DNA from: Gammaproteobacteria bacterium
GTDB lineage: Bacteria; Pseudomonadota; Gammaproteobacteria; HyVt-429
Reading direction: 5' to 3'
Assembly: GCA_022340345.1 (NCBI GenBank)
Contig: JAJDOE010000103.1
Location: 1 to 53,489 of the forward strand
Length of the DNA stretch: 53,489 nt
Shown: positions 1-53,489 of the stretch, in pieces
Layout: every line of letters begins with the position of its first letter
Numbering within the stretch: position 1 is the first letter of the stretch
Program-made: the position numbers and the translations under genes
Notes under the pieces: generated by a model
Database searches by the model: none
The model's input: the letters and a program-made list of their open reading frames with translations, nothing else
What the model was told of the DNA's origin: nothing

Positions 1-548
1 AGCAGCTTCAGGGCATTGGTGCGTACCAGGTCGTAGCGCAGCGTACCGGCCAGGGCGGCGATCAGCACGAAACCCACACCTGCCTGCACGAAGCCTCCGT
101 AGAAACCGGCCAGCAGCAATCCGGCCCAGCTGTTCGGGGTATCCGCGACCCGTTTGACCGGCGTTCCCGGTGCGGGAATCACGGTCCCGGGGCGCACCAG
201 GATCAGCAGCGTCATGCCCAGGATGGTCGCCAGCATTACCGGCTTGAGGTACAGGTTGGGTGTATACGAGGCGACCAGGGCGCCGGCCAGCCCGCCGACC
301 ACCATCAGGGCCAGGATTCGCAGCGCATCACTGACCTCGAGCATTTTCTCGCGGTGAAAGCCGTGGGTGCCGACGATGCACTGCAGCACGATGGCGACCC
401 GGTTGGTGCCGTTCGCCAGGTCCGCGGGCATACCCAGGACCATCAGCGCGGGAATCGTCAGGTTGCTGCCACCACCGGCCAGGGTGTTGATGATGCCGGC
501 GGCAATGCCGGTGACCACCAGCAACGGCCAGTAAAGGAAATTTTCCAT
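1..548 (-). CDS. TauE/SafE-family membrane permease (3' end beyond window)
   Basis: This frame on the minus strand starts at ATG 548 and runs off the left edge, so about 182 N-terminal residues are visible. The translation begins MENFLYWPLLVVTGIAAG and continues with an early glycine-rich segment INTLAGGGSNLTIPAL, which is typical of the first half of TauE/SafE (DUF81) permeases. Hydrophobic helices alternate with short loops, and a second glycine-rich helix (GFYGGFVQAGVGF) lies near the edge. Family members export sulfite, sulfonates or other small anions across the inner membrane; the substrate here cannot be inferred. It follows the RND pump gene by 32 bases on the same strand and is probably co-transcribed. 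No clear ribosome binding site is visible. Family assignment is good, function is not. Confidence 0.85.
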   Translation of the reverse strand, partial: MENFLYWPLLVVTGIAAGIINTLAGGGSNLTIPALMVLGMPADLANGTNRVAIVLQCIVGTHGFHREKMLEVSDALRILALMVVGGLAGALVASYTPNLYLKPVMLATILGMTLLILVRPGTVIPAPGTPVKRVADTPNSWAGLLLAGFYGGFVQAGVGFVLIAALAGTLRYDLVRTNALKL

Positions 549-580
549 TTCGGGTTACCGGGGCGCGGGCGAGGTGACGA

Positions 581-3500
581 TTATGCCGGACCTCCGCGGT
601 CCGATGCCTGCATTTCCGCTTCCAGCCGGCGCGGCACGTCCCCCGGTGATCCGGTGTTGCGGGCCAGCAGGTTGTAGGCCACGGGTACCACGAACAGGGT
701 GAAGAAAGTGGCGGCGAGCACGCCGGCGAAGACCACGGTGCCGATGACGACACGGGTTTCGGTTCCCGGCCCGGCGGACAGCAACAGGGGCAGCGCGCCG
801 GCAACCGTGGTGATGCCGGTCATCATGATCGGCCGCAGGCGCACGCCGGAGGCTTCCAGCAGTGCTTCGCGAAATGCCATCCCGCCGTCGCGCAACTGGT
901 TCGCGAACTCCACGATCAGGATCCCGTTTTTGGCGGCAAGCCCGACCAGCATGATCAGGCCGATCTGGCTGTAGATGTTGAGTGTCTGCCCGGACAGGTA
1001 CAGGCCGAACAGGCCGCCAGCGATGGCCAGGGGCACGGTCAGCATTATCACCAACGGATGAATCCAGCTCTCGAACTGGGCCGCCAGCACCAGGAATACC
1101 ACGACCAGGCCCAGCAGGAACACGAATGTCACGGAACCACCGCTTTCGCGATAGTCCCGGGACTGGCCCTTGTAGTCGATTATCGCGGTTCCGGGCAGGT
1201 AATCGCGCACCAGCCCCTCAAGGTGCTCGAGGGCGTCACCCAGCGCCAGCCCGTCGGCCAGGTTCGCTTCCAGGGTAATGGAACGCACCCGGTTGTAGCG
1301 GTTCAGCCGGATGGAGTCGGCGAACTCCTCGAGCCGCACCAGGTTGGACAGGGGAATCAGTTTGTCGCTGCGGGTGGATCGGATATACAGGTTTTCCAGG
1401 TTGGTGGGTGTCCGCTGTACATCGCGCTCGCCCTCCACGATCACGTCATATTCCTCGCCGGCATCAATATAAGTGGTGACCCGCCGCGATCCGAGCATGG
1501 TCTCCAGCGTACGTCCGATACTTTCCACCGTGACGCCGAGCTCGGCGGCGCGGTCGTAGTCGATGTTCACCTGCAGCTGGGGCTTGGTTTCCTTGTAGTC
1601 CCAATCCAGTCCCACCAGGCCCGGATTGTTCTGCTGGATCTTATCCACCAGGATGTCCCGCCACTGCGCGAGTTCCGCATAGGTGCCGCCGCCGATCACG
1701 AACTGGACCGGTTTCTGGATGCGCGCGCCAAAGCCCTGGCGCATCACCGGGAACGCGCGGACTCCCGGCAGGCTGCTGAGGCGGCTGCGTACCTCGTCCA
1801 TAATCGCCCAGGCGGAGCGACGTTTCCCCCATTGCTCCAGTACCACGATGGCGATGCCGGTGTTGAAAATGTCGTAGTTGCCGAAGGCCCGTGGTGCCCG
1901 TACCAGCAGGCGGGTGAATTCACCGCTCTCCACCATGGGCATCAGGCGGCGTTCCACCTCGGTCATGTAGGTGGAGATATACGGGTAGGAGGAGCCCTCC
2001 GGTGCGTTGACCAGAATAAAAAAGGCGCCGCGGTCTTCCTTGGGGGTGTACTCGTCCGGGATGGTCTCCAGCAGGGCCACGGAACCGCCCAGGATGAGCA
2101 GGAACACTACCCCCATGGCCGCCACGTGGCCCAGGGCCCGCTCCAGTATGCGCAGGTAGGTCCGGCGCACCCGGCCGAAGGCCGCGTCCACCAGGTGCAC
2201 AATACGGCCTTCGCGGTTGATCGGCGGCAGAATTTTGGAGGCCAGCATCGGCGACAGGGACAGGGCGACGAAGCTGGAGAAGGCCACCGCCGCCGCCATG
2301 GTCAGGGAAAACTCCGTGAACAGGCGACCCACGTCGCCTTCCAGGAAGGCGATCGGTACAAATACGGATACCAGCACCACGGTGGTGGCGACCACCGCGA
2401 AGCCCACCTGGCGCGCCCCCCGGAAGGCAGCCACCAGGCGAGTCTCGCCGTACTCCTCCATGCGCCGGTGGACGTTTTCGAGGACCACGATGGCGTCGTC
2501 CACCACCAGGCCAATCGCCAGCACCAGGGCAAGGAGAGTAAGGATGTTGATGGAGAAGCCGAGAAGCAGAAGCACCATGGAGGTTGCGATCAGCGAAACC
2601 GGCACGGTGACCGCGGGCACCAGCGTGGCCCGGACGCTGCCCAGGAACAGGTAAATCACGCCGATCACCAGCACGATGGCCATGAACAGGGTCTTGTAGA
2701 CCTCGGTTATGGCGCCCTGCACGAATACCGAAGTGTCATAACTCTGCCGGATTGCCATCCCTTCCGGCAGGGACGGGTTGACGCGTTCCATCTCGGCCTT
2801 GGCCGCCTTGGCTACGGCGATGGTATTGGCGGTGGACTGCTTGATGATGCCGATTCCCACCATGGGCACGCCATTACCGCGGAAAAACAGGCGGTCTTCC
2901 GCGGCGCCTCGTTCCACCCGTGCCACGTCGCCGAGACGTACCAGGTAGCCGTCTGAACCGCGTGCCAGTACCAGCCGGGCGAAGTCGTCGGCGGTGCGAA
3001 AGGTGCGCTTGACGCGGACCGTGAACTGGCGCTCTGCGGAGTCCAGGCTGCCCGCCGGCAGTTCCACATTCTCGTTGCGCAGGGCACGCTCCACATCCGC
3101 AACGGTCAGCGAGCGTGCTGCCAGTTCGCGGCGATCCAGCCACACCCGCATGGCATAGGCCTGCCCGCCGCCAACCCGTACCCGGGCGACGCCGTCGAGC
3201 ACGGAAAAGCGATCCACCAGGTACCGCTGAGCGTAGTCGGTCAGTTCCGGGACACTCATGCGGTCGCTCGCCAGGTTGAGCCACATGATCACGTCTTCGT
3301 TGCTGTCGACTTTCTGGATTTCCGGGGGATCCGCTTCCTCCGGCAGATCGTCCATCACGCCGGCGACACGATCGCGAATGTCGTTGGCGGCCGCATCCAC
3401 GTCCCGGCCGACGTCGAACTCGATGCTGATGGTCGAGCGTCCGTCTTCGCTGGTGGAACTGATGAACTTGATGCCCTCGATGCCCGAGATGCGGTCCTCA

Positions 3501-3700
3501 ATGACCTGCGTGATGCGGGTTTCCACCACGTTCGCGGAGGCACCGGGATAAACCGTATCCACCGACACCACCGGCGGATCGATATTGGGGTATTCCCGAA
3601 GGGACAGGCGGTCGAAAGCCACCAGCCCGAAAGCGATCAGCAACAGGGACATGACCGCGGCCAGCACCGGCCGCTGGACCGAGATATCCGAGAGGATCAT
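581..3700 (-). CDS. RND (HAE1-type) efflux pump inner-membrane subunit
   Basis: The 1039-residue product has the usual length of AcrB/MexB-type proton-driven exporters. It opens with MILSDISVQRPVLAAVMSLL, the first membrane helix, followed by a long periplasmic porter segment. Transmembrane helix 4 carries the paired aspartates at residues 401-402 (LVVDDAIVVLENVH), equivalent to the proton-relay Asp407/Asp408 of AcrB, and the second half has the lysine-containing LAAKNGILIVEFA helix. These support an active proton antiporter. The start codon overlaps the adaptor stop by four bases, so the two genes are translationally coupled. No TolC-like outer-membrane partner is in the window, so one elsewhere is assumed. 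Substrate is unknown; it could be drugs, solvents or detergents. The heavy-metal CusA type is less likely by sequence character. Confidence 0.95.
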   Translation of the reverse strand: MILSDISVQRPVLAAVMSLLLIAFGLVAFDRLSLREYPNIDPPVVSVDTVYPGASANVVETRITQVIEDRISGIEGIKFISSTSEDGRSTISIEFDVGRDVDAAANDIRDRVAGVMDDLPEEADPPEIQKVDSNEDVIMWLNLASDRMSVPELTDYAQRYLVDRFSVLDGVARVRVGGGQAYAMRVWLDRRELAARSLTVADVERALRNENVELPAGSLDSAERQFTVRVKRTFRTADDFARLVLARGSDGYLVRLGDVARVERGAAEDRLFFRGNGVPMVGIGIIKQSTANTIAVAKAAKAEMERVNPSLPEGMAIRQSYDTSVFVQGAITEVYKTLFMAIVLVIGVIYLFLGSVRATLVPAVTVPVSLIATSMVLLLLGFSINILTLLALVLAIGLVVDDAIVVLENVHRRMEEYGETRLVAAFRGARQVGFAVVATTVVLVSVFVPIAFLEGDVGRLFTEFSLTMAAAVAFSSFVALSLSPMLASKILPPINREGRIVHLVDAAFGRVRRTYLRILERALGHVAAMGVVFLLILGGSVALLETIPDEYTPKEDRGAFFILVNAPEGSSYPYISTYMTEVERRLMPMVESGEFTRLLVRAPRAFGNYDIFNTGIAIVVLEQWGKRRSAWAIMDEVRSRLSSLPGVRAFPVMRQGFGARIQKPVQFVIGGGTYAELAQWRDILVDKIQQNNPGLVGLDWDYKETKPQLQVNIDYDRAAELGVTVESIGRTLETMLGSRRVTTYIDAGEEYDVIVEGERDVQRTPTNLENLYIRSTRSDKLIPLSNLVRLEEFADSIRLNRYNRVRSITLEANLADGLALGDALEHLEGLVRDYLPGTAIIDYKGQSRDYRESGGSVTFVFLLGLVVVFLVLAAQFESWIHPLVIMLTVPLAIAGGLFGLYLSGQTLNIYSQIGLIMLVGLAAKNGILIVEFANQLRDGGMAFREALLEASGVRLRPIMMTGITTVAGALPLLLSAGPGTETRVVIGTVVFAGVLAATFFTLFVVPVAYNLLARNTGSPGDVPRRLEAEMQASDRGGPA

Positions 3701-4779
3701 TTCTTGGGGTCGCCCGCGTCCAGACTCTTGAGTATCTCGGCCAGGGGGCGGGTACCGTCATCCACGGCGGCGATGCGAACCTCCTGACCCGGGCGCACCT
3801 TGAGCGTTCCGTGGGTGATGATCTTCTCGCCCGCGACGAGACCGGAGAGGATCTCCACCTTGCCGGGGACGCGAGTGCCGATGCGCACCTCGCGCTCCGC
3901 CACTTTGCTGCCAGCCGCCTCGTCCACCACCAGCACAAACTGTTGCTCACCCCGCGGCACCAGGGCCTCTTCCGGAATCAGGATTGCGCGGCGGGGGTTG
4001 CGCAGGATCTCCACCCGCATGAGCATCCCCGGCCGCAGGCTGCGGTCCGGATTTGGCAGCAGCGCGCGCACGGTTACCGAGCGGGTGACGGGGTCCACCC
4101 GACTGGCGATGGCTTCGATCTTTCCTTCAAATTCCCGTGCGCCGTAGGCGCGCGCGGTGGCGAGTACCCGGAGACCGGGACGCAGAACGTCCAGAAACGT
4201 GCTGGGCACCGTGAAGTCGAGCTTCATGACGCTGTCGTCGTCGAGGGTGGTGACCAGGTCACCGGGGCTGACCAGGGCTCCGATGCTGAGATTGCGCAAT
4301 CCCACTACCCCGGCGAATGGCGCACGCACCAGGCGGTCGGCGAGACGCGACTCGATCCCGGCCAGGCGCGCCCGGGCGGTTTCCCACTCGCGACGGCGCT
4401 GGTCCAGGTTCGAGACGGTGGCATTGCCGTCCGCGACCAGCGCCTTGAGACGCTGGTACTGGCGCCGTGCCTCCTGTTCGGTCGAGCGCGCCTCCTCCAG
4501 CAGGGCGTGCTCCTCGGCGCTGGTCATTTCCGCGAGCACCTGGTTCTCGGGCACCCGGTCGCCGTCGTTGAAGTGAATGGCGGTGATGGTCTCTGTGACG
4601 GACGCCGTCACGTCGACGGACTCGTTGGCGCGCAGGGTGCCCAGGGCCTCTACGCGATCGTCCAGCTCGGCAAGCCCGGCCACGGCCACGATCACGCCCG
4701 GCGGGGGTGGGGCGGCAATCGCGGGGGCGCTGGCGGCAAGCGCGAGCACAAAAGGCAGGGTTCTTGAAAGCAGGTTCAT
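3697..4779 (-). CDS. RND efflux periplasmic adaptor (membrane fusion protein)
   Basis: This 360-residue protein starts with a cleavable signal peptide (MNLLSRTLPFVLALAASAPAIA). It then shows the family order: a first lipoyl half-motif around residues 45-85 (ESVDVTASVTETITAIHFNDGD), a short charged coiled-coil hairpin (about 85-145), the second lipoyl half (RAPFAGVVGLRNLSIGALVSPGD), a beta-barrel region and a C-terminal membrane-proximal domain. It bridges the inner-membrane pump encoded immediately downstream to an outer-membrane channel. The stop overlaps the pump start in an ATGA arrangement. It is predicted to be periplasmic and not lipidated, as there is no lipobox cysteine. No local regulator gene is adjacent on the same strand; the nearest, the TetR gene at 5153, lies beyond the tRNA and reads away. 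Confidence 0.94.
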   Translation of the reverse strand: MNLLSRTLPFVLALAASAPAIAAPPPPGVIVAVAGLAELDDRVEALGTLRANESVDVTASVTETITAIHFNDGDRVPENQVLAEMTSAEEHALLEEARSTEQEARRQYQRLKALVADGNATVSNLDQRRREWETARARLAGIESRLADRLVRAPFAGVVGLRNLSIGALVSPGDLVTTLDDDSVMKLDFTVPSTFLDVLRPGLRVLATARAYGAREFEGKIEAIASRVDPVTRSVTVRALLPNPDRSLRPGMLMRVEILRNPRRAILIPEEALVPRGEQQFVLVVDEAAGSKVAEREVRIGTRVPGKVEILSGLVAGEKIITHGTLKVRPGQEVRIAAVDDGTRPLAEILKSLDAGDPKK

Positions 4780-4917
4780 GGTGGAAATTCCTGTGCCCGG
4801 ACGGTGCCGCCGAAAATGCGCGTAAGTATGTCCGAAAGCCGGGGCGGGGGTTAGTTCCGCGGCGCCCCGGCCGGGCGGGTGGAGGTTCCGCTCCGGGCGG
4901 ACGAGCGCGGGAAGACG

Positions 4918-4994
4918 TGGTGGGCCCGCCAGGACTCGAACCTGGGACCAAGGGATTATGAGTCCCCTGCTCTGACCAACTGAGCTACAGGCCC
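4918..4994 (-). tRNA. ileX: tRNA with CAU anticodon, probably tRNA-Ile2 (lysidine type)
   Basis: The minus strand folds as a complete 77-nt cloverleaf. The acceptor arms are GGGCCTG and CGGGCCC with one U-G pair, the D arm contains AGCTCAGTTGGTCAGAGC, the anticodon loop is CTCATAA, the T loop is TTCGAGT, the discriminator base is A and the CCA end is encoded. A CAU anticodon could mean elongator Met, initiator Met or the minor Ile tRNA whose C34 is changed to lysidine by TilS. The anticodon stem and variable region (GGGGA, TCCCT, then TGGTC) follow the pattern I recall for E. coli tRNA-Ile2 better than for elongator Met. The initiator type is excluded by a fully paired acceptor end. Confidence 0.92.
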
Positions 4995-5116
4995 GCGCGG
5001 CCGCATCTTAGCAGTTCACCCTGCTGCCGGCGGAACCGCCATGCACCTCGCCGGCCCTCCATCCCGACCCGCGGGGTTCCGCTCGGCCGGGGGCCGAAAA
5101 AACTTCCCCCAAGGAC

Positions 5117-5145
5117 TAGACAGACCAGTCTGTTCGCACTATAGT
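5117..5145 (+). promoter_or_regulatory. tetR promoter with embedded palindromic operator
   Basis: A near-consensus sigma-70 promoter is visible: -35 TAGACA at 5117-5122, a 17-base spacer, and -10 TATAGT at 5140-5145. The perfect inverted repeat ACAGAC-CA-GTCTGT (5120-5133) overlaps the -35 box and spacer, a classic position for repression by blocking RNA polymerase. An almost identical palindrome precedes the next gene at 5780-5793. The -10 box ends seven bases before the ATG at 5153, so the start point should lie at or next to the start codon and the transcript is probably leaderless. Autoregulation by the encoded TetR protein is inferred. Confidence 0.75.
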
Positions 5146-5152
5146 CCGTACC

Positions 5153-5752
5153 ATGACCAAGCCAGCAGCAACCCGGCCCGCCGGCTCCCCGGAAGAGCGC
5201 ATCCTGACCGTGGCCTCCGAACTCTTCTATCAGCAGGGCTACCGGGCCACCGGCATCAACGAGGTGATCGCCCGCTCCGGGGTGGCCAAGGCTACCTTTT
5301 ATAGCCACTACCGGAGCAAGGAGGAGCTGTGCCTGGCCTACCTGCAGCGCACCGCCGCCGGGGAACTGGCGCAGCTGGACCGGGTGATCGCCGACGCCGG
5401 CGAAAAACCGCTGGAGCGATTGCTGGCGCCGGTGCAATGGCTGCACGGCTGGTCCCGGGCCACCGACTACCGTGGCTGCGCCTTTTTGCACATGGTGGCG
5501 GAAATACCGGATTACCAAAGCCCGTTGCGGCGGGAAGGACGCGAGCTGTACAACGGGATTCGCGAGCGGATCCGGCTCCTGGCGGCTGCCCTGGTGGCCT
5601 CGGACCGCCGCTACGCGCGGCTCGACCCGGAGGCCCTGGCAGCGGATTACATGATCGCGTTCGCCGGCGCCATCGCCTTCGCCGAGCTGTATCACGAGGA
5701 TTGGCCGATCGAGCACGCAACCGCCTTGGTGCGGCGTCTGATCGGCGAATAG
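5153..5752 (+). CDS. TetR-family transcriptional regulator
   Basis: The 199-residue product has the standard TetR build. An N-terminal helix-turn-helix occupies about residues 13-60 (ERILTVASELFYQQGYRATG, then INEVIARSGVAKATFYSHYR), followed by an all-helical ligand and dimer domain. A conserved RGCAFLHM motif at about residue 106 contains a cysteine at a place where some relatives, such as NemR-like regulators, sense electrophiles; that role is only possible here. ATG 5153 is chosen because it begins the typical N-terminus and sits seven bases after a strong -10 box. There is no Shine-Dalgarno sequence, consistent with a leaderless message. The gene lies 69 bases before the diiron protein gene and shares a palindromic operator with it, so it most likely represses itself and that gene. 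Confidence 0.93.
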   Translation: MTKPAATRPAGSPEERILTVASELFYQQGYRATGINEVIARSGVAKATFYSHYRSKEELCLAYLQRTAAGELAQLDRVIADAGEKPLERLLAPVQWLHGWSRATDYRGCAFLHMVAEIPDYQSPLRREGRELYNGIRERIRLLAAALVASDRRYARLDPEALAADYMIAFAGAIAFAELYHEDWPIEHATALVRRLIGE

Positions 5753-5779
5753 GCGGGCATTTTTTTGCCCTGAATCGGG

Positions 5780-5793
5780 ACAGACTGGTCTGT
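5780..5793. promoter_or_regulatory. Second TetR operator, upstream of the diiron gene
   Basis: The perfect palindrome ACAGAC-TG-GTCTGT is the reverse complement of the operator at 5120-5133. The shared block is 16 bases (AGACAGACCAGTCTGT), read on the plus strand at 5118-5133 and on the minus strand at 5780-5795. It lies 29 bases before the ATG at 5822. A weak -35-like GGGACA at 5777-5782 overlaps its left edge as in the tetR promoter, but the -10 region at 5800-5805 is poor. Binding by the adjacent TetR protein is inferred from the duplicated site. Confidence 0.75.
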
Positions 5794-5821
5794 CTTTTCC
5801 ATTTTAGCAGGAGAATGAGTG

Positions 5822-6757
5822 ATGACAGTGTTAGCAAAATTAAACCTGGATACCGACCGGTTCGCCCGCACCATCGCGGCGTCCCGGCGAATCCGCTGGG
5901 AAATCGACCAGGACGTGATCCGTGGCCGGGACTTCGACTACAACCGCAAGTTTCTGCCCGACGGCTTGTCCCGGGTCGATGAAATCCCGTTTCTCAGCAC
6001 CGGGGAAAAGCGTTTCCTGAGCCAGGTGCAGGGGCGTACCTACGCCAACCTCTTCGGTCTGGTGGAGCGTTTCATCTGCGCCAAGATCATCGAGCTCAGC
6101 CAGCAGCACCTGCTGGGTGATCAAATCGCTCTCGAGGCCCTGGTGCGATTCAGCGACGAGGAGCTCAAGCACCAGGAGCTGTTTCGCCGACTGGACGAGA
6201 TGGCGGCTGCCGGCATGCCCGCTGGCTACCGTTTCGTTCCGGATCCGAACGAGGTGGCGCGGGCGGTGCTGGGCAAATCCACCTGGGCAGTGCTGGCGCT
6301 GACCCTGCACATCGAGTTGTTCACCCAGGCCCACTACCGGGAAAGCATTGAGCCCGATGACAACCTGTCGGAACTGTGGAAGGACGTGTTCCTGTTCCAT
6401 TGGAAGGAAGAATCCCAGCACGCAATCATGGACGAGATCGAGTGGGTCAACGAAGACGCGAAGCTCGGCGACGCCGAACGGGAGCAGGCGGTCAGCGACC
6501 TGATCGAACTGGTGGCGGCGGTGGACGGCATCCTGCAGGCCCAGAGCGGCGAGGACGCGCGCTATTTCCTGGAGAACTGCGAGCAATCTTTCAGCGCCGA
6601 AAAGGCCCGGCGTATCGAGCGCGAGATCCTCAAGGCCTATCGCTGGCAGTACATCTTTTCCGGCGTGCAGTTGCCGCGTTTCCAGCAGGTCCTGGCCCGC
6701 GTTACCACCGACGGTCAGCGGGAGCGCATCGGCGCCGCGCTGGCCACCCTCAACTGA
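5822..6757 (+). CDS. Ferritin-like diiron protein, possibly AurF-type oxygenase
   Basis: The 311-residue, largely helical protein has no signal peptide or membrane helix. It carries the carboxylate and histidine pattern of a ferritin-like diiron centre: E82, E114-x2-H117 (EELKH), E165 (in HIELF), and E197-x2-H200 (EESQH). This order E, ExxH, E, ExxH is that of diiron oxygenases and related proteins, and the length best suits AurF-like N-oxygenases, but I do not recognise a close named relative. The substrate is unknown. ATG 5822 is preferred over GTG 5819 because AGGAGA at 5809-5814 is seven bases upstream. A TetR operator precedes it and a small HMA-like gene follows by 25 bases, so the two are probably one transcript. 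Confidence 0.8.
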   Translation: MTVLAKLNLDTDRFARTIAASRRIRWEIDQDVIRGRDFDYNRKFLPDGLSRVDEIPFLSTGEKRFLSQVQGRTYANLFGLVERFICAKIIELSQQHLLGDQIALEALVRFSDEELKHQELFRRLDEMAAAGMPAGYRFVPDPNEVARAVLGKSTWAVLALTLHIELFTQAHYRESIEPDDNLSELWKDVFLFHWKEESQHAIMDEIEWVNEDAKLGDAEREQAVSDLIELVAAVDGILQAQSGEDARYFLENCEQSFSAEKARRIEREILKAYRWQYIFSGVQLPRFQQVLARVTTDGQRERIGAALATLN

Positions 6758-6782
6758 AATCGATCAACTACGGAGAGAAACG

Positions 6783-7019
6783 ATGAAGGAGAAAACCACC
6801 ACGAATATCTTTGTTCACCTGCCGGACGCCAAGCCGGCGGATATGGCCTACCTGGTAGCGGACAGGATCGCCGGTCTGGCTGGCGTGGTCGGCGCTGCCG
6901 TCAACCGCAAGTTGCGACGGCTGATTTCGGTACAGTACGACCCGCGGGAGACCTCGGGAACCGAGATCATCAGCGCGGTTCGCCGCGTCGGGTTCAACGG
7001 TTCCATCGTGGGGCTGTAA
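6783..7019 (+). CDS. Small HMA-fold-like protein without metal-binding cysteines
   Basis: This 78-residue protein has the length and beta-alpha-beta-beta-alpha-beta rhythm of heavy-metal-associated (HMA, ferredoxin-like) domains: strand NIFVHLP, helix with AYLVADRIAGLAG, strand GAAVNRKLRRLISVQYD, and helix TEIISAVRRVGF before a final strand. It has no cysteine at all, so the CxxC metal site of copper chaperones is absent. GTEIISAVRRVGFNG matches the second-helix consensus of the fold. It follows the diiron gene by 25 bases with GGAGAG upstream (6772-6777), and a strong terminator lies about 80 bases downstream. It may be a protein-protein or small-molecule partner of the diiron enzyme; this is inference from context only. 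Confidence 0.75.
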   Translation: MKEKTTTNIFVHLPDAKPADMAYLVADRIAGLAGVVGAAVNRKLRRLISVQYDPRETSGTEIISAVRRVGFNGSIVGL

Positions 7020-7100
7020 GGAATGCCGGCACACCCGGCACCGCGGGCACGGAGGCCCGCAGTGCCGCCCGGCCTCTGGCCCGGCAATCGCAAGCAAGGA

Positions 7101-7133
7101 AAAAGCCGCTGGCAGTTACCAGCGGCTTTTTTT
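7101..7133. terminator. Rho-independent terminator after the HMA-like gene
   Basis: A 12-bp stem AAAAGCCGCTGG / CCAGCGGCTTTT (7101-7112 and 7119-7130) with loop CAGTTA is followed by further T residues, giving seven T in all. It ends the tetR-diiron-HMA unit. Because the left arm begins with a run of A, it can also work in the opposite direction for the convergent rpoD operon. Confidence 0.92.
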
Positions 7134-7170
7134 GCCCGGTTAATTCGGAAATCTCTTCGCCTGAATTTGA

Positions 7171-7200
7171 AATTATCTGCACAGGTATGCGCAGATAATT
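7171..7200. repeat. Inverted repeat downstream of rpoD
   Basis: Perfect 10-bp arms AATTATCTGC and GCAGATAATT flank a 10-base loop. The element lies 28-57 bases beyond the rpoD stop codon. On the minus strand it is followed by TTTCAAATTC, so it may act as a weak terminator or a 3' end stabiliser of the rpoD message. The arms are AT-rich, unlike the surroundings. Confidence 0.6.
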
Positions 7201-7227
7201 GCGGTGAGAAAGCCTCTTTCTCTCTGT

Positions 7228-9012
<1,785 letters not shown>

Positions 9013-9081
9013 AGGTAGCGGCTGCTCAGTGCGAAGTGGGGGCGAGAATGCTCAAACAATCCATTTTAGCACGTTTGATAA

Positions 9082-9120
9082 CCATATAGACTATATGGAG
9101 ACTAAGGTCGTGCGCGTCAA
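9082..9120 (-). promoter_or_regulatory. Putative rpoD promoter with AT-rich palindrome
   Basis: On the minus strand a -35-like TTGACG (complement of 9115-9120) is followed after 19 bases by TATAGT (complement of 9090-9095). The -10 box lies in a perfect palindrome CCATATAG-A-CTATATGG (9082-9098). The spacer is long by two bases, so promoter strength is uncertain. It sits about 70-110 bases before the rpoD ATG. The palindrome may be an operator or only part of the promoter. Confidence 0.5.
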
Positions 9121-9148
9121 CCGCAGATGCTGGCGGCGGTTGGCATTT

Positions 9149-10906
9149 TCAACCCCCGCCAGACAGGCGTTGTTGCTTGAGACGGCTGATCTCCTGCTGC
9201 AAGGCAGCGCAGATTTCCGCGGCTCGGGCGTCGCCCAGTTCCCGGGCCGCTGCTTCCTGTCGTTGGAGCGCGTCAATGCGCACCGCCAGCAATGCGTCGC
9301 GCAGTTCCCCTTGCGGGTTGTCCGATGCCTGCTGGGCATGTTCCCAGGTGGCCAGCTTCTCCAGGTGTTTCTCGCTGGGGTCGCCGCGGTAGTGCTCCAG
9401 CACCTGCCCGGTGTTCTGTTTCGGTGCTTCCTGGAGCAATTTTAGCAGGCCGCGCAGCAGGTCGAGGCCGGCGATAGCCGCCTCCGGCAATTCCGGCTGG
9501 TCGGCTACCGATGCCGCCAGGTCCGGCTGCTGCACCAGCAGCGCTACCGCCTTGCGCACCGGTGAGTCCCCCTGCAGCGGGCGCGGACGGCGGACGCGGT
9601 CGGAGCCGGAGGCCTGGCGCGGCGCCGCCGCCACCAGCCCCCGCAACGCGTCATCGCCCAGCCGGGTCAGTTCCCCGAGACGCTCGGTCATCATGCGCTT
9701 GAGGATACCGTCCGGGACCTGGCCGATCAGTGGCCGGGCCAGTTCCGCGTACCGTGCCCGCCCGTCCATGCGCGAAAGATCCGCCTGTTGCCGCAGGTGA
9801 TCGAACAGGAACTCCGGCAGCGGTACGCTGTTCGCCAGCCGGGCGCGGAAGGCGTCGCCGCCCTCCCGACGCACCAGGGAATCCGGATCTTCGCCCTCGG
9901 GGAGGAACAGGAACCCGGCCTGGCGGCCCTCGCTCAGCAAGGGCAGGGCGGTTTCCAGGGCCCGCACCGCCGCCTCGCGCCCGGCGCGGTCGCCGTCAAA
10001 GCAGAACACCACCTCCGGGGCAAAACGGAAGATCCGTTCCAGGTGGTAGCGGGTGGTGGCGGTGCCGAGAGTGGCGACCACGTTCTCCACCCCGTGCTGG
10101 GAGAGTGCCACCACGTCCATGTAGCCCTCCACGATCAGCACCTGGCCGCTGGCACGGATCGCGTCCCGGGCCAGGTACAGGCCGTACAGTTCCCGGCCCT
10201 TGTGGAACACCGCGGTCTCCGGGGAATTGAGGTACTTGGGCTCGCCTTCGCCCAATACGCGCCCGCCAAATGCAACCACCCGGCCGCGGTAGTCGTGGAT
10301 GGGAAACAGCACCCGGTGGCGGAAGCGGTCGTAGAAGCCGCCGGAGTCCTTCTTGATGACCAGTCCGGCCCCCAGCAGCAACTCGGGCTCCGCGTCCAGG
10401 GCACGCAGCAGGTTGTCCCAGCCCTCCGGGGCGAAACCGATACCGAAGCGCGCCGCGGTCTGCCCGGTCAGGCCCCGGCCTTTCAGGTAGTCCTGGGCCT
10501 CCGCGGCGCGCGGATGAGCCCGCAGCTGATCGCGGAACCAGCGGTCCGCCCGGGTCAGCACCTCCAGCAACGCGGGCACCTGTTCGTTGGACGGACTGTC
10601 GGCGCTGCCCTGGGGCAGTTCCAGGCCCACGGTCTGGGCCAGCTCGCGCACGGCCTCCACGAAGCCCAGTCCCTCGTGCTCCATCAGGAAGCCAATCGCG
10701 CTGCCATGGGCTCCGCAGCCGAAGCAGTGATAAAACTGCTTGGTCTGGCTGACGGTAAAGGACGGGGTCTTCTCTTCGTGGAAAGGGCAGCAGGCGATGT
10801 GCTCGCGGCCGCGTTTTTTCAGGGGCACCCGGGTGTCGACAACGTCAACGATATCCACCCGCGCCAGCAGATCGTCGATGAATTCACGGGGAATGCGGCC
10901 CGACAT
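9149..10906 (-). CDS. dnaG: DNA primase DnaG
   Basis: The 585-residue protein makes RNA primers for DNA replication at the fork. The N-terminal CHC2 zinc ribbon is complete: C40-x2-H43 and C61-x2-C64. The central TOPRIM domain shows the catalytic glutamate in LIVEGYMDVVAL and the acidic FDGDRAGREA motif. The C-terminal part, which binds the DnaB helicase, is helical and glutamine- and arginine-rich. The ATG at 10906 starts the characteristic MSGRIPREFIDDLLARVDIV. It lies between yqeY (114 bases upstream) and rpoD in the macromolecular-synthesis cluster. The length is usual for the family. Confidence 0.98.
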   Translation of the reverse strand: MSGRIPREFIDDLLARVDIVDVVDTRVPLKKRGREHIACCPFHEEKTPSFTVSQTKQFYHCFGCGAHGSAIGFLMEHEGLGFVEAVRELAQTVGLELPQGSADSPSNEQVPALLEVLTRADRWFRDQLRAHPRAAEAQDYLKGRGLTGQTAARFGIGFAPEGWDNLLRALDAEPELLLGAGLVIKKDSGGFYDRFRHRVLFPIHDYRGRVVAFGGRVLGEGEPKYLNSPETAVFHKGRELYGLYLARDAIRASGQVLIVEGYMDVVALSQHGVENVVATLGTATTRYHLERIFRFAPEVVFCFDGDRAGREAAVRALETALPLLSEGRQAGFLFLPEGEDPDSLVRREGGDAFRARLANSVPLPEFLFDHLRQQADLSRMDGRARYAELARPLIGQVPDGILKRMMTERLGELTRLGDDALRGLVAAAPRQASGSDRVRRPRPLQGDSPVRKAVALLVQQPDLAASVADQPELPEAAIAGLDLLRGLLKLLQEAPKQNTGQVLEHYRGDPSEKHLEKLATWEHAQQASDNPQGELRDALLAVRIDALQRQEAAARELGDARAAEICAALQQEISRLKQQRLSGGG

Positions 10907-11020
10907 GTCTATTTGCCCCCCGGCGGCAACCGGCCGGAATGGAAAGCTTTATTGGCCGGGGTTGCGGTCGCGATTCGGGTTTGACTGGCAGGGGATGGTA
11001 GCGCCGCCGGCGCCCGGCGC

Positions 11021-11467
11021 CTACGCTTCCAGCCGCTGCTTGACCAGTGCCGAGACCTGGCCCATATCCGCCTGGCCGGCCAGACGCGGCTTGATCTGCC
11101 CCATCACCTTGCCCATGTCCCGCATTCCCTCGGCGCCTGTCTCGGCGATAACTTCGTCCACGATGGCGGCAACCGCTTCCGCCGTCAGCTGTTCGGGCAG
11201 GTATTCGGAAAAAATTGCGATCTGCGCCTGTTCCTTGCTGGCCAGGTCCTGGCGGCCGCCCTTTTCGAACTGGCTCTCGGCGTCGCGGCCCTGCTTGACC
11301 AGTTTTTCGATAACCGCCAGCACCTCGGGGTCGTCAAGCTCGGTACGCTCGTCCACTTCGCGCCGCTGGATGGCAGCACGCAGCATGCGGATAGCCTCCA
11401 GGCGCGCGGTAGCCCGATCACGCATGGCCTGTTTGAGGTCCGAATCGATGCGGTCCTTGAGTGCCAT
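11021..11467 (-). CDS. yqeY: GatB/YqeY domain protein
   Basis: This 148-residue protein starts at ATG 11467 (MALKDRIDSDLKQAMRDR) and matches the small YqeY family, which is related to the tRNA-interacting tail domain of the GatB amidotransferase subunit. Typical motifs are ARLEAIRMLRAAIQRREVD and GMRDMGKVMGQIKPRL. The frame stays open upstream to 11677, but that extension overlaps rpsU and lacks family character. It lies 28 bases downstream of rpsU in the rpsU-yqeY-dnaG-rpoD order common in proteobacteria. A role in tRNA-dependent amidation is often suggested but not established for the stand-alone protein. Confidence 0.94.
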   Translation of the reverse strand: MALKDRIDSDLKQAMRDRATARLEAIRMLRAAIQRREVDERTELDDPEVLAVIEKLVKQGRDAESQFEKGGRQDLASKEQAQIAIFSEYLPEQLTAEAVAAIVDEVIAETGAEGMRDMGKVMGQIKPRLAGQADMGQVSALVKQRLEA

Positions 11468-11495
11468 GGCGCGAGACAGCCTATCGGGAGGGGAA

Positions 11496-11711
11496 TCAGT
11501 ACTGGCGGGTAAAACGGGAGCCTTCGCGGGAAATGCGCTTGAGCTCCCGCTTGCGCGCGGCGGCGGCCTTGCGCTTGCGGACCGAGGTCGGCTTCTCGTA
11601 GTGCTCGCGGCGGCGCATTTCCGAAAACACCCCCGCCTTCTCGCAGGAACGTCGGAAGCGGCGCAGCACGATATCAAACGGCTCGCCTTCCCTTACTCGG
11701 ACATGTGGCAT
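11496..11711 (-). CDS. rpsU: 30S ribosomal protein S21
   Basis: The 71-residue, very basic protein ([20 protein letters not shown]) is S21 at its normal length, with the expected arginine- and lysine-rich C-terminus ending RFTRQY. It joins the small ribosomal subunit and aids initiation. The open frame continues upstream to 12398 without stops, but that part is antisense to tsaD, and ATG 11711 gives the conserved N-terminus. It is the first gene of the macromolecular-synthesis operon and is divergent from tsaD across 110 bases, which must contain both promoters. Confidence 0.98.
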
Positions 11712-11806
11712 ATGGTTCGCAACCCTTGGGTTTTGGCTCTGAATTCGGTTCCCGGCCCCGCAGGGGCGGCTCGGGGCGCGAATATTAGCCACTTCAGCCG
11801 GATTTG

Positions 11807-11812
11807 TATAGA
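11807..11812 (+). promoter_or_regulatory. Possible -10 box for tsaD
   Basis: TATAGA lies nine bases before the tsaD ATG. A weak -35-like TTAGCC is found 16 bases upstream. If it is used, the tsaD transcript would have almost no leader, similar to the tetR case. No Shine-Dalgarno sequence is evident before this ATG apart from a weak AGCGGG. Confidence 0.35.
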
Positions 11813-11821
11813 AGCGGGCGC

Positions 11822-12841
11822 ATGCGGGTACTCGGAATCGAAACCTCCTGTGACGAGACCGCGGTGGCGGTATTCGACACCGCGGAAGGGCTTCTGGGCC
11901 ACCGGCTGTACTCCCAGACCCCCCTGCACGCGGAATATGGCGGGGTGGTACCGGAACTGGCGGCCCGCGACCACGTGCGCCGTCTGCTGGGCCTGACCAC
12001 GGACCTGACCGGCGCGCTCGGTTCGCGGGAACTGGATGGGGTTGCCTACACCGCCGGTCCGGGCCTGATCGGGGCGCTGCTGGTGGGCGCCGCCTTCGCC
12101 CGCGGACTGGCTCTGGCACGGGGTATTCCGGCACTGGGGGTGCACCATATGGAGGCCCACTTGCTGGCGCCGATGCTGGAGGACCCGGCACCGGAGTTTC
12201 CGTTCCTGGCGCTGCTGGTATCCGGTGGACACACCTTGCTGGTCGATGTCGACGGACCCGGGCGCTACCGTATCCTGGGGCGCTCGCTGGACGACGCGGT
12301 GGGGGAGGCCTTCGACAAGGCCGCCAAGTTGCTGGGGCTGGGCTACCCCGGCGGGCCGGCCATTGCCGCCGCCGCCGAGGATGGCAGGCCCGGAGCATTG
12401 CGCTTCCCGCGCCCCATGACGGATCGACCGGGGCTGGACTTCAGTTTCTCGGGGCTCAAGACCTTCACCCGAAATACCGCCGCCGAGAGCGCCCTCGACC
12501 CGCAGCGGGTTGCGGACATTGCCCGTGCCTTCGAGGAGGCCGCCGTGGATACCCTGGTGATCAAGGTGCGGCGGGCGCTGGAATCCAGTGGCCGCCAGCG
12601 TTGCGTGGTGGCCGGCGGGGTGGGCGCCAACCGGCGGCTGCGCCAGCGCCTGGCGCAACTGGGTGAGCGGATGTCGGTGAGTTTCTTTTTTCCGCGCCCG
12701 GAATTCTGCACCGACAACGCCGCGATGGTGGCGCTGGCCGGTGCGCAGCGGCTGGTGGCCGGCGAACGCGACCCCGCCGGCGGTCGCCCGGTCCGCCCGC
12801 GCTGGTCGCTGGATGATTTGGCGCCGCCGGCGGCGGCCTGA
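11822..12841 (+). CDS. tsaD: tRNA N6-threonylcarbamoyladenosine transferase TsaD
   Basis: The 339-residue protein begins [19 protein letters not shown], the family signature. It contains the metal-binding [10 protein letters not shown] motif at about residues 110-119, the nucleotide-fold segment [13 protein letters not shown] and the late [10 protein letters not shown] motif. With TsaB, TsaC and TsaE it installs t6A at position 37 of ANN-decoding tRNAs. ATG 11822 is chosen over 11804 because the extra six residues are not family-like. It is divergent from rpsU and is followed closely by folB and folK, which may be co-transcribed. Confidence 0.98.
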
Positions 12842-12852
12842 GGTTTTTCCGG

Positions 12853-13215
12853 ATGGATATCGTTTACATCACTGAACTCAAGATCGACTGCGTGATCGGC
12901 CTGTGGGAGCGGGAACGGCGCATGCGCCAGTCGGTGTTCCTGGACCTGGAGATGGCCACCGACGTGGCACGGGCCGCGGCCACCGATCAACTGGCGGATG
13001 CCATCGACTACAAGGCGGTATCCAAGCGCATCCAGGAATTCGTGCGGGGGTCCGAGTTCCACCTGGTGGAGACCCTCGCCGAGGGGGTCGCCGCCATCCT
13101 GCTGCAGGAATTCGAGGTGCCCTGGTGCCGGGTGCGTCTCAACAAGCGTGGCGCGCTGCGGGGTGCCCACGACGTGGGTGTAGAGATCGAACGGGGAACG
13201 CGCCCCGGTGCCTGA
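12853..13215 (+). CDS. folB: Dihydroneopterin aldolase
   Basis: The 120-residue protein matches FolB: MDIVYITELKIDCVIGLWER at the N-terminus with the substrate-binding glutamate, and the catalytic lysine in VRLNKRGALRGA near the C-terminus. It converts dihydroneopterin to 6-hydroxymethyl-dihydropterin in folate synthesis and normally forms an octamer. It starts 11 bases after tsaD and its end overlaps folK by eight bases, so translation is coupled to the next pathway enzyme. The size is normal. Confidence 0.96.
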   Translation: MDIVYITELKIDCVIGLWERERRMRQSVFLDLEMATDVARAAATDQLADAIDYKAVSKRIQEFVRGSEFHLVETLAEGVAAILLQEFEVPWCRVRLNKRGALRGAHDVGVEIERGTRPGA

Positions 13216-13687
13216 GGTATTCGTTACCGTGGGCAGCAACCTGGACCCCGAACGCCGCGTGCGGCAGGGGCTGGACGCCCTGCGCCGGGAATTTGGTGAG
13301 CTGCGGGTCTCTCCCGCCTACCGTACCCCGGCGGAGGGATTCGTCGGTCCGGATTTCATCAACCTGGTGGTTGCATTCCACACCGCGCAGTTACCGGGGC
13401 GGGTACAGCAGACCCTGCGGCAGGTCGAGCGGGAATGCGGCCGCAGTGTTGCCGAGCGCGGCTTCTGCGACCGGACCCTGGACCTGGACCTGCTGTTGTA
13501 CGGCGACATGGTGCGCCATGACGATATCTTCAACTTGCCGAGGCCGGACCTGGGCCAGTACGCATTTGTTCTCGGCCCGATGGCGGATCTGGCGCCCGAC
13601 CTGCGTCACCCGGAGACCGGGACGACGATCGCCAGGATGTGGCAGGCCTTTGCCGGGCGCAGGGCGATCGAGCCCATCGAGCTCTGA
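13208..13687 (+). CDS. folK: HPPK (6-hydroxymethyl-dihydropterin pyrophosphokinase)
   Basis: This 159-residue protein catalyses the step after FolB, pyrophosphorylation of 6-hydroxymethyl-dihydropterin. The HPPK signature is seen as FCDRTLDLDLLLYGD with the paired metal-binding aspartates, and the N-terminus VFVTVGSNLDPERRVRQGLD is typical. The start is GTG 13208 within the end of folB. It reads toward the opposed pteridine reductase gene; the 55-base gap between them shows no obvious terminator with a T tract. Confidence 0.95.
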   Translation: MPEVFVTVGSNLDPERRVRQGLDALRREFGELRVSPAYRTPAEGFVGPDFINLVVAFHTAQLPGRVQQTLRQVERECGRSVAERGFCDRTLDLDLLLYGDMVRHDDIFNLPRPDLGQYAFVLGPMADLAPDLRHPETGTTIARMWQAFAGRRAIEPIEL

Positions 13688-13742
13688 GCCGTTGCATCGG
13701 ATGGTGGTGCCCCGGTGGCCGGTACGCCGGTGGCTGGACGGT

Positions 13743-14486
13743 TCAGATGCCGGTCGTCCGGCCGCCGCTCACCGGCAGGATATGCCCGGACGTATAGGTG
13801 GCATCCCGCAACAGGAACAGTACCGCGGCGCTGATCTCCTCCGGTGAGCCACAGCGACCCAGCGGTATGTGACTCAGTACCGCGGCCTTGGCTTCCTCGC
13901 TGATGCCATTTTCCGGCCACAGGATCGCCCCGGGGGCGATGCCATTGACCCGCACCTGGGGCGCCAGCTCGCGGGCCAGGGCGCGGGTGGCCATCGCCAG
14001 CCCGGCCTTGGCGATGCTGTAGATGCTGTAGCCGGGCAGCGGGCGTCCGCCATGGATATCCAGCATGTTGACCACCGCACCCCGGGTCCTGGCGAGGGCA
14101 GGCGCACAGGCGCGGGTGAGAAAATACGGCGCCCGCAGGTTGGAACCGGTGAGTTCCTCCCAGTGTTCCTCGTTCGCCTCCGCCAGTGGCGTGGCGTAGA
14201 AGGTGCTGGCGTTGTTCACCAGGCCATCCAGGCGCCCGAAGGCCGCCAACGCTTCGGTTGCCACGGTATCCGGGGCGCCGGGGCTCAGCAGGTCCGCCTG
14301 CACCAGCCGCACGCTGTCCGCGCGCCGCTGCTCCAGTTCCCGGCGCAGGGCTTCGGCCGGATCAGCGGAGTTTCGGTAATGGATCACGACCCGCATGCCT
14401 TCCGCGTGCAGGCGCCGGCAGATCGCCGCCCCCAGGCGCCTGGCGGCGCCGGTGACCAGCACCACGGGTTCACTGTTTTCCTTCAT
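13743..14486 (-). CDS. Pteridine reductase (FolM/PTR1-type SDR)
   Basis: This 247-residue short-chain dehydrogenase has the Rossmann motif TGAARRLG (residues 12-19) with the second arginine that distinguishes pteridine reductases from other SDRs. The catalytic set D143, Y156 and K160 has the same spacing as Asp181, Tyr194 and Lys198 of Leishmania PTR1. It also has NNAS and a C-terminal DATYTSGHILPVSGG. It likely reduces dihydrofolate, dihydrobiopterin or dihydromonapterin with NADPH. ATG 14486 is chosen; the frame is open to 14621 but that part is antisense to the methyltransferase gene. Its position next to folB-folK fits a role in pterin metabolism. Confidence 0.9.
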   Translation of the reverse strand: MKENSEPVVLVTGAARRLGAAICRRLHAEGMRVVIHYRNSADPAEALRRELEQRRADSVRLVQADLLSPGAPDTVATEALAAFGRLDGLVNNASTFYATPLAEANEEHWEELTGSNLRAPYFLTRACAPALARTRGAVVNMLDIHGGRPLPGYSIYSIAKAGLAMATRALARELAPQVRVNGIAPGAILWPENGISEEAKAAVLSHIPLGRCGSPEEISAAVLFLLRDATYTSGHILPVSGGRTTGI

Positions 14487-14529
14487 TCGTCGCGTACAAT
14501 CGCTCCGGCCCGGTACGAACTTAACGTTG

Positions 14530-15723
14530 ATGCCCTCCCCGCCACAAGCGCAAGAACTGCAACTGGACGCCAGCCACCGCGAACACGAGGCGCGCGTGCG
14601 CGCGCACATGGACGCACGCATTTCCGCTGCCGGTGCGGACGGGCTGGAGTTCAGCCGTTTTATGGCGGAGGCCTTGTATGCACCGGGGCTTGGCTACTAC
14701 GCCACCGGACCCGGTTTCGGTGAGCAGGGAGATTTCATCACCGCGCCGGAGGTCTCACCGCTGTTCGGCCGTTGCGTTGCGCAAACCTGCGCCGACTGGC
14801 TGGAACAACTGGGGGCCGGGGCGGAAATTCTGGAGGTCGGCGCCGGTAGCGGCGCGTTGGTGGCGGAACTGTTGCCGGCGCTGGCGGCGAGCCAGCGCCT
14901 GCCGCGTGCCTATCGCATCCTGGAGCTGAGTCCGGCGTTGCGTGAGCAGCAGCAGGCACGGGTGGCGCAACTGGCTCCCGAGCTGCGGGAGCGGGTGCGC
15001 TGGTGTGACGATCTGCCGGAGGCCGGTTTCGTCGGCGTGATCCTGGGCAACGAGCTGCTCGACAGCCTGCCGGCGCATGTTTTCCGGTGCGGCACGCCGA
15101 TCTCTGGTGAGGAAAGTGAGGTGCAGTTGTTGCACGTGTACCGCACCGAGACCGGCTACACGCCGGGCTGGGCACCGGCGCCGCCGGGTATCGCTGCGCT
15201 GGTACGGGAGCGGCTGCCGGCGGACACGCCGGCGGACTATCGTTCCGAACTGGGCCTTGCGGCGGAGGCCTGGGTGGAGCGGGCCGCCGCCGGGATCGAC
15301 CGTGGGGCGTTATTGCTGTTCGACTATGGCTTCGTGCGCCGGGAGTTTTTTCATCCCCAGCGCAACGCGGGCACGCTGATGTGCCACTTCCGGCACCACG
15401 TCAGCGCCGACCCGTTTGATCGCGTCGGTCTGCAGGACATCACCACCCACGTGGAATTCACCGCCGTCGCCGAGGCAGGCCAGCGGACCGGCCTGGAGTG
15501 CCTGGGTTTCACCAGCCAGGCCCATTACCTGATTTCCGCCGGCCTGCCGGGTCGTATCGATGCCGCCGCCACCACCCGGGAGCGGCTGGCCCAGGGACGG
15601 GCGGTGGAGCTGCTGACCTCACCCGCGGAGATGGGGGAACTGGTGAAGGTGATCGCCCTGGGGCGGGGTGTGAGCGCTGCCCGGGCCGGATTCAGCGGGC
15701 GCGATTTCCGCGGGCGGCTGTAG
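14530..15723 (+). CDS. MidA/NDUFAF7-type SAM-dependent methyltransferase
   Basis: The 397-residue protein belongs to the COG1565 methyltransferases. FSRFMAEALYAPGLGYYATG near residues 37-56 and GDFITAPEVSPLFG just after are diagnostic, followed by the SAM-binding ILEVGAGSGALVAELLPAL and the later GVILGNELLDSLPAH. The mitochondrial relative NDUFAF7 dimethylates an arginine of a complex I subunit; bacterial targets are not established. The frame is open from 14395 but ATG 14530 begins the family-like part and leaves 43 bases to the divergent pteridine reductase. It ends three bases before uppP, so the two are probably co-transcribed. Confidence 0.92.
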   Translation: MPSPPQAQELQLDASHREHEARVRAHMDARISAAGADGLEFSRFMAEALYAPGLGYYATGPGFGEQGDFITAPEVSPLFGRCVAQTCADWLEQLGAGAEILEVGAGSGALVAELLPALAASQRLPRAYRILELSPALREQQQARVAQLAPELRERVRWCDDLPEAGFVGVILGNELLDSLPAHVFRCGTPISGEESEVQLLHVYRTETGYTPGWAPAPPGIAALVRERLPADTPADYRSELGLAAEAWVERAAAGIDRGALLLFDYGFVRREFFHPQRNAGTLMCHFRHHVSADPFDRVGLQDITTHVEFTAVAEAGQRTGLECLGFTSQAHYLISAGLPGRIDAAATTRERLAQGRAVELLTSPAEMGELVKVIALGRGVSAARAGFSGRDFRGRL

Positions 15724-15726
15724 CCG

Positions 15727-16503
15727 ATGGAGTTCTGGCAAGCAATGTGGCTGGCGCTGGTGCAGGGACTGACCGAGTTCCTGCCGATCTCCAGTGCCGG
15801 TCACCTGGTGCTGGCGCCCCGGTTGCTGGGCTGGGCGGACCAGGGCCTGGCTTTCGACGTGGCGGTGCACCTGGGCAGCCTGGTGGCGGTGATGCTGTAT
15901 TTCCAACGCGACCTGCTGGAGCTGGCGATGGCGCCTCGCCAAAACGCGCGCCTGCTGGTGGCGATCTTCATCGGCACCCTGCCGGCGGGCATCGCCGGAT
16001 TGCTGTTGCGGGACTACGTAGAGGGACAGTTGCGCGGGCCGTTGGTGGTGGCCAGCGCCACGGTGGTGTTCGCGGTGGTGCTGTACCTGGCGGATCGCTA
16101 CCGCCGCCGCCGCGAGGCCCGCGGCGTAGCGGAGATACGTTGGGGAGCTGCGGCGTTCATCGGCTTTTCCCAGGCGCTGGCGCTGGTGCCGGGCACCTCC
16201 CGCTCCGGGATCACCATCAGTGCCGGCCTCCTGCTGGGACTGTCCCGGGAGGCGGCGGCGCGGTTTTCCTTCCTGCTGGCGGTGCCAATCATCCTCGCCG
16301 CTTCCGCCATCAAGGGGCTCGACCTGCTCACCGCTACCGTGCCTCCGGACTGGGGCCTGGTGGCCAGCGCCACCGCGGTGGCCGCGGTCAGCGCCTTCGC
16401 CTGCATCCACCTGTTCCTGCGCCTGATCGAACGCATCGGCATGACGCCATTTGTCATCTACCGGCTGGCGTTGGGAGCGGTGTTGTTCTGGATGTTTCTG
16501 TAG
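15727..16503 (+). CDS. uppP: Undecaprenyl-diphosphatase UppP (BacA)
   Basis: The 258-residue integral membrane protein carries both BacA signatures: LTEFLPISSAGHLVL at residues 15-29 and LVPGTSRSGITI in the second half, with the conserved glutamate, serines and arginine. It dephosphorylates undecaprenyl pyrophosphate on the periplasmic side to recycle the lipid carrier for peptidoglycan and confers bacitracin tolerance. It follows the MidA-like gene by three bases. Its last five codons and stop codon form the left arm of a 21-bp perfect palindrome (see the repeat at 16487). The protein is slightly shorter than the usual 265-275 residues and ends directly after a hydrophobic helix. Confidence 0.97.
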   Translation: MEFWQAMWLALVQGLTEFLPISSAGHLVLAPRLLGWADQGLAFDVAVHLGSLVAVMLYFQRDLLELAMAPRQNARLLVAIFIGTLPAGIAGLLLRDYVEGQLRGPLVVASATVVFAVVLYLADRYRRRREARGVAEIRWGAAAFIGFSQALALVPGTSRSGITISAGLLLGLSREAAARFSFLLAVPIILAASAIKGLDLLTATVPPDWGLVASATAVAAVSAFACIHLFLRLIERIGMTPFVIYRLALGAVLFWMFL

Positions 16504-16531
16504 GCGCTGCGCGCCTACAGAAACATCCAGA
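16487..16531. repeat. 21-bp perfect inverted repeat across the uppP stop codon
   Basis: Arms 16487-16507 and 16511-16531 are exact reverse complements with only a three-base loop (TGC). The left arm includes the last five uppP codons and the TAG stop, and the right arm is an inverted copy just downstream. The transcript would form a very stable hairpin. No T tract follows (AGGAACGTAG), so it is not a standard rho-independent terminator, though it might help end the transcript or protect its 3' end. It could be a short inverted duplication of the gene end. Confidence 0.9.
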
Positions 16532-16590
16532 GGAACGTAGTGACGACGGATCTCTCGCAATTCCTGGCGGCGTTGAACAAAGTCCACACT

Positions 16591-16710
16591 GTCATTCCGA
16601 ACGCCGCGTAGCGGCGGAGCGTATTTCAATGTGGCGCAGCCTTGGCCAGCCACCACCCCTGAACCGGAGCGAAGCGAAGGATCCTGCCGGTGGGGCTCGC
16701 TCGGGATGAC
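16591..16710. repeat. Hairpin-type intergenic repeat, copy 1
   Basis: The element starts GTCATTCCGA and ends TCGGGATGAC, which are near-perfect inverted termini. Inside is GCCGCGTAGCGGCGGAGCG, itself palindromic, and GAGCGAAGCGAAGGATC near the right side. The same internal 17-base string occurs in copy 2 (starting at 16767). It lies in the uppP-cca convergent gap and has no coding character. Confidence 0.75.
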
Positions 16711-16757
16711 ACCGTTGGTGAAGGCTCGCGCCCAGCGGACAGCAATACCTCACCAAT

Positions 16758-16838
16758 TGTCATCCTGAGCGAAGCGAAGGATCTTGCCGTTTCACCGCAG
16801 CACGATCCTTCCCTCGCTGTGCTCGTTCAGGATGGCAA
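16758..16838. repeat. Hairpin-type intergenic repeat, copy 2, reaching into cca
   Basis: The left part TCATCCTGAGCGAAGCGAAG is answered by an imperfect inverted right part ending CGTTCAGGATGGC, so the whole can fold into a long hairpin. It shares GAGCGAAGCGAAGGATC with copy 1. The right end supplies the last codons and TGA stop of cca on the minus strand (16827-16829). The gap 16504-16826 contains the palindrome and these two repeats and no gene that I can support. Confidence 0.75.
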
Positions 16839-18038
16839 GGAGGAAATCGCCTCCACCCGCGCTTCGCGCAACCGCTTCGCCACCTCCGGCCCCGGCAGGT
16901 CGGCGAACGGTGCCGCGTCCACCGCCCGGGCGGCCGCCGCGGCACGCCGCATGCGTTCCGCCTGGGGATAGGGCTCGCCCTGTTTTCCTGCGCGGCCAAG
17001 GGCGTCCGCCTGGCAGGCGAGCAGAAACGACTCGAAGCGCTCCGGGCGTCGAAAAACATCCACCGCCTCCAGTACCGCAAGGATTTTCGCCGGACGCAGC
17101 TCCGCGGCCCGGTGGCAGTGGCTGTGGTAGCGCGCCACCAGTACCGCCAGTTCCCGGTAGTCGCGGGGGATGCGCAAGCGGTCCGCCAGCGCCTGCACCT
17201 GTTCCACGCTGCGGGCTTCGTGGCCGTGGTGGGCGGGCAGGCGCTCCCGGGGCGTCTGTGCCTTGCCCAGGTCATGCACCAGCGCGGCGAAGCGCACCCG
17301 CGGGTCCGCGCTCAGCTCGCAGGCGCGTTCCAGCACCAGCAATACGTGCGCACCGGTATCGACCTCCGGGTGATGGTGGGCCGGCTGGGGTACGCCAAAC
17401 AACGCGTCCAGTTCCGGCATCAGCCGCCCGAGCGCCCCGCAGGCGCGCAGCACTTCAAAAAACCGCCGCGGGTGTTCTTCGCTCAGGGCTCGCTCCATTT
17501 CGGTCCACACCCGTTCGGCCACCAGCGCATCCACCTCTCCGTCCGCCACCATCTGTTTCATCAGGCGATGGGTGCCGTGGGCCACGCGAAATCCCTGCCG
17601 GGCATAGCGCGCCGCCAGGCGCGCCACCCGCAGGATGCGCACCGGGTCCTCGGTGAAGGACTCCGATACATGGCGCAGGAACCCGGCGCGCAGGTCGGCT
17701 TCGCCGCCGAAGGGATCGATGAGGGTGCCGTCGGCGTGTTCGGCCATGGCGTTGATGGTCAGGTCCCGGCGCCGCAGGTCCTCTTCCAGGCTTACGTCCG
17801 GTGCGGCATGGAACGCGAATCCGGTGTAGCCGGGTCCGGTTTTCCGTTCGGTGCGTGCCAGCGCGTACTCTTCATGGGTCTGCGGGTGCAGAAACACGGG
17901 AAAGTCACGACCCACAGGTCGGAAACCCTGGTCAATCATTTCCTGGGGCGTTGCGCCCACCACGACCCAGTCCCTATCCTTGACCGGTAGCCCCAGTAGC
18001 CGGTCCCGCACCGCTCCGCCAACGAGATAAATGTTCAT
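16827..18038 (-). CDS. cca: CCA-adding tRNA nucleotidyltransferase with HD domain
   Basis: The 403-residue protein starts MNIYLVGGAVRDRLLGLPVK and has catalytic aspartates D21 and D23 (KDRDW), at the same numbers as in E. coli Cca. The EEDLRRRDLTINAMA motif binds the nucleotide. A C-terminal HD-type domain (FAALVHDLGKAQTP) marks the gammaproteobacterial multifunctional class, which has phosphohydrolase activity as well as adding or repairing the tRNA 3' CCA. ATG 18038 is chosen; the open frame to 18077 overlaps the divergent peptidase gene. The C-terminus EAISSLPS ends inside a hairpin repeat that supplies the stop codon, so the last residues may differ from relatives. Confidence 0.96.
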   Translation of the reverse strand: MNIYLVGGAVRDRLLGLPVKDRDWVVVGATPQEMIDQGFRPVGRDFPVFLHPQTHEEYALARTERKTGPGYTGFAFHAAPDVSLEEDLRRRDLTINAMAEHADGTLIDPFGGEADLRAGFLRHVSESFTEDPVRILRVARLAARYARQGFRVAHGTHRLMKQMVADGEVDALVAERVWTEMERALSEEHPRRFFEVLRACGALGRLMPELDALFGVPQPAHHHPEVDTGAHVLLVLERACELSADPRVRFAALVHDLGKAQTPRERLPAHHGHEARSVEQVQALADRLRIPRDYRELAVLVARYHSHCHRAAELRPAKILAVLEAVDVFRRPERFESFLLACQADALGRAGKQGEPYPQAERMRRAAAAARAVDAAPFADLPGPEVAKRLREARVEAISSLPS

Positions 18039-18048
18039 TTCGCCGTCA

Positions 18049-19092
18049 ATGCTATATCGATTCCTGTGGCTGGGCACGGCATTGCTGCTGGCCGGTTGCG
18101 GCAGCGTTGGCTACTACGCCCAGTCGGTACGCGGGCAACTTGCGATCTGGCACCAGGCACGCCCCATCAGCGACTGGCTCGCGGAGCCTGCAACCGACAA
18201 TGCATTGCGGAACCAGCTGGAACTCGCCGTCCGCCTGCGCGCATTTGCCAGCGAGAAACTGGCATTGCCGGACAATGATTCCTATACCCTTTACGCGGAT
18301 CTCAAGCGTCGCTACGTTGCCTGGAACGTGTTCGCCGCCACCGAGTTCTCGGTGGAACCGGTGACCTGGTGCTACCCGGTGATCGGCTGCGCCGCCTACC
18401 GTGGTTATTTTTCGGAAGCGGCGGCGAGGGAATTTGCGGAAAGCCTGCGCGGGCAGGGCAAGGATGTATTTGTCGGGGGCGTGCCAGCCTACTCGACCCT
18501 CGGCTGGTTTGATGACCCGTTGCTCAACACCGTGATCCACTACCCCGACGCGGAGCTTGCGGCGTTGATCTTCCACGAACTCACTCACCAGGTGGTCTAC
18601 GTCAAGGGTGATACCGCATTCAACGAATCCTTCGCTACCGCGGTGGAGCTGGAGGGAACGCGCCGCTGGTTCGCCGCGGCCGAGCAACCGCAGCTGGCGC
18701 TGGCGCATCGCACCGTGCAGCAACGGGAGCGGGTGGTTGTTGAACTGATCCTGAAGTTTCGCGAGCAACTGGAGGAGCTGTACCAAAGTGGCCTGGCCGT
18801 TGACCAGATGCGGGCGCGCAAGGCCAGCCTGTTCGACGCGTTGCGGCGGGCCTATGCGGACACCAAGGCCGGTTGGCCGGGCTACCGGGCGTTCGACGCC
18901 TGGTTTGCCCGGGATCTCAACAATGCCCACCTGGTCGCGCTGGGTGCGTACCATCGCCACGTGCCTGCTTTTGAGGCGCTGCTCCGGGCGGCCGGTGGTG
19001 ATCTGCCGGAGTTCTACGCGCGGGTGAAGGAACTGGCGGAGCTGGATCCCGGGGAGCGGGAAACCCGCCTCGCCGGGCTGGCGGCACGCTAG
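18049..19092 (+). CDS. Lipoprotein metallopeptidase (predicted aminopeptidase, DUF2265-like)
   Basis: The 347-residue protein has a lipoprotein signal (LLLAGC, lipid-modified C17) and a zinc-metallopeptidase motif H176-E-L-T-H180, with a likely third ligand E193 in FNESFATAVE. This matches the predicted aminopeptidase family PF10023/COG4324, about 340-360 residues long, whose substrate is not known to me. The mature protein would be anchored to a membrane facing the periplasm. ATG 18049 is favoured since MLYRFLWLG begins a regular signal peptide; ATG 18031 is possible and would overlap cca. Only ten bases separate it from the divergent cca start, so each promoter must lie inside the other gene. 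Confidence 0.88.
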   Translation: MLYRFLWLGTALLLAGCGSVGYYAQSVRGQLAIWHQARPISDWLAEPATDNALRNQLELAVRLRAFASEKLALPDNDSYTLYADLKRRYVAWNVFAATEFSVEPVTWCYPVIGCAAYRGYFSEAAAREFAESLRGQGKDVFVGGVPAYSTLGWFDDPLLNTVIHYPDAELAALIFHELTHQVVYVKGDTAFNESFATAVELEGTRRWFAAAEQPQLALAHRTVQQRERVVVELILKFREQLEELYQSGLAVDQMRARKASLFDALRRAYADTKAGWPGYRAFDAWFARDLNNAHLVALGAYHRHVPAFEALLRAAGGDLPEFYARVKELAELDPGERETRLAGLAAR

Positions 19093-19136
19093 CCGGCAAA
19101 CAACCCGGCAGGTCTCCGCGGGTGCGGCTTGCCCGG

Positions 19137-20144
19137 CTAGGCGGATTCGGCCTCGGTCTTTCGTTTCGTCGTCGACCTGCGCGCCGAGGGTTGCAGGGCC
19201 TCCCGAATCCGGTAGGCGGGCCGTTCTTCCATGTGTCGGCGGCTGATCATGTCCGCAACGAAACCGGTGAACACCATCTGCAGGCCCACGACGATCAGCA
19301 GCACGCCCAGCAGCAGTAGCGGGCGGTCCTTGACCAGCTGCCCGTAGACCAGCCGTTCCACGCTCAGCCACAGGCTGATGCCGACGCCCACCAGGAAGGT
19401 CAGTGTGCCAAACAGCCCGAACACGCGCATGGGATGCGTGGCGAACCGCGTCAGGAAGGCCACGGTGAGCAGGTCGAGAAACCCGTTGAGGTAGCGCTCC
19501 ATTCCGAATTTGGTGTGTCCATGCCGCCGGGCCCGGTGGTTGACCACTTTTTCGGCGATGCGGGTGTAGCCCTGGCGTTTGGCCAGCAGCGGGATGTAGC
19601 GGTGCATCTCGCCGTAGATATGCAGCTCCTTCACCACCTCCAGACGGTAGGCCTTCAGACCACAATTGAAATCGTGCAACCGGATTCCGGAGATCCACCG
19701 CGTGATGGAGTTGAAAAACCGGCTGGGCAGGGTTTTGCTCAGGCGGTCCTGGCGTTTCCGTTTCCAGCCGCTGACCAGGTCGTGGCCCTCTTCAAGCACG
19801 GCCAGCAGCGCCGGGATCTCGTTCGGATCGTCCTGCAGATCCGCGTCCATGGTGACGACGTAGCGACCACGGGCATGTTCGAACCCGGCCGCCAGAGCTG
19901 CGCTCTTGCCGTAGTTCATCCGGAAGCGAATCCCGGCAAAGCGCGGGTCCTGCCGGTGCAGTTCCTCGATGACGGTCCAGGAGCCATCCTGCGAACCGTC
20001 GTCCACCAGCCAGACCTCGAAGCGCAGGGAAGCGGCCGCGCAGGCGGCCCGGATCTGGTCGGCGAGTTCGGCCAGGGATTCTTCCTCATCGTAGACCGGC
20101 ACGACGACGGTCACATCGATGTCGGGCTGCGGCGTGGCAGGCAT
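19137..20144 (-). CDS. Family 2 glycosyltransferase with two C-terminal membrane helices
   Basis: The 335-residue protein has a GT-A domain like dolichol- or undecaprenyl-phosphate sugar transferases (DPM1, ArnC, GtrB). VTVVVPVYDEEESLAELADQ begins the nucleotide-binding fold, VWLVDDGSQDGS follows, and the DxD metal site is D100-A-D102 in TMDADLQDDPNEI. About residues 240-310 contain two hydrophobic segments (VFGLFGTLTFLVGVGISLWL and LLLLGVLLIVVGLQMVFTGF), and the end is a basic tail. It probably transfers a sugar from a nucleotide donor to a polyprenyl phosphate at the inner membrane. ATG 20144 is used because upstream residues lack family character. It lies 23 bases after the NDUFA9-like gene. 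The acceptor and sugar are unknown. Confidence 0.9.
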   Translation of the reverse strand: MPATPQPDIDVTVVVPVYDEEESLAELADQIRAACAAASLRFEVWLVDDGSQDGSWTVIEELHRQDPRFAGIRFRMNYGKSAALAAGFEHARGRYVVTMDADLQDDPNEIPALLAVLEEGHDLVSGWKRKRQDRLSKTLPSRFFNSITRWISGIRLHDFNCGLKAYRLEVVKELHIYGEMHRYIPLLAKRQGYTRIAEKVVNHRARRHGHTKFGMERYLNGFLDLLTVAFLTRFATHPMRVFGLFGTLTFLVGVGISLWLSVERLVYGQLVKDRPLLLLGVLLIVVGLQMVFTGFVADMISRRHMEERPAYRIREALQPSARRSTTKRKTEAESA

Positions 20145-20167
20145 GATCAGGCGCGACGGCGGGCGAT

Positions 20168-21115
20168 TCAGCGACCGGCTTTGCGTCGCCAGCGGGAGAG
20201 ACGATCGTGCCGGGGCGCCAGCATCGCCGGCGCCACATCCTCCAGGGCGGTGGGTCGGATACCGAACAGCCGTGTCAGGGCGTCGCCTCCGCAAACGCTG
20301 GCTTGTTGCAGGCTCTGGTAGTTATCCATGGAAAACAGCTTGCCGGGCAGCCGCTCCAGCAAACGCGCCTGCAGGCGGGACAGCCCCGGCGGCAGACCCC
20401 AGATGATGCGGCGCACACCGGCGTATTGCCCCGCCAGGGCGACGATCTGCGCGAGGCGGTATACCCGCGGCCCGCACAACTCAATGCTGCGTCCCAGGGT
20501 GCGGCTGTCGGCGATGCTGGAGACGAAGGCCTGTGCCACGTCGCCGACGAACACCGGCTGCATGCGGGCGTCCGGGCAGGCCAGTGGAAACACCAGGGGA
20601 ATGCGTCGTAGTAGCTCAGCGAAACGCTGCAGCAGGCCATCCCCGGGACCGAAGATCACCGAGGGACGGAAACAGGTTACCGCCAGACCGTCGCCGTGGG
20701 CCGCCAGCACATGCTGTTCCGCAATGCCCTTGCTGCGCAGGTAGTGGCTCGGAGCGGCCGGGTCCGCGTTCAGGGAACTCATGTGCAGCAGTCGCGGTAC
20801 TCCGCTTTGCCGGCAGGCATCAAGGATGCGATCCGCCAGATCCACGTGGGTGCGCTCGAAGCCCTGCCCGGAACGGCCCGTCTCGTTGAGGATTCCCACC
20901 AGGTTGATGACGACCTGTGCGCGCTGGAAATGGGTGCGCAGTATCGCCAGGTCCGCCGGGTGGCCACGCACCACGTTCAGGCGGGGCAGCACCAGCAGGT
21001 TCGGATCGGCGTCACGCTGGCGGCTGACTACCGTGACCTGGTGGCCGGCCGCGGACAGCTGTGAACAAAGACAGCGGCCGACAAAGCCGGATCCGCCTAG
21101 AACTACCACGCGCAT
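20168..21115 (-). CDS. NDUFA9-like atypical SDR / NAD(P)-binding epimerase-type protein
   Basis: The 315-residue protein starts MRVVVLGGSGFVGRCLCSQL, the NAD(P)-binding GxxGxxG motif of extended SDR folds. Later segments VINLVGILNETG, HMSSLNADPAAPSHYLRSKG and TCFRPSVIFGPGDGLLQRFA match the atypical SDR group that includes complex I subunit NDUFA9 and bacterial relatives. The catalytic YxxxK is represented by HYLRSK, here Y-L-R-S-K. Bacterial members are mostly of unknown role and are not part of the core complex I. It is followed at 23 bases by the glycosyltransferase and preceded by pyrE, all on the minus strand. A direct enzymatic role in sugar or quinone metabolism is possible but unproven. 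Confidence 0.85.
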   Translation of the reverse strand: MRVVVLGGSGFVGRCLCSQLSAAGHQVTVVSRQRDADPNLLVLPRLNVVRGHPADLAILRTHFQRAQVVINLVGILNETGRSGQGFERTHVDLADRILDACRQSGVPRLLHMSSLNADPAAPSHYLRSKGIAEQHVLAAHGDGLAVTCFRPSVIFGPGDGLLQRFAELLRRIPLVFPLACPDARMQPVFVGDVAQAFVSSIADSRTLGRSIELCGPRVYRLAQIVALAGQYAGVRRIIWGLPPGLSRLQARLLERLPGKLFSMDNYQSLQQASVCGGDALTRLFGIRPTALEDVAPAMLAPRHDRLSRWRRKAGR

Positions 21116-21182
21116 GCTGGAAACAGCGATTCCCTGAGAATTATGGATGGAGTATGGCGAGGCTGGAGGTGGGTTGCCAGAC

Positions 21183-21827
21183 TCAGGCGCCAAACCGCGC
21201 CAGGTATTCGCGAATCGCCGCCAGCTGGCCGGCCCGTTGGGGATCTCCGGCGAGGAATTCGACCAGCGTGTCCAGCCCGGCGATGGCCTGTACCGGAAAT
21301 CCGTTGCGCTGGGCCACCGCGGCGGCGGCGCTCAACTCGCCTTCGGCGGCGCGTTCCTGTCGGTCCAGGGCGATGAATACCCCGGCGGGCTGCGCGCCGG
21401 CGGCGCGGATACGCTGCACCGAGGCATCCACGGACAGCCCGGCGGAAATCACGTCGTCCACGATCAGTACCCGGCCCGCCAGCGGCGCGCCGATGATGCT
21501 GCCACCCTCGCCATGATCCTTGGCTTCCTTGCGGTCAAAGGCGAAAGGCAGGTCGCGATCGTGTTGCTGGGCCAGGGCGATGGCCACGGCGGTGGCCAGC
21601 GGGATGCCCTTGTAGGCGGGACCGAACAGCATGTCGAAGTCCGGTCCGTTCTCAACGATAGCGCGGGCGTAAAAACGCCCCAGGCGCGCAATGGCGGCGC
21701 CGGTGCGGAACAATCCGGAATTGAAAAAGTATGGACTCTTGCGGCCGGATTTGAGGGTGAAATCGCCGAACCGCAGTACCCCGGTCTCCAGGGCGAAGGC
21801 GAGAAAATCACGTTGATAGTCTTTCAC
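21183..21827 (-). CDS. pyrE: Orotate phosphoribosyltransferase
   Basis: The 214-residue protein converts orotate and PRPP to OMP in pyrimidine synthesis. The PRPP-binding loop is [17 protein letters not shown], the N-terminal [19 protein letters not shown] is diagnostic, and the flexible-loop lysine is in [12 protein letters not shown]. The start is GTG 21827. The usual gammaproteobacterial length is 213-215. It is divergent from the exonuclease III gene across 155 bases. Other pyrimidine genes (pyrR, pyrB, pyrC') lie about 16-19 kb away in the window. Confidence 0.98.
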
Positions 21828-21894
21828 GGGCGTGGAGTCTAACAGGCCCCAATGACATGGCGCAGGCTCCGATTCTGGGCTTGGGAGGGTTCGC

Positions 21895-21945
21895 CGGGCG
21901 ACCCCGAATGAGCCGAAGTAAAGCGCGGGATCCTCCCTTCGGTCG
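21895..21945. repeat. Possible degenerate copy of the intergenic hairpin repeat
   Basis: The pyrE-exonuclease gap contains GGCGACCCCGAATGAGCCGA followed by AAGCGCGGGATC, reminiscent of the GAGCGAAGCGAAGGATC core at 16591-16838. Similarity is partial and was judged by eye. No gene or clear terminator is present in the gap. Confidence 0.35.
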
Positions 21946-21982
21946 TCTTTGCGAAGTTGGATTTCTGGTAGCCTGCGTGGCC

Positions 21983-22756
21983 ATGCGCATCATCACCCTG
22001 AATGCCAACGGCCTGCGTTCGGCGGCGCGCAAGGGCTTTTATCCGTGGCTGGCACGCCAGCGTGCGGACGTCGTTTGCCTGCAGGAGATTCGCGCCGGCG
22101 AGGAACAGCTCGCCGGGCCGGAACACCAACCGCGCCCCTTCCGGCGTTTCCTGTTTCCCGCCCAGCGGCCCGGCTATGCCGGGGTGGCGGTGTTCAGTCG
22201 CGCGGAGCCCGACCGCGTAGTCCACGGCTTCGGCGATCCGGTGGCGGACGCGGAAGGGCGCTACCTGCAACTGGATTTTCCCGGCTGGAGCATCGCCAGC
22301 GTGTACTTTCCCTCGGGCTCCAGCGGCGAAGCACGCCAGGCGGAGAAATTCCGCTTCCTGGAGGTGTTCCTCGGCCACCTGCAGGCGCTGGTCGCCAGCG
22401 GCCGCGAGTGGCTGCTGTGCGGTGACCTGAACATCGCCCACAAGGCCATCGACCTGAAGAACTGGCGCGGCAACCAGAAGAACTCCGGCTTCCTGCCGGA
22501 GGAGCGCGCCTGGCTGGACACGGTATTTGACGCAGTGGGATTCGTCGACGTTTTCCGGCGCCTCAACGATCGCGAGGAGCAGTACACCTGGTGGTCCAAT
22601 CGGGGGCGCGCCTGGGACAATAACGTGGGCTGGCGGCTGGACTACCAGATTGCAACCCCGGGGCTTGCGGCACGGGCCACCCGGGAGCGGATTTATACCC
22701 GGCAACGTTTTTCCGATCACGCGCCGCTGATCATCGACTACCGGGAGCCGAAGTGA
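21983..22756 (+). CDS. Exodeoxyribonuclease III family protein (Xth/Crc-like)
   Basis: The 257-residue protein has the EEP-family catalytic plan: [20 protein letters not shown] with Asn7 and Asn9, the metal-binding glutamate in [11 protein letters not shown], the GDLNIAH motif and the final [10 protein letters not shown] with the catalytic Asp-His pair. This suits an AP endonuclease/3'-5' exonuclease for base-excision repair. Pseudomonas Crc is a related RNA-binding paralogue located next to pyrE, so genomic context keeps a Crc-like role open, although here the nuclease residues appear intact. ATG 21983 follows GTGGCC; the upstream open frame from 21857 is repeat-like. The stop overlaps the GTG start of the AmpG-like gene. 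Confidence 0.88.
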
Positions 22757-24114
22757 CGGATACCACCCGTAGCTGGGGCGAGGCGCTGTCCCTTTATACG
22801 CGTCCGCGGGTCCTCGCCATGCTATTCCTTGGCTTCTCCGCCGGGCTGCCACTGCTGCTGGTGTTTGGCACCCTGTCCGCCTGGCTGCGCACCGCCGGGG
22901 TGGATCGCAGCACCATCGGCCACGTTTCCTGGGTGGCGTTGCTGTACGGCCTCAAGTTTGTCTGGGCTCCGCTGGTGGACCGCCTGGATCTCCCGCTGCT
23001 GACCCGCTGGCTGGGCCACCGCCGTAGCTGGATGCTGCTGGCCCAGCTCGGGGTGATCGCCGGTTTGTGCCTGATGGCGGTCCAGGACCCGGGCAGCGGG
23101 CTGGCGCTGCTGATATGGGCGGCGCTGCTGGTAGCCTTCGCTTCCGCCACCCAGGACATCAGCATCGATGCCTGGCGTATCGAGGCGGTCAGCGTGGACT
23201 GGCAAGGGGCGATGGCGGCTACCTACCAGATCGGTTACCGGCTGGGCATGATCCTGGCGGGCGCCGGGGCCCTGTACCTGGCGGAGTACCGTTCCTGGAG
23301 CTTCGCCTATACCGGCATGGCCGTGGCCATGGTGGTGGGAGTGCTTACCACGCTGCTGATTCCGGAGCCGGAGCGACAGGTCAGCGAAGAGACCTGGCGT
23401 CGCGAACAACGGGTGGTGGATTTTCTGGAACACTCCGACCACTGGCCGGCGTGGGCCCGTGAGCTGGTGGCGTGGCTGCTGGGGGCGGTGGTATGCCCGT
23501 TCGTGGATTTTTTCGCCCGCAACGGTCGCCTGGCGCTGGTGATCCTGGCATTCATCGGCCTGTTCCGGCTCAGCGACATCACCATGGGGGTGATGGCAAA
23601 TCCCTTTTACATCGACCTGGGCTTCACGCTCACCCAGATCGCCAATGTCTCTAAAGTGTTCGGTGTGGTGATGACCATGCTGGGAGCGGCGCTCGGCGGG
23701 GTGCTGGTGGCCCGCTACGGGGTCATGCGCATACTGCTGCTGGCAGCGGTGCTGGTGGCGCTCACCAACCTGGTGTTCGCCGGGCTCGCCAGCCAGGGAC
23801 CGGACGTGGGGCTGCTGGTGCTGGTGATCAGCGGTGACAACCTGAGCGGCGGCATGGCCGGGTCGGCATTTATTGCCTACCTGTCGGGACTCACCAATCG
23901 GGCCTACACGGCCACCCAGTACGCCCTGTTCAGTTCCCTGATGTTGTTGCCGGCGAAGTTTCTGGGCGGATTTTCCGGGGACGTGGCGGATGCCCTTGGT
24001 TACGAACTGTTCTTTATCTACGCCGCGGTGCTGGGACTGCCGGCGATTGCGCTGGTGATTTACCTGATGCGTGTACACCGGCGTCGCGCAGGCTTGCCAA
24101 GCGACCACCCATGA
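22753..24114 (+). CDS. ampG: AmpG-like muropeptide permease (MFS)
   Basis: The 453-residue polytopic protein resembles AmpG, which imports GlcNAc-anhydroMurNAc peptides for cell-wall recycling. Helix 1 contains AMLFLGFSAGLPLLLVFGTL, helix 2 follows SWVALLYGLKFVWAPLVDRL, and the conserved ATQDISIDAWRIE loop-helix motif is typical of AmpG and close acetyl-CoA transporters. At least 12 hydrophobic segments are visible. The start is GTG 22753, overlapping the exonuclease stop by four bases. It is convergent with metW. The exact substrate is inferred from family resemblance. Confidence 0.88.
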   Translation: MTDTTRSWGEALSLYTRPRVLAMLFLGFSAGLPLLLVFGTLSAWLRTAGVDRSTIGHVSWVALLYGLKFVWAPLVDRLDLPLLTRWLGHRRSWMLLAQLGVIAGLCLMAVQDPGSGLALLIWAALLVAFASATQDISIDAWRIEAVSVDWQGAMAATYQIGYRLGMILAGAGALYLAEYRSWSFAYTGMAVAMVVGVLTTLLIPEPERQVSEETWRREQRVVDFLEHSDHWPAWARELVAWLLGAVVCPFVDFFARNGRLALVILAFIGLFRLSDITMGVMANPFYIDLGFTLTQIANVSKVFGVVMTMLGAALGGVLVARYGVMRILLLAAVLVALTNLVFAGLASQGPDVGLLVLVISGDNLSGGMAGSAFIAYLSGLTNRAYTATQYALFSSLMLLPAKFLGGFSGDVADALGYELFFIYAAVLGLPAIALVIYLMRVHRRRAGLPSDHP

Positions 24115-24162
24115 TCCGCAGCGCAGCGGAGGATCCCCACCGCTGGTTCGGAGCGGAACGGG
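24112..24162. repeat. Repeat-like sequence between ampG and metW
   Basis: The 51-base convergent gap begins GATCCGCAGCGCAGCGGAGG and continues GATCCCCACCG. It shares the AGCGxAGCGxAGGATC pattern with the copies near cca. It is probably a partial copy of the same hairpin repeat and could serve as a shared 3' end structure. Confidence 0.4.
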
Positions 24163-24165
24163 ACG

Positions 24166-24771
24166 TTACCGCCGCGTAAACCGGTACAGCGCGATTTCGC
24201 CCAGCAGGTTCGGCAACAACCGCAGCCCGAGACTGCCGCGGTGGGCCCGGTCCACCGCACGGCGTTCCAGAACGTGCATTCCGAGTTCCCGGCACAGCAC
24301 CTCGAAATCACGCATGGTGCACAGGTGAATATTCGGAGTATCAAACCACTGCCAGGGAAGTGTTTTGGTGACCGGCATGCGGCCGGCGGCCAGTTGCAGC
24401 CGGTTCCGCCAGTGCCCGAAGTTGGGGAAGGTCACGATGCCCTGGGTGCCCACTCGCAGCATTTCCTCCAGCAGTTGGTGCGGATGGGCGATGGCTTGCA
24501 GGGTCAGGGACAACACCACGAAATCGAAGGAGTTGTCATCAAACTCCGACAGGCCCCGGTCGATGTCGCTGTGGATGACGTTGATTCCATTGCGGATGCA
24601 GTTGGGAATCGCCTCCATACTCAGCTCCATGCCGTAGCCACGCGCGGCTTTCTCCCGTACCAGGTGACCCAGCAATTCACCGTCGCCGCAGCCCAGGTCG
24701 AGCACACTGCTGCCAGCGGGAATCCAGTCCACCAGGATGGCGTAGTCCGGGCGCAGGGTCTTAACCGCCAT
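24166..24771 (-). CDS. metW: MetW, methionine biosynthesis protein
   Basis: The 201-residue protein has a class I SAM-binding motif [17 protein letters not shown] at residues 21-37 and the family-specific [19 protein letters not shown]. MetW is needed for, or stimulates, the homoserine acyltransferase MetX in several proteobacteria; its own methyltransferase activity is unproven. ATG 24771 is preferred to TTG 24777. It overlaps the end of metX by 11 bases, so the pair is translationally coupled. Confidence 0.95.
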
Positions 24772-25918
24772 CGGCAAGCTCCCCGGCCACTCGTTCCATG
24801 TACGCCAGCATCACTTCCCGGTAGGCCGGGATCTTCATCAGGAATGCGTCGTGCCCGTGGGGACATTCGATCTCCGCGTAGCTGACATCGAAGTCGTTGT
24901 CGTGCAGGGCTTTGACGATCTCCCGGGAGCGGGCCGGAGAAAAACGCCAGTCGCTGGTGAATGACACCACCAGAAACTTCGCCTTCGCCGGCCGAAGAGC
25001 CTCCGCCAGCCTGCCGCCGCAGGCGCCTGCTGGGTCGTAGTAATCCAGGGCCTTGGTCATGAGGATGTAGGTATTGGCGTCGAAACTCCCGACAAAGGAA
25101 TCGCCCTGGTAGCGCAGGTAGCTTTCCACCTCGAATTCCACGTTTTCCAGGTCGAAACTGATTCGCCCCTCGCGCAGATCGCGGCCAAATTTCTCGCGCA
25201 TCACGTCGTCGGACAGGTAGGTGATGTGGCCGAGCATGCGCGCGATGCGCAGGCCCCGCCCGGGCTGGGTGCCGCGCTCCAGGTAGAAACCGTCCTGGAA
25301 ATCCGGATCGCTGCGGATCGCCTGGCGGGCCACTTCGTTGAAAGCGATATTCTGGGCGGTGAGTCGAGGCGCCGCGGCGATGACAATGGCATGGGCCACC
25401 CGCTCCGGGTAATCCATCGACCACTGCAACACCTGCATGCCGCCCAGGCTGCCGCCGAGCACGGCCCGCCAGCAATCGACGCCCAGGGCGTCCGCCAGCC
25501 GCGCCTGGCTTTCGACCCAGTCGCGCACCGTGACGATGGGAAAGGCCGGTCCCCAGACCTTGCCGGTGTCGGGGTTGGTGCTGGCAGGGCCGGTGGAGCC
25601 GGAGCAGCCACCCAGGTTGTTGAGGCTGACGACGAAAAAACGCCGGGTATCCAGCACCTTGCCGGGGCCGATCAGGTTGTCCCACCAGCCCGCTTTGCGG
25701 TCCGCGGGATCGTGGAAGCCCGCGGCGTGGTGATCGCCGCTCAGGGCATGGCACACCAGGATCGCGTTGTCGCGTTGCGGTGACAGCGTGCCGTAGGTCT
25801 CGTACACCAGGTCATAGGCCGCCAGCGTCTCCCCACTCGACAGCCGCAGTGGCGCGTCGAAGTGCAGCCGCTGTGGCGTGACGATGCCGACGGAATCGGC
25901 GGGGATGGTCTCGGGCAT
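24761..25918 (-). CDS. metX: Homoserine O-acyltransferase MetX (acetyl or succinyl)
   Basis: The 385-residue alpha/beta hydrolase shows the nucleophile elbow [14 protein letters not shown] with S157, the aspartate in [13 protein letters not shown] and the histidine in CPHGHDAFL, which make the catalytic triad. It activates homoserine for methionine synthesis. MetX enzymes accompanied by MetW in gammaproteobacteria have been reported often to use succinyl-CoA, so the acyl donor cannot be assigned by homology alone. ATG 25918 begins [20 protein letters not shown]; the open frame to 26005 is not family-like. The upstream gap of 171 bases shows no SAM riboswitch-like conserved structure that I can recognise. 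Confidence 0.95.
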
Positions 25919-26062
25919 GAAGGAGGCCTCGTCCGTGGGGCGCGTATTATGCGGTCCGTAATCCCGGCGGTCGAGGTGCGGGGGCCGGAAGCGGTCCGCC
26001 GTCACCGCGGGAATGGAGCGCTCGCATCCGACGAGCCCGGTCAGCAGGGTGGCGCGCGCCGC

Positions 26063-26084
26063 GGACCTGCCTCGCGGTAGGTCC
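26063..26084. repeat. Short hairpin just after the dynamin gene
   Basis: GGACCTGCC (26063-26071) and GGTAGGTCC (26076-26084) pair with one G-U, leaving a TCGC tetraloop. It starts five bases downstream of the dynamin stop codon on the minus strand. No T tract follows in that direction, so it may stabilise the 3' end or be a rho-dependent site rather than an intrinsic terminator. On the plus strand it is followed by GGTTTTC. Confidence 0.45.
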
Positions 26085-26089
26085 GGTTT

Positions 26090-28042
26090 TCAGTGCTTCT
26101 GGACCGGCGGCTGGTATACGCGCTCCATCATCGCCTGCATCTGCGCGCCCTGCAGTTCGAGTTCGGTTACCTCTTTTTTGAGCTCACGCACGCGGGCGCC
26201 CAGGTGGGCGTAGTCTTTCTCGATCTGTTCGAAATTCTGCACCCGCCGATCAATCATGACCTTGTGTTCCTGGATCTGGGTGTAGACCGGAACCAGGATC
26301 GACTTGGCCCAGGTCTTGGTGGACTGGCCGCACTGGTTGAAGATCTCCCTCGCCTGGGAGGCGAGGGTGATGAAGAACTTCTTGATCACGAAATGCTGTT
26401 CGCTCATGAGCATGGCGGCGCTGTTGCGGAAGGCTTCGCCCTCGACTTCCAGCCGGCGCATGTCCTTGCGGAACTGCAGCACGGACAGGTTGCTGGGTCG
26501 TAGCCGCGGCAGGCCGTGTTCGGCGTGGAAGCGGTTATAGACCTCGTCCACCAGCGCCTTCAGTTTGCGTGCATCTTCGTGAACCCGGTCCATGCGCTTG
26601 GAGGAACCACGAAAAAAAATCTCCATGCCGCGCCGCAGACCCTGGGTGGTCCAGCTTTGCTGCATGGACTTGCGGGTTTCATCCATCAGCTTGTCGAAGC
26701 TCGTCATGCTCATGTGCGAGAGCATCTTTCGGATCTGGTCCGATAGCAGGCGGCGGGTGACTTCGAAGCTCTCCACTTCCTTGTCGTAGAGCTTTTTCTG
26801 GTCACGCAGGCGCTGGGTCATCTGCTTGAGTACTTTTTCGTTTTTGCCGCGCACCGCTTGCAAGTCATTGAGTTCGGCGCGGGCCGCGTCCAGGCGGGTT
26901 TGCAGGGTCACGCGGGTGCCCTGCATCATGCCGCCGATTTCGTTGATGACCTTCTCGCGCACCAATGCCCGCTTGGCGGCCACGATCTCTCCCGAAAGCT
27001 TGGCTTCCAGGCGCTCCAGCCCGCTGCGTTTCACCAGTTCCGCATCGCCTTTGACCCGCCCCAGCAAGGCCTTTTGCGCCGACACCGGGAACACATTACT
27101 GCGCGGAATCCCCAGGGTTTTTACCGCCTCCTCGCACTGGGAATCGATGGTGGCGGCCACATCGGCTTCGGGCCGCAGATCGTCCCACAGGGTGTCTACC
27201 TTGTTGAGAATGGCCACACAGCCCTTGGCGTCGGGTCCCGCGGCGATGCGCACGTGGTTCTGCCACACGTCCAGGTCGCTGCGGGTGACCCCGGTATCCG
27301 CCGCCAGCACGAACAGCACCGCGTGGGCATTGGGAAGCATCGACAGGGTCAGCTCCGGCTCGCTTCCCAGGGCATTCAGGCCCGGGGTATCGAGGATGGC
27401 CAGGCCTCGTTTCAGTAGCGGATGCGGGTAGTTAATGATCGCGTGCCGCCAGACGGGAATTTCGAAGGTGTCGGCCTTGCGGTCGTCGTCCGGCGGCGTC
27501 AGTCCCAGTTCTTCCAGTTCCCGGCGGGTGGCCTGCTTGGTGCGTACGATTTCCGATAGCGTGTCTGCCATGTTGTCGGCGGATTTCAGGTCCAGCGGCA
27601 ACACCGTCCAGTTGATGGGCTCGCGCTTGTATTCGGCGATGGTCGTGCCGGTCTTGCGGGTCTCGATGGGCAGCAGCATCACGCCGGGTTGCTGGTCTTC
27701 GTTGTACAGGATTTCCGTCGGGCACATCGTGGTTCGGCCCGCGGTGGAGGGCAGCAGGCGCCGACGGTAGTCGGCAAAGAACATGGCATTGATGAGTTCG
27801 GTCTTGCCGCGCGAAAATTCCGCCACCAGGGCTACCAGCAGGCGTTCGCTCTTGAGCGATTCCGCCAGCTCGAAGATGCGCAATTCGTCTTCCGCCTCGG
27901 ACACCCCCTCGGCCTGCACCCATTCCTGGTATTGGCGGATGTCCGTGACCAGCGCATCCCGCCACTCCCGGTAGTCCCCCAGGGTGTCAATCAGGCGACC
28001 GGCATCGGCCGCGGTTGCAGTAGATGGATCAGCTTCGAGCAT
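26090..28042 (-). CDS. Dynamin-family GTPase
   Basis: The 650-residue protein has an N-terminal GTPase: P-loop AEFSRGKTELINAMF (residues 74-88; the usual first glycine is alanine), switch I threonine in TAGRTTMCPTE, G3 DTPGL at 218-222 and G4 NKVD at 280-283. The remaining 350 residues are mostly long charged helices, as in bacterial dynamin-like proteins, and end with a coiled coil (RELKKEVTELELQGAQMQAM). No transmembrane segment is seen, so any membrane contact would be peripheral. ATG 28042 is preferred to TTG 28048. It stands alone, whereas many bacterial dynamins come in pairs. Its function in membrane remodelling, division or phage resistance cannot be settled from sequence. Confidence 0.88.
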   Translation of the reverse strand: MLEADPSTATAADAGRLIDTLGDYREWRDALVTDIRQYQEWVQAEGVSEAEDELRIFELAESLKSERLLVALVAEFSRGKTELINAMFFADYRRRLLPSTAGRTTMCPTEILYNEDQQPGVMLLPIETRKTGTTIAEYKREPINWTVLPLDLKSADNMADTLSEIVRTKQATRRELEELGLTPPDDDRKADTFEIPVWRHAIINYPHPLLKRGLAILDTPGLNALGSEPELTLSMLPNAHAVLFVLAADTGVTRSDLDVWQNHVRIAAGPDAKGCVAILNKVDTLWDDLRPEADVAATIDSQCEEAVKTLGIPRSNVFPVSAQKALLGRVKGDAELVKRSGLERLEAKLSGEIVAAKRALVREKVINEIGGMMQGTRVTLQTRLDAARAELNDLQAVRGKNEKVLKQMTQRLRDQKKLYDKEVESFEVTRRLLSDQIRKMLSHMSMTSFDKLMDETRKSMQQSWTTQGLRRGMEIFFRGSSKRMDRVHEDARKLKALVDEVYNRFHAEHGLPRLRPSNLSVLQFRKDMRRLEVEGEAFRNSAAMLMSEQHFVIKKFFITLASQAREIFNQCGQSTKTWAKSILVPVYTQIQEHKVMIDRRVQNFEQIEKDYAHLGARVRELKKEVTELELQGAQMQAMMERVYQPPVQKH

Positions 28043-28087
28043 GCACAAATATCCCAGCCTATACAGCGAATTGTAGACGTTTTCCGG

Positions 28088-28399
28088 CTATGAATCGGAT
28101 GCTGGCCCGATGGCCAGCGCTTCTGGCAGGACGGCCGGTTGCCGGATGAGCACCTGTTTGCGCCGCGAGGCCAGCCCGCGGCGCAGCTCCACGCGCCCGG
28201 GGGCGACGCCGAAGGCCTGGCCCAGGAAACGTTGCAGGCGTTGGTTCGCACGACCGTCCACCGGCGGGCCGGCGATACGCAAGCGCAGCCGGTCCCCGTA
28301 GGGCCCGGCGAAGGCGTCGTCGCGGGCACCCGGTTGCACCTGCAGGTCCAGTAGCAGGTCACCGTTTTGCCAGCGGTACCAGGGGGTGTTGTTGCTCAT
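28088..28399 (-). CDS. yggU: DUF167 (YggU) family protein
   Basis: This 103-residue protein matches YggU/DUF167: WQNGDLLLDLQVQPGARDDA at the N-terminus, then LRLRIAGPPVDGRANQRLQR, the strongest family motif, and the basic VELRRGLASRRKQVLI. The function is unknown; the family occurs next to yggT, proC and yggS in many proteobacteria. Its ATG overlaps the yggT stop by four bases. The last ten residues are a variable tail. Confidence 0.93.
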   Translation of the reverse strand: MSNNTPWYRWQNGDLLLDLQVQPGARDDAFAGPYGDRLRLRIAGPPVDGRANQRLQRFLGQAFGVAPGRVELRRGLASRRKQVLIRQPAVLPEALAIGPASDS

Positions 28400-28974
28400 A
28401 TCAGCGCGCGCCCCAGGTCCAGCAGCGGAGCGATCACCAACCTGCGAACCAGTTCCAGCACGATGAACGCGAACAGCGGGGACAGGTCCAGGCCACCCAG
28501 GTCCGGCAGCCAGCGGCGCAGGGGGGCAAGCATCGGTTCGCTCAGGGAGATCAAAACGCCACCCATTGGGCTGTAGTACGCCTGCGGGTTGATCCAGCTG
28601 AGCACCACCCGGATCAGGATCACGATAATCAGGATCCAGACCACCAGCTGGGCGAGTTCCGCCAGGCCCAGTACCGCCAGCCCCACCGGCTGGCTGCCCA
28701 GACCGAAGATCAGCCGCAGTGCCAGCAGCTTGACCATCTCCAGCAGCCAGGCCAGCACCAGGCTGGCCAGGTCCATCCCCCACAGACCGGGGATGACACG
28801 GCGCAGCGGAATCAGCGGCGGGTTGGTGACCCGGACCAGCGCCTGGGAGAACGGGTTGTAGAAATCGGCGCGTGCCCATTGCAGCAGGAAGCGGAGCATC
28901 AGCGCCAGGATGTACAGGCTGAACAGCGTGTCGATCAGGAACAGCCCTGCGTTTCCGACGTAATTGCCGCTCAC
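28396..28974 (-). CDS. yggT: YggT-family membrane protein
   Basis: The 192-residue protein contains two copies of the YGGT domain, each with a pair of hydrophobic helices followed by a proline- and arginine-rich segment (NPPLIPLRRVIPGLWGMDLA and SEPMLAPLRRWLPDLGGLDL). It is an inner-membrane protein; relatives have been linked to osmotic or cell-division phenotypes but no biochemical role is fixed. The start is GTG 28974, overlapping the proC stop as GTGA. It is followed by yggU, the usual proteobacterial order. Confidence 0.94.
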   Translation of the reverse strand: MSGNYVGNAGLFLIDTLFSLYILALMLRFLLQWARADFYNPFSQALVRVTNPPLIPLRRVIPGLWGMDLASLVLAWLLEMVKLLALRLIFGLGSQPVGLAVLGLAELAQLVVWILIIVILIRVVLSWINPQAYYSPMGGVLISLSEPMLAPLRRWLPDLGGLDLSPLFAFIVLELVRRLVIAPLLDLGRALI

Positions 28975-29801
28975 GATTTGGCTCCGAACTGCTCCGCCAG
29001 TTCCTCGCCGCGGCGCGTGGCGGCCTCGATGGCCTCCCGCACCAGGGCCGTGAAACCGCCCGCCTCCAGCCGCTCCAGCGCGGCCTCGGTAGTGCCCCCT
29101 GGCGAGGTGACCCGGCGTCGCAGTTCCGCGGGATCGTCGCTGCTTTCCAGCGCCAGGCGCGCGGCCCCCAGGGCGGTCTCCAGCGTCAGCAGGCGGGCCG
29201 AGGCAGGTTCCAGGCCAGCGTGTTCGCCGGCCTCCTGCATGGCCTGCATGAGCGCAAAGAAATAGGCCGGGCCGCTGCCGGAGACCGCGGTGACCACATC
29301 CATCAGCGATTCGTTGGCCACCCAGACCGTCACCCCCACCGCACGCATCAGGGACTCGGCCAGGTCACGGCCCTCGGCATCCACCAGCGGGTTGGCATAC
29401 AGCGCGGTGGCCCCGGAACTGACCAGTGCCGGGGTATTCGGCATTGCGCGCACGATGGGCACTCCGCCTCCCAGCCAGCCCTGCAGGCTGGTTTCACGAA
29501 TGCCGGCGGCGATGGATACCACCAGTGGCTTTTCTTTTTGTACCCCCGGCATCAGGCCGGCTGCCGCGTCGCGCATCTGCTGGGGTTTTACCGCCAGCAC
29601 CAGTGCGTCGGCCCCGGCGGCGATGCCCGCGTTATCCGCCTCGCAACGGACTTCGAACCGCCGCCGCAGGGTGGCGCAGGCCTCGCTGCTCGGATCGGCG
29701 GCACGCAGTCTCTCGGCCGGCCAGCCGCTGGCGAGCAGCCCGCCGATCAGGCTGCGGGCCATGTTGCCGCCGCCAATGAAGGCAATGGTCTTGTTGGTCA
29801 T
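28971..29801 (-). CDS. proC: Pyrroline-5-carboxylate reductase
   Basis: The 276-residue enzyme makes the last step of proline synthesis using NAD(P)H. It starts with the Rossmann motif IAFIGGGNMARSLIGGLL, has the VRAMPNTPALV motif and the C-terminal signature VTSPGGTTEAALERLE with the catalytic region. The length is normal (about 270). It overlaps yggS upstream by four bases (ATGA) and yggT downstream by four, so yggS-proC-yggT-yggU form one tightly packed transcription unit. Confidence 0.97.
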   Translation of the reverse strand: MTNKTIAFIGGGNMARSLIGGLLASGWPAERLRAADPSSEACATLRRRFEVRCEADNAGIAAGADALVLAVKPQQMRDAAAGLMPGVQKEKPLVVSIAAGIRETSLQGWLGGGVPIVRAMPNTPALVSSGATALYANPLVDAEGRDLAESLMRAVGVTVWVANESLMDVVTAVSGSGPAYFFALMQAMQEAGEHAGLEPASARLLTLETALGAARLALESSDDPAELRRRVTSPGGTTEAALERLEAGGFTALVREAIEAATRRGEELAEQFGAKS

Positions 29802-30529
29802 GGGGCTATCTTAGCAGTGCCGTGCGGCACCGACGTGGGGGGTCGCGGACCGAACAGGTCGGTTCCCACCCGCACCATGGTGCTGCCGGCGGCGATGGCG
29901 GATTCCAGGTCGGCGGACATGCCCATGGACAGGCAATCCAGCTCCAGCCCCATGGAGCGCAGGGCGCTGAACAATCCGGCCATGGCATCGAAGGCGGCCC
30001 GTGCATCCTCGCCCCTGGCGGCCGGCGCCGGGATTGCCATCAGGCCGCGCAGGCGCAGGTTGGGCAGCGCGGCCACGGTCAGGGCCAGCTCCGGCAGCGC
30101 TGCGGGGGCTACCCCCGCCTTGGAATCCTCGCCGGAAATGTTCACCTGCAGGCACACGTTCAACGGCGTCGGGTGTTCTTCCCCTCGCTGGGTGCTGAGA
30201 CGCTCGGCGACGCGCAGCCGGTCTACGCCCTGGACCCAGTCAAACTGGCGTGCGATCTGGCGGGTCTTGTTGGTTTGCACCGCGCCGATGAAATGCCACT
30301 CGATTTCCCGGTTTGCCAGCGCCGCCATCCGGGCCTCGGCTTCCTGCAGGTAGTTCTCGCCAAAGGCGCGCTGGCCCAGTTGGTACAGGAACTCGATCGA
30401 AGCCAGGGGCTGGCGTTTGCCCACGGCGAGCAGTCGGACCGAGCCCGCCGTTCGTCCGGAATTCGCCTCCGCGGCTCGAATCCGGGCCTGTACCGCCTGC
30501 CAGCGGGTTTCCAGCGGGTTGTGGGCCAT
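29798..30529 (-). CDS. yggS: YggS/PROSC PLP homeostasis protein
   Basis: The 243-residue protein is a fold-type III PLP-binding protein. The PLP lysine lies in LLAVGKRQPLASIEFLYQLG, and the family motifs IEWHFIGAVQTNK, VNISGEDSKAGV and SMGMSADLESAIAAGSTMVR are all present. It buffers pyridoxal phosphate and affects amino-acid pools, without a known reaction. It is the first gene of the minus-strand yggS-proC-yggT-yggU unit and is divergent from pilT, with 90 bases between them. Confidence 0.95.
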   Translation of the reverse strand: MAHNPLETRWQAVQARIRAAEANSGRTAGSVRLLAVGKRQPLASIEFLYQLGQRAFGENYLQEAEARMAALANREIEWHFIGAVQTNKTRQIARQFDWVQGVDRLRVAERLSTQRGEEHPTPLNVCLQVNISGEDSKAGVAPAALPELALTVAALPNLRLRGLMAIPAPAARGEDARAAFDAMAGLFSALRSMGLELDCLSMGMSADLESAIAAGSTMVRVGTDLFGPRPPTSVPHGTAKIAP

Positions 30530-30546
30530 GGTTGCATGACTATACT
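30519..30546 (+). promoter_or_regulatory. Putative pilT promoter
   Basis: A TATACT -10 box at 30541-30546 is preceded after 16 bases by TTGTGG (30519-30524), a weak -35. The start point would be near 30553, giving a leader of about 67 bases before pilT ATG 30620. The -35 lies inside the beginning of yggS. Only the -10 box is a good match. Confidence 0.45.
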
Positions 30547-30619
30547 AGACGGTCAGTGAGCCCCGGGCTGAATCGCCGACGATTGCCGCCGATCGCCCCT
30601 CATCCACGCGGGATACCCA

Positions 30620-31684
30620 ATGGACATCTCCGAACTGCTCGCCTTCGCTCACAAGAAGAACGCTTCCGACCTGCACCTGTCGTCGGGCCTGCCACCATTG
30701 ATCCGCGTAGACGGCGAAGTCAAACGCGTGAACGTGGATGCCCTGGATGAGCGCATTGTCCACAGCATGATCTACGACATCATGAACGACAAGCAGCAGA
30801 AGACCTTCGAGGAGTTTCTGGAATGCGATTTCTCGTTTGATCTCAGCGGGATTGCGCGATTTCGTGTCAACGCCTTCCACCAGATGCGGGGACCGGCGGC
30901 GGTGTTTCGAACCATTCCGGCCAAGGTGCTGACCCTCGACCAGCTCAACGCGCCACAGATTTTCAAGGAGATCTCGCTGCAACCCCGTGGCCTGGTGCTG
31001 GTGACCGGTCCGACGGGTTCGGGCAAGTCCACGACCCTTGCGGCGATGCTCAACCACGTGAATGAAAATCAGTATTCGCACGTTATCACTATCGAGGATC
31101 CCATCGAGTTTGTGCATCAGAGCAAAAACTGCCTGATCAATCAGCGGGAACTGCACGAACATACCCTGGGCTTCGCCGAGGCCTTGCGCGCCTCTCTGCG
31201 TGAGGATCCGGATGTCATCCTGGTAGGCGAGATGCGCGATCTGGAAACCATCCGCCTGGCGCTGACCGCGGCAGAAACCGGTCACCTGGTATTCGCGACC
31301 CTGCATACCACTTCAGCGGCCAAGACCATCGATCGCATCATCGACGTGTTCCCGGCAGCAGAGAAGGACATGGTGCGGGCCATGCTCTCCGAGTCCCTGC
31401 GCGCGGTAATTGCCCAGACCCTGATGAAAAAACTCAACGGCGGCCGGGTCGCCGCCCACGAGATCATGATTGCCACTCCGGCGATCCGAAACCTTATCCG
31501 CGAGAACAAGGTCCCGCAGATGTATTCCTCGATCCAGACCGGGCATGCGGTGGGCATGCAGACGCTCGACCAGTGCCTGCTGGAGCTGGTGCGTTCGCGC
31601 ATCGTGGCGATGGAGGAAGCCCGTTCCCGCGCCCAGGACCGGGACAAGTTCCAGATGGCCGCACTGGCCGCAGTCAAGGGCTAA
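30620..31684 (+). CDS. pilT: Type IV pilus retraction ATPase PilT
   Basis: The 354-residue ATPase has the PilT order of motifs: an N-terminal PAS-like domain (HKKNASDLHLSSGLPPLIRV), Walker A GPTGSGKST, Asp box TIEDPIEFVH, atypical Walker B DVILVGEMRD and His box HLVFATLHT, and an AIRNLIREN motif like the C-terminal retraction motif known in PilT. It forms a hexameric ring at the cytoplasmic base of the pilus and depolymerises pilin. It starts the plus-strand pilT-pilU unit and has normal length. Confidence 0.98.
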   Translation: MDISELLAFAHKKNASDLHLSSGLPPLIRVDGEVKRVNVDALDERIVHSMIYDIMNDKQQKTFEEFLECDFSFDLSGIARFRVNAFHQMRGPAAVFRTIPAKVLTLDQLNAPQIFKEISLQPRGLVLVTGPTGSGKSTTLAAMLNHVNENQYSHVITIEDPIEFVHQSKNCLINQRELHEHTLGFAEALRASLREDPDVILVGEMRDLETIRLALTAAETGHLVFATLHTTSAAKTIDRIIDVFPAAEKDMVRAMLSESLRAVIAQTLMKKLNGGRVAAHEIMIATPAIRNLIRENKVPQMYSSIQTGHAVGMQTLDQCLLELVRSRIVAMEEARSRAQDRDKFQMAALAAVKG

Positions 31685-31687
31685 GCT

Positions 31688-32800
31688 ATGAATTTTGCCG
31701 ACTTTCTCAAGCTCATGGTGCACAAGCGCGCCTCGGACCTGTTTATCACCGCCGGCGTGCCGCCAAGCATCAAGGTGGACGGCAAGATTCAACCACTGAC
31801 CAAGCAGTCGCTGACACCCGAGGAGTCCCGTGCCTTCGCCTACGGCATCATGACCGAGGAACAGCGGGGCATGTTCGAGGCCAGCAACGAGGCCAACTTC
31901 TCCATTCACCCCAAGGAGATCGGACGCTTCCGTATCAACGTCTTCATGCAGCAGGGAAGGACCGGCATGGTGGTGCGGACCATCCAGACGCGCATCCCCA
32001 CCTTCGAGGAACTGCGTCTGCCCGGGGTGCTCACCGATATCGCCATGACCAAGCGTGGCATGGTGCTGTTTGCGGGCGCCACGGGATCGGGTAAGTCCAC
32101 CTCGCTGGCGGCGCTGATCGGCTACCGCAACAAGCACAGCTATGGGCACGTGGTGACCATTGAGGACCCGATCGAATTCGTCCACGAACACAACAACTGC
32201 ATCATCACCCAGCGGGAAGTAGGCGTGGACACGGATTCTTTCGATATCGCGCTCCGCAACGCCATGCGCCAGGCACCCGACGTGATCCTCATTGGCGAGA
32301 TCCGTACCCGCGAGACCATGGACAGCGCCATCGTTTTTTCGGAAACCGGTCACCTGTGCCTGGCTACCCTGCACGCCAACAACACCTACCAGGCGCTGGA
32401 CCGGGTCATCAACTTCTTCCCCGAGGATCGGCGTGACCAGCTGCTCATGGACCTGTCGCTGAACCTGCGCGCCATCGTCTCCCAGCGCCTGATCCCGGTG
32501 CGGGACGGTAAGGGGCGGGTGCCGGCGGTGGAGGTGCTGATCAACTCTCCCCTGGTGTCGGACCTCATCCAGGAAGGCCGCATGGACGAGGTGCGGGACG
32601 TAATCGCCCGCTCCCGGGACACCGGCATGATGACTTTTGACCAGTGCCTGTTTGATCTCTACGAGCAGGACCTCATCAGTTACGAGGATGCCCTGCGCAA
32701 CGCGGATTCCGTCAACGACGTGCGCCTGCGCATCAAGCTGGACAGCAAGAACGCCCGCAACGAAGAACTGGGCGAGTCCATGCGCAACGTGACCTTCTAG
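31688..32800 (+). CDS. pilU: PilT-dependent retraction ATPase PilU
   Basis: The 370-residue protein is a PilT paralogue. The Walker A is GATGSGKSTS, the Asp box TIEDPIEFVHEH, Walker B DVILIGEIRT and the His box HLCLATLHANN; the C-terminal tail after SYEDALRNADS is longer than in PilT, as usual for PilU. PilU works together with PilT to retract pili under load. It starts three bases after the pilT stop and is surely co-transcribed. Confidence 0.97.
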   Translation: MNFADFLKLMVHKRASDLFITAGVPPSIKVDGKIQPLTKQSLTPEESRAFAYGIMTEEQRGMFEASNEANFSIHPKEIGRFRINVFMQQGRTGMVVRTIQTRIPTFEELRLPGVLTDIAMTKRGMVLFAGATGSGKSTSLAALIGYRNKHSYGHVVTIEDPIEFVHEHNNCIITQREVGVDTDSFDIALRNAMRQAPDVILIGEIRTRETMDSAIVFSETGHLCLATLHANNTYQALDRVINFFPEDRRDQLLMDLSLNLRAIVSQRLIPVRDGKGRVPAVEVLINSPLVSDLIQEGRMDEVRDVIARSRDTGMMTFDQCLFDLYEQDLISYEDALRNADSVNDVRLRIKLDSKNARNEELGESMRNVTF

Positions 32801-32825
32801 GCGCGATCCGCTCCTCCGTAGCGCC

Positions 32826-33827
32826 ATGGGCGTACTGATCCGCCTGCTGCTGGCGCTGGCCTTCGCCACCACCTGCTACTTCAGCGGCACGACCCTGGTG
32901 GATCGCCACCAGGGCCTGGTGCTCGACCAGGATCTGCTGCAGCGCGCCGAGCAGCTGGCGGCGGACGGCGATCTGGCGGAAGCGCGCATGCTCGCGCGCT
33001 TCGTGCTGGAGCATCCGCAACTGGGGGACGTGGACGCGGCGCGGGCGCTGGACGCCCGGCTCACCGGGGAGCTGGAGTCGTTCTGGGGCCAGGCCCGGCG
33101 ATTCGCCCAAGGGGCGGTCTCCGGCGAGCCGCGGGATACCGCCAGCCTGCTGGGGACCCTGTCCCTGGACCTGTTTGTGATCGGCGATATCCGCGACCTG
33201 GTGGTGCAGGGTGGCCGCGAACTCAACGACGGCAGCGGCGATGATCTGATCCTGGCCTTGTCCGCGGTTGGCCTGGTCACCACCCTGTTGCCGGAGGTGG
33301 ACTGGGCGCCGGCGCTGATGAAGGCGTTCCGGCGTGCCGGCGCCTTCAGCGCGCGGTTTCTTCATACCCTCAAGGGCATGGCGCGCACCGCCCTGAAGCA
33401 GCGTCGCTTCGGAAAACTGCGGCGGGTGGCGGAGGATTTCGGCAAGACCGTCAGCCGCCTGGGCCCGGGCCCGGCCATGGGCGTAATGAAGAACGTGGAC
33501 AAGACCGGTGATCTGGCGCGGGTGGCGCGGGCCGCTGCCCGCGACCCCGTCGGCACCTACGTGCTGGGTTCCCGCTTTGGGCGCAAGGGCATCGGCCGGC
33601 TGGCCGCCGACGGCGGCAACGTCACGCGTTTGGTGAATACCATCAAGGTGAGTGCGCGGCTGGGCAAGGCCGGCTCCAAGACCCTCAAGACGACCCTGGG
33701 AGCTGTGCTGCGCAACCTGCCGACGCTGCAGCTGACCGGCCTGTTCCTGGCCAGCCTGGTGCTCTCCCTGGGCCTGCTGGTGGGCGCCGGGACCCGGCGC
33801 CGGCGGCCGCGCGGGGCCACCGCCTGA
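32826..33827 (+). CDS. Unrecognised membrane protein downstream of pilU
   Basis: I do not recognise this 333-residue protein. It has an N-terminal hydrophobic segment (residues 4-21, LIRLLLALAFATTCYFSG), a predicted soluble, alanine- and leucine-rich region, two moderately hydrophobic stretches (around 105-125, and LILALSAVGLVTTLLPEVDW near 141-160), a basic middle section rich in lysine and arginine, and a C-terminal hydrophobic helix near residues 300-322 followed by a strongly basic tail TRRRRPRGATA. Codon use and GC resemble its neighbours. It starts 25 bases after pilU and could be co-transcribed, which would link it to pili, but it also begins a stretch of accessory genes. No enzyme motif is seen. 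Confidence 0.8.
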   Translation: MGVLIRLLLALAFATTCYFSGTTLVDRHQGLVLDQDLLQRAEQLAADGDLAEARMLARFVLEHPQLGDVDAARALDARLTGELESFWGQARRFAQGAVSGEPRDTASLLGTLSLDLFVIGDIRDLVVQGGRELNDGSGDDLILALSAVGLVTTLLPEVDWAPALMKAFRRAGAFSARFLHTLKGMARTALKQRRFGKLRRVAEDFGKTVSRLGPGPAMGVMKNVDKTGDLARVARAAARDPVGTYVLGSRFGRKGIGRLAADGGNVTRLVNTIKVSARLGKAGSKTLKTTLGAVLRNLPTLQLTGLFLASLVLSLGLLVGAGTRRRRPRGATA

Positions 33828-33905
33828 ACCGCCGGCCGCAACGCGGGTCACAGCTTAAAGACCGCCGCCCGCGGGGCAGGGGCCGTCCACCAGCGGAGGA
33901 AAACC

Positions 33906-35321
33906 ATGCGCCATGATCCCGAGGGCACTCGGCTGCCCATCAAGCTGGATGCGGCCAGCAATGCCGAGTTTGCGCCCCGTCCCCTGAGTGCCGCGGAGCG
34001 ACGTGCGCGCCGCCAGGCACTGCGGGATGCGGACGCCAACGCGCGCCGTGCCGGACTGCCGCGGCGCCGCTTCCTGGTGTCCCTGTGCGGGGCGGCGTCC
34101 ACCCTGCTGAGTTTCAACATGGCCAACGCCGCCCGTGGCGTGCACGGCGGCTTCTTCGACATCCACCGGGAAGCGGCCCTGGACCCGGAGCTGGCGCAGG
34201 CCGCGGTCGGGCCGGCGGCAGACGAGTTCATCTTCGACGTGCAGGGTCACTACCTGCCGCCGCGCACGGCGGCGGCCCTGAAGCCGCGCTGCGCCGCCGA
34301 TCACCCGGCGCTGTCGCGGGACTACCTGGCCTGCCTTGGCGCCGAGTCCTTCATCAAGGACGTGTTCATGGACTCGGACACGGACATGATGGTGTTGTCC
34401 TTCGTGCCATCGGCGCGGGACGCGGAACCGCTGACCATCGAGGAGGCGGACGCCACCCGGCGCATCGTCGAGCTGATGGAAGGCAGCCACCGCCTGCTGC
34501 TGCACGGGCGCGTCAATCCCAACCAGGCGGGCGACCTCGAGGACATGGAGCGTCTGGCGGGATTCGGCATCTCTGCCTGGAAGACCTATACGCAGTGGGG
34601 ACCGGACCAGCAGGGCTATTACCTGGACGACGACACCGGCATTGCCTTCATCGAGCGAGCACGGGAACTCGGCGTGCGCAATATCTGCGTGCACAAGGGC
34701 ATACCCTTCGGCACAGATTCCTACGAGCATTCGACCTGCCGGGACATCGGCGTGGTGGCGCGGCGCTACCCGGACGTGAACTTCCTCGTCTACCACTCGG
34801 GCTGGGTGCCCGGCAAGGCGGAGGGTCCCTACGACCCGGACCGCCAGGACGGCGTGGACGCGCTGGTCACCTCGTTGCGGGAGAACGGCATTGGGCCGGG
34901 CGGGAACGTGTATCCGGAACTGGGCTCCACATGGCGCTACCTGTCCATGCGCGACCCCGACTCGGCGGCGCATACCCTGGGCAAGCTGCTGAAATACGCT
35001 GGGGAGCGCAACGTGCTGTGGGGCACGGACTCGGTCTGGTATGGCTCACCCCAGGACCAGATCCAGGCCATGCGCAGCTTTCAGATCGCCGGGCCGCTGC
35101 GCGAGGCCCACGGCTACCCGGAAATTACGCCCGCATTGCGGGCACGCATTTTCGGCGGCAACGCCCTGCGCATCTACGACGTGAAACGGACCGGCGAAAG
35201 ATCAGGTGCGGACGCGGTGGCGCGTGCGCGAGAGGAATACCGGCAGGACCCGGACCCGCATTTTCTCAGCCACGGGCCGACAACGAGGCGGGATTTTCTG
35301 CGGTTGCGGCATCCGGTATAG
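33906..35321 (+). CDS. Tat-exported amidohydrolase-2 family protein
   Basis: The 471-residue protein has a twin-arginine signal set unusually far in: RRRFLVSLCGAASTLLSF at residues 53-70 after a 52-residue charged leader. The rest resembles amidohydrolase-2 TIM barrels (PF04909): FIFDVQGHYLPP near the first strand, NICVHKGIPFG, FLVYHSGWVPGK and VLWGTDSVWYGSP toward the end. In related metal enzymes the first motif is HxH; here it is QGH, so the first ligand is replaced by glutamine, which may change metal content or the reaction. Start ATG 33906 has AGGAGG-like GGAGGAAA just upstream. The substrate is unknown. It lies 78 bases after the unknown membrane protein. Confidence 0.85.
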   Translation: MRHDPEGTRLPIKLDAASNAEFAPRPLSAAERRARRQALRDADANARRAGLPRRRFLVSLCGAASTLLSFNMANAARGVHGGFFDIHREAALDPELAQAAVGPAADEFIFDVQGHYLPPRTAAALKPRCAADHPALSRDYLACLGAESFIKDVFMDSDTDMMVLSFVPSARDAEPLTIEEADATRRIVELMEGSHRLLLHGRVNPNQAGDLEDMERLAGFGISAWKTYTQWGPDQQGYYLDDDTGIAFIERARELGVRNICVHKGIPFGTDSYEHSTCRDIGVVARRYPDVNFLVYHSGWVPGKAEGPYDPDRQDGVDALVTSLRENGIGPGGNVYPELGSTWRYLSMRDPDSAAHTLGKLLKYAGERNVLWGTDSVWYGSPQDQIQAMRSFQIAGPLREAHGYPEITPALRARIFGGNALRIYDVKRTGERSGADAVARAREEYRQDPDPHFLSHGPTTRRDFLRLRHPV

Positions 35322-35326
35322 GTGTC

Positions 35327-36574
35327 ATGTCATCCCGAACGCGCGGACGGATCTCCAGCGATCCCGCCAGTAAAAAATCCGAAAGCAATGAGGGGCGGGT
35401 GGATCATCGCCCCCTGATTACGATCGTGGTGCATGATCTGGCCACGAACAGTTTCGGCCGGGCCCTGCGCCTTTCCCGGATGCTGGCTCCGGAGTTCGCG
35501 GTGGAGTACCTCGGCTTCGCCTCCGGCCCGACCTGGGCGCCGGCGGCGGGTCATGGCCAGGTGCAGCATCGTGCGCCCACGCCGGATCGGAGGCAGTACC
35601 GTTCGGAACTCCGTGCGCTGGCCCGGCGCGCGCGAGGGGACCTGGTGATCGCTTGCAAGCCATGGCCCTCCGTTCTCGCTCTCGCCGGCCGTGCGGCCCG
35701 GCAAATTGGCGGTCCGCGAATACTGGATATCGATGACTGGGAACTTGGGTGGTTCTACTCCCCGTCGCGTCGCACCATCCTTTCCCGGGCCATCGGTACG
35801 ATCCGCGATCCGAACGGTCTGCTGCGCACCGCTTGCGCGGAGTACCAGGCGCGTTGCTGGCCCGTCCGCATCGCGTCCAACCGCTTCCTGGCGGCTCGAT
35901 TTTCCGCCACCCTGATCCCGCACGGGGCAGACACCACGGTCCTTCAACCTGCCTCGGCGGCGCAGCGGGCCGCCGCACGCGCCCGGCTCGGACTCGATCC
36001 GGATCGCGTCTGGCTGGGCTTCGTTGGAACGCCCCTGCGGCACAAGGGCATTCGCGTCCTGGTCGATGCCTTGCGCGGCCTGGAAGGTGACGATGTAGGA
36101 CTCCTGATCGCTGGCGCCGCCCGCGAAAGCTCGCTGGTGGCCAGGCTGGTGGACCTGGCGCCGGGCCTGGTGAAAACCAGTCCACCCTTTTCCGTTAACG
36201 AACTCCCGGACATCCTTGCCGCGATCGATCTCGTCTGCCTTCCCCAGCTGGATCTGCCATTTTGCCGCGGGCAAATGCCCGCCAAGGCGTACGATGCCAT
36301 GGCCATGGCCATTCCCGTTGTCGCTTCGGCGGTGTGCGATTTTCCGGAGGTGCTGGAAGGCTGTGGCGTCCTGGTGCCTCCGGGAAACGTCGCTGCGGTG
36401 GGCAAAGCCGTCGCTTCTCTGGTTCGGGATCCGCACAAGCGAGCTGAGCTCGGCCGCCGCGGACGGGATCGCTGCGAACGCGAGTTCAGCACGGGAGTGG
36501 TTGGAGCGCGCCTGCGGGAGATTGTCCGGCAGACGCTGGAGGGCGAGGGTGCGACGGACAGCCTGGCCGGCTAA
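35327..36574 (+). CDS. Family 4-type glycosyltransferase
   Basis: The 415-residue reading begins at ATG 35327, five bases after the amidohydrolase stop. GTG 35399, with GAGG five bases upstream, is an alternative start that gives 391 residues and begins just before the conserved ITIVVHDLATNSFGRALRLS. The C-terminal half has the GT-B donor domain: WLGFVGTPLRHKGIRVLVDA, LLIAGAARESS, LVCLPQLDLPFCRGQMPAKA, and VASAVCDFPEVLEGCGVLVP with the usual acidic motif region. The protein likely transfers a sugar in surface polysaccharide or glycolipid synthesis; the acceptor is unknown. The first 24 codons from ATG 35327 come from sequence resembling the dispersed repeat, which favours the later start. Confidence 0.85.
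   Translation: MSSRTRGRISSDPASKKSESNEGRVDHRPLITIVVHDLATNSFGRALRLSRMLAPEFAVEYLGFASGPTWAPAAGHGQVQHRAPTPDRRQYRSELRALARRARGDLVIACKPWPSVLALAGRAARQIGGPRILDIDDWELGWFYSPSRRTILSRAIGTIRDPNGLLRTACAEYQARCWPVRIASNRFLAARFSATLIPHGADTTVLQPASAAQRAAARARLGLDPDRVWLGFVGTPLRHKGIRVLVDALRGLEGDDVGLLIAGAARESSLVARLVDLAPGLVKTSPPFSVNELPDILAAIDLVCLPQLDLPFCRGQMPAKAYDAMAMAIPVVASAVCDFPEVLEGCGVLVPPGNVAAVGKAVASLVRDPHKRAELGRRGRDRCEREFSTGVVGARLREIVRQTLEGEGATDSLAG
35329..35368. repeat. Partial copy of the dispersed repeat at the glycosyltransferase start
   Basis: GTCATCCCGAACGCGCGGAC followed by GGATCTCCAGCGATCCCGCC resembles one end of the hairpin repeat at 16591 (GTCATTCCGAACGCCGCG). It sits at the boundary between the amidohydrolase and glycosyltransferase genes. 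The match is by eye and partial. Confidence 0.45.
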
Positions 36575-36629
36575 CCAGCCCGGGCAGGTCGGCATGGGGC
36601 AGATCACGCTTGTGCCTGCATTATCCGGG

Positions 36630-36654
36630 AAAATTGTGATCCGACCCCAATTTT
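36630..36654. repeat. Inverted repeat, possible relic of a REP/RAYT-type element
   Basis: AAAATTG and CAATTTT flank TGATCCGACCC. Reverse complemented, it reads like the AATTGGGGTC-type sequences commonly found next to REP-associated tyrosine transposases. No transposase gene is nearby. The 208-base gap 36575-36782 otherwise holds a stretch with coding-like composition on the plus strand (36680-36780) but no recognisable gene. Confidence 0.45.
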
Positions 36655-36782
36655 CTTCGGGCCGTCTGCTTGGTTTTGCTGGTGAAGCCAGGGACTTGGC
36701 TTTCCGGCAAGCGCTGCTGGCCGCGGGTCCGGACCCCGTGACGGCGTATCGCGGTTACTTCGCCTGGCGCCGGAACACCGGC

Positions 36783-37271
36783 CTAGATCCAGCGCCGGAC
36801 GCGTTGCCGGTAGCTGTCGTAGTCGGCCCCGAATTTGCTACTGAGGTATTTCTCTTCGCGGGCGATCACCCCGTAGCGCAACACGGCCCAGGCGGGCGCC
36901 AGCCACGCGAGCAACCAGGGTTCCGCCAGTATCCCGGCCAGCCCCGCCTGCAGGCTGAGCAGGGACAGGTACATGGGGTTTCGAGTGAAGCGGTACGGAC
37001 CCGAATCCACCAGCCGGGTAGTGCTCTGGAAGGGATTGATGGTGGTGCGCGCGGTGCGGAAGCTCAGCGCCGCCCAGGCGACCAGGCCGGCGGCCAGCAG
37101 CGCCAGCAACCGCCCCGGCCAGACCATTTCGTCCGCGAATCCCGGCCAATCCAACGGCCAGTAGTGGCCGCAGAGCAACCCGGCGGCGATGGTGACAGAG
37201 ACGATCAGCGGTGGCGGCGCCAGGATGCGTGCGCTGTCCGGGGCGCGCCGGAAATGGTCCGTCAGGCTCAC
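36783..37271 (-). CDS. Isoprenylcysteine carboxyl methyltransferase-like membrane protein
   Basis: The 162-residue protein has about four hydrophobic segments and the family motif DSGPYRFTRNPMYLSLLSLQ at residues 89-108, followed near the end by REEKYLSSKFGADYDSYRQR. These features define the ICMT/PEMT/NnrU-like group of membrane methyltransferases. Bacterial members act on varied lipid or protein substrates, mostly unknown. The start is GTG 37271, overlapping the TGA of the proteasome-like gene by four bases (GTGA), so they are likely co-translated. Confidence 0.88.
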   Translation of the reverse strand: MSLTDHFRRAPDSARILAPPPLIVSVTIAAGLLCGHYWPLDWPGFADEMVWPGRLLALLAAGLVAWAALSFRTARTTINPFQSTTRLVDSGPYRFTRNPMYLSLLSLQAGLAGILAEPWLLAWLAPAWAVLRYGVIAREEKYLSSKFGADYDSYRQRVRRWI

Positions 37272-37846
37272 CGGCGAGCACGGATGCGCAGGCTGCGGAC
37301 CTCCACCGGCGGCAGGCAGCCATCGTCGAATTCGCAGGCCGCCAGTATCCCGGCGCGGGCGATGGCGCGGGGATCCTTGAGCCGGCCGTAGACCGCGTGC
37401 ATCGCGCCCAGCGCCAGACGGGTGCCGGAGCCGATGGCCCAGAATCGGGTGTACTCGGTTACCGAGCGCCAGCTCTCCAGTTCAAACAGACCACCGGGGC
37501 CGGCGATCAGCAGGCTCAACTGGCTGGATTCCACCGGCTGCTCCTTGTCTTCCCGCGGCTCCACGAAGTAGTCGTCCTTGAGCAGGCGGTGCAGCTTGAG
37601 GGCGGTGGCGAAAATTGCCTCGCGGTTGGAGAAGTCCAGCTCCTTGCGATGTCGCTGCACCACGTGCTGCATGATATTGGCGGTGGCCGCCCAACCGGCG
37701 ACTCCGATCCAGGTGCCGCCGGTGCGCAGCAGCTTGGTGTGGTTGATCCGCCAGGCGGCCGGAATCAGCAGGGACTCGTCCGATTCCGCGGTGTCCGCGG
37801 CGATTGCAGCCTGCTGTCCCTTGCGTACGACGACGATTATCGACAC
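37268..37846 (-). CDS. Stand-alone proteasome/HslV-fold Ntn hydrolase with Ser1
   Basis: The start is GTG 37846, with GGAG eight bases upstream. The product is 192 residues and begins [22 protein letters not shown], the first strand and turn of an HslV/proteasome beta subunit. Removing Met would expose Ser1, where the family usually has Thr1. D17 is conserved, a lysine occurs at 37 (NHTKLL; Lys33 in HslV, with a longer loop), IGSG around S139 and CEFDDG near 170-175 also fit the fold. No HslU-like ATPase gene is in the window. It overlaps pyrC' by ten bases upstream and the methyltransferase-like gene downstream. Function is unknown; whether it is proteolytic is inference. Confidence 0.8.
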   Translation of the reverse strand: MSIIVVVRKGQQAAIAADTAESDESLLIPAAWRINHTKLLRTGGTWIGVAGWAATANIMQHVVQRHRKELDFSNREAIFATALKLHRLLKDDYFVEPREDKEQPVESSQLSLLIAGPGGLFELESWRSVTEYTRFWAIGSGTRLALGAMHAVYGRLKDPRAIARAGILAACEFDDGCLPPVEVRSLRIRARR

Positions 37847-39132
37847 CGCACCGGCTCCGGTCCGAACACCACTTCGCCGCCCACCAGGGTCTGGATCACG
37901 CGGCCGCGAAAGGGCCAGCCGGCAAACGGCGTATTGGTACCGCGGCTGGCCATCTGGTCCGGGTCCAGCACCCACTCCGCCTCCGGGTCGAAAATACACA
38001 CGTCCGCGGTGGCCCCGACACCCAGATGGCCGGCGTCGATGCGCAAAACCGCCGCGGGTTCCGAGGTCAGCGCGGAAATTGCCCGGCCCATTTCCATGCT
38101 GCCGTCGTCCACCAGCCGCAGGGTCAGGGGCAGCAGGGTCTCCAGCGCCGAAATCCCGGGTTCCGCCGCGATGAAGGCGGCCAGCTTGGCGTCCGGTTCG
38201 TGAGGCTCGTGGTCCGAACAAATGACGCTGATGGCGCCTTCCGCCACCGCATGACGCAGCGCGTCGCGGTCCCGCTGGCTGCGCAGGGGTGGGCGCACAT
38301 GGCACTGGGTATTGAAGAAACCGATGTCGTGCTCGGTCAGGTGCAGGTGGTGAGCGGTGACGTCCGCGGTCACCGGCAGGCCCTGTTCCCGGGCGGCGGT
38401 CACCAGCGCCACCGCGCTGGCGCTGGACAGGTGGCAGAAGTGGGCGCGCACGCCGGTCTGCTGAATCAGCGCCAGGTCGCGGCTGACCCCGATGCGTTCG
38501 GCGGAATCCGGAATCGCCGGCAGCCCCAGCCGCGTGGCCACTTCACCTTCATGCACGCAACCCTTACCCCGCAACCAGGGGTCCTCGCAATGCAGGAACA
38601 CGGTGAGATCGAAACTGGCGGCGTATTCCATGGCGTGGCGCAACACCGCGGTATCCCGTATCGGCTCCAGCGCGTTGCTGAAACCCACGCAGCCGGCCTC
38701 TTCGAGGGCCGCCATGTCCGCCAGGTGGGCCCCCGCCAGGCCGCGGGTGAGGGCGCCCAGGGGATGCACGAAGGCCTTCTCGTATCGCCAGGCCCGCTGC
38801 TGGATCAGTTGCGCCATGGCCGGGGTGTCCACCGGTGGGTTGGTGTCCGGCGGACAGCACAGGGTCGTAATACCTGCCGTCACGGCGGCGGCGGTTTCGC
38901 TTTCGATGGTCGCCTTGTATTCCAGACCCGGCTCCCGCAGCCGCGCACGCAGGTCCACCAGTCCGGGACAGACGATGCAGCCACCCGCATCCAGTTCCTG
39001 TTCGGGTTTGAAGCCCCGGGGTTTTTCCCCTATCCCGGCGACAAAGCCGGTGGCGTCGATGTACAGGTCGGCTTCCCGATCCACGCCGTTGGCGGGATCG
39101 ACCAGGTAGCCATTGCGGATCACCAGGCTCAT
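37837..39132 (-). CDS. Catalytically deficient dihydroorotase homologue PyrC' (PyrX)
   Basis: The 431-residue protein has the class I dihydroorotase fold and length, but the metal-binding HxH motif before REPG is RxR ([13 protein letters not shown]), and the carboxylated lysine position is replaced (GCVGFSNAL). The later FCHLSSA and [11 protein letters not shown] motifs remain. Loss of the HxH is the known mark of PyrC' subunits that in Pseudomonas are non-catalytic and stabilise the PyrB dodecamer. A functional dihydroorotase should therefore be elsewhere. The start overlaps the pyrB stop by four bases (ATGA). Confidence 0.93.
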
Positions 39133-40112
39133 GCGTCGGGCAGCCGTGACCGGCGCGGTTCACTGCCGCCGAGGATGATGGCCATCACCGCCATGCGAAT
39201 GGCGATCCCGTAGGTGACCTGGGCCAGGATCACCGAGCGCTCCCCGTCCGCTACCGCGGAGTCGATTTCGAGGCCGCGATTGATGGGGCCCGGGTGCATG
39301 ACGATGGCTCCGGAATCCGCCAGCGCGAGGCGTTCCTCGGTCAGGCCATAGAGGTTGAAATATTCCTGCTCGCTGGGAATCTGTGCGCCGTCCATGCGTT
39401 CGCGCTGCACCCGCAGCATCATGATTACGTCCACGTCCCGCAGGCCCTCGTCCATTTCAGTAAACACCCGCACCCCCAGTCGCTCAATCTCCCGGGGCAG
39501 CAGGGTGCGCGGGCCCACCACGCGGATTTCCGCCACTCCCAGGGTACTCAGGGCGTGAATCTGGGAACGGGCCACCCGGGAATGCAGCACGTCGCCGACC
39601 ACTGCCACCCGCAGGTTCCGGAACTCGCCCTTGTGGGCGCGGATGGTGAACATGTCCAGCAGTGCCTGGGTCGGGTGGGCGTGGCGGCCGTCGCCGGCAT
39701 TGATGATGTGCACGTGATCCGGGACGTTGCGTGCGATCAGGTGCGGTGCGCCGCTTTCCGGGTGGCGCACGCAGAACAGGTCCGTATGCATGGCCTCCAG
39801 GGTGCGCACCGTGTCCAGCAGCGTCTCGCCCTTGGACGTGGAAGAGTGGGTCGGGTTGAGGTTGATTACGTCCGCCGACAGTCGCTTGGCGGCGATTTCA
39901 AAGGTGGTGCGGGTGCGCGTGCTGGCCTCGAAAAACAGATTGACCACCGTGCGCCCGCGCAGCAGCGGAACCTTTTTGATTTCCCGCCGGCCAAGGGTAA
40001 TAAACGATTCTGCGGTATCGAGGATGTTGAGAAGTGTTTCGCTACTCAGCCCCTCGATGGTGAGTAGATGCCGGAGATTGCCCTGTTCGGTGAGCTGGAT
40101 GCCCGGACTCAA
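39129..40112 (-). CDS. pyrB: Aspartate carbamoyltransferase catalytic subunit
   Basis: The 327-residue enzyme makes carbamoyl aspartate from carbamoyl phosphate and aspartate. Carbamoyl-phosphate motif [13 protein letters not shown], the lysine segment [12 protein letters not shown] and [14 protein letters not shown] are intact. The start is TTG 40112, which overlaps the pyrR stop by four bases (TTGA). The N-terminal extension before [10 protein letters not shown] resembles that of the Pseudomonas enzyme, where it carries the nucleotide effector site. No pyrI is seen. Confidence 0.97.
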
Positions 40113-40606
40113 GTCCCGTCCTCGAGGATGTTGAGCTGCATGTCGTCTGGGCCCGCCAGCTTGACGTGCTGGTGTTCCGCCAGTTCCAGCTTGCGGCCCA
40201 CCACGTCGGGCTGGATGGGCAATTCACGGGCGTCCCGGTCCACCAGCACCGCCAGGGTTATGGAGCGCGGGCGCCCGTAGTCAAAGATTTCGTTGAGCGC
40301 CGCGCGAATGGTGCGACCGGTCTGCAGCACGTCATCCACCAGGATCACGTTGCGTCCGTCCACGTCCACCGGCAGGTCCGAGGCGCGCACCTGTGGGTGT
40401 ACGCCGACGCGGGTGAAGTCGTCCCGGTAAAAGGTGATATCCAGGCTTCCCAGGGGTTCGGTGAAACCCATCCGGGAGTGCAGTTCCGCGGCAATCCAGG
40501 CGCCGCCGGAATGAATGCCCACCAGCAGCGGATCCGCTGGCATTCGCTCGCGCAACTGTGTCGCCATGCTTTCCAGCAGGCTTTGGATTTCCTTGCTATG
40601 GGCCAC
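40109..40606 (-). CDS. pyrR: PyrR, pyrimidine regulator / uracil phosphoribosyltransferase
   Basis: The 165-residue protein has the PRPP-binding motif [18 protein letters not shown] and the family segment [13 protein letters not shown]. In Gram-positive bacteria PyrR binds pyr leader RNA; in Pseudomonas-type clusters its role is less clear and may include uracil phosphoribosyltransferase activity. GTG 40606 gives [20 protein letters not shown]; it overlaps the ruvX end by 11 bases. No obvious anti-terminator leader hairpin is seen before pyrB, since the two genes overlap. Confidence 0.94.
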
Positions 40607-41024
40607 CGGGATTCTCGCGAAAAAACGTCTGCAAGATGATCTGTGCGGACGCACCGTCGATCCGCTCCCGAATCCGGTCGCTGCGGGTGCCCTCGGCTTC
40701 AAGTGCCGCGCGGGCGGTCCGGGAACTCAGTCGCTCGTCGATCAGATGAACGGGCCGATTGTAGCGGCTTGACAGTTGCCGGCCAAACTTTCGCGCCAGA
40801 CCCGTGGTGTCGTTGTCACTGCCGTCCATGTTCAGCGGAAGACCCACCACCAGCGCCTGTGGGTCCCACTCCGTCAGCAAGGAATCGATACGCGGCCAGT
40901 CCGGGCGGCCGTGGCGGCAATCCACGTTTTCCAGGGGTCGGGCGGACGCGACCAGTGTCTGGCCCACGGCGAGGCCGATGCGGCGGGTTCCGAAGTCGAA
41001 GGCCAGCAGGATCCCCGGGTTCAA
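40596..41024 (-). CDS. ruvX: Holliday junction resolvase-like protein RuvX (YqgF)
   Basis: The 142-residue RNase H-fold protein starts MNPGILLAFDFGTRRIGLAV, with the catalytic aspartate in the first strand, then LVVGLPLNMDGSDND and VHLIDERLSSRTAR. YqgF has been implicated in 16S rRNA 5' processing and is a predicted junction resolvase. The start codon is TTG 41024, overlapping the yqgE stop by four bases (TTGA). The size and neighbours (yqgE, pyrR) are usual for gammaproteobacteria. Confidence 0.95.
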   Translation of the reverse strand: MNPGILLAFDFGTRRIGLAVGQTLVASARPLENVDCRHGRPDWPRIDSLLTEWDPQALVVGLPLNMDGSDNDTTGLARKFGRQLSSRYNRPVHLIDERLSSRTARAALEAEGTRSDRIRERIDGASAQIILQTFFRENPGGP

Positions 41025-41572
41025 GCGTGCCCGGCCTCGCTGGAAAGCAGCGCCGGGTCCACCCCCAGGTGGCGGGTGGCCGCCTCCCAGCAGCCGTCCG
41101 CGGGGGTTTCGAAAATTAGCTGGGTGTTGGCCGGGCCGTTCAGCCAGGCGTTCTGGCTGATTTCGTGTTCCAGTTGGCCAGCACCCCAGCCGGCGTAACC
41201 CAGCGCCACCAGATAGTGGCGGGGACCTGTGGCCCCGGCGATCGCGGCAAGCACGTCCTGGGAGGTGGTCAAGGCCAGGTCCTCGCCCACCACCAGGGTT
41301 GATTCCCAGCCCGGACCGTCATGGATCACGAAGCCCCGCTCCATTTGCACCGGTCCGCCATGAAACACCGGGCGATCCAGGCTGGCCGGGTCGCCGCCGC
41401 TGACGTGCATCTGCTCCAGGACTTCTCCCAGGTTGAGCTGGGTAGGGCGGTTGATAACGATTCCCAGGGCGCCTTCCGCACCGTGCTGACAGACCAGGGT
41501 GACGGTGCGACTGAAATTGGGATCCTGCATGCTGGGCATGGCGATCAGGAACTGGTTGCGCAGGGATTCCAC
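41021..41572 (-). CDS. yqgE: YqgE/AlgH family protein
   Basis: The 183-residue protein carries the family N-terminus VESLRNQFLIAMPSMQDPNF, the ALGIVINRPTQLNLGEVL motif and GYAGWGAGQLEHEISQNAWL. Its biochemical role is unknown; in Pseudomonas the homologue was named AlgH for an effect on alginate. GTG 41572 is selected because it starts just before the conserved sequence; the open frame to 41713 is low-complexity. This leaves 141 bases to tonB that hold no recognisable gene. Confidence 0.92.
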   Translation of the reverse strand: MESLRNQFLIAMPSMQDPNFSRTVTLVCQHGAEGALGIVINRPTQLNLGEVLEQMHVSGGDPASLDRPVFHGGPVQMERGFVIHDGPGWESTLVVGEDLALTTSQDVLAAIAGATGPRHYLVALGYAGWGAGQLEHEISQNAWLNGPANTQLIFETPADGCWEAATRHLGVDPALLSSEAGHA

Positions 41573-41713
41573 GATGTTTCGGTCTAGCTCAGCCGCGGCC
41601 GCACGCCGTCCGGTGTGGAGCGATGACCGGATTATACGGCACCGGCTGCGGTGTGCACGAAGGTGTCCGGCCGGCGCCGGCGGCGGCGGTTTCCCGGGCG
41701 TTTTCGGAATCAA

Positions 41714-42613
41714 TCAGCGGCTCTTCAGCCGCGCTCCGCGCAGGAACTGCCAGGTGCGCGTGATGTGCAGGATATCCACATCCTTGCGAATTTGCTCGGG
41801 AAATGGCGCGTACGGCGACGCCAGGCGCACGATTCTGATCGCGGCCTCATCCAGTATGCGCACGCCGGACGAACGCTTCACGGAAATCTCGTTCACGCTG
41901 CCATCCGGGTTGATCGCCACATCCAGCATCAGGTTGCCGGTCAGGTTGCGTTGCTTGGCCTCGGCCGGGTAATTCAGGTTGCCGACCCGCTCCACCTTGG
42001 CGCGCCAGGCGTCCATGTAGGCGGCGAATTTGTACTCCCGGGTGCGTGCGCTCAGGAACTTGCGTCGCGGACGCTTCTGGTACTCGCGCCATGCCTCGGA
42101 GATCTTCGCGCTCAATTGAGCGCGTTCCAGTTGCCGGGGGTCCGGGGTGATCTCGCCCGCCCGGGCGCTGGCCGCGGGGCGCTGGGAATCCCGCGGGCGC
42201 GTGGGCGACAGCAGGCGCCGGGAATCGGCATCCACCATCAGGTCCTCGGGAGTATTTTCCGCCGCCGGAGTGGGGGGCGGGGCCGGTACGCTTGCCGTCG
42301 GCAACTGGGCCGGGGTGACGCTGATTTCCGTAACCGGCAGCGGGCTGGAAGCCACCGACTCGGAATCACCACCGCCATCCTGGGAGGACTGGGCCAGGAA
42401 GTCCGCTTCCGAGGGCGCATCCTCGCTGCGGGTCTGCACCAGGATGATTTCCATGTTGGGAAGCTTGTCCAGCTCCGGCAATACGTGGGGCAGGGTGAAT
42501 CCCACCCCCAGCACCACCAGCACGTGCAGCAGCAGGGAGCCGAAGACCGTCAGGCCAAGCCGGTCGGAACCGGATAGAACGGCCAGGTCGGCTGGGGTCG
42601 TGGCGGTGCTCAT
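41714..42613 (-). CDS. tonB: TonB-family energy transducer
   Basis: The 299-residue protein has one N-terminal membrane helix (LTVFGSLLLHVLVVLGVGF) with the S26-x3-H30 motif used in coupling to ExbB/ExbD, a proline-rich periplasmic linker (about residues 95-170) and a C-terminal TonB domain (YPAEAKQRNLTGNLMLDVAI, ILDEAAIRIVRLASPYAPFP). No exbB or exbD is near. In P. aeruginosa the homologue at this position, TonB3, is linked to twitching motility, so a pilus-related function is plausible. It overlaps gshB by four bases (ATGA). Confidence 0.9.
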   Translation of the reverse strand: MSTATTPADLAVLSGSDRLGLTVFGSLLLHVLVVLGVGFTLPHVLPELDKLPNMEIILVQTRSEDAPSEADFLAQSSQDGGGDSESVASSPLPVTEISVTPAQLPTASVPAPPPTPAAENTPEDLMVDADSRRLLSPTRPRDSQRPAASARAGEITPDPRQLERAQLSAKISEAWREYQKRPRRKFLSARTREYKFAAYMDAWRAKVERVGNLNYPAEAKQRNLTGNLMLDVAINPDGSVNEISVKRSSGVRILDEAAIRIVRLASPYAPFPEQIRKDVDILHITRTWQFLRGARLKSR

Positions 42614-43557
42614 GTCGTCAGCCGCTGCTCGATGGCGTCCATCAGGCCGGCGCTGATGTTCAGGCCGAAGGCAGCATCCAGCTCCCGGATACAGGTGGGG
42701 GAGGTTACGTTGATCTCCGTGAGCCGGTCGCCGATTACGTCCAGGCCGCAGAACAACACCCCGCGCTCTCGCAGGGTGGGCGCGATCCGTTCACAGATAC
42801 GATAGTCGGCCGCCACCAGCGGAATCGCCTCGCCGCGGCCCCCCACCGCCAGGTTCCCGCGGGTTTCGCCGGGGGGCGGGATGCGCGCCAGTGCATAGGG
42901 CACGGGCTTGCCGTCCACCAGCAGTATGCGCTTGTCGCCGTCGCGAATTTCCGGCACGAACCGTTGCGCCATGACCGTGGTCTGGTCGTCGCCAAGCATG
43001 GTCTCGAGGATGACGTTGAGGTTGGGGTCGTCCGGGCGAAGGCGAAAAATGGAACGTCCGCCCATGCCATCCAGTGGCTTGAGAATGATGTCTCCCTGCT
43101 CGCGCAGGAACGAGTGGATGCGTGCCCGCTGGCGTGTCACCAGCGTAGGTGGCGTAATCTCGGGGAACCAGGCGGTGAACAATTTCTCGTTGGCGTCGCG
43201 CAGCGCCTGGGGCCGGTTGACTACCAGGCAACCGCTGGCCTCCGCCAGTTCCAGCGCGTAGGTACTGTAGATGTACTCCATGTTGAATGGCGGATCCTTG
43301 CGCATGAGGATCGCGTGCAGATCCAGCGGACCGTCGTGCTCGGGGCCGAATGCATACCAGCGTTGCGGGTCGTTGAATACCTCGAGTTCCCGCCAGCGGG
43401 CGCAGGCAACTCCGTCGGCGACGTACAGATCCTGGGGCTCCATGTAGCACAGCTGCCAGCCTCGCCGGGCGCCCTCCAGCAGCATGGCCAGGGTACTGTC
43501 CTTCTTGAAATAGATCCCGGCGATGGGATCCATTACGACACCCAGGCGTATCGTCAC
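42610..43557 (-). CDS. gshB: Glutathione synthetase
   Basis: The 315-residue ATP-grasp enzyme joins gamma-glutamylcysteine and glycine. It has VVMDPIAGIYFKKDSTLAML at the N-terminus, the ATP-binding glycine loop KPLDGMGGRSIFRL, and metal-binding EINVTSPTCIREL. GTG 43557 overlaps the gshA stop by four bases (GTGA), coupling both steps of glutathione synthesis. The usual gammaproteobacterial length is 315-320. Confidence 0.97.
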   Translation of the reverse strand: MTIRLGVVMDPIAGIYFKKDSTLAMLLEGARRGWQLCYMEPQDLYVADGVACARWRELEVFNDPQRWYAFGPEHDGPLDLHAILMRKDPPFNMEYIYSTYALELAEASGCLVVNRPQALRDANEKLFTAWFPEITPPTLVTRQRARIHSFLREQGDIILKPLDGMGGRSIFRLRPDDPNLNVILETMLGDDQTTVMAQRFVPEIRDGDKRILLVDGKPVPYALARIPPPGETRGNLAVGGRGEAIPLVAADYRICERIAPTLRERGVLFCGLDVIGDRLTEINVTSPTCIRELDAAFGLNISAGLMDAIEQRLTT

Positions 43558-44852
43558 GTGGAATTGACCATTCGCAGTTCCCGCGCCGCGGCCAGCAGGG
43601 CGAGGCGGGCTACGACGCCATAAGCGTAGAAGCGGTTCTCGTGGGCGCCCGGACCGGCGGCGCGGTTCGGACTGGCGCAGCAATCGTCGAAGGCCAGGGG
43701 TTCAAAGTGCATGCCCGGTGCGTTGAGATTGTCGTGGGCGGTACGCCCGGTGTGCACGCGGTAGAAGCCACCGACCACGAAGTGATCGATCATGTACACC
43801 ACCGGCTCAGCCACCGCACCGCTGTCGCCCCAGGTTTCGAAGGTGTACACCCCTTCCTGAATCATGATCTGGCGGACCGCGGCGCCGCCTTTCCCTTTTG
43901 CCATCTTGTTGCGTTGCTTGCGATTCAGTTCGCGAACCTGCTCGGCGTCGTGCACGGTCATGATGTTCATGCCGTAGGTGCCGGCGTCCGCTTTGACGAT
44001 GACATAGGGTTGCTGATCGATGTTGTGCTCCTGGTAACGCTGGGCAATTTCCTTCAGCACCGCCCCGACGTTCTGCACCAGGCAGTCCTCCCCGGAACGC
44101 TTCTGGAAATCGATCTCTCCGCACTTGCGAAACAGCGGGTCCAGCAGCCAGCTGTCCAGCTCCACCAGTGCGCCGAATTCCTGCGCCACCCGGTGGTAGT
44201 GGGCGAAGTGGTCTGATTTCAGGCGATTCGACCAGCCCAGCGCCGGCGGCGGCACCAGCGGCTGCTCCAGTCCGTCGAGAATCTCCGGACGCCCCGAGGA
44301 CAGATCGTTGTTCAGCAGCACCAGGCAGGCGTCAAAGCCTTCCACCCCGAGCCGGTTCCCGCGCCGGATCAGCGGCTCTTTAATTAGTACCTCGGCCCCG
44401 GCCGCAAGTTCCACCGGCGCCTTCAGTTCGGGGTCCAGGCTGCCAAGCCGGACCTGGAACCCGGCCATTTCCAGCATGCCCTTGAGGGTTGCCAGATTCG
44501 CCAGGTAGAACTGGTTGCGGGAATGGTCCTCGGGAATCAGCAGGATGTTGCAGGCGGTTTCCACCAGGCGCTCGGCGGCGGTCTGGATCGCCTGGGTGGC
44601 CAGCGGACGGAAGGCCACGTTGAGATTGTTGAAACCCGCGGGAAACAGATTGGTATCCACCGGGGCCAGTTTGAAGCCGGCGTTGCGCAGGTCCACCGAG
44701 GCGTAGAAGGGCGCCGGTGTGGTCAGCCACTGGCTGCGGAACCAGTGCTCAATATCCGCCTGGCGCTCCAGAAAACGGCGCTCGATGGCCTGCAGCGGGC
44801 CACTGAGGGCAGTGGTAAGGTGGGGCACTGCGTAGGCGGGTGTTACGGACAT
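43554..44852 (-). CDS. gshA: Glutamate-cysteine ligase, proteobacterial GshA type (PF08886-like)
   Basis: The 432-residue protein is not the E. coli-type ligase but the shorter proteobacterial GshA group. It has DTNLFPAGFNNLN, IPEDHSRNQFYLANLATLKG, and an ATP-grasp-like C-terminal half with YVIVKADAGTYGMNIMTVHD and MIQEGVYTFETW. It makes gamma-glutamylcysteine, the substrate of the adjacent GshB. ATG 44852 has GGGAGA five bases upstream; TTG 44867 is unlikely. It is divergent from pilG across a 213-base gap. Confidence 0.93.
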   Translation of the reverse strand: MSVTPAYAVPHLTTALSGPLQAIERRFLERQADIEHWFRSQWLTTPAPFYASVDLRNAGFKLAPVDTNLFPAGFNNLNVAFRPLATQAIQTAAERLVETACNILLIPEDHSRNQFYLANLATLKGMLEMAGFQVRLGSLDPELKAPVELAAGAEVLIKEPLIRRGNRLGVEGFDACLVLLNNDLSSGRPEILDGLEQPLVPPPALGWSNRLKSDHFAHYHRVAQEFGALVELDSWLLDPLFRKCGEIDFQKRSGEDCLVQNVGAVLKEIAQRYQEHNIDQQPYVIVKADAGTYGMNIMTVHDAEQVRELNRKQRNKMAKGKGGAAVRQIMIQEGVYTFETWGDSGAVAEPVVYMIDHFVVGGFYRVHTGRTAHDNLNAPGMHFEPLAFDDCCASPNRAAGPGAHENRFYAYGVVARLALLAAARELRMVNST

Positions 44853-44959
44853 ACAATCTCCCGGCAACTGCCAGTTGCAACAGGAACAGGCCGAACCGCC
44901 AAATCCCGTCTAAACTGTAGCTTTGAATGAGGTTGGAATTGTGCGGAGTTCTTGTGGCT

Positions 44960-44988
44960 TTGCAAGGGCATTTATGCTAATAAATCAT
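44960..44988 (+). promoter_or_regulatory. Weak candidate promoter for the pilG cluster
   Basis: TTGCAA (44960-44965) and AATCAT (44983-44988) are separated by 17 bases, each matching sigma-70 consensus in four of six positions. The region is AT-rich relative to its surroundings. The start point would leave a leader of about 70 bases before pilG ATG 45066. It is the best of several poor candidates in the gshA-pilG gap (44853-45065). Confidence 0.3.
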
Positions 44989-45065
44989 GATCATGGGGGC
45001 GTCTGCGCAGAAATTACTTTAGAAAGTCGACGCAACCCGGAGCAAGCCGTTCAGGCAGGTTTCTC

Positions 45066-45452
45066 ATGTCCACCAAGGTAATGATCGTTGATGACAGCAA
45101 TACTATTCGGCGTACCACCGAGGCGTTGCTGAGCAAGGCCGGTTACGAGGTAGTGACCGCCGCGGACGGTTTCGAGGCCATGTCGCTCATCCTGGATCAC
45201 GATCCGGACATTATCTTCGTGGATATCATGATGCCTCGCCTCGATGGATACCAGACCTGTTCCCTGATCAAGAGCAACCGCCAGTTCCGGGAGACCCCGG
45301 TCATCATGCTCTCCAGCAAGGACGGTCTGTTCGATCGCGCCCGCGGACGGGTCGCCGGGTCGGAAGAACACGTTAATAAACCGTTTACCCAGCAGGAGCT
45401 GGTAGAGGTCATCAATCGGCATGTGCGCCGGGAACGACGCGCAACCGGTTAG
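45066..45452 (+). CDS. pilG: Twitching motility response regulator PilG
   Basis: The 128-residue single-domain receiver has the phosphoacceptor aspartate D53 (FVDIMMPRLDG), acidic pair in MIVDDSN, and lysine in HVNKPFTQ. It is the CheY-like output of the ChpA kinase that in P. aeruginosa promotes pilus extension through PilB and cAMP production. It is the first gene of the pilG-pilH-pilI-pilJ-chpA operon and starts after a weak GGCAGG ribosome site. Confidence 0.95.
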   Translation: MSTKVMIVDDSNTIRRTTEALLSKAGYEVVTAADGFEAMSLILDHDPDIIFVDIMMPRLDGYQTCSLIKSNRQFRETPVIMLSSKDGLFDRARGRVAGSEEHVNKPFTQQELVEVINRHVRRERRATG

Positions 45453-45471
45453 TTTTTTTGAGGTTTTGCAG

Positions 45472-45840
45472 ATGGCGATTGAAAGAGTACTGATTATTGA
45501 TGATTCGGCAACGGATCTTCATTTGCTGAACGATATGCTGTCTCGCAACGGCTTTGCCGTACTTACGGCATCGAACGGTGAGGACGGCATCCAGATGGCC
45601 CGTGCCGAACGACCGGACGCGATCCTGATGGACGTGGTGATGCCGGAAATGAACGGTTTCGAGGCGACCCGCGCGTTATCCAAGGACCCCCAGACCAAGG
45701 ACATCCCGGTGCTGATCGTATCTTCCAAAGACCAGGAGACCGATCGGGTCTGGGGCATGCGCCAGGGTGCGAAGGACTACCTCGTCAAGCCGGTGAACGA
45801 AAAGGCACTGGTTTCGGCATTGCGCGGAATCAAAGGATGA
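45472..45840 (+). CDS. pilH: Twitching motility response regulator PilH
   Basis: The 122-residue receiver domain starts MAIERVLIIDDSATDLHLLN and has D54 (LMDVVMPEMNG) and the lysine in DYLVKPVNEK. It is the second CheY-like protein of the Pil-Chp pathway and is believed to act as a phosphate sink or retraction regulator, opposing PilG. ATG 45472 is used rather than 45421, which lies within pilG. Its end overlaps pilI by four bases. Confidence 0.95.
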   Translation: MAIERVLIIDDSATDLHLLNDMLSRNGFAVLTASNGEDGIQMARAERPDAILMDVVMPEMNGFEATRALSKDPQTKDIPVLIVSSKDQETDRVWGMRQGAKDYLVKPVNEKALVSALRGIKG

Positions 45841-46367
45841 TCGATCACCCCTTTTCCCTGCTGAGCGTCATGGACGACGCCGCGCGTGCGGCGAAAGTCC
45901 CTCTGCCGCGCGAAGAAGCGCCGGTACAGAGCTGGTCGGGACTGGCGGTGCGTGCCGGCAGCCGGCAGCTGGTGCTCGGCCTGGAGCAGGTTCGTGACGT
46001 GGTGACGGTCGGGTCCATGACTTCGGTGCCGGGAACGGAACCCTGGCTGCGCGGGCTGGCAAACGTCCGCGGTGATCTGCTTGCGGTCACCGACCTGGCC
46101 GCGTTCTTCGGCGACCCGGCCACGGCCAGCAATCCCGCCACACGTCTGCTGGTCATGCGTTCCAGCCAGCTCAAGGGCGCCCTGATGGTAAGCGCGGTTC
46201 TTGGCCTGCGCCATTTTCTTGAAGACCAGCGCCAGCCGGGACCCGCGGGCGACACCAGCCTCGATCCCTTCGTCAGCAGCAGTTTTCGCAGTGAAGGTGG
46301 AACGTGGTTTGTACTGGATTTAGACGCCCTTGCGGGCGATGAGCGTTTCCTGCGCGCGGCGGCCTGA
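45837..46367 (+). CDS. pilI: CheW-like adaptor PilI
   Basis: The 176-residue protein contains a CheW domain: RQLVLGLEQVRDVVTVGSMT, VPGTEPWLRGLANVRGDLLA, with the conserved arginine-glycine, and later SSFRSEGGTWFVLDLDAL. It links the receptor PilJ to the ChpA kinase. Translation is coupled to pilH through an ATGA overlap. The length matches PilI (178 residues in P. aeruginosa). Confidence 0.94.
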   Translation: MIDHPFSLLSVMDDAARAAKVPLPREEAPVQSWSGLAVRAGSRQLVLGLEQVRDVVTVGSMTSVPGTEPWLRGLANVRGDLLAVTDLAAFFGDPATASNPATRLLVMRSSQLKGALMVSAVLGLRHFLEDQRQPGPAGDTSLDPFVSSSFRSEGGTWFVLDLDALAGDERFLRAAA

Positions 46368-46400
46368 CGGTCGCGCCGCGGACATGAGGGGGAGAACCCG

Positions 46401-48473
46401 ATGGCTATCGCGAAAGAAGATCTGACCAACCAATTCGAGGGCGCGAGCCCGGCTGCCGCGGCAGCGGCCCCCGCCCGGGGCGGTGCCCGCGCTGGCGGTT
46501 CAGGCAGTGTCGCCAGCAGGCTATGGATCCTGGGCATCGGCATGGTGGTTGCCATTGTTGCGCTGGTGGCACTGCTGGCCATTGAGACCCAACGCTCCGG
46601 GGCCCAGGCACGCTACGTGGACATGGCAAGTTACATGCTCATGGGATCCCAGCGACTGGCCAAGGATGCCCGCGAGGCGGTGCTTGGCAACGAGGCCGCT
46701 TTCCGCACCCTGGACCAGACGCGGCTGACCTTCACCGCGGTGCTGGACGCCCTGGACAAGGGTGATCCGAACGCCAATATCAAGCCGACCCCGGCCGCGG
46801 TGCGACCCAAGCTGAGTGCGCTGCAGGAACTGTGGAACAAGACCTCCGAAGACGTCGCGACCATTCTCAGCCACGAGCAGGTGCTGGTGCAGTTGCGCGG
46901 TAACGTGGATACGGTCAACGAACTCAGTCCCCTTCTGCTGGCCCAGTCCGACGAGGTGGTCGAAGCGATCATGGCTTCCGGCGCGGATCCCGATCTGCTC
47001 AACGTGGCGGGCCTGCAACGAACCCTGAGCCAGCGTATTACCAAGGACATCAACGTGTTCGCCCTGGGCGGCTCCGGCGCCGCGGTTGCGGCAACCCAGT
47101 TCGGCAAGGACCTCAAGCGTTTTGGTGACACCAGCGCGGCAATTCGCACTGCCAGCTCGCCGGTTGTGCACGCAAAGCTCGACCAGGTGGACGAGACCTA
47201 CACGGAATTGAATGGCGCCGTTACGGTCATCCTCCAGAACGTGGCCGAGTTTTTTGGTGCCCAGCGCGCCGCTTCTTTTGTAACCGCTGACAGCGACGGG
47301 CTGCTCAGCGCCGCGCAGGACCTGGTGGCGTCGTACCGGCAACTGTCACCGGTTGGTGGCGGCTGGCAACAGTACCTTCCCTATGCGCTGGGCCTGTTGG
47401 GCGCCCTGATGCTGGTTGGCTTTGTTACCACCCTGGTGTCCGATGCCCGGGCCCGCGCCCGTGGCAGCGCGGAGCAGAATATCCAGACCCAGAACGCGAT
47501 CCTTACGCTGCTGGACGAGATGGGCAACCTGGCGGATGGCGACCTGACCATTAACCCGACGGTGACGGACCAGATGACCGGCGCCATCGCGGACTCGGTG
47601 AACTACGCCGTTCGCGAGATGCGCGAGGTGGTGGCACGAATCAACGAAACGGCAACTTCCGTGGCACGGGAATCCTCCCAGACCCGGGGCCGGGTAACGG
47701 AACTCGCGGAGGCGGCCCAGCGCCAGACGGAGCAGATCGTCGCCGCGGCGGGTCGTACCCAGGAAATGTCACGTTCCATGCAGGAAATGTCGGAGGGTGC
47801 CCGCCAGTCCGCGGAGGTGGCCAACGCCTCGGTGTCGGTGGCAAAGCGCGGTGCGGATGCGGTGCGCAAGACCATCACGGGCATGAACGACATGCGCGAG
47901 CAGATTCAGGAGACGGCCAAGCGAATCAAGCGCCTTGGTGAGAGTTCGCAGCAGATTTCGGAGATCGTGAACCTGATCGATGATATCGCGGAGCAGACCA
48001 ACATTCTGTCTCTGAATGCTTCGATCCAGGCCGCACAGGCGGGTGAAGCGGGCCGCGGATTCGCGGTGGTGGCGGACGAAGTGCAACGCCTGGCGGAACG
48101 CTCGGCCGAGGCAACCCGCCAGATCGACACGCTGGTGAAGACGATTCAGGCGGATACCAACGACGCCGTTGTCGCCATGGAAAAGGCTACCCAGGAGGTG
48201 GTCGAGGGCGCCTCGGTGGCGGACGCCGCCGGACAGGCGCTCGGTGAGATTGAAGAGGAATCGGAGGCCCTTTCCCGGCTCATCGCGGACATGGCCCAGT
48301 CGGCGCTTTCCCAGTCGGAGAACGCTACCGGCGTATCGGCGTCCATGGACGAGATTCGGCAGGTTACGGAGCAAACCTCCCGGGGTACCCGCGACACGGC
48401 CGGGGCCATCGCCCACCTGTCGGAACTGGTGCAGGACCTGCAGACTTCGGTGGCCGGCTTCCGCCTGGAGTAG
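46401..48473 (+). CDS. pilJ: Pilus chemoreceptor PilJ (methyl-accepting type)
   Basis: The 690-residue receptor has an N-terminal helix (about residues 38-60, [20 protein letters not shown]), a periplasmic region of about 255 residues with PilJ-type repeats ([20 protein letters not shown] and [20 protein letters not shown]), a second helix near 320-342, HAMP-like linkers and a cytoplasmic coiled coil. The signalling tip is recognisable in [20 protein letters not shown]. It senses an unknown signal, perhaps pilin or surface contact, and acts through PilI and ChpA. It starts 33 bases after pilI with GAGGGGGAG upstream. Confidence 0.96.
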
Positions 48474-48499
48474 GGCGAGCGGCGGCAGCTTCTGAATTC

Positions 48500-51400
48500 G
48501 TGAACAAGGTGGACACCAGTACTCTCCGATGGGTGAAGTCGGAGATTGACAACACGCTTACGCAGGCCGAGCGTGCGCTGGATTCGTTCGCCGAAAACGT
48601 CGGGGATACCACCCAGCTTCGATTCTGCATCAGCCACCTGCACCAGGTGGTTGGCACGCTGCAAATGGTGGAGCTCGATGGCGCCGCCCTGTTGGGATCC
48701 GAGGCCGAGGCACTGGCGGACGCCATGCTGGAGGATCCACGGCGCGCCAACCAGGCCAATCTGGATTTGCTCAAGCAGGGGCTGGACGGGTTATCCGCGT
48801 ACCTGGAACGCCTGCTCAGTGGCTATCCCGACACCCCGCTGAAACTCATCGGCCGGCTGAATGAGCTGCGCACGGCACGGGATGCGGATCCGATTCCGGA
48901 ACTTTCCCTGTTTCGACCGGACCTCACGGTCCATCCACCCAGCCGGGGTAGCGCCCGCATCGATCCCCGTGACGCCCAGATCGGCAAGCTGCGTGCCGCC
49001 TATCTGGTGGCGTTGCTGGCGTACCTGCGGGACAACACCAACCAAGATGCCTTGCAGCGCCTTGGCGAAGTGCTGGATGAGCTGCAACAGGTGTCCAGGT
49101 TCGGCAGCGTTGCGCAACTTTGGTGGGTCGCGGCGGGTTTTGTAGAGGCCCTTTCCGATGGTTCCCTGAGTCCCAGCGCGGAGCGTAACCAGATGCTGGT
49201 TCGCGCCGATTGGCAGATCAAGAAATGGCTTGATGACGGCGAAGAAGCGTTACTGCGCGAGCCAGCGGACGAACTGGTTTCGGCCATGCTCTACGAGATG
49301 GGCAAGGCCCATGGTTTCGGGCGCCGGGTAACCGAGTTGCGGCAGGCCTTTGACATCGATGCCTTTCTCGGAGACGGGGACGACGACGTATTTTCCGTCG
49401 CCGGCCCGCCGGAGCCGGTTGTGGAGGCGGTCCGCCAGCGCCTGCGGGCGACCCTGGAGGAAGCACGCCAGTGCCTGGACGCTTTTTTCGAGCAGGCTGG
49501 TGAGGGCGATTCCCTGCAACCGCTGGCAGAACGTTTTCGCGAGGCGGCCGGGGAACTGGCGGACATGGAAGCCGTCGCATTCCGTACCGTGGTGGAGCAA
49601 CTGGCGGTCTCGCTCGCGGAACTCGCCGACGGCCGGATCGAGGATCGCGACGAGGCTTCCATGCGCATGGCCAGTGCATTGTTGTTCCTGGAAAGCGCCA
49701 TTGATCGCATTGGTGAAGCGGAAGAACGCGACCTGGATCAGGCGCGGGTCGCCGCCGGCGCCCTGCGCGGGCTTTCCGGGGCGGAAACCGACGACGGCGT
49801 CGGCATCCACGTAACTGACACCGTCCTCAGCGACTCCGAGTTTCGCCAGATTCTGGATGCCGTGGCGGGCGAGATCCAGTCCAACTTGCGGCGCGTAGAG
49901 GCGGGATTGACCGAATTTGCCGACAACCGCCTCAAGCCCCGGCACCTGGAAGGCATTCCCGCCGCCCTGAGCCAGATCGAAGGGGCGCTGCAGATTCTTT
50001 CCCAGCAACGGGCGGCGGAACTGGTGGAACTCACCCGGCGACAGGTAAGCGCTCTGGGCGAAGGTCGGTTGCGCGCCACCGACACGGTGGTGGACGCGCT
50101 GGCGGTGGCGTGCGGCAGCATCGAGGCCTACGTGGACGGACTCAATGCGGGGCGCTCGCACCTGGGAGAAATCGTTAGCCGCGCCATGGACGACCTGCAA
50201 ATCGCCATTTACGACCCTGCGGCGGCGCAGCAGAGCCTCGCTGGGCTCGCGGATCAGGTGTACGCGGATTTTGAAAAATTCAGCGACGAACCACATCGGC
50301 GGGAAAACCTGCTGAATCTTCGCCAGCACCTGCGCGATGTGAAGTCGCGCGCGGCGCATGCCGGCGAGGAACGCATCCAGCGGCTTGCCGGTGAACTCAT
50401 GAAGCTGCTCGATGTTGTGCTGGAGGACCCGGGGTTCCGGGTCGATACCATTTCGGCCACCCTGGGCCGCGGCTTCACCAGCCTGCGCACCCTGTGCGAG
50501 CCGTTCGCGGATGATGCCGACGACGAAAGCGACTGGCTGCCGCCGGACGTGGGTCAGGGCGAGGAACTGGAGATCGAGATCGGCGCGCCCGAGGCCGTGA
50601 CGCCACAGGACCGAAGCGAGCCGGACCTGGAGATTTCGCTGGATGCCCTGGCGGAGGAAGCGCTTACATCGGCGATGGACGATCCCGGCGGGGAAGCGGA
50701 TCGGGAAGACCTTTCGCCGGAGGAGCCGGCGGACGATTACCGCGATCCGATCGGGTCCGGCGAGAAGCCAGGACCGGAACTGGAGATCTTCACCCCGGAG
50801 CAAGAGGCGGGTGGTCTCGGCGAGCAGGCGCTGCCCCACGACAGCGCTGAAGCGGACCTCGAGATCTCACTCAACTCGACGGGACCGGGCGCGCCCGCGG
50901 AGCCGCCCCTGCTCACGGAAAGCGTCGAGCCGCCGCCGGAGTCCGAGGATGAGGATTTATGGGACCCGGCGGACCTGGCCCGTGGTCGCGAAGAATTACC
51001 GGATGGCGAGGCGCAAAAAAACCAGTTTTTCGCCACCGGGCTGGACCCGGAGATCGGCGAGATCTTTCTCGAGGAACTGGGCGAGTTGCTGGCGATCATC
51101 GAACAGGAGGTGTCCGCCTGGCGTGATGATCCCGCCCGGGACCTGGCGAGCCTGCGGCGTTGCTTCCATACCCTGAAGGGTAGCGGTCGCCTGGCAGGCG
51201 CAGCAGATATCGGCGAGCTGGGCTGGATCGTGGAGGAAGTGCTCAATCACGCCATCGCCGGGGCGGCGTCAGCCACGGTTCCGATGCGCGATTTTGTTGA
51301 GCATGCGGCCACCACCATCCGTGAGTTGATGGAATCCGAGCGTGCATTCGCCACCGAGGTGGTGAATCTGGAGGAATTCCGGCAGCAGGCGGCGGCGCTG

Positions 51401-53489
51401 ATGGAGACCGATGCGCCGGCCGCGCAAACCGCCGAACCCCGCGATGCACTGTTGGAAGTGTTTCGTGGTGAAGTGGCCAGCCACGTCGGCGCGTTGCGCA
51501 AGCAGATGGAGCGACTGCCGTCGTCCTGGAATGCCGGGTCGGAACTCATCCGCGGCCTGCATACGCTGGCCGGCAACGCCGGGGCACTGCAACTGGGTGC
51601 CATGAGCAACGCCTGCCTGGTGCTGGAACGCTGGTACGAGGACCGTGCCAAGGCGGGCCAGTTTCTCGGAGCGGAAGAACGCCATTGGCTTAGCCAGGTG
51701 CTGGACACGGTGGATGAACTGATGGCCGGCAGGGTTGTGCGCGGCGAGTTGGCGCCACAGCTGGCGGAACGATTCGCGAGCGTGCATCGGGCGGTGGCCG
51801 CGCGCCGCGAGACCATGGAATCGAAAACCGCGCCACCCGCGTCGGTGTCCTGGGCGGAGGAGGAAGCCACGCCAGATACGGGGGACGGGCCGGAGTCCGC
51901 GGGGGAAGCCACGGCAGATGCGAAGGACGAGTCGGAGTCCGCGGGGGAAGCCACGGCAGATGCGAAGGACGAGTCAGAGTCCGCGGAGGAAGCCTCGCCA
52001 GATACGGGGGACGGGCCGGAGTCCGCGGGGGAAGCCGAGCCGACGGATGTGGAGCAAACCCGGCCAGCGGCACCGGTGGTGCCCGCGTATTTCGTGGAAG
52101 AGGTGCGCGACATCCTTTCCGATTTCGGCCGCCACCTGGAAAGCTGGCGGGCGCGGCCAGCGGACACCACCAATCGCGATGGCGTCATGCGCGCCCTGCA
52201 CACCCTCAAGGGCAGCGCCCGCATGCTGGAGATGGACACGCTCGGCGACCTGAGTCATGCCGCCGAAACCCTGCTCGAGTCGGTGCCGGGCGGTGGCAGC
52301 GCGGAACTTTCCAGCCTGCTTGACGAGGTGCACGACGAGTTGCTGGCGGAACTGCAGGCGCTGCAGCAGGGCCGTTTTTCCGACGGCGTTGGCCCGCTGC
52401 TCGAGCGCCTCGGCGCACTGGTGGACGACCCGTCGCCACTGATGCCGGCGCCGGAGATCGAGACCGAGCAAGACCTTGAAACCGCCAAACCGGCGAAACC
52501 CGCCACTGCACCGGTGCAGGAGGCGGCCACCGCGGAAACGCCACATCGTGATGCACTTCGCGTCAGCGCCGAGACACTGGACGACCTGTCCAACTTCGCG
52601 GGTGAGGTCAGTATTGCGCGCTCGGCGATCCAGCAGCAGGTTGGCGGTTTCCGACAGAACCTGGGCGAACTGCGCAGCAGTGTTGCGCGCTTTCGCAACC
52701 AGTTGCGGGAACTGGAGATGCAGGCAGAGATCCAGATCGTTGCTCGCCCGGAAGGCCCCTCGAGCCCGGCGCGGGAGGATTTCGATCCGCTCGAGCTGGA
52801 CCGGTTCTCCCGCCTGCAGCAGCTATCGCGCAGTATCTCCGAGAGTGTGAACGACCTGGAGACGATTCAGTCCGGCATGGACCAGATTGTCGGTACGGTC
52901 GAGGGCAAACTGGCCGAACAGGCACGCCTCGGCCGGGAACTGCAGGAAGGCCTGATGCGCACGCGCATGGTCAGCTTCGCAACTTCGATTCCGCGGTTGC
53001 GCATGCTGGTTCGGCAAGCGGCGCGCACCCTGGGCCGGCAGGCCGAACTGGTTACCAGTGGTACGGATGTGGAGATGGATCGCAACGTGCTTGACCGCAT
53101 GATGGGTCCGTTGGAACACATGATTCGTAACGCGGTAGACCACGGTATCGAGGATGCCGAGACCCGGCATCGCCTGGGCAAGCCGGTCTCCGGCGTGGTG
53201 CGTATCGAATGCGAACAGCAGGGCAACGAGATCATCGTCCACCTCAGCGACGACGGTCGGGGCCTGGCAATCGACCGAATTCGCGAGCGCGCCGAAGAGC
53301 AGGAGATGGTTCGTCCGGGCGATGAACTATCCGACGAGCAACTGGGGCAACTGATCATGTTGCCCGGATTCTCCACCGCCGCCGAGGTCACCCAGTTGTC
53401 CGGGCGCGGAGTGGGGCTGGACGTGGTTGCCAACGAAGTGCGACAGCTCGGCGGGCACATCAGTCTGAATACCACGATCGGAAAAGGCA
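48500..53489 (+). CDS. chpA: ChpA-type hybrid CheA kinase with multiple HPt domains (3' end beyond window)
   Basis: The frame starts at GTG 48500 (MNKVDTSTLRWVKSEIDNTL) and stays open to the edge, giving 1663 residues. Phosphotransfer-type motifs occur at H890 (HTLKGSGR), H1021 (HTLAGN) and H1234 (HTLKGSAR); an early HLHQVVG with H48 is a degenerate-looking one. A CheA dimerisation region (about 1350-1480) and the ATPase domain follow, with the N box EHMIRNAVDHGIE and G box LSDDGRGLAI. CheW and receiver domains are expected past the edge. It phosphorylates PilG and PilH. Four tandem 14-residue acidic repeats lie at 51863-52030. GTG is preferred as no earlier ATG is in frame after the pilJ end. 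Confidence 0.93.
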   Translation, partial: MNKVDTSTLRWVKSEIDNTLTQAERALDSFAENVGDTTQLRFCISHLHQVVGTLQMVELDGAALLGSEAEALADAMLEDPRRANQANLDLLKQGLDGLSAYLERLLSGYPDTPLKLIGRLNELRTARDADPIPELSLFRPDLTVHPPSRGSARIDPRDAQIGKLRAAYLVALLAYLRDNTNQDALQRLGEVLDELQQVSRFGSVAQLWWVAAGFVEALSDGSLSPSAERNQMLVRADWQIKKWLDDGEEALLREPADELVSAMLYEMGKAHGFGRRVTELRQAFDIDAFLGDGDDDVFSVAGPPEPVVEAVRQRLRATLEEARQCLDAFFEQAGEGDSLQPLAERFREAAGELADMEAVAFRTVVEQLAVSLAELADGRIEDRDEASMRMASALLFLESAIDRIGEAEERDLDQARVAAGALRGLSGAETDDGVGIHVTDTVLSDSEFRQILDAVAGEIQSNLRRVEAGLTEFADNRLKPRHLEGIPAALSQIEGALQILSQQRAAELVELTRRQVSALGEGRLRATDTVVDALAVACGSIEAYVDGLNAGRSHLGEIVSRAMDDLQIAIYDPAAAQQSLAGLADQVYADFEKFSDEPHRRENLLNLRQHLRDVKSRAAHAGEERIQRLAGELMKLLDVVLEDPGFRVDTISATLGRGFTSLRTLCEPFADDADDESDWLPPDVGQGEELEIEIGAPEAVTPQDRSEPDLEISLDALAEEALTSAMDDPGGEADREDLSPEEPADDYRDPIGSGEKPGPELEIFTPEQEAGGLGEQALPHDSAEADLEISLNSTGPGAPAEPPLLTESVEPPPESEDEDLWDPADLARGREELPDGEAQKNQFFATGLDPEIGEIFLEELGELLAIIEQEVSAWRDDPARDLASLRRCFHTLKGSGRLAGAADIGELGWIVEEVLNHAIAGAASATVPMRDFVEHAATTIRELMESERAFATEVVNLEEFRQQAAALMETDAPAAQTAEPRDALLEVFRGEVASHVGALRKQMERLPSSWNAGSELIRGLHTLAGNAGALQLGAMSNACLVLERWYEDRAKAGQFLGAEERHWLSQVLDTVDELMAGRVVRGELAPQLAERFASVHRAVAARRETMESKTAPPASVSWAEEEATPDTGDGPESAGEATADAKDESESAGEATADAKDESESAEEASPDTGDGPESAGEAEPTDVEQTRPAAPVVPAYFVEEVRDILSDFGRHLESWRARPADTTNRDGVMRALHTLKGSARMLEMDTLGDLSHAAETLLESVPGGGSAELSSLLDEVHDELLAELQALQQGRFSDGVGPLLERLGALVDDPSPLMPAPEIETEQDLETAKPAKPATAPVQEAATAETPHRDALRVSAETLDDLSNFAGEVSIARSAIQQQVGGFRQNLGELRSSVARFRNQLRELEMQAEIQIVARPEGPSSPAREDFDPLELDRFSRLQQLSRSISESVNDLETIQSGMDQIVGTVEGKLAEQARLGRELQEGLMRTRMVSFATSIPRLRMLVRQAARTLGRQAELVTSGTDVEMDRNVLDRMMGPLEHMIRNAVDHGIEDAETRHRLGKPVSGVVRIECEQQGNEIIVHLSDDGRGLAIDRIRERAEEQEMVRPGDELSDEQLGQLIMLPGFSTAAEVTQLSGRGVGLDVVANEVRQLGGHISLNTTIGKG
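51863..52030 (+). repeat. Four 42-bp tandem repeats inside chpA
   Basis: Four in-frame units of 42 bases encode the 14-residue pattern EATxDxxDxxESAG (EATPDTGDGPESAG, EATADAKDESESAG, EATADAKDESESAE, EASPDTGDGPESAG). Outer units 1 and 4 and inner units 2 and 3 are closest to each other, as if a two-unit block was duplicated. They form a disordered acidic linker between HPt domains and are likely to vary in number between strains. Confidence 0.9.

Follow-up and report, generated by a model that had tools for sequence, protein, structure and literature searches.

Enzymes of the AurF family are best known for the nitro, nitroso and azoxy groups of natural products. The N-oxygenases AurF, CmlI, AzoC and HamC work in natural-product pathways (PMC6783550, PMC5878181), and DnfA, the AurF-family enzyme of Dirammox, turns hydroxylamine into N2 (PMC9478400). 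One gene described as AurF-like is down-regulated in Burkholderia terrae with a fungus (PMC5209427). Among the repressors of the TetR family, AltR needs a single cysteine for its release by thiosulfinates (PMC13178969).

The locus described here is part of a 53,489-nucleotide stretch of DNA (the "window") from a Gammaproteobacteria bacterium. The unit at 5117-7133 is probably a compact detoxification cassette that was acquired horizontally. The reading as a whole, a repressor-controlled, acquired detoxification cassette with an AurF-like diiron enzyme, is considered slightly better than an even prospect. Other loci are referred to by their L numbers.

Organization of the module

The module has the following features.

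5117-5145, plus strand: tetR promoter with -35 TAGACA (5117-5122), a 17-bp spacer and -10 TATAGT (5140-5145)
5120-5133, no strand: putative operator 1, ACAGACCAGTCTGT, within the -35 and spacer of the tetR promoter
5153-5752, plus strand: TetR-family repressor gene (TetR_N and TetR_C_13, Cys109 in an RGC motif)
5755-5770, plus strand: short hairpin, U-rich in its loop, immediately 3' of the tetR stop and before operator 2
5779-5794, no strand: putative operator 2, core ACAGACTGGTCTGT at 5780-5793, upstream of the diiron gene
5822-6757, plus strand: diiron protein gene, 311 aa, divergent AurF family
6783-7019, plus strand: HMA-fold protein gene, 78 aa, no cysteine
about 7098-7133, plus strand: intrinsic terminator with a 15-bp stem

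The three genes have the same orientation and are separated by 69 nt (tetR to diiron) and 25 nt (diiron to HMA). The list of open reading frames starts the diiron gene at the GTG at 5819, whereas the ATG at 5822 suits the Shine-Dalgarno AGGAG better. All the elements of a preliminary description of this unit, namely three genes, two palindromes and a terminator, were found where it had placed them. That the terminator closes the module was borne out by folding, which gives the 15-bp stem with an energy of -23.2 kcal/mol and a z of -3.9. A simple pattern scan for terminators did not list 7098-7133, probably because the A-tract pairs with the T-run.

The module fills the gap between rpoD and tRNA-Met (4918-7231). 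In G657 (L116), a genome of the same family, a gene-free interval of about 250 bp separates rpoD from tRNA-Met. The gap being empty in G657 and filled in the window suggests that the module was inserted at a tRNA-adjacent site, although this is the one empty site seen and loss in G657 is the alternative. Of the 274 genomes of the class, only two contain the diiron gene.

An RND efflux pump with an HlyD-type adaptor is encoded on the minus strand at 584-4779, next to tRNA-Met. Control of this pump by the TetR protein was considered and rejected, as the pump reads away behind tRNA-Met and has no operator copy.

The repressor and its putative operators

As had been noted before, each palindrome is the reverse complement of the other, and the match proved to be without a mismatch. 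Allowing one mismatch at most, the 14-bp palindrome occurs only twice in the 2.79-Mb genome (183 contigs), and the reversed pattern, used as a control, occurs nowhere in it. Operator 1 overlaps the -35 and spacer of a sigma-70-type promoter having 10 of 12 matches.

L005, L006 and L010, of which the last is from the cultured Motiliproteus sp. SC1-56, have the same layout, with a TetR gene just upstream of the diiron gene. All three carry ACAGACNNGTCTGT both at the tetR promoter and between tetR and the diiron gene. This motif occurs six times in the 649,244 bases of the 80 loci with diiron homologues, and all six copies are at those two places of L005, L006 and L010. The -35 and the spacing of the tetR promoter are alike in these three loci, and the -10 is 7 nt from the tetR ATG in all three and in the window, as read from the aligned sequence. 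Because the ATG lies this close to the -10, where the start of transcription is expected, the tetR mRNA is probably leaderless. The promoter of the diiron gene is harder to make out. The hairpin 3' of the tetR stop, which is not a normal terminator, is also kept in the window and its three nearest relatives.

L081 (Nitrospirota) has the identical layout with another pair of palindromes (TGACTAATTAGTTA-like and TAACTAAGTGGTTAGTTA). The retention of the layout with different palindromes argues for selection on the layout itself. The motif of the window is also present at the promoters of two TetR genes of this subfamily that sit away from any diiron gene, as ACAGACGGGTCTGT in L140, beside a DJ-1/PfpI gene, and as TAGACAGACCTGTCTA in L142, beside DUF1348, and thus goes with the TetR protein. 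The earlier proposal of a TetR protein with its own operators at both promoters is strengthened by the footprint in the three relatives and by these two further copies, and it is highly probable from sequence comparison that this TetR protein pairs with the two putative operators. The predicted arrangement, in which the promoter of the TetR_C_13 gene contains one operator and the other precedes the diiron-HMA operon, is conserved. No paper on the operator sequence was found in the literature.

Both domains of the repressor, TetR_N and TetR_C_13, were matched, and among its significant sequence relatives is NemR (4YZE). Cys109 is invariant in five TetR proteins, and the GC of its RGC motif is also present in 3G7R, 3QBM and 3JSJ.

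The diiron protein

The preliminary description had listed the ligands E, ExxH, E and ExxH. All of these are present, together with a seventh ligand, H193, that was absent from that list and is the third histidine of the pattern E, ExxH, E, H-x3-E-x2-H. The seven residues (E82, E114, H117, E165, H193, E197 and H200) are invariant in 46 homologues. Their spacing is 32-3-48-28-4-3, compared with 35-3-56-27-4-3 in DnfA, as calculated from its published ligand numbers (PMC9478400). A relative of dnfA in L118 carries the same ligand numbers as DnfA. The L118 locus, which comes from a different genome of the phylum, has a gene cluster resembling dnfABC (Dirammox).

The AurF Pfam model (PF11583) matches 35 of the 46 homologues at E values up to 0.1, the best being 6.7e-8, and does not match the window protein itself. 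Alignment of profiles with hhalign against an AurF-family set led by L118 gave an E value of 0.0015 with a low program probability (16.8%). In this alignment ExxH, E165 and HxxxExxH are paired column for column with the DnfA site, E82 being the exception. The AF2 model of the protein (pLDDT 94.9) is a ferritin-like helical bundle. Upon searching the PDB with Foldseek, AurF and CmlI were found among the best matches, with TM scores up to 0.65 and a weak E value (1.6e-3), and oxygenases and RNR-like oxidases were ranked first. Sequence searches of the PDB gave no match to the protein, either as a single sequence or as a profile, and Pfam searches of the window proteins gave nothing useful for the diiron or the HMA-like protein.

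The previously claimed kinship with AurF and CmlI is thus supported by ligands, profile matches of the homologues and fold search. An AurF fold with a diiron site is close to certain, and we conclude that the protein is a divergent AurF-family member with a subfamily of its own. The chemistry of AurF and CmlI is nevertheless not transferable to it, given an identity of only about 14%, the weak Foldseek E value and the low hhalign probability. The desiccation protein DtpC (PMC13232832) was also considered and was rejected, being a heme-oxygenase-like diiron protein with another fold.

Distribution and neighbours of the diiron gene

In a collection of 84,980 species-representative genomes, 331 confirmed stretches code for relatives of the diiron protein, and the analysis was continued with the best 80 of them. 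Wherever they are annotated, the family members are called "hypothetical protein". In a tree built from 81 diiron proteins, the window, L005, L006 and L010 form one clade (support 100/98), in which TetR is a neighbour in four of four loci and HMA in three of four, L010 lacking it. Over the whole family, in counts that are approximate (a home-made scoring gene caller, loci ending at contig ends, the 80 closest relatives), the diiron gene has a TetR neighbour in 7 of 81 loci, with four changes on the tree, and an HMA neighbour in 7 of 82, with six changes spread over the tree. The suggestion that the three genes form one system therefore stands for the nearest clade and not for the family, most of whose members lack TetR and HMA neighbours and have a regulator of another kind nearby.

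A regulator of some kind lies within 2.5 kb of the diiron gene in 63 of 81 loci, although nearness alone is no proof of regulation. At least six kinds of regulator are represented (two-component, AraC with a cupin, an alpha/beta hydrolase with LuxR, CadC-like, BTAD and TetR), and the kind changes at least 27 times on the diiron tree. The diiron enzyme is the constant part and the regulator the variable part.

A gene for OsmC, a family of organic hydroperoxide and stress proteins, is situated directly 3' of the diiron gene in L013, L031, L057, L090 and L134, which belong to Alphaproteobacteria and Kuenenia. OsmC was recognized by sequence resemblance in L013 and L090 and by Pfam or annotation in L031 and L134. 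The pair occupies 3980-5527 in L013, from the anammox bacterium Kuenenia, and 4007-5548 in L134, on plasmid pLA3 of Novosphingobium pentaromativorans. Neighbours of the OsmC, MAPEG and methyltransferase kinds belong to other lineages and are missing from the clade of the window. No paper linking AurF with OsmC was found in the literature.

Two further associations were observed. In L033, L039, L041 and L079 (Thermodesulfobacteriota) a gene for an apparently exported DsrE-like protein comes after the diiron gene. A DUF1348 (SnoaL-like) gene is near members of the TetR subfamily or diiron loci in L142, L073, L076, L077 and L068.

The HMA-like protein

The AF2 model of the third protein (pLDDT 87.8) has the order strand-helix-strand-strand-helix-strand, and its best Foldseek matches are ATP7B and MerP with a TM score of 0.8, confirming the HMA fold without cysteines that had been recognized from the sequence. 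A profile of seven HMA-like members also finds the HMA domains of P-type ATPases, and NCBIfam gives weak matches to UxxU and CopZ. No CxxC metal site was found; the window protein has no cysteine and none is conserved in the seven members. Nor was a conserved histidine or other usual metal-binding residue found in the protein and its relatives. The lack of a conserved cysteine makes a classical metal role unlikely.

The HMA-like gene adjoins the diiron gene in seven loci, on its 5' side in four (L007, L014, L008 and L027) and on its 3' side in three. In L007 and L014 a sensor kinase precedes the HMA-like/diiron pair and a methyltransferase follows it.

It is conceivable, and is put forward tentatively, that the HMA-like protein is in some lineages a non-metal-binding helper of the diiron enzyme, acting as a partner or an assembly subunit. 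An alternative is that the TetR-diiron pair is real and the HMA-like gene an unrelated hitch-hiker, as its absence from L010 and from most homologous loci would allow. However, its presence on both sides of the diiron gene in seven loci, with six changes, suggests repeated functional pairing, and the hitch-hiker is considered rather unlikely.

Proposed function

In the proposed mechanism, a TetR dimer would bind both operators and hold the levels of both transcripts down. The repressor would be released by a thiol-reactive or aromatic compound, perhaps through Cys109, which is likened to the critical cysteines of NemR and AltR. Once made, the diiron enzyme would oxidise a toxic small molecule, perhaps one that contains nitrogen, with O2 or peroxide at its AurF-type site of seven ligands. 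The kinship with NemR, the invariant Cys109, the precedent of AltR and the OsmC neighbours favour a defence that is induced to deal with some reactive small molecule. Against detoxification, the family also has members in anaerobes (Thermodesulfobacteriota, Kuenenia), for which catalysis with O2 is less evident, and the upstream neighbours of the homologues, though stress-like, are diverse. The chances of a detoxification role appear evenly balanced, and N-oxygenation by the diiron enzyme is possible rather than probable. A more specific version would make it a new kind of inducible stress enzyme, an AurF-type diiron oxygenase serving detoxification instead of biosynthesis, whose regulator was frequently swapped in evolution and which in some lineages acquired an HMA domain devoid of cysteines as a non-metal effector subunit; this version is somewhat doubtful.

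The substrate might instead be hydroxylamine or another reactive nitrogen species, removed in a DnfA-like manner upon induction by nitrogen stress. The ligand set is identical to that of DnfA (PMC9478400), the profile alignment pairs the two sites, and family members adjoin OsmC in the anammox bacterium Kuenenia. However, the identity to DnfA is very low, and no DnfB reductase or DnfC amidotransferase was recognized beside the homologues examined, whereas L118 has neighbours resembling both. Hydroxylamine removal is accordingly improbable. A biosynthetic N-oxygenase, making a nitroso, nitro or azoxy metabolite under TetR as the pathway regulator, is a little less probable still. It has the precedent of the AurF family in natural-product pathways, with which the seven-ligand site and fold family are shared, but the module is flanked by tRNA-Met and rpoD with no biosynthetic genes adjoining, and its homologues adjoin regulators and general stress or transport genes, no biosynthetic family being frequent among the scanned neighbours. 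Metal handling, with the diiron protein as a ferroxidase or iron store, the HMA-like protein as a metal carrier and TetR as a metal sensor, would agree with the HMA fold, the ferritin-like bundle and weak EncFtn-like Pfam matches in 10 of 46 members, but is very improbable, as conserved residues of the kinds that usually bind metal, cysteine and histidine among them, are missing from the HMA-like proteins, the ligands of the diiron site include the third histidine of AurF and CmlI and are not a ferroxidase set, and oxygenases and RNR-like oxidases top the fold search.

Comparison with known systems

A widespread, unannotated AurF-family branch with interchangeable regulators, sometimes accompanied by OsmC, points to a different job from that of the known enzymes, probably protection. 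The version with TetR is the most accessible one, since its two putative operators and predicted leaderless promoter suit a simple inducer screen, and an inducer found in this way would hint at what the whole diiron branch acts on. Reuse of a fold could be tested clearly with the HMA partner that lacks cysteines.

The fold and the site of three histidines and four glutamates are shared with the arylamine N-oxygenases AurF and CmlI (PF11583; PDB 2JCD, 3CHU, 5HYH), with near-identical spacing. In contrast to these, the window protein, about 14% identical, forms its own subfamily without a match to the Pfam model, and its gene has no biosynthetic cluster, the family lying beside diverse regulators. 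The ligand set and family are also common to the hydroxylamine oxidase DnfA (PMC9478400; L118), but dnfA sits with dnfB and dnfC, whereas the neighbours in the window are TetR and HMA. With the repressors NemR and AltR, the window TetR has in common a cysteine in the regulatory domain and, as predicted, an inverted-repeat operator at its own promoter and at the target genes (PMC13178969), although the operator sequence differs and the similarity is only moderate. The fold of the HMA-like protein is that of the HMA domains of MerP, CopZ and the ATPases (TM 0.8 to MerP and ATP7B), from which it differs in lacking CxxC and in having its gene tied to a diiron protein.
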